Shown one piece after another: positions 1-38,316 of a stretch of 38,316 nt of DNA. Made by a program: the position numbers and the translations under genes. Position 1 is the first letter of the stretch. Each line of letters starts with the position of its first letter. The stretch spans positions 1 to 38,316 of the forward strand of contig JAICXH010000016.1 of NCBI GenBank assembly GCA_025981645.1, given 5' to 3'. The notes under the pieces were generated by a model, which saw only the letters and a program-made list of their open reading frames with translations, was not told where the DNA came from and searched no databases. This DNA comes from Burkholderiales bacterium (GTDB lineage: Bacteria > Pseudomonadota > Gammaproteobacteria > Burkholderiales > Casimicrobiaceae).

Positions 1-248
1 CCTGCGCGAAGATCAACGATCTCGACGGTGCCGTTGCCCAATGCAGCCACGAAGAGCCGCTCACCTTCGAGATCGATATCGAGATGATCGATCCGTCCAC
101 GCACGTCCGGGAGCGCAATGGTCTGAGCCAGCTCGAGGGGCGCGCTCCCTGCACCGGACGCGGAGTCGACGATACAACTTGTCATGAGCGATACGGCCAG
201 ACAGGAAATGGCCACCGAGTGACGGCGCCGACTAAGCAAACTGTCCAT
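1..248 (-). CDS. Beta-propeller (YVTN/YncE-like) lipoprotein, N-terminal part only
   Basis: The gene runs off the left edge; 82 codons are visible. The start is an ATG inside the last codons of the ChrB-domain gene (17-base overlap, different frame), which suggests translational coupling. The N-terminus has charged residues (LLSRRRH), a hydrophobic stretch and a lipobox LMTSC with the Cys at residue 25, so this should be an outer- or inner-membrane lipoprotein. The mature part (IALPDVRGRIDHLDIDLEGE, then RLFVAALGNGTVEIVDL) is the first blade of a YVTN/YncE-type beta-propeller, where H-x-x-x-D and the V(E)VVDL strand recur. Its position in the chromate group suggests a periplasmic or surface accessory role, but the substrate is unknown. 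The family call is good; the function is not known. Confidence 0.75.
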   Translation of the reverse strand, partial: MDSLLSRRRHSVAISCLAVSLMTSCIVDSASGAGSAPLELAQTIALPDVRGRIDHLDIDLEGERLFVAALGNGTVEIVDLRA

Positions 249-693
249 TCGGCCTGCCGCGGGCGATCATCTCCTTGCAGTACGCGTACAACGCTTCGTA
301 GACGATCCACTCCGCGGCGTTGATCTCGTGGTCGTCCTTGTAGCCCAGGTGCCGGAAACCTTCGGCGACGGCGTTCAAGCCGGCAGCCTCGGGCTGGTTC
401 CACAGGGAGTTGTCGGTGTCGGCGCCATTGACGATCTTGGCGAGCAGGAGGATCGCGGGGTCCTGCCCAAGTCCGTACTTTTTGACCAGGGCATCGAAGG
501 AGCACTCTTTCCCGTGGTGCCCCAGCTCGACCCCCTTCACGTCATAGGGCACCGCGTCTTCCGGCTCCGCAACGGCCATCACATCGTCCGGCGCGACGAA
601 GAGAAGTTCGGCCTGCGGATCGATGAATTTCTTGATCAGCCACGGGCAGGCGACGCGGTCGACCTTTACCCTTTCTCGCGTGATCCATTTCAT
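232..693 (-). CDS. Chromate resistance protein, ChrB C-terminal-domain type
   Basis: 153 residues that correspond to the C-terminal domain of ChrB, without the N-terminal DNA-binding/sensor part of the full-length (about 300-residue) regulator. Family landmarks are the N-terminal KWITRERVKVDRVACPWLIK, then FIDP, the H-x-x-x-x-C-S-F-D segment (HHGKECSFDALVKKYGL), IVNGAD and WIVYEALYAYCKEM. The start has a strong ribosome site AAGGAGAGG just upstream. It lies 42 bases after chrA in the same direction, so it is probably co-transcribed. Stand-alone ChrB-C proteins are regularly found beside chrA. The conserved Cys/His residues hint at metal or oxyanion handling, but the biochemical role is not settled. 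Because the N-terminal domain is missing, I do not call it the chrB regulator. Confidence 0.85.
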   Translation of the reverse strand: MKWITRERVKVDRVACPWLIKKFIDPQAELLFVAPDDVMAVAEPEDAVPYDVKGVELGHHGKECSFDALVKKYGLGQDPAILLLAKIVNGADTDNSLWNQPEAAGLNAVAEGFRHLGYKDDHEINAAEWIVYEALYAYCKEMIARGRPNGQFA

Positions 694-735
694 GACGCCT
701 CTCCTTGATGGGAACGAGTCCGGCGAAACGCTGCG

Positions 736-1905
736 CTAATGCGTGGCCGGAAAGGCCAGGAGGCCGATGATCGCCGCGACAGCGACGAGGGCGGGTTCCG
801 GTAGCTTCTTCACTTTCCAAAGCAATCCAGCGGCAACGATGGCGATCGCTGCGGTCATCCAGTCGCTGATGGAGCGCTCGGCGAGGACGATCACGGCACC
901 GGTAATTGCGCCGATGGCCGAGGCGGTGACGCCATCGACGAATGCCACGAGCGCCGGTCGCTTGCCGTACTTCTTGAAGTAAGGTGCCGGCAGGATCGTG
1001 AATAGATAGCACGGTACGAACGTGCCCAACGCGGCGACGACCGCACCCGGCAGGCCCGCGATCAGGTAACCGATGAAGCCGACGGTGATCACGACCGGGC
1101 CGGGCGTCATCATGGCGACCGCCACGGCGTCAACGAACTGACGCTCGTTCAACCACTGATAGTCGTGAACCACGCCGCCGTACAGGAAAGGAACAATGGC
1201 GAGGCCGCTGCCGAAGACGAAGGCGCCCGCCTTGGCGAAGAAGGCGCCGATCTGCGCGAGCAACGACCAGTCGAGGCCCGTCGCAACCGCTCCGCTCGAA
1301 ATCGCATTCGGGCCCAGCGCCGCGAGCGCCGGTGCGGCGCCCTTTCCTAACCAGCGCTTCGGGGGTGCCCGGACCAGCCACACCAGCACGCCGCCGCCGA
1401 GGAATAGCCAGATACTCTCGGACTCACTCCAGACCGTGAATGCGGCAGTCAGCAGATAGATCGCCCACAGCAGCTTGTCCTTGCCGATGTTCTTGCTCGT
1501 AAGCTTGTACGCGCTGAGTGCAATGATTCCGATGACGGCCGCGCCGACGCCGTAGAAAGCTGCCTGCATCCAGGGGAGGCCGCCGTAACGGACGTACGCC
1601 CAACCGATAGCCACCACCATGAGAAACGACGGCACGATAAACGCAATGCCGGCGACCGTTGCGCCAACGATCCGGTAGTGGACGTATCCAAGATACATCG
1701 CGAGCTGCGCCGCCAGCGGGCCCGGCATCAGTTGAGCCAGCGTCAGTCCTTCCTTGTAATCCTCCTCGGTGATCCAATGCCGGTTCTCGACGAGGTCGCG
1801 ATACATGTAGCCGACGAGGGCGACGGGACCGCCGAAGCCAATGCTTCCGAGCTTCAGGAAGTAAAGCGACAGCTCGGCGAGCGAATAGGGTGCGCGTTGC
1901 ATCAT
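736..1905 (-). CDS. chrA: Chromate transporter ChrA (long-chain CHR family)
   Basis: 389 residues. It is an inner-membrane chromate exporter that uses the proton gradient to move chromate out of the cytoplasm. It has the two-halved architecture of long CHR proteins: the N-half signature LYFLKLGSIGFGGPVALVGY (residues about 10-29) with LTLAQLMPGPLAAQ, and the related C-half signature FGSGLAIVPFLYGGVV with MMTPGPVVITVGFIGY. Multiple hydrophobic helices follow each. I chose the ATG at 1905 (MMQRAPYSL) because homology begins there. An upstream extension to 2085 stays open but is out of frame with the real peptide encoded by that stretch, the chrC relic. The start codon overlaps the relic's stop (ATGA), so translation is probably coupled to it. 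No strong ribosome site of its own is visible. Confidence 0.92.
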   Translation of the reverse strand: MMQRAPYSLAELSLYFLKLGSIGFGGPVALVGYMYRDLVENRHWITEEDYKEGLTLAQLMPGPLAAQLAMYLGYVHYRIVGATVAGIAFIVPSFLMVVAIGWAYVRYGGLPWMQAAFYGVGAAVIGIIALSAYKLTSKNIGKDKLLWAIYLLTAAFTVWSESESIWLFLGGGVLVWLVRAPPKRWLGKGAAPALAALGPNAISSGAVATGLDWSLLAQIGAFFAKAGAFVFGSGLAIVPFLYGGVVHDYQWLNERQFVDAVAVAMMTPGPVVITVGFIGYLIAGLPGAVVAALGTFVPCYLFTILPAPYFKKYGKRPALVAFVDGVTASAIGAITGAVIVLAERSISDWMTAAIAIVAAGLLWKVKKLPEPALVAVAAIIGLLAFPATH

Positions 1906-2018
1906 GGCCGCCGCAGCGCTCCGCCATAATTGTTCTCGTAATGGCTCTCCATGAGCTTCAGCGACATGCCGCTCAACGTCCATGGACGGCAGTAGATCTG
2001 CTTCAGTTGATAGCGCAT
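1902..2018 (-). pseudogene. Remnant of SOD-like chrC (N-terminal 38 codons)
   Basis: This short reading frame begins at an ATG with a good ribosome site (TGGAGG) and encodes MRYQLKQIYCRPWTLSGMSL, then KLMESHYENNYGGALRRP and a stop. The core GMS-x-KL-(x)-SHYENNYGGA is the start of the iron-superoxide-dismutase-like ChrC proteins found in chromate operons, where it normally continues into about 160 more residues. Here it stops right after GGALRR. The stop TGA overlaps the chrA start. So the 5' end of chrC with its translation signals is kept and most of the gene is gone. It may now act only as a leader cistron that loads ribosomes onto chrA. The peptide keeps the helix with the first metal-ligand His region but cannot fold into a dismutase. 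Confidence 0.75.
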
Positions 2019-2110
2019 GACGAACCTCCAGGCACAAAGTTGAATTGCGCCCGGACGGACCGCGTACATTGTCTGGTGCCCGCATCCGTCACGCGACGCT
2101 CACAGGATTG

Positions 2111-2213
2111 GACGGGGCACCGTCTTGGAGGGATAAACCCGGGGGTCCTGCCACCCCCACCGAAAAGCCTACACCACCGCCGTGCCGTCAACAACTCGTG
2201 CGCCGTCGGCGGT
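2111..2213. other. Structured intergenic segment between chrC'/chrA and MFS gene
   Basis: The 239-base divergent gap holds several inverted repeats. GGGGGT (2141-2146) and ACCCCC (2153-2158) form a perfect 6-bp stem with a 6-base loop. ACCGCCG (2176-2182) pairs with CGGCGGT (2207-2213). GAC..GGCAC (2111-2120) can pair with GTGCC-GTC (2182-2189), which competes with the previous stem. On the plus strand the elements GGGATAAACCC and CGAAAAGCCTACA flank the first hairpin. I cannot assign it to a known riboswitch class. It could be a leader RNA for the MFS gene, a leader for chrC'/chrA on the other strand, or chance in GC-rich DNA. Confidence 0.3.
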
Positions 2214-2257
2214 CGCTAACGAGAAGACGAGACCCAATTGCCGCAACCCATGGCTGA

Positions 2258-3493
2258 ATGACTGCACTTGCCGCCGCACATCGGAACCCCGCGCCGATCG
2301 CATTGGCTCTGGCACTTTCGCTCGGCGCCGCAGTATCGCTCGGCATCACGCGTTTCGCCTACGCGTTGCTGCTGCCGGTCATGAAGAGCGATCTTGGTTG
2401 GAGCTACACGTTGGCTGGCGCGATGAACACCGTGAACGCGGCCGGCTATCTCGCGGGCGCGCTCGTCACGCCCTGGCTGCTGCGCCGGCTGGGCGCCTCT
2501 CGCGTGCTCCTTTGGGGCTCGCTGCTGGCGAGCGTGTTCATGGCGCTGTCGGGCTTCTTCGTCGCCGCCGCGCCGCTGCTGCTGCAACGCCTGCTGGCCG
2601 GGGTGGCGAGCGGCTTCGTGTTCATCGCCGGCGGACTGCTGGCGGCGCGCCTGGGCGCGCGCTCGCCGCGGCAGGCGGGCTTGCTGCTGGGCCTGTACTA
2701 CGGAGGCGTGGGTTGGGGCATCGCGCTCTCGGCGCTCGGCGTGCCGCTGTTGCTGGAGGCGACCCGCGGCATGCCGCACGGCTGGGCGTGGGCTTGGTGG
2801 GGGCTCGCACTCGTCTGCGTCGCGGCGACGGCGGGCATGGTGTGGCCGGCGCGCGCTCTTCAAGAGAAGGAAGCGCCTGCGCAGTCGATCCAGGCGCTGA
2901 AGCCCGACTTGACGCACCGATTTCCGTGGTGGGGGATGGGTTGGGCCCTCGCCGGCTACACGTTGTTCGGCGTCGGCTACATCGGCTACATGACCTTCGT
3001 GATCGCCCTTCTGCGCGAGCAGGGCACCGGCGCGGGGGAGATCACGCTCTTCTACACGCTGCTGGGTCTGGCGGTGGTGGCCTCGGCGCGCATCTGGGCG
3101 CGCCTGCTCGATCGCGCGCGGGGCGGCGGCGCGCTGGCGCTGTTGAACGCGCTCTTGGGTGTCGCCACCATCGCGCCGGCGCTCACCGGTGACTGGCCGG
3201 TCGTCATCGCCTCCGGCCTGCTGTTTGGCGGGGTGTTCCTGTCGCTCGTCGCGTCGACCACCGCCTTCGTGCGGCACAACCTGCCGCCGGCGCAGTGGGC
3301 GGCGGGCATCAGCGCCTTCACGATCCTGTTCGCCTTCGGGCAGATCGTCGGGCCGACGGCGGTGGGGTGGATCGCCGACGGCCCGGGCGGGCTGGCGCGC
3401 GGCCTTGTCTACTCGGCCGGCGCGCTGTGGCTGGGAGCGTTGGCAGCGTGGCGGCAACGGCCGCTCGCGCAGCGCGCGATGAGCGCGGACTAG
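2258..3493 (+). CDS. MFS transporter, YbfB/YjiJ family
   Basis: 411 residues with 12 predicted membrane helices and almost no long loops. The first helices carry the YbfB/YjiJ pattern LGITRFAYALLLPVMKSDLG followed by AGAMNTVNAAGYLAGAL, and the loop between helices 2 and 3 has the RRLGASR variant of the MFS A-motif. The second half starts near PWWGMGWALAGYTLFGVGYI. Family members are inner-membrane secondary carriers, mostly uncharacterised exporters. It is transcribed away from the chromate group and has no partner gene within 200 bases downstream. No clear ribosome site precedes the ATG, so the start is the first methionine of the hydrophobic protein rather than one proven by signals. Substrate unknown. 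Confidence 0.85.
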   Translation: MTALAAAHRNPAPIALALALSLGAAVSLGITRFAYALLLPVMKSDLGWSYTLAGAMNTVNAAGYLAGALVTPWLLRRLGASRVLLWGSLLASVFMALSGFFVAAAPLLLQRLLAGVASGFVFIAGGLLAARLGARSPRQAGLLLGLYYGGVGWGIALSALGVPLLLEATRGMPHGWAWAWWGLALVCVAATAGMVWPARALQEKEAPAQSIQALKPDLTHRFPWWGMGWALAGYTLFGVGYIGYMTFVIALLREQGTGAGEITLFYTLLGLAVVASARIWARLLDRARGGGALALLNALLGVATIAPALTGDWPVVIASGLLFGGVFLSLVASTTAFVRHNLPPAQWAAGISAFTILFAFGQIVGPTAVGWIADGPGGLARGLVYSAGALWLGALAAWRQRPLAQRAMSAD

Positions 3494-3709
3494 CGCCGAC
3501 GCTACGCGCGCGCCGCCTGCAGAGCGACGGCGTCGACGACGACTTCGCGGCCGGAAGGCTCGTCGAGCCGATGGCGGAATTCCGCTCGCTCTTCACGATG
3601 GTACATTCGTCCCCGCGCGATCACGGACTGTGTGGGGATGCTTCGTGGCGGATCACCCGTATCGTCGTGCGATCGTTGCGAGATCGGCCCGACGGTTCGA
3701 GGAGGACGC

Positions 3710-4732
3710 ATGAAGCATCCCGCAGTGTTCGTGAAAGCATTCGCAATCCTGGCACTGGCCGCAGGAACGGCCACATCGGTCGCTGCCACCGAGGTCAGCA
3801 AGGTCACGCTGGCGAAACAGTACGGCATCGGCTCGCTTACCTTCATCGTCATGGAGAAGCAGAAGCTCTACGAGAAGGCACTTGCCGCTGAGAATATCGG
3901 CCATCCCGTCAGCGTGGAATGGGTGAAGTTCACGGGCGGCGCAATGATGAACGACGCCATCCTGTCCGGGAACCTGAGCTTCGCGCTCGCCGGTGTCGGA
4001 CCGCTCGCGACCATGTGGGCCAAGACGCGGGGCAACCTCGAGGTGATGGGCGTGTGCGCAGCGAACTCGATGCCGATGCTGCTCAACACGCGCAACCCAC
4101 GGGTCAAGACCCTTGCCGACTTCACCGACAAGGACCACATTGCGCTGCCGGGAGTAAAGGTTTCGATTCAGGCCATCTTGCTGGAAATGGCTGCCGCGAA
4201 AGCGTTCGGGGAGGCCAATTTCGCGAGGCTCGATCCCTTGACCGTGACGCTTTCTCACGCCGACGGCATGGTCGAGCTGCTCTCGCCGACGGCACCTGTC
4301 GACAGTCACTTCACCTCGCCGCCCTATACCTACCTGGAGCTCGAGCACTCGGGAGTCCACACCGTGCTCAACAGCTATCAGATCCTGGGCGGCCCGGGCA
4401 CTCTGAACGTCGTCTACACCACGAGCAAGTTTCGCTCGGAGAATCCGAAGGTCTACGCAGCGTTCCTGAAGGCGTTTGCCGAGGCGACGGATTTCATCAA
4501 CCATCACAAGGATCAGGCGGCCGATATCTATCTCGAGATCTCGAAGGACAAGTCGGTCACGAAAGCGCAGCTTCTGGAGATTCTGAACAATCCCGATATC
4601 CGCTTCACGATGGCGCCCGAGCGGACCATGCAAGTGGTGACATTCATGCACAAGACCGGACGCCTCAAAGCAGCCCCCGGCACCTGGAAGGACATGTTCT
4701 TTCCCGAGATTCACAACCTTTCCGGAAGCTGA
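3710..4732 (+). CDS. ABC transporter substrate-binding protein, NMT1/SsuA-like (orphan)
   Basis: 340 residues. The start at 3710 is set by a strong GGAGG five bases upstream and by the signal peptide that follows (MKHPAVFVKAFAILALAAGT, cleavage near SVAATEV). The mature protein has the periplasmic-binding fold of the NMT1/TauA/SsuA group: VTLAKQYGIGSLTFIVMEKQ at the N-terminus, VEWVKFTGGAMMNDAILSG, then ALAGVGPLATMWAK and TKVST-like TSKFRSENPKVYAAFLKAF. Members bind sulfonates, nitrate, thiamine precursors or aromatic acids. No permease or ATPase gene is nearby; the following 338 bases hold none. Either it serves a transporter elsewhere or its partner genes have been lost, which would fit the decay seen in this region. 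Ligand unknown. Confidence 0.85.
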   Translation: MKHPAVFVKAFAILALAAGTATSVAATEVSKVTLAKQYGIGSLTFIVMEKQKLYEKALAAENIGHPVSVEWVKFTGGAMMNDAILSGNLSFALAGVGPLATMWAKTRGNLEVMGVCAANSMPMLLNTRNPRVKTLADFTDKDHIALPGVKVSIQAILLEMAAAKAFGEANFARLDPLTVTLSHADGMVELLSPTAPVDSHFTSPPYTYLELEHSGVHTVLNSYQILGGPGTLNVVYTTSKFRSENPKVYAAFLKAFAEATDFINHHKDQAADIYLEISKDKSVTKAQLLEILNNPDIRFTMAPERTMQVVTFMHKTGRLKAAPGTWKDMFFPEIHNLSGS

Positions 4733-5070
4733 GTCTCATGCTTGAATTCCGTCGTGAAGCTTCATCTGTCCTTCGTTCCCATCGTTCACCTCGCGTTGCC
4801 GGCTTGACACCATCAGAGACGTCCGGAGAAGCGGCGGATTTCCAGTAGTCCACCGCCTGCTTCCCCGGTGCGGGCCGCGCCAGCTTTTCGATCTGGTCCG
4901 CGCTTCCTAAGGCGGATCACCCGCTCGAGCCAGGGTTCAAGTCGCTGCAACGCAGCTTGACGAGCCCGATCACGAGAATCAGTATGTCTGTCGTGCGATC
5001 TATTCGGATCGTGGAGGCCGGCGGTGCGTTCGCACCGCGAGAGATCGCCACCTCTGTCGGAGGGAGTGAC
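4733..5070. other. Non-coding stretch downstream of the orphan binding protein
   Basis: 338 bases with no recognisable gene. A short frame opens at 4738 directly after the binding protein (MLEFRREASSV..., 36 codons, stop at 4846) but matches nothing I know. A leftward open frame that ends at 4813 has some protein-like composition but no recognisable family. The right end carries an inverted repeat (5021-5038) and the ribosome site of the truncated cupin gene. The stretch may be scar sequence left by deletion of transporter genes; that is inference. Confidence 0.4.
5021..5038. promoter_or_regulatory. 18-base inverted repeat upstream of cupin remnant
   Basis: GCGGTGCG and CGCACCGC face each other across TT, giving a nearly perfect palindrome that can also form a very tight hairpin in RNA. 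It lies 32 bases before the cupin remnant's ATG and 20 bases before its ribosome site. It could be a repressor operator or a transcript hairpin; no T-run follows, so an intrinsic terminator is unlikely. Confidence 0.35.
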
Positions 5071-5241
5071 ATGACCACCGAAGATACGGGGAAGCATTAC
5101 GCCGTGAAGGCGGAATGGAAGAACTTTGCCAGGCCGGATGAAGTCCGCGAATTTCCGAAAGGGCGACTCGAGCTGATGAGGATTGGCGGCGCGATCGTCG
5201 TGGACTTTCAGGGCATGCTCGACTACGCCCGCGGTCACTAG
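5071..5241 (+). pseudogene. Cupin-domain protein with the barrel deleted (56 codons)
   Basis: It has an excellent ribosome site (GGAGGGAG) and ATG. The first 38 or so residues (KNFARPDEVREFPKGRLELM, RIGGA) are the N-terminus of a small cupin family in which the next residues would be a TIGRAVFEPGW-type strand and the metal-binding barrel. Instead the sequence jumps to IVVDFQGMLDYARGH, which resembles the very C-terminus of the same family (usually ...EPxVVVDFxGMxDYA). So the gene appears to have lost its central cupin barrel in frame while keeping start, stop and both ends. The product would have no His-based metal site. The family assignment rests on remembered family patterns, not a search. 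Confidence 0.6.
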
Positions 5242-5252
5242 GGATTTCCGCG

Positions 5253-5651
5253 ATGTCGAACCTCTACCGCCGCAGCCACCGGGAGCTGCAGCGCGAGTTC
5301 GATACCGAGCGCCTCGCCGACCGCATCGAGGAGCGGTTGGTTCGCGATCACCTCACCGGCGACGATCGCGCGTGGATCGAGGCCCGAGACATGTTTTTTT
5401 TGGCGACTGCCGACGTCACGGGCCAACCCAATTGCTCGTACAAGGGCGGGGCGCCGGGGTTCGTGCGCGTGCTGGATGCAAAGACACTGTTCTTCCAAGG
5501 AGAGAACGATGACCATCCAACTCTATTCATGGCCGTTCAGCTCGGGTACGCGCGTCGCGTGGGCGCTCGAGGAACTCGGCGTCGCGTACGAGTACATCGA
5601 GATCGACGCCAAGCAGGCCGAGCATCGATCGCCGCGCTACCTCGCGATTAA
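5253..5651 (+). pseudogene. PPOX (pyridoxamine-phosphate oxidase-like) gene, 3' half missing
   Basis: The first 82 codons (to about 5498) match the N-terminal half of a roughly 200-residue flavin-binding split-barrel family: REFDTERLADRIEERLVRDHL, then RAWIEARDMFFLATADVTGQ and PNCSYKGGAPGFVRVLD. In intact members the barrel continues with a FPSYDGNGMYLS-like strand. Here homology ends at TLFFQ, exactly where the ribosome site of the following GST begins. The frame stays open to 5651 only because it reads the GST gene in another frame. The gene has therefore lost its FMN-binding C-terminal half. It follows the cupin remnant by 11 bases, so the two were probably one transcript. Confidence 0.7.
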
Positions 5652-6129
5652 TCCGCAGGGCAAGGTGCCGGCGCTCGTCGACGGCAAGCTGACGTTGTTC
5701 GAATCGGGCGCCATCCTCCTTTACCTCGGCGAGCAGTACGGGGTCGACCGGCATCTGTGGCCGGCCGCCGGCGGGCAGCCTCGCGCCGACGCACTGTCGT
5801 GGACGGTGTGGGCGATGACCGAGCTCGGCGCCTACCTGCTCGGGTGGGCCTACCACGGCCTCGACGCGCCAGTCTCGTTCAAGCCCGAGGATCGCAGCAA
5901 GGCCGCCGCCGAGTACAGCCGCTCGCAATTCATGCGATGTCTCGACGCGTTGCAGGCACGTCTCGTCGGCCGCGAGTATCTGCTCGGCGACTTCACGCTC
6001 GTCGATGTCGCCTGCGCGAGCTGGCTCCAGTTCGGCGCCGCGTTGGGGGTGAAGCTCGACACCCATCCCGGCGTCGCGGCGTGGCTCGGGCGCTGCTCGA
6101 GCCGTCCGGCGTGCGCGCGGGCCCGCTGA
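5509..6129 (+). CDS. Glutathione S-transferase family protein
   Basis: 206 residues, a full-length cytosolic GST. The thioredoxin-like N-domain (residues 1-80) shows MTIQLYSWPFSSGTRVAWAL, the cis-proline segment NPQGKVPALVDG and the GSH-gamma-glutamyl site FESGAILLYL. The all-helical C-domain contains the N-capping motif region LLGDFTLVDVACASWLQF. The start at 5509 is set by AAGGAGAG six bases upstream; a longer version from 5476 would overlap the broken PPOX gene. GSTs of this kind conjugate glutathione to electrophiles or act as peroxidases. It is the first of a run of glutathione-linked genes. Its own substrate is unknown. The gene looks intact despite the broken genes immediately upstream. 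Confidence 0.9.
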   Translation: MTIQLYSWPFSSGTRVAWALEELGVAYEYIEIDAKQAEHRSPRYLAINPQGKVPALVDGKLTLFESGAILLYLGEQYGVDRHLWPAAGGQPRADALSWTVWAMTELGAYLLGWAYHGLDAPVSFKPEDRSKAAAEYSRSQFMRCLDALQARLVGREYLLGDFTLVDVACASWLQFGAALGVKLDTHPGVAAWLGRCSSRPACARAR

Positions 6130-6298
6130 GAAGGCATCCGCGCCGCGCTTTCGGCAAGACGGCGATGTCCCGGTCGCGGGGCAGTGATTCGTTCGACAAT
6201 CGAAAGGAGCGACATCACCGTCTGCGACCTCGACGCTCGCGAACCTGAAGCGGCCGCTGCGGAAAATTCGGAGGACCCGCCACCGTGATGTACGATGT

Positions 6299-6316
6299 TG
6301 GCCCCATAACGGGCCA
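6299..6316 (+). promoter_or_regulatory. Hairpin abutting the MAPEG ribosome site
   Basis: TGGCCC and GGGCCA form a perfect 6-bp stem around the loop CATAAC. The last base of the stem is the first base of the ribosome site AGGAGGAG for the MAPEG gene. A TACGAT element at 6291-6296 could be a -10 box, which would place the hairpin at the very 5' end of the transcript. It may stabilise the RNA or modulate ribosome access; it could also be chance. Confidence 0.3.
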
Positions 6317-6328
6317 GGAGGAGAAACC

Positions 6329-6721
6329 ATGAAGACGGAGCTTCTGTATCTCACCCTCGTCACTGCATTGACCGGCCTGCTTTGGGTGCCCTACGTCCTG
6401 GAACGGATGGTGACGTGGGGCCTCATGCCGACGGTGGGCTACCCGGCGAACCCGCCGGAACAGTCGGCTTGGGCGCGGCGCCTGATGAAGGCGCACGCGA
6501 ACGCGGTCGAGAATCTGGTCGTCTTCGCCGCGCTGGTGCTCGTCGCGCAGGACCTCAATGTGAGCAATGGCGCGACGGCCACCGCGGCGATAGTGTACTT
6601 CTGGGCGCGCGTCGTGCACCCGATCGCCTACGTGTTTGCGATTCCCTGGCTGCGCACCCTGGCGTTCGCGGTCGGCTTCATCGCGCAGGTCACGATCGCC
6701 GTCCAGATCTTCGGGCACTGA
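6329..6721 (+). CDS. MAPEG family membrane protein
   Basis: 130 residues with four membrane helices, the usual size for MAPEG (membrane-associated proteins in eicosanoid and glutathione metabolism). The family signature is clear: ARRLMKAHANAVENLVVFAA at the end of the first cytoplasmic loop, whose R, H, N and E residues contact glutathione in characterised members, and YFWARVVHPIAYVF in helix 3. An excellent AGGAGGAG ribosome site fixes the start. Bacterial MAPEG proteins are trimeric inner-membrane glutathione transferases or peroxidases. It sits between two soluble GST genes on the same strand, which supports a shared role in detoxifying hydrophobic electrophiles or lipid peroxides. Confidence 0.9.
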   Translation: MKTELLYLTLVTALTGLLWVPYVLERMVTWGLMPTVGYPANPPEQSAWARRLMKAHANAVENLVVFAALVLVAQDLNVSNGATATAAIVYFWARVVHPIAYVFAIPWLRTLAFAVGFIAQVTIAVQIFGH

Positions 6722-6802
6722 GCGCCGGCGATCGCAAGCGCGGCGGGTCGACGAGCTTCGCCGCTGCCGTCGATTGCATCGTTCCCGAACGGAGTCACTG
6801 CA

Positions 6803-7426
6803 ATGATCACGGTGTACGGTACGCCCCCGACGCGCTCGATGCGTGTCATCTGGATGCTCGAGGAGATGGGGCTTCCCTACGAGGTCAAGCCCGTCGCGTT
6901 CGAAACGCGGCTCCAGAACCGCGAGTTTCTCGAAGCTAGCCCGACAGGTTCGTATCCCGGCCTTCGCGACGGCGACATCCGCCTGATGGAATCCTGCGCG
7001 ATCCTCGAGTACCTTGGCGCGAAGTACGGGCCGACGCCGATCGTGCCCAAGCCCACCAATCCAGAATATCCGGCGCACATCAGCTACCTGCATTTCGGCG
7101 AGGCGTCGCTGAGCGCTCCGCTCAACGTGACCATCGCGACGCGCTTCTTCGCGCCCGACGACCAGAAGCAGAACTGGGGTGCGCAGCACGCGATCGAGAT
7201 GTTCATCCGCAAATCCGCCGCGCTCGCGGCACCCCTTCGGAAGAGCCCGTATGTCGCCGGTAACACCTTCACCGCGGCGGACATCTCCTGCGGCTTCGCC
7301 GTCGATCTCGCCAGATTTCTCGGCTTCGATGATCGCCTCGACGCGACACTGAAGGACTATGCCGCACGCCTCGCGCAGCGGCCCGCGTACCAGAAGATGC
7401 TCGCCACCCGGCCGGCACCGCATTAG
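6803..7426 (+). CDS. Glutathione S-transferase family protein
   Basis: 207 residues, full length. The N-domain has TPPTRSMRVIWMLEEMGLPY, the SPTGSYPGLRDGD segment in place of the canonical cis-Pro loop (P in SYPGL), and the GSH-binding ESCAILEYLGAKYG. The C-domain carries YVAGNTFTAADISCGFAVDL, which includes the conserved N-cap/Asp. A GGAG lies just upstream of the ATG. It is more divergent from the first GST of the cluster than a recent duplicate would be, so the two are probably separate paralogues with different substrates. It lies 81 bases after the MAPEG gene. The substrate is unknown. Confidence 0.9.
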   Translation: MITVYGTPPTRSMRVIWMLEEMGLPYEVKPVAFETRLQNREFLEASPTGSYPGLRDGDIRLMESCAILEYLGAKYGPTPIVPKPTNPEYPAHISYLHFGEASLSAPLNVTIATRFFAPDDQKQNWGAQHAIEMFIRKSAALAAPLRKSPYVAGNTFTAADISCGFAVDLARFLGFDDRLDATLKDYAARLAQRPAYQKMLATRPAPH

Positions 7427-7458
7427 GGGCGGATCGGCATGACTCGAGGACGATACCG

Positions 7459-7569
7459 ATGATCGAAGGGTCGTGTCACTGCGGCGAAGTGCGCTGGCGC
7501 TTCGACGGCTTCGACACCTTCACCGACCTGCCGCACGACGGGCGCCGCGTCGCCGACTACTGGTTCTAA
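7459..7569 (+). pseudogene. GFA-family gene with internal in-frame deletion (36 codons)
   Basis: The peptide reads MIEGSCHCGEVRWRFDG and then FDTFTDLPHDGRRVADYWF. The first part is the N-terminus of the GFA family (glutathione-dependent formaldehyde-activating enzyme / CENP-V fold), including the first zinc Cys pair C-x-C. The second part is that family's C-terminus, which in intact proteins (about 120-140 residues) reads roughly HFDGLDTFxDLPxDGRCVADYWF. The roughly 90 residues in between, with the remaining zinc ligands, are absent, yet the reading frame and natural stop are kept. The join falls at FDG (TTCGACGGC), a motif expected at both edges of the lost piece. A folded enzyme is not possible. 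Confidence 0.75.
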
Positions 7570-7630
7570 TGCAGTTCCGCCGGCGTGCACGGAACCGGGA
7601 CCGAGTGATCGTGAGGTATCCGGGGTCACG

Positions 7631-8701
7631 ATGATCTTCCGCCAGCTCTTCGACCCGCAATCGTCGACCTACTCGTACCTCCTCGCCGACGCGGACACGT
7701 ACGAGGCGGTGCTGATCGATCCGGTGTTCGAGCAGGGCCGCCGCGACGAGGCATTGATCCGCGAGCTCGGGCTCACGCTGGTGGCGACGATCGACACGCA
7801 CGTGCACGCCGACCACGTCACCGGCGCGTGGCTCCTGAAGCAGCGCCTCGGGAGCGCGATCGCAATCTCGGCAGCGAGCGGCGCGAAAGGCGCAGATCGC
7901 TATCTCGCGCACGGCGACTGCGTCGCGTTTGGCGCTCGCTCGCTCGACGTGCGCGCGACGCCGGGGCACACCGACGGCTGCATCACGCTCGTGCTCGACG
8001 ACGAGCACGCGGCGTTCACCGGCGATTGCCTCCTGATCCGCGGGAGCGGCCGCACCGATTTCCAGCAGGGCGACCCGCGCGCGATGTACCGCTCGGTGCG
8101 AAGTCAGATCCTCGCACTGCCTGCGGCGTGCCTTCTCTACCCGGCGCACGATTACCGCGGGCTGACGGTGACGAGTGTGGCCGAGGAGCGCACGTTCAAT
8201 CCGCGGCTTGGCGGCGAAGCAAGCGAGGGCGATTTCGTCGGCTACATGAAGAACCTCGGGCTGCCGCATCCGAAGCTGATCGACATCGCGGTGCCGGCGA
8301 ACCTTCAGTGCGGGCGACCGTCGGACGAGCGCGCGCCGGCTGCCGACCCGGCATGGGCGCCACTCACCTACACGTTCGCCGGCATCTACGAGATCCAGCC
8401 GCAGGCGCTCGAGGAATGCGCGTCGCGCGTGCAGATCGTCGACGTACGCGAGCGCGACGAGTTCGAAGGTCCGTACGGCCGCATCCACGGCGCGCGCTGG
8501 ATCGCGATCGGTGAGCTCGCCGCGCGCTCGGCCGAGCTCGCGCGCGACCGCCCAGTGGTGACGGTGTGCCGCGCAGGTGTGCGCTCGGCGCAGGCGTCGG
8601 TGATGTTGCAGAAGCAGGGCTTCGCTGCGGTCGCGAACCTCGCCGGCGGCATGCTTCGCTGGCGTGCCGAAGGGCACCCGGTCGAGGGCGCCCGCGCCTA
8701 G
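7631..8701 (+). CDS. Persulfide dioxygenase (ETHE1-like MBL fold) fused to rhodanese
   Basis: 356 residues in two domains. Residues 1-240 are a metallo-beta-lactamase fold with THVHADH (His57, His59, Asp61, His62), His113 in TPGHTDG, Asp132 in FTGDCLL, and GRTDFQQGD. His57, His113 and Asp132 correspond to the 2-His-1-Asp iron site of ETHE1 persulfide dioxygenases, which oxidise glutathione persulfide to sulfite. SEGDFVGYMKNLGLPHPKLI and PANLQCG are also typical of this group. Residues 255-356 are a rhodanese domain with catalytic Cys in VTVCRAGVRSAQ, which moves sulfane sulfur between sulfite or thiosulfate and glutathione. Fusion lets persulfide be made and consumed on one chain. It ends the glutathione gene run and converges with the next gene 7 bases away. 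Confidence 0.92.
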   Translation: MIFRQLFDPQSSTYSYLLADADTYEAVLIDPVFEQGRRDEALIRELGLTLVATIDTHVHADHVTGAWLLKQRLGSAIAISAASGAKGADRYLAHGDCVAFGARSLDVRATPGHTDGCITLVLDDEHAAFTGDCLLIRGSGRTDFQQGDPRAMYRSVRSQILALPAACLLYPAHDYRGLTVTSVAEERTFNPRLGGEASEGDFVGYMKNLGLPHPKLIDIAVPANLQCGRPSDERAPAADPAWAPLTYTFAGIYEIQPQALEECASRVQIVDVRERDEFEGPYGRIHGARWIAIGELAARSAELARDRPVVTVCRAGVRSAQASVMLQKQGFAAVANLAGGMLRWRAEGHPVEGARA

Positions 8702-8708
8702 CAGCCCT

Positions 8709-8960
8709 TCAGTACGTCTTCTTGCGCACCACGAGGTGGTAGACGACGAGCAGCACCACGGCACCGACCAGCGCGCCGACGAAGCCGGCCGACTGACCTT
8801 CCCGGTAGATGCCGAACGCCTCACCGACGTAGGTCGCGCCGATCGCCCCGGCGATGCCGAGCGCAGCGGTGAGGAAGAATCCGCTCGGGCCGCCGGGCGT
8901 GAGGAACCTCGCGATGATGCCCACCACGAAACCGATGACGATCGTCCAGATAATGGTCAT
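8709..8960 (-). CDS. GlsB/YeaQ/YmgE family stress-associated membrane protein
   Basis: 83 residues, the usual size of this transglycosylase-associated/GlsB family. It consists of three short glycine-rich membrane helices (IIWTIVIGFVVGIIARFLTP, GFFLTAALGIAGAIGATYVG, GFVGALVGAVVLLVVYHLVV) with small turns and a basic tail RKKTY. Members accumulate in stress or stationary phase in enterobacteria and anchor Asp23-type proteins in Gram-positives; the molecular job here is unknown. It stands alone: convergent with the persulfide dioxygenase on one side and upstream of the MscS gene on the other, but transcribed in the same direction as the latter with a 93-base gap. Confidence 0.88.
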   Translation of the reverse strand: MTIIWTIVIGFVVGIIARFLTPGGPSGFFLTAALGIAGAIGATYVGEAFGIYREGQSAGFVGALVGAVVLLVVYHLVVRKKTY

Positions 8961-9053
8961 GCGCTCCTCGAGCTGCGGGTCGCCCCGGGACGTCTATCTT
9001 GCCGCAACCGCGGCCTCGGCGCGAGTCCGTCCGTGCGTCAGTCCGTCCGCAGG

Positions 9054-11405
9054 TCAGGCTTCGGCGGCCTTGGGCGCCGGGCGCACGGCGGGCGCCGCCT
9101 GCGTCGCGATCTCGACCTTGAGCGGCGCATCGACATGCAGCGTTCGCTGCGGGAATGGGATACCGATGCCCGCTTCGGCGAGCTTCGCGACGATCCGCTC
9201 GCGCAACTCCGAGGCGATCACCGCGGTCTCGAGGTCCTCTTCCATGTGCACCGGCGGCGTCGCATCGATCCAGTAGGCGAGGCGGAACTTCTGCGCGTCG
9301 GGCGCGAAGTCGTCGAAGATCGCGAGGGGCTCGGGATGCTTCAGGACGCGCGGATGCGACAGCGCGGCGTCGAGCAGCGCCTTGCGCACGCGTTCCGGGT
9401 CGACCCCGTACTCGACGCCGACGTCGAACTGCAGTCGCATCGCAGGCGACGAGTAGGTGAGATTGGTGACGTTGCTTTCGATGAAGGTCGAGTTCGGGAT
9501 CAGTGTCTCGACGCCATCCTCGGCGCGAACGATCGACGCGCGAAAGCCGATGTTGGTGACGCGGCCACGGATCTCGCCGAACTCGATGTAGTCGCCGACG
9601 CGGAGCGGCTTCTCGATCAGCAGCATGATGCCCGACATCAGGTTCTTCAGCAGATTCTGCGCGCCGAAGCCGATGCCGATCGCGAGCGCCCCGCCGAGGA
9701 ACGCGAACACGGTGAGCGGAATGCGCACGGCGAGCAGGCTCGCCATGACGAGTAGCGCAACCAGCAGCGCCAGCGTCCACCGGTAGACGATGCTCGCCTG
9801 TGCGCGCGAGCGGCTGAGCATGCGGATCGCGATCCAGCGTGCGAAGTGCGCGAGCTTCAGGCACAGCCAGTAGCCGGCGATGATCAGCAGCAGCGCGCCG
9901 ACCGTCTTGCCGACGGTGATCGAGCGATGCGCGATGATCGTCCTGCCGTCGGCGGTCTCGAAGCTGTCCTCGGCGTTGAAGATCTCGAAGTTCCAGACGC
10001 GCCCAACGGCGAGCTGCGCGATCGCCCAGGCCTCGCCGACCCGTTCGCTCCAGGTCCGCGGCACGGCGCCGCTCGTCGCGCCGGCCTGCCAGCGCGCGAG
10101 GAGCGCCTGCAGCGGCTTCGTCACGTCGGCCGCACTCTTCTGCACGATCTCGCGCTCGGCGTAGACGTCGCGCAGCGCACGCAGCGGCGCGGCCTGGGCC
10201 GGTGTCGCGCTGCGGATCTGCGCATCGAGCGTCGCGATCTCGCCCGCGGTGGCCGCGAGCTGCTCGTTCTGGTACTCGCTCCACGCCTGCAGCGAGGCGA
10301 GCGAGCCGACGAGATTTTCGTACGCGTCAGCGGTGTTCGAGCGCGTCGGAGCGTGCATCACGCTGTATCGCGTCGTCCATGCCTTGCGCTCGTATTCGTT
10401 CAGCCCGACGCGCATCCGGGCGACCTCGAGTTCGATGCTCCCGTTCTCGACCTGCTGGCGCCGCAGCTCCACTTCGGCAGGTGGCGCCGCCGCAGCGACC
10501 TCGCGTGCAGTGCGCCACGCTGCGAGCGCCTGATCGACGTCGGCCGACAGCGCCTTCGATCGTGCGTCGAGCTTCGCCTGCACCTCCGCGAGATCGTGTG
10601 GCGAGAAGCGTATGTGGCCCTGGGTGGCCCGTAATTTCGCCACGGCGAGCCGCAGGTCGGCCTCGGCAGCTCTCTTCTCCTCGCCGGCATTGGCGAGCGC
10701 CTGCCGCGTCTGGTCGAGCGACGCCGTCGCTTCCTCGGCGCGCAGTCCGGCGAGTGCCAGCTGCCAGCGTGCACGGCTGCGCTCGGTATCGCCGCTCGCG
10801 TGATCGGCGCGCTCCTGCGCCTGACGCACACCCGCCTCGCTCTCGCGCAACCGAACCTGGAGCCGTGTCGCGAGCCCATGCAGCAGCGTCTCGCGCGACT
10901 TGATCGTTCTCAGACGCTCTTCGACGGTGTCGCGCGATCTCTCGAGTCCGTCGACGAACGGAAGCGCGTACGGCGGCGGCGTGTCGAATCCGTGCCACGC
11001 ATCGGCGCGGCTCTCCGCGTCGGTGCGCGCGGCGACGAGCCCGGCGCTGCGCGCCTTGCCGTCGATCTGCTGCGACAGCGAGCGCTCGATCTGGTGCAGC
11101 AGGCGGATGCGGTCGGCGATCTCGACCTCCGTCGTGCCGGCCGGAGCGCCGTCGGCCGCAGCACCCGGGCGCTCGAGCGCGACCAGCTTCTTGTGGATCG
11201 CGGCAAGCTGTGCGGCCGAATCGGGGCTGCCGGAAGCCGGGACGGGCGCCGCGGCCTTCGCCGGCGCTTCGTGCCGGAACAGCTTGATGACTTCGTCGGC
11301 CACGCCGCCGCCGTGACCACCTTCGCCGCCACCCTCGCCGGCAGCGCCGGCCGCGCCCGCGAAGGCGAACGCCGCAACGACGAGGAACGCGGCGGCGCGC
11401 ATCAT
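9054..11405 (-). CDS. MscS-family mechanosensitive channel with large periplasmic domain
   Basis: 783 residues. A signal peptide (MMRAAAFLVVAAFAFAGAAG) is followed by a Gly/His-rich linker and about 430 residues of predicted long periplasmic helices with coiled-coil character, as in MscK-type large MscS relatives. Membrane helices lie near 500-520, 540-560 and the pore helix 565-600. The pore and beta-domain signature is intact: LGGALAIGIGFGAQNLLKNL, then IEKPLRVGDYIEFGEIRGRV and DGVETLIPNSTFI. MscS channels open on membrane tension to release solutes. Its ATG overlaps the stop of the outer-membrane factor gene (ATGA), so it is translationally coupled to the RND efflux operon. A longer start at 11444 is possible but lies inside that gene and precedes the signal peptide awkwardly. 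Confidence 0.88.
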   Translation of the reverse strand: MMRAAAFLVVAAFAFAGAAGAAGEGGGEGGHGGGVADEVIKLFRHEAPAKAAAPVPASGSPDSAAQLAAIHKKLVALERPGAAADGAPAGTTEVEIADRIRLLHQIERSLSQQIDGKARSAGLVAARTDAESRADAWHGFDTPPPYALPFVDGLERSRDTVEERLRTIKSRETLLHGLATRLQVRLRESEAGVRQAQERADHASGDTERSRARWQLALAGLRAEEATASLDQTRQALANAGEEKRAAEADLRLAVAKLRATQGHIRFSPHDLAEVQAKLDARSKALSADVDQALAAWRTAREVAAAAPPAEVELRRQQVENGSIELEVARMRVGLNEYERKAWTTRYSVMHAPTRSNTADAYENLVGSLASLQAWSEYQNEQLAATAGEIATLDAQIRSATPAQAAPLRALRDVYAEREIVQKSAADVTKPLQALLARWQAGATSGAVPRTWSERVGEAWAIAQLAVGRVWNFEIFNAEDSFETADGRTIIAHRSITVGKTVGALLLIIAGYWLCLKLAHFARWIAIRMLSRSRAQASIVYRWTLALLVALLVMASLLAVRIPLTVFAFLGGALAIGIGFGAQNLLKNLMSGIMLLIEKPLRVGDYIEFGEIRGRVTNIGFRASIVRAEDGVETLIPNSTFIESNVTNLTYSSPAMRLQFDVGVEYGVDPERVRKALLDAALSHPRVLKHPEPLAIFDDFAPDAQKFRLAYWIDATPPVHMEEDLETAVIASELRERIVAKLAEAGIGIPFPQRTLHVDAPLKVEIATQAAPAVRPAPKAAEA

Positions 11406-12862
11406 CGTAAGGCCGCTGTGGGCCCCGCGGCCGCGTCGACCCATCCGCCGCCCATCGCCTTGTAGATGCTCGCGGACGACACGAAGAGCGACGCGTGCAT
11501 CGACGCCAGCGCGAGCTCGGCGGGAAAGAGCGACTGCTCGGCCTGCAGCACCGTCGAGTACTGCGCGTAGCCGCCGTCGTACTGCAGCCGCGCGAGGCGC
11601 TCGTAGTCGGTAAGGGACGCGACGAGTTTCGTCTGCGCGTCGATCTGGTCACGCAGTTTCTGGTTGGCGACGAGCGCGTTGTCGACGTCGCCGAACGCGT
11701 TGCGGATCGCGAGCCGGTAGTTCGCGAGCGCCGCGCGCTCTCCCGCTTCGGCCTGCGCGACCTGGCCCGAGACTGCGCCGAAGGTGAAAATCGGGCCGGT
11801 GACCTGTCCCGCGTAGGACCAGATCCGCGCCGGCCCGGTGAATAGGTTCGAGAGGTCGGCGCTCGCGCTGCCGAGTGCCGCGGTGAGCGAGATCGACGGG
11901 AAGTAGAGCGCCTTCGCGGCGCCGATCTGCGCGTTCGCGCCGATCAGAGCCTGCTCCGACTGGCGCAGATCCGGCCTCCGCTCGAGGAGCGAGGACGGCA
12001 GGCCCGCGGGCACGGCTGGGAGCGCGAGCTCGTCGAGCGCCTTGCCGCGCGCGATCGGCCCCGGATTGCGCCCGGCGAGGATCGACAGCGCATTCTCGAG
12101 CTGGGCGATTTGCGATTCGATCTGCGGAATCTGCGCGGCGGCCGACTCGTACTGCGATTGCGCCTGCGCGACGTTCATCTGCGAGACCTGACCGTACTTG
12201 AACTTGAGCTCGAAGAGGCGCACCGATTCGCCGTAGACGCCGAGGGTCTTCTTCGCGATCGCGAGCTGCTCGTCGTAGCCGCGAAGCTGCAGGTAGTCGG
12301 TGACCACACTCGCCACGATCGACATCACCACCGCGCGACGCGCGTCGTCGGTGGCGAGCACGTTCGCGCGCGCGGCCTCGCTCTGGTTGCGGATGCGACC
12401 CCAGAGGTCGATCTCCCAGCTCGCCGACAGGGCCGCCTGGTAGGCGCTCTGTGGATTCGGAATCAGCGCCGCGAGCCGCGCGTTGTCGGGCTCGGTCGAG
12501 CGCGCGCGCCCGGCACTCGCCCCGTAGCCGACCTGCGGGAAGAGCCCCGAACGCGTCTGCGTGAACACCGCCGCCGCCTGCTCGAGATTGGCGACGGCGA
12601 CTTCGATGTTGTCATTGTGCGCGAGCGCCTCGGTCACGAGCGCGTCGAGCGCGGGGTCACCGAACGCCTTCCACCATTCGACGTCCGAGCCGGTGACCGC
12701 GTCGGCCGGCTCGAAGCGGTACGCCTTCGGCGTGTCGATCGCGGGCCGAACGTACGGCGGCGCGAACGAGCACGCCGACACGAGCACCGTGCCGGCGAGC
12801 GCGGCACCGATTGCGCAAGCGTGTAACGCGCGAGCGCCGCGGTGCATGGTCCGTGCGTGCAT
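11402..12862 (-). CDS. RND efflux outer-membrane factor, OprM/NodT family lipoprotein
   Basis: 486 residues. A lipoprotein signal ends in LVSAC with Cys31, followed by SFAPPYVRPAIDTPKAY, the classical OprM-type mature start. Two repeated halves give the trimeric barrel plus periplasmic alpha-tunnel: SWEIDLWGRIRNQSEAARAN and QLRGYDEQLAIAKKTL in the first, and ERRPDLRQSEQALIGANAQI with FPSISLTAALGSAS and YRLAIRNAFGDVDNAL in the second. It is the exit duct for the pump encoded just upstream. The start at 12862 is one base after the pump's stop codon; the longer frame to 12952 would overlap the pump gene. It overlaps the MscS start by four bases at the other end. Confidence 0.93.
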   Translation of the reverse strand: MHARTMHRGARALHACAIGAALAGTVLVSACSFAPPYVRPAIDTPKAYRFEPADAVTGSDVEWWKAFGDPALDALVTEALAHNDNIEVAVANLEQAAAVFTQTRSGLFPQVGYGASAGRARSTEPDNARLAALIPNPQSAYQAALSASWEIDLWGRIRNQSEAARANVLATDDARRAVVMSIVASVVTDYLQLRGYDEQLAIAKKTLGVYGESVRLFELKFKYGQVSQMNVAQAQSQYESAAAQIPQIESQIAQLENALSILAGRNPGPIARGKALDELALPAVPAGLPSSLLERRPDLRQSEQALIGANAQIGAAKALYFPSISLTAALGSASADLSNLFTGPARIWSYAGQVTGPIFTFGAVSGQVAQAEAGERAALANYRLAIRNAFGDVDNALVANQKLRDQIDAQTKLVASLTDYERLARLQYDGGYAQYSTVLQAEQSLFPAELALASMHASLFVSSASIYKAMGGGWVDAAAGPTAALR

Positions 12863-12863
12863 G

Positions 12864-15800
12864 TCAGTCGGCCTCGGACGGTCGGGCGGCCGCTGCGCCC
12901 CCATCGCCGCCTGCGTGATCGTCGACGCCGGCCGCACGCTTGCCTTCCCCACGCTCCTTCAGCCGATCGAAGATGTAGAAGAACAGCGGCACGTAGAGCA
13001 TCGCGAGCGTCGTCTCGCCGATCATCCCGCCGATGATGCCGGTGCCGATCGAGTGGCGCGCGTTGGCGCCCGCGCCGAGTGCCAGGGCGAGCGGCAGGCA
13101 GCCGAGCGCGAAGGCGAGCGAGGTCATGATGATCGGTCGCAGCCGCTGCTCGCCGGCGAGCACGGTCGCCTCCATGATCGACTTGCCTTCCTTGCGAAAC
13201 TCGACTGCCGCCGAGACGCGCAGCACGGCGTTCTTCGCCCCGAGCCCGATCAGCACGAGAAGACCGATCTGGAAGTAGACGTCGTTCTCGAGCCCGCGTG
13301 CCCAGTTGGTGACGAGCGCGCCGAGAATGCCGAACGGCACCGCGGTCATCACCGCGCCGGGAAGCGTCCACGACTCGTACTGCGCGGCGAGGACGAGGAA
13401 CACGATGATGAAGCCGAACACGAAGGCGATCGACGACGTGCCGCCCGACTGCTTCTCCTCGAACGCGAGGCCCGACCACGCGTGGCGGTAGCCCGCGGGA
13501 AGGGTCTCGGCGGCGACCTTCTCCATCGCCGCGATCGCGTCGCCCGAGCTGTAGCCCGGCGCCGCGTTGCCGATCACCTTCGCCGCCGGAAAGCCATTGA
13601 AGTGCGGCAGCGTGTCGGGGCCGGTTGCCCAATGCGTGGTGACGACGGACGACAGCGGCACCATCTCGTTGTGGGCGTTGCGTGTGTAGAGGCGCGTCAG
13701 ATCGGCGGGATTCCCACGGAACGGCGCGTCCGACTGCATGATCACCCACCAGACGTGGCTGAACTCGTTGAACTGGCTCACCGGCAGCGAGCCGAACTGC
13801 GCCTGGATCGCGCTGTAGACGTCCTGGATCGGAATGCCGAGGAGCGACGCCTTCTCGCGGTCGACGTCGGCCCGGAGCTGCTGCGAGATGCCGCGGTAGG
13901 TTGTCGCGAGGCCGGCGAGCCCGGGCTCGGCGCGCGCCTTGGCGAGAAACGCCTGTGTCACCTCGTCGAGACGCACGGGGTCGCCGTCGCCGGTGTCCTG
14001 GATCCAGAACTCGAAGCCGCCGGTCGTGCTGATGCCGGGGATCGGCGGGGGCGCGACGGGGATCACCACCGCGCCGTCGATCTTCTGCGCCTGATGGTAG
14101 AAGTCGACGAGGATCGCGCGGGCGTTCTCGGCCTTCGCAGCCTTGATTGAGCCGTAGCGCTTGTCGAAATCGTCGAAGGTGACGAAGAACGTGCCGGCGT
14201 TGGCCTTGAGGCCGCCGTCGAGCAGGCTGTAGCCGGTGACCATCGTGCGCGTCGCGATGCCGGGAATGCCCTTGAAGATCGCATCGACCTTTTCGGCCAC
14301 CGCCTCGGTGCGGTCGAGGCTCGCCGCCTGCGGCATGATGATCGCCGCCATCGCGTAGCCCTGGTCCTCGTTGGGCACGAAGCTCGTCGGCAGCACGCGG
14401 AAGAGCTGCCAGATCGCGACGAGGAACACGACGAGCAGCACGAGCGCGACCGCCATGTGCTCGATCACGAAGTTGACCGCGTGCCCGAACGCATTGGTGA
14501 CGCGATCGACCTGGCGGTTGAACCAGCGGAAGAAGCGCCACGGCGGCGTCGCGGTGTGACGCAGCAGCATCGCGCACATCGCCGGGGTCAGCGTCAGCGC
14601 GACGAAGCCCGACACCGCGACCGAGATCACGATGGTGACGGCAAACTGCTTGTAGAGCTGGCCGGTGGTGCCAGGCAGGAACGCGGCCGGGATGAACACC
14701 GAGCACATCACCAGCACGACGGCGACGAGCGAGCTGCCGATCTCTCCCATCGAGCGCAGCGTCGCGTCGCGCGGCGCGAGGTGGTGCTGTGCCATGTTGC
14801 GCTCGACGTTCTCGACGACGACGATCGCGTCGTCGACGACCATGCCGATCGCGAGCACGAGGCCGAACAGCGTCAGCAGGTTGATCGAGAAGCCCATCGC
14901 CAGCATGCCGGCGAAGGTCGTGACGAGGGCAACGCCGATCGCCACCGCGCAGATGAAGGTCGTGCGCAGGCTCTGCAGGAAGAGATAGACGACGGCGACG
15001 ACGAGCACCAGCGCTTCGACCAGCGTCTTCAGCACCTCGCGGATCGACAGCCGGACGAAGTCGTTGGTGTCGAGCGAGATCGCATAGTCGATCCCTGCCG
15101 GGAACTGCGCCTTCATCGTCGCGAGCGTCGCACGCACCGCCTTCGACACCGCGAGACCGTTCGAGCCCGGCTGCTGGTAGACGGCGATCAGTGTCGCCGG
15201 CGTGTTGTCGAGCCGGCTGTCGATCACGTATTGCTTCAACCCGACCTCGACGCGGGCGACGTCGCCGAGGCGCACGATCGCATTGCCGTTCTGGCTCGCG
15301 CGCAGGATGATGTTTTCGTATTGCTTCGGATCGGTGTACTGCGCCTGCGTGACGACCGGGAACGTGAGCTCGACCGGCGCGCCGGTCGGCTTCTGGCCGA
15401 CCTGCCCGGCACCGAAGAGCTGGTTCTGCGTGTTGATCGCGTTGGCGATGTCGGTCGTCGTGATGCCGAGCGACGCCATGCGGTCCGGGTTCATCCAGAT
15501 CCGCATCGCCTGGTCGGGGACGCCGAGCACCTGTGCCTGGCCGGCGCCGGGAACGCGCTTCAATGCGTCGAGCACGTAGACGTTCGCGTAGTTGGCGACG
15601 TAGTTCGCGCTGTAGCGCCCGCCTTTCGCGTAGACCGCGATCAGCATCATGATCGACGACGACTTCTTCTGCACCGACACACCCTGCTGCACGACCGCCG
15701 ACGGAAGCTGCGGCACCGCGAGGTTGACGCGGTTCTGCACCTGCACCTGCGCGGTGTCGGGATCGGTGTTGAGGCCGAAATAGACGGTCAGCGTGAGCTG

Positions 15801-16061
15801 GCCCGTCGACGTGCTGGTCGACACCATGTAGAGCATGTTGTCGACGCCGTTGATCTGCTGCTCGAGCGGCGATGCGACGGCGTCGGCAAGCGTCTTCGCG
15901 TCGGCGCCCGGATAGTTCGCCTGCACGGTCACCTGTACCGGCGTGATCGCCGGGTACTGCTCGACCGGCAGGTTGACCATCGCCACCAGCCCGGCGAGCA
16001 CCAGGATGATCGCGACCACGGCCGCGAAGATCGGCCGCTCGATGAAAAAACGCGAGAACAT
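12864..16061 (-). CDS. RND multidrug efflux pump, HAE1 (AcrB/MexB) family
   Basis: 1065 residues, full length for the hydrophobe/amphiphile efflux family. It starts MFSRFFIERPIFAAVVAIIL and keeps the family landmarks: YPAITPVQVTVQANYPGADA, the TM4 proton-relay Asp pair in GLVLAIGMVVDDAIVVVENV, and the TM10 Lys in GLGAKNA (Lys943). It takes substrates from the periplasm or inner-membrane outer leaflet and exports them through the outer-membrane factor using protons. TM10 is odd: after GAKNA the usual ILIVEFA-type helix reads VLRVSAAVEFRKEG, apparently four residues longer and with an Arg. The C-terminus has a hydrophilic Gly/Ala-rich tail. It lies 20 bases after the adaptor gene and 1 base before the outer-membrane factor. 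Confidence 0.95.
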   Translation of the reverse strand: MFSRFFIERPIFAAVVAIILVLAGLVAMVNLPVEQYPAITPVQVTVQANYPGADAKTLADAVASPLEQQINGVDNMLYMVSTSTSTGQLTLTVYFGLNTDPDTAQVQVQNRVNLAVPQLPSAVVQQGVSVQKKSSSIMMLIAVYAKGGRYSANYVANYANVYVLDALKRVPGAGQAQVLGVPDQAMRIWMNPDRMASLGITTTDIANAINTQNQLFGAGQVGQKPTGAPVELTFPVVTQAQYTDPKQYENIILRASQNGNAIVRLGDVARVEVGLKQYVIDSRLDNTPATLIAVYQQPGSNGLAVSKAVRATLATMKAQFPAGIDYAISLDTNDFVRLSIREVLKTLVEALVLVVAVVYLFLQSLRTTFICAVAIGVALVTTFAGMLAMGFSINLLTLFGLVLAIGMVVDDAIVVVENVERNMAQHHLAPRDATLRSMGEIGSSLVAVVLVMCSVFIPAAFLPGTTGQLYKQFAVTIVISVAVSGFVALTLTPAMCAMLLRHTATPPWRFFRWFNRQVDRVTNAFGHAVNFVIEHMAVALVLLVVFLVAIWQLFRVLPTSFVPNEDQGYAMAAIIMPQAASLDRTEAVAEKVDAIFKGIPGIATRTMVTGYSLLDGGLKANAGTFFVTFDDFDKRYGSIKAAKAENARAILVDFYHQAQKIDGAVVIPVAPPPIPGISTTGGFEFWIQDTGDGDPVRLDEVTQAFLAKARAEPGLAGLATTYRGISQQLRADVDREKASLLGIPIQDVYSAIQAQFGSLPVSQFNEFSHVWWVIMQSDAPFRGNPADLTRLYTRNAHNEMVPLSSVVTTHWATGPDTLPHFNGFPAAKVIGNAAPGYSSGDAIAAMEKVAAETLPAGYRHAWSGLAFEEKQSGGTSSIAFVFGFIIVFLVLAAQYESWTLPGAVMTAVPFGILGALVTNWARGLENDVYFQIGLLVLIGLGAKNAVLRVSAAVEFRKEGKSIMEATVLAGEQRLRPIIMTSLAFALGCLPLALALGAGANARHSIGTGIIGGMIGETTLAMLYVPLFFYIFDRLKERGEGKRAAGVDDHAGGDGGAAAARPSEAD

Positions 16062-16081
16062 GGAGGCGACCGCCGCGCCGG

Positions 16082-17308
16082 TCAGCGCGCGGCCCCCGCG
16101 GCCGGCTTGGCGGCGCCGGGCTCACCGACAAGCGGCGGCGCGGCAGTGACCGTCTTCGCCGCGACGGCCGCGGGTGCCGTCCACGGCGTCGTCTTCACGG
16201 CTGCGCCGGAGGTGAGCTTCAGCCCGCCGTCGACGACGACGACCTCCCCCGGGGTCAGCCCTTCCGAAACGATCCAGCCGTCGCCCCCGTACCAGTCGCC
16301 GACGACAACAGGACGCTGCTCGACGTGGCCCTGTGCGTCGATCACCCAGACGAAGTGCCCTTTTGCGCCCTGCTGCACGGCGCGCTGAGGTACGACGATT
16401 GCGTTCGGGCTGACTGCGCCGAGCAAGCGTGCGCGCACGTACTGATTCGGTCGCAGCAGTCCGTCGGGGTTGTCGACGGTTGCGCGAAGCTGGAACGTGC
16501 CGGTCGACGAGTTGAACGACGGCGCTGCAAAGGTGATCTTGCCGGTGTGCGGGAACACGCTGCCGTCGGCGAGCTCGACCTGCACGGTGAAGCGCCCGCC
16601 CTCAGGGACCCGCAGCCGCCCCGCACGCACGTCGTCGCGCACGCGGTCGATCTGGTTCTCCGACACGCTGAACGAGATCCACATCGGCGACAGCACCGAG
16701 ACCGTGGTGAGCTGCGCGTTCGACGGATTGACGTAGGTGCCGTCGGCGACCTGCGCGAAGCTCGCGACACCGGCGACCGGCGAGCGGATCGTCGTGTAGG
16801 AGAGATTGAGGTTCGCCTGCTCGAGCTGCGCCTTCGACTGCTCGACGGCGGCCTGCGCCTGCTCGTACTGGCCCTGCGCGTCGTCGAGGTCCTTCTGCGA
16901 CAGCGCGTTCTGCGCGACGAGCGGCTTCGTGCGCGCGAGGTTCGCTCGCGCCACTTCGGCGGCCGCCTGGTTGCGCTGCAGCGCCGCCTTCGCGCCGTCG
17001 ACCTGCACCTGGAACGGCTTCGGGTCCATCTGGAACAGGACCTGACCGGCTTTCACCAACGAGCCTTCGACGTACACGCGCTTGTCGAGGAAGCCGGAGA
17101 CGCGTGCCTGGATGTTGACCGCCTGCGAGCTCTGCGTCTGCGCGACGAAGACGGCGGTCACGGGGATGTCGTGCGGCGTGATCGTCAGCACCGATACGTC
17201 GGCGGGAGGTGGGGCGGGCGGCTTGGGCGCTTCGCGGCTGCATCCCGCGAGCGTTGTGGCGCAGACGATGACGGCAGCCGCCGCGCGAATGCATTTCCCG
17301 CTGGTCAT
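16082..17308 (-). CDS. RND periplasmic adaptor (membrane fusion protein) lipoprotein
   Basis: 408 residues, AcrA/MexA type. The lipoprotein signal ends LAGC (Cys23) followed by SREAPKPPAPPPADVSVLTI. The lipoyl half-motifs are VNIQARVSGFLDKRVYVEGS with VKAGQVLFQMDPKPF, and SYTTIRSPVAGVASFAQVAD. The hairpin helix between them (ALQRNQAAAEVARANLART...) contacts the outer-membrane factor. The beta-barrel and membrane-proximal domains follow (VSENQIDRVRDDVRAGRLRV; GGLKLTSGAAV). The C-terminal 35 residues are Ala/Pro-rich and dispensable-looking. It is the first gene of the leftward RND operon, with a plausible promoter about 30 bases before its ATG. No TetR or other regulator gene adjoins the operon. 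Confidence 0.94.
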   Translation of the reverse strand: MTSGKCIRAAAAVIVCATTLAGCSREAPKPPAPPPADVSVLTITPHDIPVTAVFVAQTQSSQAVNIQARVSGFLDKRVYVEGSLVKAGQVLFQMDPKPFQVQVDGAKAALQRNQAAAEVARANLARTKPLVAQNALSQKDLDDAQGQYEQAQAAVEQSKAQLEQANLNLSYTTIRSPVAGVASFAQVADGTYVNPSNAQLTTVSVLSPMWISFSVSENQIDRVRDDVRAGRLRVPEGGRFTVQVELADGSVFPHTGKITFAAPSFNSSTGTFQLRATVDNPDGLLRPNQYVRARLLGAVSPNAIVVPQRAVQQGAKGHFVWVIDAQGHVEQRPVVVGDWYGGDGWIVSEGLTPGEVVVVDGGLKLTSGAAVKTTPWTAPAAVAAKTVTAAPPLVGEPGAAKPAAGAAR

Positions 17309-17344
17309 GAACGTACGTCCCCGGTCGAGCGTTGCTGGCGGACG

Positions 17345-17373
17345 TTTTTACAGCATCCGTGCAGAGTTGTCGA
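17345..17373 (-). promoter_or_regulatory. Sigma70-like promoter for the RND operon
   Basis: On the minus strand TCGACA (17373-17368, five of six bases of TTGACA) and TAAAAA (17350-17345, four of six of TATAAT) are spaced by 17 bases. Transcription would start near 17338, about 30 bases before the adaptor ATG at 17308. It is the best promoter-like match I found in the 231-base gap. Confidence 0.45.
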
Positions 17374-17387
17374 CGCTCGCACGGGCG

Positions 17388-17399
17388 CGCTCGCGAGCG
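17388..17399. promoter_or_regulatory. Palindrome, candidate operator upstream of RND promoter
   Basis: CGCTCGCGAGCG is a perfect 12-base palindrome lying 14 bases upstream of the -35 element. The half CGCTCGC also recurs as a direct repeat at 17374-17380, directly beside the -35. This arrangement suits a dimeric regulator, but the bases are all G/C/T/A of a common GC-rich kind, so chance is not excluded. Confidence 0.3.
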
Positions 17400-17421
17400 T
17401 GACTTGGGGCGCGCCGGCCGC

Positions 17422-17524
17422 GCTGTGCGAGGGCGTGGCTTGGGGCGCGACGCCGCGCGAGTTCGGCCGCTTGCGGCCGGTGTAGAGCGCGGCCGGCGCG
17501 GCCGGAGGCACGCCCTCGCACAGC
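17422..17524. terminator. Long inverted repeat between DUF4340 gene and RND promoter
   Basis: Two perfect 16-base arms, GCTGTGCGAGGGCGTG (17422-17437) and CACGCCCTCGCACAGC (17509-17524), enclose 71 bases rich in further GGCCG/CGGCC self-complementarity. In leftward transcripts it would form right after the stop of the DUF4340 gene (17540), so it could stop or stabilise the end of that transcript. No T-run follows, so it is not a standard intrinsic terminator. It could also be a cruciform or the remains of a small mobile repeat. Confidence 0.45.
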
Positions 17525-17539
17525 ACCCGCTGCGGAGGA

Positions 17540-18604
17540 TCAGTGCTTGGCGGCGACTGCGGCGGGTTTGATGCCGAGGAGCTTGTCGTGCGCTGCCGCG
17601 GCGATCAGCGGCTCGGCCGCAAACGACGGTACGGCGAAGTATTCGCTTCGCGACGACGACTTCAGCGTGTAGGTCTTCCCATCCTTCGACTTGCCAATCC
17701 GATAGACGACGTTTCCTCCGCCGCGCTTGGTCACCGTGAGCGTGAGCACGGGCGAAGCGAGCCCGTCATCGGCGGGCGGCGCACCCTCGAGCACATGGTC
17801 GAACTCGAGGTCGGCGAGCGACCCGGCGAGCGAGGCCGCCGCAGTCTGATCGAGGGTCTCGCCAGCGGCGAGCCCGCTCGCCTGCCACGCCGGCTGCTTC
17901 GCAGCCGCTTTGGCATCGTTGGGTTTCGCGTCCGCCACCTTCGCGTCCCTCGCCTTCGCGTCGCCCGTTTTCGCGCCGCCCTTTTTTGCGCCGCCGGCTT
18001 TCGCCGCTTCATCCTCTGTGTGGACGATGTGCAGGCCGGCGACGTCGATCGCCGCGATGTCGCGGACCGGAATCTGCAGCAGCCTCTTGTCCTCCCAGTC
18101 AGACTCCTGCGCGGGCATCTGCCAGCTCGCGAACTGCACCGAGTAGACCCCGGACTGCCCCTCGCGTCGCGCGTGGATCTCGCGCATCGATGGCGACGTG
18201 CCGAACAGGACGGTGCCGATCGTCTTGCCCCCGGAGGAGAGCGTCACGCGTCGCTCGAAGTCGGTGTCGCTCACCTTGAACCGTGTCTGCGCGTCGCGCG
18301 TGGTGGCGACCGGCAGCCCCTCGGTGAGCTTGCCGAGTGCGTCGACGAGCGATTTCACGCGGGTCTGGTCGGCGGGGAAATCGGCGAGCCCGGGAAGCTG
18401 CCACGATCCTTTGACCTGCGCGAGAACCACCTTCGCCTTGTTCGGGCCTTCGATCGTGATGCGATCGACCTTGTGGCTCGAGAGCGCGACGAGTGGAACC
18501 TGCTTCGCGGGTCCCGATGGGCCGGTTCGCGCGAAGCCGAGTCCGGCTGCCACGACGAGCTGTACGGTGAGCAGCCCCGCGAGCGCTGCGACGGTCCTGT
18601 TCAT
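17540..18604 (-). CDS. DUF4340 domain-containing protein of a Gld-type ABC operon
   Basis: 354 residues. An N-terminal membrane anchor (MNRTVAALAGLLTVQLVVAA) is followed by a periplasmic part with the DUF4340 pattern: VDRITIEGPNKAKVVLAQVK, GSWQL, ADQTRVKSLVDALGKL, then TIGTVLFG and GQSGVYSV. Between residues 205 and 234 lies a run of six five-residue units (GAKKG, GAKTG, DAKAR, DAKVA, DAKPN, DAKAA), an odd Lys-rich low-complexity insert between two halves of the domain. The start at 18604 overlaps the stop of the GldF-GldG gene by four bases (ATGA), so it is co-translated with it. DUF4340 proteins almost always follow gldG-like genes; the function of the complex outside gliding bacteria is unknown. 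Confidence 0.85.
   Translation of the reverse strand: MNRTVAALAGLLTVQLVVAAGLGFARTGPSGPAKQVPLVALSSHKVDRITIEGPNKAKVVLAQVKGSWQLPGLADFPADQTRVKSLVDALGKLTEGLPVATTRDAQTRFKVSDTDFERRVTLSSGGKTIGTVLFGTSPSMREIHARREGQSGVYSVQFASWQMPAQESDWEDKRLLQIPVRDIAAIDVAGLHIVHTEDEAAKAGGAKKGGAKTGDAKARDAKVADAKPNDAKAAAKQPAWQASGLAAGETLDQTAAASLAGSLADLEFDHVLEGAPPADDGLASPVLTLTVTKRGGGNVVYRIGKSKDGKTYTLKSSSRSEYFAVPSFAAEPLIAAAAHDKLLGIKPAAVAAKH
17903..17992 (-). repeat. 15-base tandem units coding (G/D)AKxx x6
   Basis: Six consecutive units encode GAKKG, GAKTG, DAKAR, DAKVA, DAKPN and DAKAA inside the DUF4340 gene. On the plus strand this appears as repeated TTCGCGTC / TTCGCG(C)C blocks. The unit length keeps the reading frame, so expansion and contraction by slippage would alter only the linker length. 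Confidence 0.7.
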
Positions 18605-21507
18605 GCGCGGGCCTCCTCGAAGATGCGTTGGTAGCGCCGGGCATCGCCTTTTGCCACGCTGCGCCGCCACAGCCAGATGATGAAGAGCCCGATCGCCGCG
18701 AGCACATAGTTCGCGTATTCCCAGATGCGCTCGCCGCGCTCCGAAAGTGGGTCGAGCGTGCGCGCGAACTGCGTGCGGCCGCGCAGCGCGAGCAGGCTCG
18801 GATCCTCGAGCGACCAGTCGACGACGTTCTGCACGAAATCGAGCGGTTTCGAGTAGAGCGTGCCGAGTCCGGCCGATGCGAGATCGATCGTGCCGTCGGA
18901 GGCGAACGCGTTGCTCGCGATGACGACAAGCTTGGCCGCTGGCGGCGACTTGTCGATGACGCCGGCGGGAAGCGCCGCCTGATCGCCGCCCGCCTTCGCG
19001 CCGGGGCCGTTCGCAGCGTCGCCGCCTGCGGCGTCCTTCTTCTTCGTCGCGGCGCCGGTCGTGCCCGCCGCGACGAGCGGCGACGGCTTGCCGGCGTAGT
19101 ACGAATCGAAGCTTCCTTCGAGCGCCACCGCGAGCAGATGCGGCCCGCGCGGACCGCTGACGACGAAGCCGGTATCCGGGTGCTGCTGGTAATCTGGAAC
19201 CACGTCGAGGCTCGTCGACGTCCAGCTCGCAGGCGAGCTCGTCAGGAGGTCGGCGACCTTGCGGCCGGGACCCTTCGCCTTGTCGATCGAGATCGGCGAC
19301 GCCCAGTTCATCGTGAGCTGACCGAGATTCGCGGTGATCGGGCTCGCCGGGTCGAGGCTCGTTCCGCGCAGGTCCGGAAACTGCGGGTACGGAAGCATGC
19401 GGATCTCGCGCACCGGAATGCCGCCGAGATCGGTCTCGATCGGCACCGGAAGCGCCGCGTCGCGAGTGTCGAGCACCATCGAGTCACCGATCGTCACGCC
19501 GAGGTGCTTCAGCCAGTCGCCGAGGCCCGAGTCGACCTTGTGCGCGGTCAGCGATTGGCCGACGTCGACGGCGAACGGCGACGTGGCGAGCACGACGCTG
19601 CCGCCGCGCATCAGGAACTGGTCGATCGCGAAGCGCGCCTTGTCGGCGAGCTTCTCCGGCGCCATCACGAGCAGCAGGTCGGCGTCGGCGGGAACCGCGC
19701 CCTTCGACAGGTCGGTCGGCACGACGCGGGCGTTCTGCGACAGCGCTGTCGTGAGGCGCGTGTAGCCCATCCCCGACGACGGTCCGTACGCTGGCGGCGC
19801 GACCAGCGCCACCGTCTTGAGGTAGCCGGGAGCGAAGCGGCGGATCGACGCATCGAGCGAGCGCTTCAACGCGTCCTGGTCGAGCGTGTCGGGCAGCGGC
19901 ACCTGCACGCTCTCGTCTCCGCGCGTCAACACCATGTAGAACCAGAACGGCCGCGGATCGGCCAGGCTCGCGATCTGTGCGCCGAAGCCGTAGCGGCGCT
20001 TCAGGTCCTGAGCGAGCTTGCCGCCGTCGGCGTCGGGATCCTGGAACTCCACGTGCAGCTTGCCGCCGGAGCGCTTCGCGTCGGCGTCGAGTAGCGTCGC
20101 AAGCTCGGCGTGAAGCTTGCCGAGCGCAGGCGGCAGCTGATCGTCGGGCGACAGGTAGCCATGGAAGGTCACCGGCTGGTCGAGATGCGCGAACGCATCG
20201 CCTCCTGCTCGATACTGGTCGACGACCTTGTGGATCGACCGCGTGATCTCGTATTCGGGATTCTTCAGCGCCACGTCGAGATCGCGTTCGCCGCGCGCCT
20301 TCACTTCGACGAGGTCCTGGAAGCCGAGGTGCTCGAATTGATCGCCGTACGCGACGACGATGTCGAAATACGAGTTCACGACCGCTGACTGGTAGCGGTT
20401 GGCGGTGCGAAACGGCACCGGCTTGACGCCGTATTTTGCGGCGGCCTCGTCGGCCGCGGTGCGGTCGGCCGTCGGGTCGACGAACTCGACGCGCGCGCGC
20501 CCGTGCGATGCGACGGCGTACTCCTCGAGCAGATTCTTCACCTGCGGCACCAGCGGAGCGAGCAGCGGGTGCGTGTGCGCCGAGAAGTAGCCGATGATGA
20601 CGAGCGGTTCGCGAAGTCCCGCGAGCTCGCGCTTGCTGAGGTCCGACAGCGTGTACAGATGCCCGCGCGTGATGTCGGCGCGCGCCCAGGTCACCGGCGC
20701 GAGCCACAGGTTGGCGGCGACGAAGTTGGCAGCGACGAGCCCGAGCACCCAGGCGACGCGCACGTTGCGCGGCTGCGTCGCTTCGCCGGCCCAGCGCAGG
20801 CGCAGCACCGTGTAGAGGTTGAGGACCAGGAACACGGCGACGATCGACGCGTAGTAATAGAGATCGCGCAGGTCGAGCACGCCACGCTCGATCGATTCGA
20901 AGCGCGTACCGGTGCCGGCGAGCGCGAGCAGGTGGCCGATGCGGTAGCCGAAGAGCCCGGTCAGCGTGCCCGACCCGACCAGATAAAAGACGCCGCAGAC
21001 GACGACGGTGAGGATCAGTGCGACGATCGGGTTGTCGGTGCGCGCGCTCATCGCGACGCCGATCGAGACGTAGGCCGCGGCGAGGAACAGCGTCGCGGCG
21101 TAGCCGCCGACGACCGGACCCCAGTCGAGCGGGCCGATCAGCGCGACGGTGATCGGCAGCGGCAGCGTGAGCGCGAGCGCGAGCGCGACAAGCGCCAGTG
21201 CCGCGACGAACTTCCCGAGCACGAGGTCGAGCGCCGGCACCGGCGCAGTCAGCAGCGACTCGAGGGTGCCTGCGCGCCGCTCCTCCGACCAGCTTCGCAT
21301 CGTCAGCGCGGCGACGAGGAAGATCAGCAGCACGGGCATCCAGCGGAACAGCGGGCGGATGTCGGCGATGTTGCGTGCGAAGAACGTCTCGACCCAGAAC
21401 ACGACGAACAGCGTGACGGCGAGGAACGCCCCGATGAAGAGCCACGCCGCCGGTGAGGCGAAGAAGCCGCGGAACTCCTTCCGCGCGATGCGCAGGATCT
21501 CAGCCAT
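18601..21507 (-). CDS. ABC transporter permease fused to GldG-like protein
   Basis: 968 residues. Residues 1-240 are an ABC-2 type permease of the GldF kind with about six helices (ILRIARKEFRGFFASPAAWL, then RSWSEERRAGTLESLLTAPV, DLVLGKFVAALALVALAL). Two more helices (about 270-340) lead into the GldG periplasmic ABC-auxiliary region from about 350: ITRGHLYTLSDLSKRELAGL, LVIIGYFSAHTHPLL, the Gly-rich RGGSVVLATSPF, and a final helix ANYVLAAIGLFIIWLWRR. A Gly/Ala/Lys-rich spacer lies near 850. The start at 21507 is 8 bases inside the upstream ATPase gene; the longer open frame to 21801 reads the ATPase gene in the wrong frame. In Flavobacterium, GldA/F/G are needed for gliding; in non-gliding proteobacteria the role is unknown. 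Confidence 0.88.
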   Translation of the reverse strand: MAEILRIARKEFRGFFASPAAWLFIGAFLAVTLFVVFWVETFFARNIADIRPLFRWMPVLLIFLVAALTMRSWSEERRAGTLESLLTAPVPALDLVLGKFVAALALVALALALTLPLPITVALIGPLDWGPVVGGYAATLFLAAAYVSIGVAMSARTDNPIVALILTVVVCGVFYLVGSGTLTGLFGYRIGHLLALAGTGTRFESIERGVLDLRDLYYYASIVAVFLVLNLYTVLRLRWAGEATQPRNVRVAWVLGLVAANFVAANLWLAPVTWARADITRGHLYTLSDLSKRELAGLREPLVIIGYFSAHTHPLLAPLVPQVKNLLEEYAVASHGRARVEFVDPTADRTAADEAAAKYGVKPVPFRTANRYQSAVVNSYFDIVVAYGDQFEHLGFQDLVEVKARGERDLDVALKNPEYEITRSIHKVVDQYRAGGDAFAHLDQPVTFHGYLSPDDQLPPALGKLHAELATLLDADAKRSGGKLHVEFQDPDADGGKLAQDLKRRYGFGAQIASLADPRPFWFYMVLTRGDESVQVPLPDTLDQDALKRSLDASIRRFAPGYLKTVALVAPPAYGPSSGMGYTRLTTALSQNARVVPTDLSKGAVPADADLLLVMAPEKLADKARFAIDQFLMRGGSVVLATSPFAVDVGQSLTAHKVDSGLGDWLKHLGVTIGDSMVLDTRDAALPVPIETDLGGIPVREIRMLPYPQFPDLRGTSLDPASPITANLGQLTMNWASPISIDKAKGPGRKVADLLTSSPASWTSTSLDVVPDYQQHPDTGFVVSGPRGPHLLAVALEGSFDSYYAGKPSPLVAAGTTGAATKKKDAAGGDAANGPGAKAGGDQAALPAGVIDKSPPAAKLVVIASNAFASDGTIDLASAGLGTLYSKPLDFVQNVVDWSLEDPSLLALRGRTQFARTLDPLSERGERIWEYANYVLAAIGLFIIWLWRRSVAKGDARRYQRIFEEARA

Positions 21508-22414
21508 GCACGACCTCGTCGTTCGCTTCGGCGAACACCGTCTCGAGGTCGTTGCGCCTGGCGCGCAGTGCATGGAGCTTGAGCCCCGCGCGCATGACCG
21601 CCTCGGCGATCGACGGCGCGGCTGCGACCGGCGCGTCGAGGCGGTACTCGCGGATGCCGTTCGCGGCACCCTGCGGGTCGCAGTGCGAGACGGCGGGAAG
21701 CCGGCGCAGCGTGTCGGCGGCGTCGCCCTCGATTGCCACGATGAGTCCCGCGGTGCCGGGGAGGGCATCGATGCGCGAATCGACGACGAGCCTGCCGGCA
21801 CGCAGGATCAGCACGCGGTCGCACACCGCCTGCACCTCCTGCAGGATGTGCGTCGACACCATCACCGTCGCGCTCTTCGCGAGGTCGCGGATCAATTCGC
21901 GCATGTGGCGGATCTGCGTCGGGTCGAGCCCGTTGGTCGGCTCGTCGAGGATGACGATATCGGGCTCGTGGAGGAGCGCCTGCGCGACGCCGACGCGCTG
22001 CCGGTAGCCGCGCGACAACGTGTGGATCGGCGCGGCCGCCTTGTCGGCCAGGGCGGTGCGGCCGATCGCCGCTGCGACGGCTTTCGTCCGCCGCTCGGGG
22101 GCGACCCCGTGCAGCGCCGCCTGAAAGTCGAGATAGTCGGCGACCGCCATCTCGGGCCACACCGGACAGTTCTCGGGGAGGTAGCCGATTCGCGCCTGGA
22201 TCGCCAGCGTGTCGCGACCGATCTCGAGGTCGTCGACGCGAATGGTGCCGCCGCCAGGCTCGAGATAACCGGTCAGCATCTTCATGATCGTCGTCTTGCC
22301 GGCGCCGTTGTGGCCGAGCAGGCCGACGATCTCGTTGCGGTCGATGCGGAAGGAGACGTCGTCGACGGCGACGACCGGGCCGTAGCGGCGGGACAGGTGG
22401 GAGACTTCGAGCAT
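21500..22414 (-). CDS. ABC transporter ATP-binding protein, GldA-like
   Basis: 304 residues. All nucleotide-binding motifs are present: Walker A GHNGAGKTT, Q-loop region RIGYLPENCPVW, signature LSRGYRQRVGVAQAL (the GldA-type variant of LSGGQ), Walker B DIVILDEPTNGLDP, and H-loop VMVSTHILQEVQ. The C-terminal 85 residues form a small alpha/beta extension ending ARRNDLETVFAEANDE, as in ABC-2 exporters. It is first in a leftward operon and overlaps the permease by 8 bases. I chose 22414 (MLEVSHLSRRYGPVVAVDDV) since the ABC fold starts there; upstream residues in the longer frame look non-coding. Confidence 0.92.
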   Translation of the reverse strand: MLEVSHLSRRYGPVVAVDDVSFRIDRNEIVGLLGHNGAGKTTIMKMLTGYLEPGGGTIRVDDLEIGRDTLAIQARIGYLPENCPVWPEMAVADYLDFQAALHGVAPERRTKAVAAAIGRTALADKAAAPIHTLSRGYRQRVGVAQALLHEPDIVILDEPTNGLDPTQIRHMRELIRDLAKSATVMVSTHILQEVQAVCDRVLILRAGRLVVDSRIDALPGTAGLIVAIEGDAADTLRRLPAVSHCDPQGAANGIREYRLDAPVAAAPSIAEAVMRAGLKLHALRARRNDLETVFAEANDEVVHG

Positions 22415-22582
22415 GCGCGACCTCGCGGGAATCGACGGCCGCGGTTGTAAGAAATGCACGAGGACCCGGCCGTCGCGGTCCCCGCGATCGGGCGCAAGCG
22501 ATTCGCGCCCCCCGAATCGACGGCAGGATCGCGCAAAAGTTCGGACGGGCAGGCAGCCGGGGATATCCGCGCGAGGCGGCGA

Positions 22583-24556
22583 TCAGCTCCTGCCGGCCGT
22601 CGCCGCGACCTGCATCGGCAGGATCACCATCTGCATCCCCTCGGCCTGGAGCCTGCGCTGCATCGAGTTGACGATCTGGTTGTGAAGGAGGCGCGTGAGC
22701 CAGGTCTCGTGTTCGAAGACGAGCTTGGACGCGAAGAACACGATGTTGGGAAACTCGGCGTGGGCCTCGCGGCAGAGCTTGACCAGCTCGTCGACACCAT
22801 CGACGCCGAAGCCGAGGTAGTACTTCGACGCCATGCCGTTGTTCCGCGCGAGGTCCTGATAGAACTCCATGTCGCGCAGCCGGGCGGCCTTCAGCGCCTC
22901 GAGCGCCTGGTCGCCCCCGTAGCTGCGCACGTCGACCGGCTGCGCGCTGATCACGAGGAAGTTCCTGTAGAAGCCGGGCCACATCGCCAGCACCGAGCGT
23001 GACGCGTGAATCAGGCCGCAACGGTTGCGGCCGATGATGAACGCCGCGGTCGGCCGGTCCGGCGCCAGCCGCGCGCGCGCCTCGACGTGTCCCGCCGGCG
23101 CCGGGTAGCTCGCCTCGGCGCGCTCGACGCTCGCCGTCACCAGGTTGTAGTGCCGGCGGATGCCGAGGCCGGCTGCGATGACGAGCCCGGTGATGATCAG
23201 CGTGATCCATCCGCCCTCGGTGAACTTCTCGACGGTGGTCACGACGAGGATGCCGCCGCAGACCGCGAATCCCAGCAGCGACAGCGCGAGACGGGTGAGG
23301 CCGTTTCCCTCGCTGCGGTGGCGCCACCAGTAGCGGACGAGCCCGGCGAGCGACAGCGTGAAGGTGAGGAACACGTTGATCGAGTAGAGCACGACCAGCA
23401 CCGCGACGCTGCCCTCGGTGATCAGCAGCACGACGACCGCGGCGACCGCCATCAGGATCGTGCCGTTCTGCGTGACGAGGCGGCTCGACAGGTTCCTGAA
23501 CTGGTGCGGCATCCACGAGTCGACTGCCATGTTGGCGAGCACGGCAGGCCCGCCGAGGAAGCCGGTATTCGCCGCGACGAGCAGCAGTCCGGCCTCGAAC
23601 GCGAGCACGACGACGAGCGCGAGCTGGTTCATTGCCGCGCTGCCGAAGCCGGTGTGGGCGATGATTGCCTCGAAGGTCACCGCGTTCAGCGTGCGGCCCT
23701 CGACCTGCTGCGCGTTCCAGAGCAGATACAGCACGATGATGCCGCCGGCGGTGAAGGCGAGCGACACCGCCATGTAGAACATCGTCCACTTGCCGGTGCG
23801 CACGCGCGGCTCGACCAGCGACTGCACGTTGTTCGACACCGCCTCGATCCCGGTGTAGGTGCCGCCGCCGAGCGAATAGGCGCGCAGCAGCAGCGCGGCG
23901 AGCGCGACCCATCCGAGGCTGTGACCGAGCTCGCGCGTCTCGGCGAAGGTCTCGCCGACGACGACCGGCAGGCGGCTGCCGTGGACCAGCACGCCGTAGC
24001 CGATCAACAGCGCGTGGGTGACGACGAAGCCGATGAAGATCGGCAGCAGGAAGCGAATCGACTCCTTCATTCCGCGCAGGTTGAGGTAAAGCAGCACGAG
24101 CGTCAGCAGCACCTCGATGCCGAGCTTCGCGACGCCGAGCGACGGTGCGACGAGCGAGAACAGCGCATCGACGCCGCTCGCCACCGAGATCGCGATGGTC
24201 AGCACGTAGTCGACGACGAGCGCGCAGCCGGAGACGAGGCCGGCGTGCGCGCCGAGGAGCCGCGTCGCGACCTTGTAGCCGCCGCCCCCGGACGGGAACA
24301 GCTCGATCACCTGGTTGTAGGCGACGGCGATCACGAACACGGTGATCGCCGTCATCGCCGCGAGGTAGAGCGACAGCGGCGTGTGCGCGCCGAGTGCGAG
24401 GAATGCTTCCTCGGGGCCGTAGCACGCGGACGACAAGCCGTCGGCGCCGAGGCCGATCCAGGCGAGGAACGCGACCAGTGCGACGTGCTTGCGCGTGTCG
24501 CCGCTGAACGGATCGAGCGGCTTCCCCAGGAGGGATTCGCGCAGCGTGGCTTTCAC
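22583..24556 (-). CDS. APC-superfamily permease, KimA/YdaO-like
   Basis: 657 residues. After a short cytoplasmic start (KATLRESLLGKPLDP) come 12 membrane helices, with the group's landmarks YGPEEAFLALG, YNQVIELFPSGGGGYKVATR, DYVLTIAISVASGVDAL and RAYSLGGGTYTGIEAVSNNV. From about residue 490 a soluble C-terminal domain follows (AAFIIGRNRCGLIHASRSVL ... FFASKLVFEHETWLTRLLHN). This layout is that of KimA, a potassium-proton symporter, but related proteins carry amino acids, so the substrate is open. The start is uncertain: GTG at 24556 fits the length of relatives; an in-frame ATG at 24619 would nearly meet the divergent gene. Larger antisense-open frame continues to 27508 but only the part to here is coding. 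Confidence 0.85.
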   Translation of the reverse strand: MKATLRESLLGKPLDPFSGDTRKHVALVAFLAWIGLGADGLSSACYGPEEAFLALGAHTPLSLYLAAMTAITVFVIAVAYNQVIELFPSGGGGYKVATRLLGAHAGLVSGCALVVDYVLTIAISVASGVDALFSLVAPSLGVAKLGIEVLLTLVLLYLNLRGMKESIRFLLPIFIGFVVTHALLIGYGVLVHGSRLPVVVGETFAETRELGHSLGWVALAALLLRAYSLGGGTYTGIEAVSNNVQSLVEPRVRTGKWTMFYMAVSLAFTAGGIIVLYLLWNAQQVEGRTLNAVTFEAIIAHTGFGSAAMNQLALVVVLAFEAGLLLVAANTGFLGGPAVLANMAVDSWMPHQFRNLSSRLVTQNGTILMAVAAVVVLLITEGSVAVLVVLYSINVFLTFTLSLAGLVRYWWRHRSEGNGLTRLALSLLGFAVCGGILVVTTVEKFTEGGWITLIITGLVIAAGLGIRRHYNLVTASVERAEASYPAPAGHVEARARLAPDRPTAAFIIGRNRCGLIHASRSVLAMWPGFYRNFLVISAQPVDVRSYGGDQALEALKAARLRDMEFYQDLARNNGMASKYYLGFGVDGVDELVKLCREAHAEFPNIVFFASKLVFEHETWLTRLLHNQIVNSMQRRLQAEGMQMVILPMQVAATAGRS

Positions 24557-24625
24557 GCAGGAGGTCGGCGGGCGATGACGCGAGATGCGAAGGATACGCC
24601 CGGCCAGCCGTGGCATCATCGCCGG

Positions 24626-26467
24626 ATGGACGACGGATCGGCCACCACATTGCCGCGCGCTGTCGCGATCGCCGCGCTGTTCGCGACATTGCTCGCGCTC
24701 GCACCGATCGCAGCTGCCGCGGCAACGCCTCTCGCGGCGGTCCCGGCGGCGGCCGACGAGGCGAAGCGCGCCGACCCCGCGAAGGTCCTCCACCTCGCGC
24801 TGTCGCGCGCCGAGACCGGCTTCGATCCGGCGCGAGCGAGCGAGGTGTACTCGGGCGAGGTGATCTCGGCGATCATGGAGCCGCTGCTCACCTTCGACTA
24901 CCTCGCGCGGCCGGTGAAGCTCGTGCCGCTCACCGCCGAGGAGGTGCCGAAGCCCGAAGACGAGGGGCGGCGCTACACGTTCCGAATCAGGAAGGGGATC
25001 CATTTCGCCGCCGATCCGGCGTTCGGCGGCCGGTTGCGCGAGCTCACGGCGGCTGATTACGTCTACGCGATCGAGCGTCTCGTCGATCCGGCGAACCGCT
25101 CGCCGAACGCGTTCTACGTCCAAGGCAAGATCGTCGGTCTCGATGCGCTCGCCGCCAAGGCGAAGGCGACGGGCCGCTTCAATTACGACGCGAAGGTCCC
25201 CGGTCTGCGCGTTCGCGACCGCTACACGCTCGAGATCACGCTGATACGCAGCGACTACACCTTCCCGCAGGTGATGGCGCTCTTCAACCTTTCGGCCGTC
25301 GCGCGCGAAGTGGTCGCGCGCTACGGCTCCGATATCGCTGCACACCCGGTCGGCACCGGACCGTACATGCTGAAGCAGTGGGTGCCCGCGTCGCGCATTC
25401 TCCTCGTCGCGAATCCTCAGTTTCGCGGTGTCACCTGGAACTTCACGCCGGGCGACGACCCGGACGACCGCACGCTCGCGGCGCGGATGCGCGGGCGCAT
25501 CCTGCCGCAGATCGGCGTCGTCGACATCCGCGTGATGGAGGAGGCGCAGTCGCGATGGCTCGCCTTCGAGCGCAGCGAGCTCGACGTCCTCGACCTGCCG
25601 AGTGACTTCGTGCCGGTCGCGCTGCCCGACGGCAAGCTCGCGGGAAGCCTCGCCGCGAAGGGTGTCTACCTGTCGCGCATCCTGCTGCCGGCGATCAACT
25701 ACACGGCGTTCAACATGCAGGACCCGGTGGTCGGAGGCTCCTCGAACGCGAAGCTGGCGCTGCGCCGGGCGATCGTCATGGCCTACGACACCGACGCCGA
25801 AATCCGCGTGATCCGGCAGGGGCAGGCGGTGCCGCTGCAGATGCCGATCCCTCCCGGCGTCGCGGGCTTCGACCCCGATTACCGGCGCGGCATCCGCCAC
25901 GACCCCGCCGGTGCCAACGAGCTGCTTGACCGTTTCGGCTACACGCGCGGCGCCGATGGCTTCCGGCGCCTTCCCGACGGCAAGCCGCTGACGATCACGT
26001 TGTCGAGCCAGAACGACACCACGGCGCGAGAGTTCGAGTCGCTGTGGAAGAAGGCGATGGACTCGATCGGCATCCGCTTCGCCGTCGACAAGGGTCGCTA
26101 CAGCGACCAGATCAAGGCGGCGCTCGCGTGCCATTATCAGATGTGGAGCTACGGCTGGATCGCCGACTATCCGGACGGCGACAACTTCATGCAGCTCCTC
26201 TACGGCGGCAACATCCACCAGAGCAACGCCGCGTGCTATCGCTCGCCGACCTACGACGCGCTCTATCTGCGCTCGCGCCAGCTCCCCGATTCGCCCGACC
26301 GCACGAAGCTCTTCGATCAGATGACGAAGCAGTTCGAGATCGACTCGCCGTGGCGCCTCGGCGTCGCGACCTGGCGCAACGTGCTCGTGCAGCGGCGCGT
26401 CGTCGGCTACAAGGCGCATCCGGTCCTGCTCGCGCCCTGGCTCTACGTCGACGTCGACGCCCGCTGA
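24626..26467 (+). CDS. Peptide/oligopeptide ABC substrate-binding protein, family 5
   Basis: 613 residues. A signal peptide (AVAIAALFATLLALAPIAAA) precedes a family-5 (DppA/OppA) binding fold: LHLALSRAETGFDPARASEV, RKGIHFAADPAFGGRLRELT plus AADYVYAIERL, HPVGTGPYMLKQW (the family's GTGPY box), NAKLALRRAIVMAYD, and YGWIADYPDGDNFMQLLYG near the C-terminus. It is longer than typical DppA (about 535), as seen in a subgroup of proteobacterial periplasmic proteins. No permease or ATPase genes accompany it. It is divergent from the KimA-like gene with 69 bases between, and 90 bases ahead of a tricorn-type peptidase, which suggests handling of peptides. Start chosen at the ATG preceding the signal peptide; no strong ribosome site is visible. 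Confidence 0.88.
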   Translation: MDDGSATTLPRAVAIAALFATLLALAPIAAAAATPLAAVPAAADEAKRADPAKVLHLALSRAETGFDPARASEVYSGEVISAIMEPLLTFDYLARPVKLVPLTAEEVPKPEDEGRRYTFRIRKGIHFAADPAFGGRLRELTAADYVYAIERLVDPANRSPNAFYVQGKIVGLDALAAKAKATGRFNYDAKVPGLRVRDRYTLEITLIRSDYTFPQVMALFNLSAVAREVVARYGSDIAAHPVGTGPYMLKQWVPASRILLVANPQFRGVTWNFTPGDDPDDRTLAARMRGRILPQIGVVDIRVMEEAQSRWLAFERSELDVLDLPSDFVPVALPDGKLAGSLAAKGVYLSRILLPAINYTAFNMQDPVVGGSSNAKLALRRAIVMAYDTDAEIRVIRQGQAVPLQMPIPPGVAGFDPDYRRGIRHDPAGANELLDRFGYTRGADGFRRLPDGKPLTITLSSQNDTTAREFESLWKKAMDSIGIRFAVDKGRYSDQIKAALACHYQMWSYGWIADYPDGDNFMQLLYGGNIHQSNAACYRSPTYDALYLRSRQLPDSPDRTKLFDQMTKQFEIDSPWRLGVATWRNVLVQRRVVGYKAHPVLLAPWLYVDVDAR

Positions 26468-26557
26468 GCCTGCCGTTCGCCGGGTGAATATTCGCATCGA
26501 CGACCGGCGCGCCCGCAGTGCGTCAGAATGTCCGACTCCGATCCTTTGGGAGCGCAC

Positions 26558-29500
26558 ATGAGCGGCGCTGGCTATCTGCGGCAACCGACGATCGCGGGTG
26601 CAACGCTCGCATTCGTCTGCGACGATGATCTGTGGAGCGTGGGAACGGGAGGCGGCGTCGCGCGCCGGCTCACCGCGGGACTCGGCGAGCCGTCGACTCC
26701 GGTGCTGTCGCGCGACGGGCGCTGGCTCGCCTACGTGAGCCGCGACGAGCAGCATCCCGAGGTCTACCTGATGCCGGCCGAGGGCGGGCCGGCAAGGCGG
26801 ATGACCTGGCTCGGGCCCGACGTGATGACGCGCGGATTCACCCCCGGCGGGCACATCCTCTTCGTCACCACGTGGGGACAGCCGTTCTTCCGCAACTACC
26901 GCGCGTTCACGCTCGACGTGGCGGGCGGCATGCCCGAGATGCTTCCGCTCGGACAGGTCAACCACCTCGCGTTCGGTCCCGGACGCGCGATGGTAATCGG
27001 GCGCAACACCGCCGATCCCGCGCGCTGGAAGCGCTACCGGGGCGGAACCGCAGGCTACCTTTGGTGCGACGCCGAAGGCAGCGGTCGCTTCACGCGCCTC
27101 TCCTCGTTGGCGGGCAACATCACCTGCCCGATGTGGCTCGGCGAGCGCATCTACTACCTCTCCGACGGCGAGGGCATCGGCAATCTCTATTCGTGCCGCC
27201 CCGACGGCAGCGACGTCAGGCGTCACACCGACCACAATGCGTACTACGCGCGCAACGCGCAGACCGACGGCACGCGCATCGTGTACCAGTGCGCCGCCGC
27301 GCTGTGGATCTACGACCCCGCGACCGGGCGTGCGAGCGAGGTCCCGATCGAGGTGCCGTCGCACCGCACGCAGGCCGCGCGCAGATTCGTCGCCGCGGCC
27401 GAGCATCTCGAAAGCTTCCAGGTCCATCCGGCCGGCCACAGCCTCGCCGTCGACGCACGCGGCAAGCTCTACACGTTCGCGCTGTGGGAAGGCGCGGTGC
27501 GCCAGCACGGCGCGGCCGACGGTGTGCGCTACCGCTACGGCCAGTGGCTTGCCGATGGCGAGACGCTCGTCGCCGTCAGCGACGAGACCGGCGAGGAGAA
27601 GATCGTCGTGTTCCGCGGCGGCGATGTCCAGTCACTCGACTGGGACGTCGGTCGCATCGTCGCGATGGCCGCCGCGCCCCATGGCAGGCGCGTCGCGCTC
27701 GCCAACCATCGCAACCAGGTGCTGATCGCCGATCTCGATGCCAACGCGCTCATCGAGGTCGACCGCAGCGACGCAGGGCGCAGCGAGGACCTCGCGTGGT
27801 CGCCCGACGGTAAGTGGCTCGCGTACACGTCGTGGGTGAACCCGCGGCGCTGCGCGATCAAGCTGCACGACGTCACGAACGGCGGCAGCACGCTCGTCAC
27901 CGAGCCCGATTTCCGCGATTACTCACCCGCGTTCGACCCGGGCGGAAAGTACCTCTACTTCCTCTCGGTGCGCACGTTCGACCCGGTGTACGACGCCGTG
28001 CAGTTCGAGCTGTCGTTCCCGCGCGCCGCGCGCCCCTATCTCGTCGCGCTCGCCGCCGACGCCAACCCCCCGTTCGATCCTGCTCCGCGCGGGCTTGCGC
28101 AGGACGGCCGCCGCGCGCCGGGGTCGGGCGGCGATCCGTCGGCCGACGCCGCGGAATCGACCGAGCGTGCCGGCGCAGCGGCGGCTCCTGCCGATGTGCG
28201 CGTCGACCTCGACGGCATCGCGAGGCGGGTGGCCGCCTTCCCGGTTCGCGAAGGCCGCTACGGCCGCGTCGCCGGCGTGACCGGGCAGAAGGTCGTGTGG
28301 ACACTGTTGCCGATCGTCGGCGCGCACGGCCGCGGCGGGCATAAGGAGTCGCCGGGAATTCTCGAGGTGTTCGACTTCGACACCGGCAAGACCGAGACGC
28401 TGCACGGGCGCGCCGACGATTTCGCGCTTGCCGCCGACCACACGACGCTCGTCGTCCGCGACGGCAAGCGGTTGCGCGCGATCCGCGCCGATCGCAGCCC
28501 CGATCCGCGCGAGCGCACCGCCCCGACGGAAGGCGACGAGCCGTCGCGCAAGACCGGCTGGATCGACCTCGCGCGCGTGCGCGTCTCGGTCGACCCGCCG
28601 CAGGAATGGGCGCAGATGCTGCGCGAGGTCTGGCGGCTGCAGCGCGATCAGTTCTGGGTCCCCGACATGTCGGGCATCGACTGGGATGCCGTCTACCGGC
28701 GCTACGAGCCGCTGTTGCCGCGCGTGGCGACGCGAAGCGAGCTCTCCGACCTCATCTGGGAACTGCAGGGCGAGCTCGGTACGTCGCACGCGTACGAAAT
28801 GGGTGGCGATCATCGCCGGCCGCCGCAGGTCGCGCTCGGCCACCTCGCTGCCGACCTCCGCGCGGTCGACGGCGGCCGCGCGTGGGCGATCACGCGCATC
28901 GTCGACGGTGACCGGTGGGATGCGGCCGCCGACTCGCCGCTCAATGCGATCGGCGTGCAGGCGCAGATCGGCGAGCGCATTGTCGCCGTCAACGGCCAAG
29001 CGTTGGGCCCCGGCAGGCCGCCGCAGGCGCTCCTCGTGAACCAGGCCGGCGCCCGCGTCGAGTTGACGCTCGGCGCTGCCACCGGTACGACGCGCGACGT
29101 TGTCGTCACCGCGCTCGCCGACGAAGTCCCGGCACGCTATCGCGAGTGGGTCGAGAAGAACCGGAGCTTCGTCCACCAGCGCTCGAACGGGCGCGTCGGC
29201 TACCTGCACCTTCCGGACATGATGTCGGCGGGTTTCGCCGAGTTCCATCGCTACTTCAGCGGCGAATGCGACCGCGACGCATTGATCGTCGACCTGCGCT
29301 ACAACCGCGGCGGTCACGTCTCGCAGCTTCTGCTCGAAAAGGTCGCGCGGCGCCGCGTCGGCTACGACCTGTCGCGCTGGGGCCGGCCCGAGCCGTATCC
29401 GTCGGAATCTCCGGCGGGGCCGATCGTCGCGCTGACCAACGAGCACGCAGGATCGGACGGCGACATCTTCTCGCACTGCTTCAAGCTGATGAACCTGGGC

Positions 29501-29821
29501 ACGCTGGTCGGCACGCGCACCTGGGGCGGCGTCATCGGCATCAACCCGCGCCATCCGCTCGTCGACGGCAGCGAGACGACGCAGCCCGAATACTCGTTCT
29601 GGTTCACCGACGTCGGCTTCGGCGTGGAGAATTACGGCACCGATCCGGAGATCGTCGTCGACAATGCGCCGCAGGACGCACGCGACGGCCGCGATCGCCA
29701 GCTCGAGGCGGCCCTCGAGACCGCGCTCGCCCACGCGGGCGAGGCGGGATCGCAGCGGCCGAGCTTCGGCGCGCGGCCGAACCTCGCGCCCGCGCCGCTG
29801 CCGCCGCGCGGTGGCGGATAA
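26558..29821 (+). CDS. Tricorn-type protease (S41 family)
   Basis: 1087 residues. The start at 26558 is preferred over 26528 because GGGAG lies five bases before it. An N-terminal six- and seven-bladed propeller region (about 1-600, with repeated WLAYVSRDEQHPEVYLMPAE, AWSPDGKWLAYTSWV-type blades) leads to a helical bundle, a PDZ-like domain (about 760-850) and the S41 catalytic domain. All four tricorn active-site residues are present at nearly the archaeal numbers: Ser743-His744 in GTSHAYEMGG, Ser966 in AGSDGD, and Glu1024 in GVENYGTDPE. Tricorn trims 6-12-residue peptides from proteasome-like proteases into di- and tripeptides. A Gly/Ala/Asp-rich linker sits near residues 535-560. No signal peptide, so cytoplasmic. 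Confidence 0.93.
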   Translation: MSGAGYLRQPTIAGATLAFVCDDDLWSVGTGGGVARRLTAGLGEPSTPVLSRDGRWLAYVSRDEQHPEVYLMPAEGGPARRMTWLGPDVMTRGFTPGGHILFVTTWGQPFFRNYRAFTLDVAGGMPEMLPLGQVNHLAFGPGRAMVIGRNTADPARWKRYRGGTAGYLWCDAEGSGRFTRLSSLAGNITCPMWLGERIYYLSDGEGIGNLYSCRPDGSDVRRHTDHNAYYARNAQTDGTRIVYQCAAALWIYDPATGRASEVPIEVPSHRTQAARRFVAAAEHLESFQVHPAGHSLAVDARGKLYTFALWEGAVRQHGAADGVRYRYGQWLADGETLVAVSDETGEEKIVVFRGGDVQSLDWDVGRIVAMAAAPHGRRVALANHRNQVLIADLDANALIEVDRSDAGRSEDLAWSPDGKWLAYTSWVNPRRCAIKLHDVTNGGSTLVTEPDFRDYSPAFDPGGKYLYFLSVRTFDPVYDAVQFELSFPRAARPYLVALAADANPPFDPAPRGLAQDGRRAPGSGGDPSADAAESTERAGAAAAPADVRVDLDGIARRVAAFPVREGRYGRVAGVTGQKVVWTLLPIVGAHGRGGHKESPGILEVFDFDTGKTETLHGRADDFALAADHTTLVVRDGKRLRAIRADRSPDPRERTAPTEGDEPSRKTGWIDLARVRVSVDPPQEWAQMLREVWRLQRDQFWVPDMSGIDWDAVYRRYEPLLPRVATRSELSDLIWELQGELGTSHAYEMGGDHRRPPQVALGHLAADLRAVDGGRAWAITRIVDGDRWDAAADSPLNAIGVQAQIGERIVAVNGQALGPGRPPQALLVNQAGARVELTLGAATGTTRDVVVTALADEVPARYREWVEKNRSFVHQRSNGRVGYLHLPDMMSAGFAEFHRYFSGECDRDALIVDLRYNRGGHVSQLLLEKVARRRVGYDLSRWGRPEPYPSESPAGPIVALTNEHAGSDGDIFSHCFKLMNLGTLVGTRTWGGVIGINPRHPLVDGSETTQPEYSFWFTDVGFGVENYGTDPEIVVDNAPQDARDGRDRQLEAALETALAHAGEAGSQRPSFGARPNLAPAPLPPRGGG

Positions 29822-29880
29822 TCGAAGGCGTCCGCAACGGCGACGAGCTCGTTCGATGGCGCCGGCGCTGGACGCACGCC

Positions 29881-31302
29881 ATGGGGAGCTTTCGAACATT
29901 CGGGTGGGTGCTCTTCGCGCTCGCGGCAGCGAGTGTCCTCGTACCGCGCGCGGTCGCGGCTGACGACGCGCGGACCGAGGTGCTGCGGATCTCGATCGAC
30001 GGTGCGATCGGGCCCGCGACCGCCGAGTACGTGCAGCGCGGCCTCGCGCGCGCCGCCGCCGATCATGCGCAGCTCGTCGTCCTCACGCTCGACACGCCGG
30101 GCGGGCTCGATCTGTCGATGCGCGAGATCGTCCAGGCGATCCTCGCGTCGCCGGTCCCGGTCGCCGGCTACGTTGCTCCGTCGGGCGCGCGCGCGGCGAG
30201 CGCGGGCACGTTCATCCTCTATGCGTGTCACGTCGCCGCGATGGCGCCGGGCACCAACCTCGGCGCCGCGTCGCCGGTGTCGATCGGCATCGGCGGCGGT
30301 GCACCGACTCCCGCTCCGACGCCGCTCCCGCCTTCGTCCGCCGCACCCGCTCCGGCGTCGTCGCCTGCACCCGCGGCACCTTCGCTCCCCGGTGGCCTTG
30401 CGCCGCCGCCGGGGACCGACGTCCACGAGCGCAAGGCGATGCAGGACGCCGCCGCCTACATCCGCAGCCTCGCCCAGCTTCGCCACCGCAACGCCGACTG
30501 GGCCGAACGCGCGGTGTTCGACGCGGCGAGCCTGTCCGCCGATGAGGCCCGGAAGATGAACGTCGTCGACCTCGTCGTCGCGAGCGAGGCCGACCTGCTG
30601 CGCGCGCTCGACGGACGCACACTCACGGTCCGCGACGGCTCGCGTACGTTGCACACCTCGGGCGCCCCGGTCGTCGCCTTCGATCCCGATTGGCGCGAGC
30701 ATGTGCTTGCGACGATTACCGATCCGAGCCTTGCCACGATCCTGATGCTGATCGGAATTTGGGGTCTGATCTTCGAATTCGCTCACCCGGGCTGGGTGTT
30801 CCCGGGTGTGACCGGCGCCGTGTGTCTGCTTCTCGGGCTCTATGCGCTCCACCTCCTGCCGGTCAACTACGCCGGGCTCGCGCTGATGGCGCTCGGCATC
30901 GCCTTCATGGCGGCCGAGGTGTTTCTTCCCGCGTACGGCTCGCTCGGCGCCGGCGGGGTGGTCGCGTTCGTCGTCGGTGCGATGATGCTCTTCAATCCGC
31001 GTGTTCCCGGCTTCGGCGTGCCGATCTCGCTCGTCGTCGTGCTGGCCCTCGCCAGTGCGGCGTTCGTCATCACCGTCGTGCGGATGTCGGTGCGCGCGCG
31101 GCGCGCGCCGGTGGTGAGCGGCGTAGGCTCGCTCGTCGGCGCGCAGGGCGAGGTCGTCGATACCGGCGCATCGGGCGGCGGCGCCTGGGCAACGCTTCGC
31201 GGCGAGACCTGGCAGGTGGCCTCGGCGACTCCGCTCACCCCGGGCCAGAAGGTGAAGGTCGTGGCGATGGACGGCATGCGACCGCGGGTCGCTCCGCTCT
31301 AA
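29881..31302 (+). CDS. Long-form NfeD: membrane-bound ClpP-class serine protease
   Basis: 473 residues. A signal peptide or anchor ([20 protein letters not shown]) is followed by a ClpP-like protease domain with [20 protein letters not shown], catalytic Ser107 in [12 protein letters not shown] and catalytic Lys185 in [17 protein letters not shown]. Four to five membrane helices (about 285-410) and a C-terminal NfeD OB-fold ([20 protein letters not shown] ... [16 protein letters not shown]) complete the layout. The archaeal relative PH1510 cleaves the C-terminal region of its stomatin partner. Between Ser and Lys lies a Pro/Ala-rich insert (residues 138-178) not expected from that model. The slipin gene follows by 10 bases, so the pair is an operon. 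Confidence 0.92.
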
Positions 31303-31312
31303 GGAGGCTGAG

Positions 31313-32077
31313 ATGGGATTCCTGAGTCCGGTGGTCGTGCTGGTGCTGATCGTGGTGTTCCTCGCGTCGTCGCTGCGCGTGCTGCGCGAGTACCAGCGCG
31401 GCGTCGTGTTCCAGCTCGGTCGCTTCTGGAAGGTCAAGGGGCCGGGGCTCGTGATCCTGGTGCCGGTGATGCAGCAGATGGTGCGCGTCGAGCTTCGCAC
31501 CGTCGTGCTCGACGTGCCGAGCCAGGACGTGATCTCGCGCGACAACGTTTCGGTGAAGGTCAATGCCGTCGTCTACTTCCGCGTCGTCGACCCGCAGAAG
31601 GCGATCATCGAGGTCGAGAACTTCCTGATGGCGACCTCGCAGCTCGCACAGACGACGCTGCGCTCGGTGCTCGGCAAGCACGACCTCGACGAGATGCTCT
31701 CGCAGCGCGAGAAGCTCAACGTCGACATCCAGCAGACGCTCGACGCACAGACGCTGTCGTGGGGGATCAAGGTGTCGAACGTCGAGATCAAGCACGTCGA
31801 CATCAACGAGACGATGATCCGCGCGATCGCACGCCAGGCCGAGGCCGAGCGTGAGCGCCGCGCGAAGGTGATCCACGCCGAAGGCGAGATGCAGGCGGCG
31901 CAGAAGCTGTTCGAGGCAGCCCAGGTGCTGGCGCAGGCGCCTCTCGCGATACAACTGCGCTATCTGGAGACGCTGACGGTGATCGCGTCCGACAAGAACT
32001 CGACGATCGTTTTCCCGTTGCCGATGGACATCATCGCGCCGCTCCTGAAGTCGCTGCCGAGGCGCGAACCGTCGTAG
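31313..32077 (+). CDS. Slipin family (SPFH/band 7, stomatin-like) protein
   Basis: 254 residues with a single N-terminal membrane helix ([20 protein letters not shown]) and an SPFH domain: [60 protein letters not shown], and [21 protein letters not shown] coiled-coil segment rich in Ala/Glu/Arg ([20 protein letters not shown]) and the C-terminal oligomerisation part with the NSTIVFPLP motif follow. The latter resembles the stretch cut by NfeD-type proteases in archaeal partners. A very strong ribosome site (AAGGAGG) lies in the 10-base gap after nfeD. Slipins form membrane microdomain scaffolds; the client process here is unknown. Confidence 0.94.
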
Positions 32078-32127
32078 GCCCCGCGCACCGGCTGATCGAT
32101 GAAGCGCACCGGTTCGCCGCTCGAGCG

Positions 32128-32481
32128 ATGGCTCCGGTTACCCCGAAAATCCAGCACCGCCTGAGGATCGTCTTCGGCGAGGACATCGCGATCGGCCCCG
32201 GCAAAGTCGATCTGCTCGAAGCGATCGATGCGGCAGGGTCGATCACTGCGGCGGCGAAGCAGGTCGGCATGTCGTATCGTCGCGCGTGGCTGCTGGTCGA
32301 CACGATGAACCGCTGCTTCACCGAGCCGCTGGTCGTCGCGGAATCCGGGGGCAGCCGCGGCGGCGGCGCCGAGCTGACGCCGGCCGGCCGCGAGGTCGCG
32401 TTGCGCTACCGGGCGATGCAGGCGAAAGCCGCCGCCGCTGCGGCTGCCGATCTCGAGGCGATCACGCGCCTGCTCGCCTGA
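32128..32481 (+). CDS. ModE-like winged helix-turn-helix protein (DNA-binding domain only)
   Basis: 117 residues. The whole protein is the LysR/ModE-type winged HTH: GKVDLLEAIDAAGSITAAAK, QVGMSYRRAWLLVDTMN, then the wing SGGSRGGGAELTPAGREVAL and a helical tail rich in Ala. It lacks the C-terminal molybdate-binding (TOBE/MopI) domains of E. coli ModE, and no molybdate transport genes are in the window. Short ModE-N proteins of this kind are common in proteobacteria and their effectors are often unknown. It lies 50 bases after the slipin gene and 107 bases before gshB, on the same strand, so its targets cannot be guessed from context. No strong ribosome site is visible at the ATG. Confidence 0.82.
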   Translation: MAPVTPKIQHRLRIVFGEDIAIGPGKVDLLEAIDAAGSITAAAKQVGMSYRRAWLLVDTMNRCFTEPLVVAESGGSRGGGAELTPAGREVALRYRAMQAKAAAAAAADLEAITRLLA

Positions 32482-32588
32482 CGGCGCCGGACGCCGCGTA
32501 TGCCTGCACCGGGCGCCGCGCACACCTGCGCCGTGGCCGCAGCTCGAATGCGGTAGGATGACCGGCCCTCCGCTTCGTCGATTGCGCG

Positions 32589-33566
32589 ATGGATTTCGCC
32601 TTCATTCTCGATCCGCTGCCGCAGATCAAGGCCTACAAGGACAGCACGGTCGCGATGATGCGCTCGCTCGCTGCACGCGGCCATCATGTGCACGCCCTCG
32701 AGCAGCACGACCTCTACTGGCGCGACGGCGAGACGCGCGCGTCGGCGCGGTCGCTGACGCTCGCTGCCGACGACCACGCCTGGTATGCGGAGGGCGAGCC
32801 CGCCGACCGCTCGCTCACCGGCTTCGACGCGGTGCTGATGCGCAAGGACCCGCCGTTCGACATGGAGTACGTCTACTCGACCTATCTCCTCGAAGTGGCC
32901 GAGGCGGCCGGGGTACGCGTGTTCAACCGGCCGCAGGCGCTGCGCGACTATAACGAGAAGATGTCGATCGCGCGCTTTCGCGAGTTCGCGCCGCCGTCGC
33001 TCGTCGCGCGCGACGCGCGGCTCATCGACGCGTTCATCGACGAGCACCGGGACGTCATCGTGAAGCCGCTCGACGGTATGGGCGGCACGTCGGTGTTTCG
33101 TGTGCGGCACGACGACCCGAATCGCAACGTGATCGTCGAGACGGTGTCGCAACTCGGCACGCGCTCGGTGATGGCACAGCGTTTCATCCCGGAGATCGTC
33201 GATGGCGACAAGCGCATCCTGCTGGTCGCCGGCCGGGTGGTGCCGTACTCGCTCGCTCGCATTCCGCGTCCCGGCGAGACGCGTGGCAACCTCGCCGCCG
33301 GCGGGCGCGGCGTCGCGCTGCCACTGTCGCCGCGCGACCGGGAAATCGGCGAAGCGCTGGCCGGGCCGCTGTGGGCGGACGGCATGCTCGTCGCCGGGAT
33401 CGACGTCATCGGCGCGTATCTGACCGAGATCAATGTCACGAGTCCGACCTGTTTCGTCGAGATCACCGAGCAGTCGGGTTTCGACGTCGGCGCACTCTTC
33501 GCCGATGCGCTGATCGGCGCGTGCGGGGTCCGCACGGGTGGGTCTCGCGCAGGCGCGGATCTGTAA
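32589..33566 (+). CDS. gshB: Glutathione synthase
   Basis: 325 residues. It joins gamma-glutamylcysteine and glycine with ATP in the last step of glutathione synthesis, in the cytoplasm. Landmarks are the N-terminal MDFAFILDPLPQIKAYKDST, MRKDPPFDMEYVYSTYLLE, NRPQALRDYNEKMSIARF, and the ATP-grasp core DVIVKPLDGMGGTSVFRV, PEIVDGDKRILLVAGRVVPY, and GIDVIGAYLTEINVTSPTCF. The C-terminal tail (VRTGGSRAGADL) is slightly longer than in close relatives. The gene starts the conserved betaproteobacterial order gshB, EIIA, HPr, Enzyme I. It also supplies the cofactor for the GST, MAPEG and persulfide dioxygenase genes at the left end of the window. Confidence 0.96.
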   Translation: MDFAFILDPLPQIKAYKDSTVAMMRSLAARGHHVHALEQHDLYWRDGETRASARSLTLAADDHAWYAEGEPADRSLTGFDAVLMRKDPPFDMEYVYSTYLLEVAEAAGVRVFNRPQALRDYNEKMSIARFREFAPPSLVARDARLIDAFIDEHRDVIVKPLDGMGGTSVFRVRHDDPNRNVIVETVSQLGTRSVMAQRFIPEIVDGDKRILLVAGRVVPYSLARIPRPGETRGNLAAGGRGVALPLSPRDREIGEALAGPLWADGMLVAGIDVIGAYLTEINVTSPTCFVEITEQSGFDVGALFADALIGACGVRTGGSRAGADL

Positions 33567-33576
33567 CGCAATCCCC

Positions 33577-33990
33577 GTGATCGGCGTCCTCATCATCGCG
33601 CACGGAGCGCTAGGCAAGAGCCTCGATGACGCCCTTGCGCACGTGCTCGGCGCAGCGCCGGCGCAGTTCGCCGTCATCGAGTTCGCCCCGGGAGACGACC
33701 CGGCGACAGTGCTACCGCAGGCGCGCGCCGCACTCTCCGGGGTCGACACCGGCGACGGCGTGCTCGTGCTCTGCGACCTCTACGGTGCGTCGCCGTGCAA
33801 CCTCGCGTTGAAGCTCGCCGACCCCGGACGCGTCGAGGTCGTCGCCGGCGTCAACCTGCCGATGCTCGTGCGGAGCTTCACCTATCGCGACCGTCCGATG
33901 GACGTCCTGCTGCGCAAAGCCGTCTCGGGGGGCTGCGACGGCGTTGTCCATGTACCGCATCCGGCGCACCATGCAGCGGCGCGAAGTTGA
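33577..33990 (+). CDS. PTS EIIA component, mannose/fructose type
   Basis: 137 residues from the GTG at 33577, where the family begins: VIGVLIIAHGALGKSLDDAL with the phosphorylatable His in AHG (residue 9). An earlier GTG at 33538 would overlap gshB by 29 bases. LVLCDLYGASPCNLALKLAD and VEVVAGVNLPMLVRSFTYRD are also typical of the EIIA-Man fold. No EIIB or EIIC gene is present, so it cannot drive sugar uptake by itself here. In Betaproteobacteria this gene forms a regulatory PTS with HPr and Enzyme I. It overlaps the HPr gene by 20 bases, suggesting coupled translation. Confidence 0.9.
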   Translation: MIGVLIIAHGALGKSLDDALAHVLGAAPAQFAVIEFAPGDDPATVLPQARAALSGVDTGDGVLVLCDLYGASPCNLALKLADPGRVEVVAGVNLPMLVRSFTYRDRPMDVLLRKAVSGGCDGVVHVPHPAHHAAARS

Positions 33991-34240
33991 GATCGTCAAC
34001 AAGCTGGGCCTGCACGCGCGCGCGTCGGCGCGGCTTACCCAGCTCGCCGCGCGCTACCAGAGCGACGTCTCGATCGCGCGCAACGGGCGCAGCGTCAACG
34101 CCAAGAGCATCATGGGCGTGATGATGCTGGCGGCGGGAAAGGGCTCGAAGGTGACGCTCGAGATCGACGGCCCGGACGAGTCCGAGGCGATGGACGCCGT
34201 GTGCGCGCTGATCGCCGACTGTTTCGGCGAAGGCCGGTGA
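33971..34240 (+). CDS. ptsH: Phosphocarrier protein HPr
   Basis: 89 residues from the ATG at 33971 (MQRREVEIVNKLGLHARASA). With this start the numbering is canonical: phosphorylatable His15 in LHARA and Ser46 in NAKSIMGVMML, the residue that HPr kinase/phosphorylase modifies. It carries phosphate from Enzyme I to EIIA proteins in the cytoplasm. The conserved Ser46 context suggests HprK regulation, as in other Betaproteobacteria where hprK lies elsewhere with the rpoN region. An upstream TTG at 33944 is possible but breaks the numbering. Stop is 19 bases before the Enzyme I gene. Confidence 0.95.
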   Translation: MQRREVEIVNKLGLHARASARLTQLAARYQSDVSIARNGRSVNAKSIMGVMMLAAGKGSKVTLEIDGPDESEAMDAVCALIADCFGEGR

Positions 34241-34259
34241 AGGAAGGGCCGGCTGCCGC

Positions 34260-35996
34260 ATGGTGAGCTTCGCACTGCATGGCGTCGGCGTGTCGGGCGG
34301 CATCGCGCTCGGCCGCGCGCAACTCGTGTCGCACGCGACGCTCGAGGTTGCCCACTACACGCTCCTCGCGCACCAGGTGACGGCCGAGATCGACCGCTTT
34401 TCCACCGCCGTCGCCGAGGTCCGGCGCGAACTGGATGGCCTGCGCGACGCATTGAGCGGTGGCGAAGGTCCCAGCGAGTTTGGCGCCTTCCTCGACGTCC
34501 ACTCGATGATCCTCAACGATCCGACGCTCGCCGAAGCGCCGAAGCAGATCATCGCCGACAAGCGCTGCAACGCGGAGTGGGCGCTTACACTCCAACTGGG
34601 CGTACTGACCGGCCAGTTCGAGCAGATCGACGACGCGTACCTGCGTGAGCGCAAGGCCGACGTCGTGCAGGTCGGCGAGCGCGTGCTGAAGCGGCTGATG
34701 GGGCGGCCGGGCGTGCTGCCGGCCCCGCGCGCCGAGGAGCAGACGATCCTCGTCGCCCACGATCTGTCGCCGGCCGACGTGATCCAGTTCAAGCACCACC
34801 GATATGCGGGCTTCCTGACTGACATAGGTGGCATCACGTCGCATACGGCGATCGTCGCGCGGAGTCTCAACGTGCCGGCGGTCGTCGCGACCCACCACGC
34901 GCGCCAGCTGATCCGCGAAGGCGAGATGCTGATCATCGACGGCGGTCATCACGTCGTCATCGTCAATCCCGACCGCGCGGTGCTGGCCGAATACCGGCTG
35001 CGGCAGGAGGAGATCGGGCTCGCGCGCCAGAAGCTCCGGCGCCTGAAGAGCAAGCCCGCGCAGACGATCGACGGAATCCGCGTCGCGCTCAATGCCAACA
35101 TCGAGCTCCCAGAGGACATCGGGCCCGCGCTCGCGAATGGCGCGGAGGGCGTGGGGCTGTTCCGTTCCGAGTTCCTGTTCCTCAATCGGCCCGAGCTCCC
35201 GGGCGAGGACGAGCAGTTCGAGGCCTTCCGCGAGGTCGCGCGCGGGATGCAGGGCCGCCCGGTGACGATCCGTACCTTCGACCTCGGCGCGGACAAGCAG
35301 CAGGCGGGTCTCGGTGGCTTGACCCGCGTCGCACCGAACCCGGCGCTCGGGCTGCGCGCGGTGCGCTTCTGCCTCGCCGAACCTCGGCTCTTCCTCACCC
35401 AGCTCCGGGCAATCCTCCGCGCAAGCCACTACGGCAACGTACGCATCCTGATCCCGATGCTTGCATCGGCTTCCGAGATCGACCAGACGCTCGCGATCAT
35501 CGCGCGTGCGAAGCAGGGCCTGCATGAGCAGGGCATCCCGTTCAACGCCGATGTCCCCGTCGGCGGCATGATCGAGGTGCCGGCGGCGGTGATCGCGATC
35601 GGAGCGTTCCTGCAGCGGCTCGATTTCCTCTCGGTCGGCACCAACGACCTCATCCAGTACACGCTCGCCGTCGATCGCTCCGACGAGGCGGTGTCGCACC
35701 TCTACGATCCGCTGCACCCGGCAGTGGTCCGGCTCCTTGCGACTGCGATCGGCCGGGCGGCGAAGGCAGGGGTGCCGCTCGCCGTCTGCGGCGAGATGGC
35801 CGGCGAAGAGCTGCTCACGCGATTGCTGCTCGGACTCGGCCTGCGCGACTTCTCGATGCATCCGTCGCACCTGCTTCACGTGAAGCAGCGCGTGCTGCAG
35901 ACCGACGTCGCGGCGAGCGCGGCGATCGTCGAGCGTATCCGCCGCGCCGACGAACCGGAGCGGATCGCCGAACTCCTCGTGCGATTGAACGCTTAG
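34260..35996 (+). CDS. ptsI: PTS Enzyme I (phosphoenolpyruvate-protein phosphotransferase)
   Basis: 578 residues, standard length. It takes phosphate from PEP onto His195 (in IGGITSHTAIVARS; E. coli His189) and passes it to HPr. The HPr-binding helical domain follows the N-terminal GVGVSGGIALGRAQL. The C-terminal PEP-binding TIM barrel has NGAEGVGLFRSEFLFLNRPE, RTFDLGADKQ, PVGGMIEVPAAVI, DFLSVGTNDLIQYTLAVDRS, and the active-site Cys/Gly in AVCGEMAGE. No GAF domain is present, so it is the general EI and not EI-Ntr (PtsP). Upstream GGAAGG acts as ribosome site. A hairpin straddles the stop codon. Confidence 0.96.
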   Translation: MVSFALHGVGVSGGIALGRAQLVSHATLEVAHYTLLAHQVTAEIDRFSTAVAEVRRELDGLRDALSGGEGPSEFGAFLDVHSMILNDPTLAEAPKQIIADKRCNAEWALTLQLGVLTGQFEQIDDAYLRERKADVVQVGERVLKRLMGRPGVLPAPRAEEQTILVAHDLSPADVIQFKHHRYAGFLTDIGGITSHTAIVARSLNVPAVVATHHARQLIREGEMLIIDGGHHVVIVNPDRAVLAEYRLRQEEIGLARQKLRRLKSKPAQTIDGIRVALNANIELPEDIGPALANGAEGVGLFRSEFLFLNRPELPGEDEQFEAFREVARGMQGRPVTIRTFDLGADKQQAGLGGLTRVAPNPALGLRAVRFCLAEPRLFLTQLRAILRASHYGNVRILIPMLASASEIDQTLAIIARAKQGLHEQGIPFNADVPVGGMIEVPAAVIAIGAFLQRLDFLSVGTNDLIQYTLAVDRSDEAVSHLYDPLHPAVVRLLATAIGRAAKAGVPLAVCGEMAGEELLTRLLLGLGLRDFSMHPSHLLHVKQRVLQTDVAASAAIVERIRRADEPERIAELLVRLNA

Positions 35997-36027
35997 CCGA
36001 CGACGCGCGGTTCGCCCGCGATCGGCT
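35995..36027 (+). terminator. Two-part hairpin at the end of ptsI
   Basis: AGCCGA (35995-36000) pairs with TCGGCT (36022-36027), and inside it CGCGG (36006-36010) pairs with CCGCG (36016-36020) across TTCGC. It begins in the ptsI stop codon. There is no T-run, so termination would be weak or Rho-assisted. Its right arm touches the -10 box of the metXW promoter. Confidence 0.35.
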
Positions 36028-36032
36028 ACAAT
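36027..36032 (+). promoter_or_regulatory. Probable -10 element of the metXW promoter
   Basis: TACAAT matches TATAAT at five of six bases. No convincing -35 is seen at the right distance. A start about 7 bases downstream would fall near 36039, exactly where the first riboswitch stem begins, which supports this placement. Confidence 0.45.
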
Positions 36033-36036
36033 GACC

Positions 36037-36104
36037 GCGCGCCGATTTGAACCAGCTTGCGGGCGCACGCCGAATCGCGGCGAACAAATACGGCTAAAGC
36101 GGAG
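36037..36104 (+). promoter_or_regulatory. Candidate SAM-II riboswitch upstream of metXW
   Basis: All parts of the SAM-II (metA/metX-leader) fold can be placed. P1: GCGCC (36039-36043) with GGCGC (36062-36066). Loop 1 begins GATTT (36044-36048) and holds CC (36052-36053), five bases, GC (36059-36060). The 3' strand reads ACAAATACGGCTAAAGCGG: GC (36093-36094), six bases TAAAGC, GG (36101-36102), so the pseudoknot pairs CC-GG and GC-GC fit with the spacing I recall from the SAM-II crystal-structure RNA. Between P1 and this strand lies an extra perfect hairpin CGCCG-AATCG-CGGCG (36068-36082). A GGAG at the 3' edge could be masked when S-adenosylmethionine binds. Homology search was not possible. 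Confidence 0.7.
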
Positions 36105-36127
36105 CGCCTCCTCCTCGGCGGCACACC

Positions 36128-36150
36128 GACCAGGCCCGACGAAGCTGGTC
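36128..36150 (+). promoter_or_regulatory. Hairpin before the metXW ribosome site, candidate expression platform
   Basis: GACCAG (36128-36133) pairs with CTGGTC (36145-36150), two bases before the GGAGAG ribosome site (36152-36157) of metXW. The right arm is also part of AAGCTGGT (36142-36149), an exact complement of ACCAGCTT (36051-36058) in riboswitch loop 1. The two pairings exclude each other, and the loop-1 pairing also excludes the SAM-II pseudoknot. Confidence 0.4.
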
Positions 36151-36167
36151 CGGAGAGTCGTCACCGC

Positions 36168-37973
36168 ATGCCTTCCTTCGCCGAGACCACCGGCGGCGCC
36201 AAGCCCGCGAACGTCGCGAACGCCGGCCGATCGGTCGGAGCCGTCGTCGAGCAGCGAATCACGATCGACGAGCCGCTGCCGCTCGCCTGCGGGCGCAGCC
36301 TCGCGACCTACGAGCTCGCCTACGAAACGTATGGACGACTGAACGACGACCGCTCGAACGCGGTCCTCGTCTGCCACGCGCTGAACGCGTCGCACCACGT
36401 TGCCGGCTTCTACGCCGACGATCCCGGCAACGTCGGCTGGTGGGACAACATGATCGGGCCGGGGAAGCCGCTCGACACCGATCGCTTCTATGTCGTCGGC
36501 GTCAACAATCTCGGGAGCTGCTTCGGCTCGACGGGGCCGCTTTCGCTCGACCCGGCAACCGGAAAGCCGTACGGCGCCGACTTCCCGCTCATCACCGTCG
36601 AGGACTGGGTCGACGCCCAGGCGCAGCTCGCCGATCGTCTCGGCATCGCGCGCTGGGCCGCGGTGATGGGCGGAAGCCTTGGCGGCATGCAGGCGCTCGA
36701 CTGGGGGATCCGTTATCCCGGCCGCATCGCCACTGCGCTCGTCATCGCAGCCGCACCGAGCCTGTCGGCCGAGAACATCGCTTTCAACGAGGTCGCGCGC
36801 CAGGCGATCATGACCGACCCGGATTTCCACGGGGGCCGCTTCGGCGAGCTCGGCGAGAAGCCGCGGCGGGGCCTTCGCGTCGCGCGGATGATCGGCCACA
36901 TCACCTATCTCTCCGATACCCAGATGGAGGCCCGGTTCGGACGCCAGCTCCGCGACGGGCTGCGCTACTCGTTCGCGCCCGAGTTCCAGATCGAGTCGTA
37001 TCTGCGTCACCAGGGCGAGAAATTCGCCGACTACTTCGACGCGAACACCTATCTTCGGATCACCAAGGCGCTCGATTACTTCGATCCCGCGCTGCGCCAT
37101 GGTGGTGACCTCGCGGCGGCACTTGCCTCGGCGACCTGCCGATTCCTCGTCGTGTCGTTCGCGACCGACTGGCGCTTCCCGGTCGCGCGCTCGCGCGAGA
37201 TCGTCAAGGCGCTGGTGAAGAGCCGGCGCGACGTCGCGAGCGTCGAGATCGACGCGCCGCACGGTCACGACGCGTTTCTGCTCGACGACCCGCGGTACCA
37301 CTCGGTCGTGCGCGCGTGGTTCGATCGCATCGCCGCGACCCTGGAGCGTGGCAATGCGACCGGCTCGGCGCCGGCGGCCTGGACGCCGCGAGCCCCCCGC
37401 GCCGACTGGGCGACGATCGGCGGCTGGGTGCCGCAGCGCGCACACGTGCTCGACCTCGGCTGCGGTGATGGCGGCCTCCTCGCGTTTCTCGCCACGACGC
37501 GCGAGGCGAGCGGGTACGGCGTCGAGATCGACGACACCGGCGTGCTCGCCGCCGTGCGCAACGGCACCGACGTCGTGCAGAGCGACCTCGAGCGCGGACT
37601 CGCCGGCTTCGACGACGGCGCCTTCGACGTCGTCATTTTGTCGCAGACGCTGCAGGCGATGCGCCGGATCGAGACGATCGTCGCCGAGATGCTTCGCGTC
37701 GGCCGCGAGGCGGTGGTGACGTTCCCGAACTTCGGCTACTGGCGGCACCGGCTGCAGGTCATGCGCGGGCGGATGCCGGTGTCGCCGTCGCTGCCCTACC
37801 AGTGGTACGACACGCCGAACATCCACCTCTGCACGGTCGCCGACTTCGATGCGTTCCTCGGGGCGCGCGGATGTCGCGTGATCGACCGCGTCGTCCTCGC
37901 GCACGGCAAGCGGATCGGCCTCGCGCCGAATCTCGCCGGCGAACTCGCAATCTACCGCTTCAGAAAGGCCTGA
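36168..37973 (+). CDS. metXW: Homoserine O-acyltransferase MetX fused to MetW
   Basis: 601 residues as one chain. Residues about 20-385 are MetX, an alpha/beta hydrolase that acylates homoserine for methionine synthesis: [40 protein letters not shown], nucleophile Ser170 in [13 protein letters not shown], Asp in [12 protein letters not shown], His367 in HGHDAFLL. After a 20-residue Pro/Ala/Arg linker, residues about 405-601 are MetW, a methyltransferase-fold protein: [63 protein letters not shown], and [19 protein letters not shown]. These are normally adjacent, overlapping genes. The start at 36168 has GGAGAG ten bases upstream; upstream codons to 36057 belong to the riboswitch leader. No stop or frameshift lies between the domains. 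Confidence 0.93.
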
Positions 37974-37982
37974 CCGCGCCGC

Positions 37983-38316
37983 TCACGCGATCACCGCGAG
38001 CTGCATCGCCTCGTCTTCGGTCAGCTTCGCGCCTTCGGCCAGCTTCTGCACGAGCTCGGCCGGTGGCATCGCCTCGTTCATCAGAGCCAGCGCGCTCGCA
38101 CGGGCGCGCGCCTCGTTGCCTTCCCGGGCGATCTTGAAACGTGCGTGCTCGCCGTCGACGTAGCCGAGCAGGCGCGCCGCCTCATCGTGATGGCCTGCCT
38201 TCGCAAGTCGTAAAGTGAAATGGTCGCCGAGGCGATAGAAGAATCCGATCCCGGTGAGCTCACGGATCGAGTCCTTCGCCGCGGCGAGCGCCTCGTCGAG
38301 GTCGCCGCGCTCGGCG
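37983..38316 (-). CDS. C-terminus of a helical-repeat (TPR-like) protein, probably a regulator
   Basis: Only the last 110 codons are inside the window; the gene enters from the right edge and ends at 37983, convergent with metXW. The visible part is all alpha-helical with TPR-like spacing: ERGDLDEALAAAKDSIRELT, FYRLGDHFTLRLAKAGHHDE, AARLLGYVDGEHARFKIARE, then NEARARASALALMNEAMPPA and a final KLAEGAKLTEDEAMQLAVIA. That ending resembles the C-termini of large winged-helix/ATPase regulators, in which a similar segment closes the helical-repeat domain. The N-terminal part is needed to decide, so the function is left open. Confidence 0.6.
   Translation of the reverse strand, partial: AERGDLDEALAAAKDSIRELTGIGFFYRLGDHFTLRLAKAGHHDEAARLLGYVDGEHARFKIAREGNEARARASALALMNEAMPPAELVQKLAEGAKLTEDEAMQLAVIA

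Follow-up and report, generated by a model that had tools for sequence, protein, structure and literature searches.

SAM-II riboswitches (RF00521, SAM_alpha) are a known class, and their occurrence outside the Alphaproteobacteria, the group from which the initial annotation described them as best known, is not new: a Bordetella example appears in Corbino (2005), and Barrick and Breaker (2007) treat both alpha- and betaproteobacterial SAM-II and mention new insertion sites in general terms. A known variant with longer loops, SAM-II long loops (RF01726), is reported from Bacteroidetes and marine sources (PMC2864571). SAM-V riboswitches (RF01826) carry P3 directly after P1, and P3 is described as absent from SAM-II (PMC6061858). 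A survey (Leyn et al., 2014; PMC4239095) reported SAM_alpha in Rhizobiales and Rhodobacterales only and, in 35 betaproteobacteria, named as new a metXZ element that lies upstream of metXW or metZ. The possibility of a methionine element acting in cis had been raised in the 2012 Burkholderia sRNA study from which RF02424 comes (PMC3521395).

We found that positions 36038–36103 of the window (the whole stretch analysed, 38,316 nucleotides) are a genuine SAM-II aptamer, belonging to this widespread known class but present as a hairpin variant that the standard Rfam model misses (Table 1). The novelty of the variant is modest. Very probably, the leader acts as a SAM-II riboswitch by which abundant S-adenosylmethionine shuts off metX-metW.

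Table 1. Positions of the leader features and of the downstream gene in the window (all on the + strand)
Feature	Position	Basis or remark
-10-like box TACAAT	36027–36032	5/6 matches; ends 5 nt before 36038
SAM-II aptamer	36038–36103	R2 55.7 bits, E 4.3e-12; R1 64.8 bits
P1 5' strand GCGCC	36039–36043	sequence; six P1 columns covary in A3
L1 GATTTGA, expected third strand at the ligand pocket	36044–36050	sequence; role per SAM-II/SAM-V structures
P2 5' strand CCAGCTTGC	36052–36060	pairs with 36093–36102; outer pair covaries
P1 3' strand GGCGC	36062–36066	sequence; covariation
Extra hairpin CGCCG-AATCG-CGGCG, SAM-V P3 position	36068–36082	linker folding; kept in closest relative L006
A-rich tail of L3, AACAAATACG	36083–36092	same tail in compact leaders
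P2 3' strand GCTAAAGCGG	36093–36102	sequence; covariation analysis
Hairpin GACCAG...CTGGTC, terminator-type stem without U-tract	36128–36150	-10.7 kcal/mol for 36126–36154
Segment complementary to aptamer 36052–36064	36134–36148	duplex -24.4 kcal/mol; 8-nt exact match, shuffle p 0.03
Shine-Dalgarno-like GGAGAG	36152–36157	sequence; 10 nt from last base to ATG
metX-metW fusion gene	36168–37973	Pfam: alpha/beta hydrolase residues 64–373, MetW residues 411–597

A SAM-II aptamer with a hairpin in L3

All of the SAM-II landmarks named in the initial annotation (P1, GATTT, CC-N5-GC and GC-N6-GG) could be located in that order: GATTT at 36044–36048, CC-N5-GC at 36052–36060 and, within ACAAATACGGCTAAAGCGG (36084–36102), GC at 36093–36094 and GG at 36101–36102. 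P1 has five pairs, the next pair outward (C36038/A36067) not being formed, and P2a has two (C36052-G36102 and C36053-G36101). Both sets of SAM-II core letters, GATTT and GCTAAA, are present. The SAM-II identity proposed for 36037–36104 is borne out by this conserved core, by covariation of P1 and the outer P2 pair in relatives, by the methionine gene downstream and by the occurrence of the element throughout the order; 36038–36103 is best read as a SAM-II aptamer that bears an additional hairpin. As such, it would be expected to bind SAM and not SAH.

Alignment A3, which comprises 84 distinct rows, contains changes on both sides in all six P1 pairs and in the outer P2 pair, although the outermost P1 pair is unpaired in 22 rows and the outer P2 pair in 20. 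Seven pairs changed on both sides compared with 2.9 in shuffles, and 69 cells carried such changes compared with 23.6; none of 500 shuffles was as high. Shifting the pairing partners lowered the paired fraction from 95.8% to 26–55%, and in alignment A2 96.8% of cells are paired. The five inner P2 pairs never varied and could not have done so, because the search pattern fixed GATTTGA, CAGCTTGCGG and GCTAAAGCG and with them most of the inner P2 letters. Compensatory change in homologous leaders, which had been put forward as a check on both P1 and the extra stem, is seen in P1 but not in the stem, since near relatives retain the letters of the window's own hairpin and no covariation is demonstrable inside it.

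The suggested comparison with the Rfam SAM-II model went the other way: RF00521 scored the element at 14.5 bits, below the gathering cut-off of 36, and aligned the P1 half alone. No Rfam family matched at its cut-off anywhere in the 38-kb window. A search of the whole genome with RF00521, at E up to 10, returned four weak matches (E 0.49–6.6), none of them at 36038–36103; as every one of the 14 control genomes also gave matches, these carry no meaning. That the element falls short of the RF00521 cut-off is probably due to its lengthened L3, since among the 36 loci scanned the model was passed by 8 of 11 compact relatives and by none of the 25 with a lengthened L3 (6/8 and 0/12 in the 20 scanned from loci L005–L034; 2/3 and 0/13 in 16 further public loci). 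The limit therefore likely lies with RF00521 and not with the aptamer core. Two covariance models of our own recover the element. R1 was built from 28 leaders, the window's included, and its score of 64.8 bits is that of a model containing the sequence. R2 was built from 91 matches in 80 public genome loci, none of them, going by titles, from the window's assembly, whose records may be absent from the collection searched; it is independent by its sequences but not by origin, as the search pattern was written from leaders of the window's genus. R2 gave 55.7 bits (E 4.3e-12) against 9.3 bits for the second-best match in the window.

The extra 5-bp hairpin between P1 and the 3' strand, which the earlier reading took to make this leader a variant, is real. 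The L3 linker is 12 nt long in 106 of 155 parsed aptamers, and all 74 distinct linkers of this compact form have A at positions 4, 6 and 7 (counted without L034 and the Burkholderia group). Among 26 distinct linkers of at least 15 nt, 24 fold into a hairpin as the window's does, all starting 0–2 nt after P1 and leaving 6–13 nt before GCTAAA; the two that do not are L085, wrongly cut by the parsing expression, and L103, a second tandem aptamer. The tails that follow the hairpins are mostly A-rich, though not in the second aptamer of either L053 or L147. For the 20 linkers of at least 20 nt the mean z was -2.23, with p ≤0.05 in 12 and a Fisher p of 5e-13. Taken alone, the window hairpin (-8.2 kcal/mol) is borderline against shuffles (p 0.037 and 0.056 in two runs) and that of L034 is not significant (p 0.39), while single-strand folding of the 140-nt leader gave a structure no more stable than shuffles (z 0.20).

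Relation to SAM-V, the metXZ element and RF02424

With RF00521 the leader shares P1, GATTT, the pseudoknot P2, an A-rich L3 and a position before methionine genes; it differs in its lengthened, hairpin-bearing L3, its score below the Rfam cut-off and the lack of a U-tract. With SAM-V it has in common a hairpin right after P1 followed by an A stretch, a 2-bp P2a and probable control at the ribosome site, but where SAM-V has three base pairs in P3 and four in P1, the window has five and five. The hairpin departs from the SAM-II trait of having no P3, as given in PMC6061858. We treat this trait as peripheral because compact and hairpin forms mix within one genus. No P3 or hairpin insertion in SAM-II was found described in the literature searched, chiefly the text of openly available papers. 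Run against the window's genome with E up to 10, the SAM-II long loops model (RF01726) gave no match.

Two published labels appear to cover the same kind of leader. The metXZ element, presented by its authors as novel and distinct from SAM_alpha, has a SAM-II-like pseudoknot of regions 1–4 and 2–6, a conserved region 3, a terminator and a proposed antiterminator; we liken it to SAM-II from the text description in PMC4239095, not letter by letter. Leyn et al. (2014) was the sole source of the term in the literature searched. RF02424 (Bp2_287) matches all six Burkholderia and Paraburkholderia loci (L120, L127, L110, L115, L145 and L086) at 101.6–158.4 bits. It covers the same leaders but is modelled on the strand opposite the SAM-II match; the family apparently represents SAM-II leaders, terminator included, in reverse orientation. 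On the window it reached 11.1 bits on the minus strand, below its cut-off of 70. It weakly matched 22 of 41 relatives, none above the cut-off, gave no match in the window's own genome and matched one control genome; its name was not found in any paper text in the literature searched. We infer that the metXZ element and RF02424 are both SAM-II. SAM-II is common across the order yet partly concealed: the standard model misses leaders whose L3 is longer, a seemingly identical element was named as new in one survey, and the strand on which one Rfam family is modelled seems to be the wrong one.

Expression platform and proposed mechanism

Among 151 distinct leaders, 56 have a -10-like site placed 3–9 nt ahead of P1, compared with 7.8% of shuffles. 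The initial annotation had the leader begin at the predicted transcript start; the TACAAT box 5 nt before 36038 agrees with this, but a simple sigma-70 scan found no full promoter match at the window's leader, and for that reason the start point is only a predicted one. Further downstream, the complement of L1 in the window, AAGCTGGT (shuffle p 0.03), has no T-run and is followed by GGAGAG and the ATG. Many relatives have a stem whose 3' arm repeats the L1 complement and then a T-run, and relatives carry a U-tract after the stem matching 36128–36150. The L1 complement reaches shuffle p ≤0.05 in 26 of 140 leaders (the other 114 lie above 0.05), and in 19 of these 26 the stretch is within 15 nt of a T-run.

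Forcing the aptamer in folding, with P2 merely imitated by blocking bases, lowered the unpaired probability of GG at 36152–36153 from 0.28–0.31 to 0.02, and access to the ATG was 0.57, 0.43 and 0.18 compared with 0.71, 0.87 and 0.28 without it. The model is mixed, as A36156 was unchanged (0.56) and G36157 was more open with the aptamer (0.33 compared with 0.21). With low certainty, we consider ribosome-site control likelier than termination; for SAM-II, platforms of mixed transcriptional and translational type have been reported (PMC9481103, PMC9373788).

In the mechanism that we propose, binding of SAM would close pseudoknot P2 over P1, and the extra hairpin may stack off the foot of P1, like P3 in SAM-V, leaving the A-rich strand free to run along P1. 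Without SAM, aptamer positions 36052–36064 would be able to pair with 36134–36148. With SAM, the latter segment would be freed and the hairpin at 36128–36150, a terminator in relatives, could form. Given that the U-tract is gone and that GGAGAG follows the stem, in the window this hairpin most likely reduces access to the ribosome site and does not terminate transcription.

The same aptamer could instead act on transcription, with the hairpin at 36128–36150, although it lacks a U-tract, or Rho stopping synthesis when SAM is bound. The U-tract behind the matching stem of relatives fits this, as does the statement that alpha- and betaproteobacterial SAM-II is most commonly associated with terminators (Barrick and Breaker, 2007), but no T-run follows the switching stem in either the window or L006 and a terminator scan of the window found none, so that we regard this output as possible but doubtful. 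Loss of the U-tract in both leaders might also mean that the platform has decayed, the aptamer perhaps still binding SAM while control of metX is lost; by eye, the AAGCTGG stem is missing in several members of the genus, such as L010, L012 and L013. Such decay is improbable in our view: the window and L006, with 87% identity in the MetX region, still share the core, the hairpin and the switching complement.

Whether a translational switch of the kind proposed makes use of the extra hairpin is a separate matter, and we give even chances to its being a neutral insertion with no effect. On a tree of metX leaders (40 picked, 39 used), hairpin and compact forms exchange about five times (5–6 in bootstraps), at least two changes being forced by well-supported branches; moreover, the hairpin sequence is unrelated between lineages and hairpin-free metX leaders occur in the window's genus as well. 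Such a history suits a neutral insertion, but one exact position is kept and the A-rich tail is spared. The P3 position and the 2-bp P2a are SAM-V-like and might point to a SAM-V riboswitch, or to a class with a different ligand. This we consider very improbable, given that RF01826 had no match in the genome at E up to 10, that the leader retains the SAM-II core letters and that RF00521 recognises compact relatives. Within a SAM-II assignment, a more speculative and rather unlikely idea is that P3 is not exclusive to SAM-V, betaproteobacterial and Legionellales SAM-II having gained it at the same joint several times, and that the window, with its P3, 2-bp P2a, missing U-tract and ribosome site adjoining the switching hairpin, is a SAM-II in transition towards a translational switch resembling SAM-V. 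Should one joint of SAM-II accept an added P3, inserting or deleting the hairpin would offer a test of where the two classes divide.

Distribution and gene context

The leader stands before a methionine gene, as first noted: this is the metX-metW fusion that begins with the ATG at 36168, which we presume to be metX by homology. The MetX-MetW protein was matched in 41 of 41 genomes searched, and the leaders before these genes in relatives share the aptamer core. The R1 element was found in 20 of the 22 genomes of the window's genus; at the level of the order, 289 of the 399 genomes sampled and 129 of 158 genera carry it. A pattern scan of public genomes returned at least 119 stretches, of which 80 were taken as loci, from beta-, alpha- and gammaproteobacteria by their titles. 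SAM-II-type leaders stand before metX, metY/metZ-like and metH genes.

Several further observations were made. metX and metW lie in one open frame in the window, and most members of the genus give one continuous match across the two genes, whereas others give two matches. Upstream, at 32589–35996, Pfam identifies a glutathione synthetase, a PTS EIIA-man domain and a PEP-utilising enzyme of the PTS enzyme I type. The metH-type leaders of the genus (L222–L225; MetH domain confirmed for L224 only) have an extra hairpin in L1, not in L3. Tandem SAM-II aptamers 57–115 nt apart occur at 12 loci (L053, L061, L065, L079, L090, L103, L125, L126, L128, L140, L147 and L150), the second often with an altered core, GAGTTAA or GATTTAA; tandem SAM-II is already known, with 44 examples in PMC9481103. 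At L044 (1541–1594), SAM-II precedes a gene that by eye resembles threonine ammonia-lyase. Finally, in a Legionellaceae MAG (L083) a SAM-II aptamer is preceded, at a distance of about 80 nt, by a TwoAYGGAY RNA (3927–4070; RF01731, 51.7 bits, cut-off 43).
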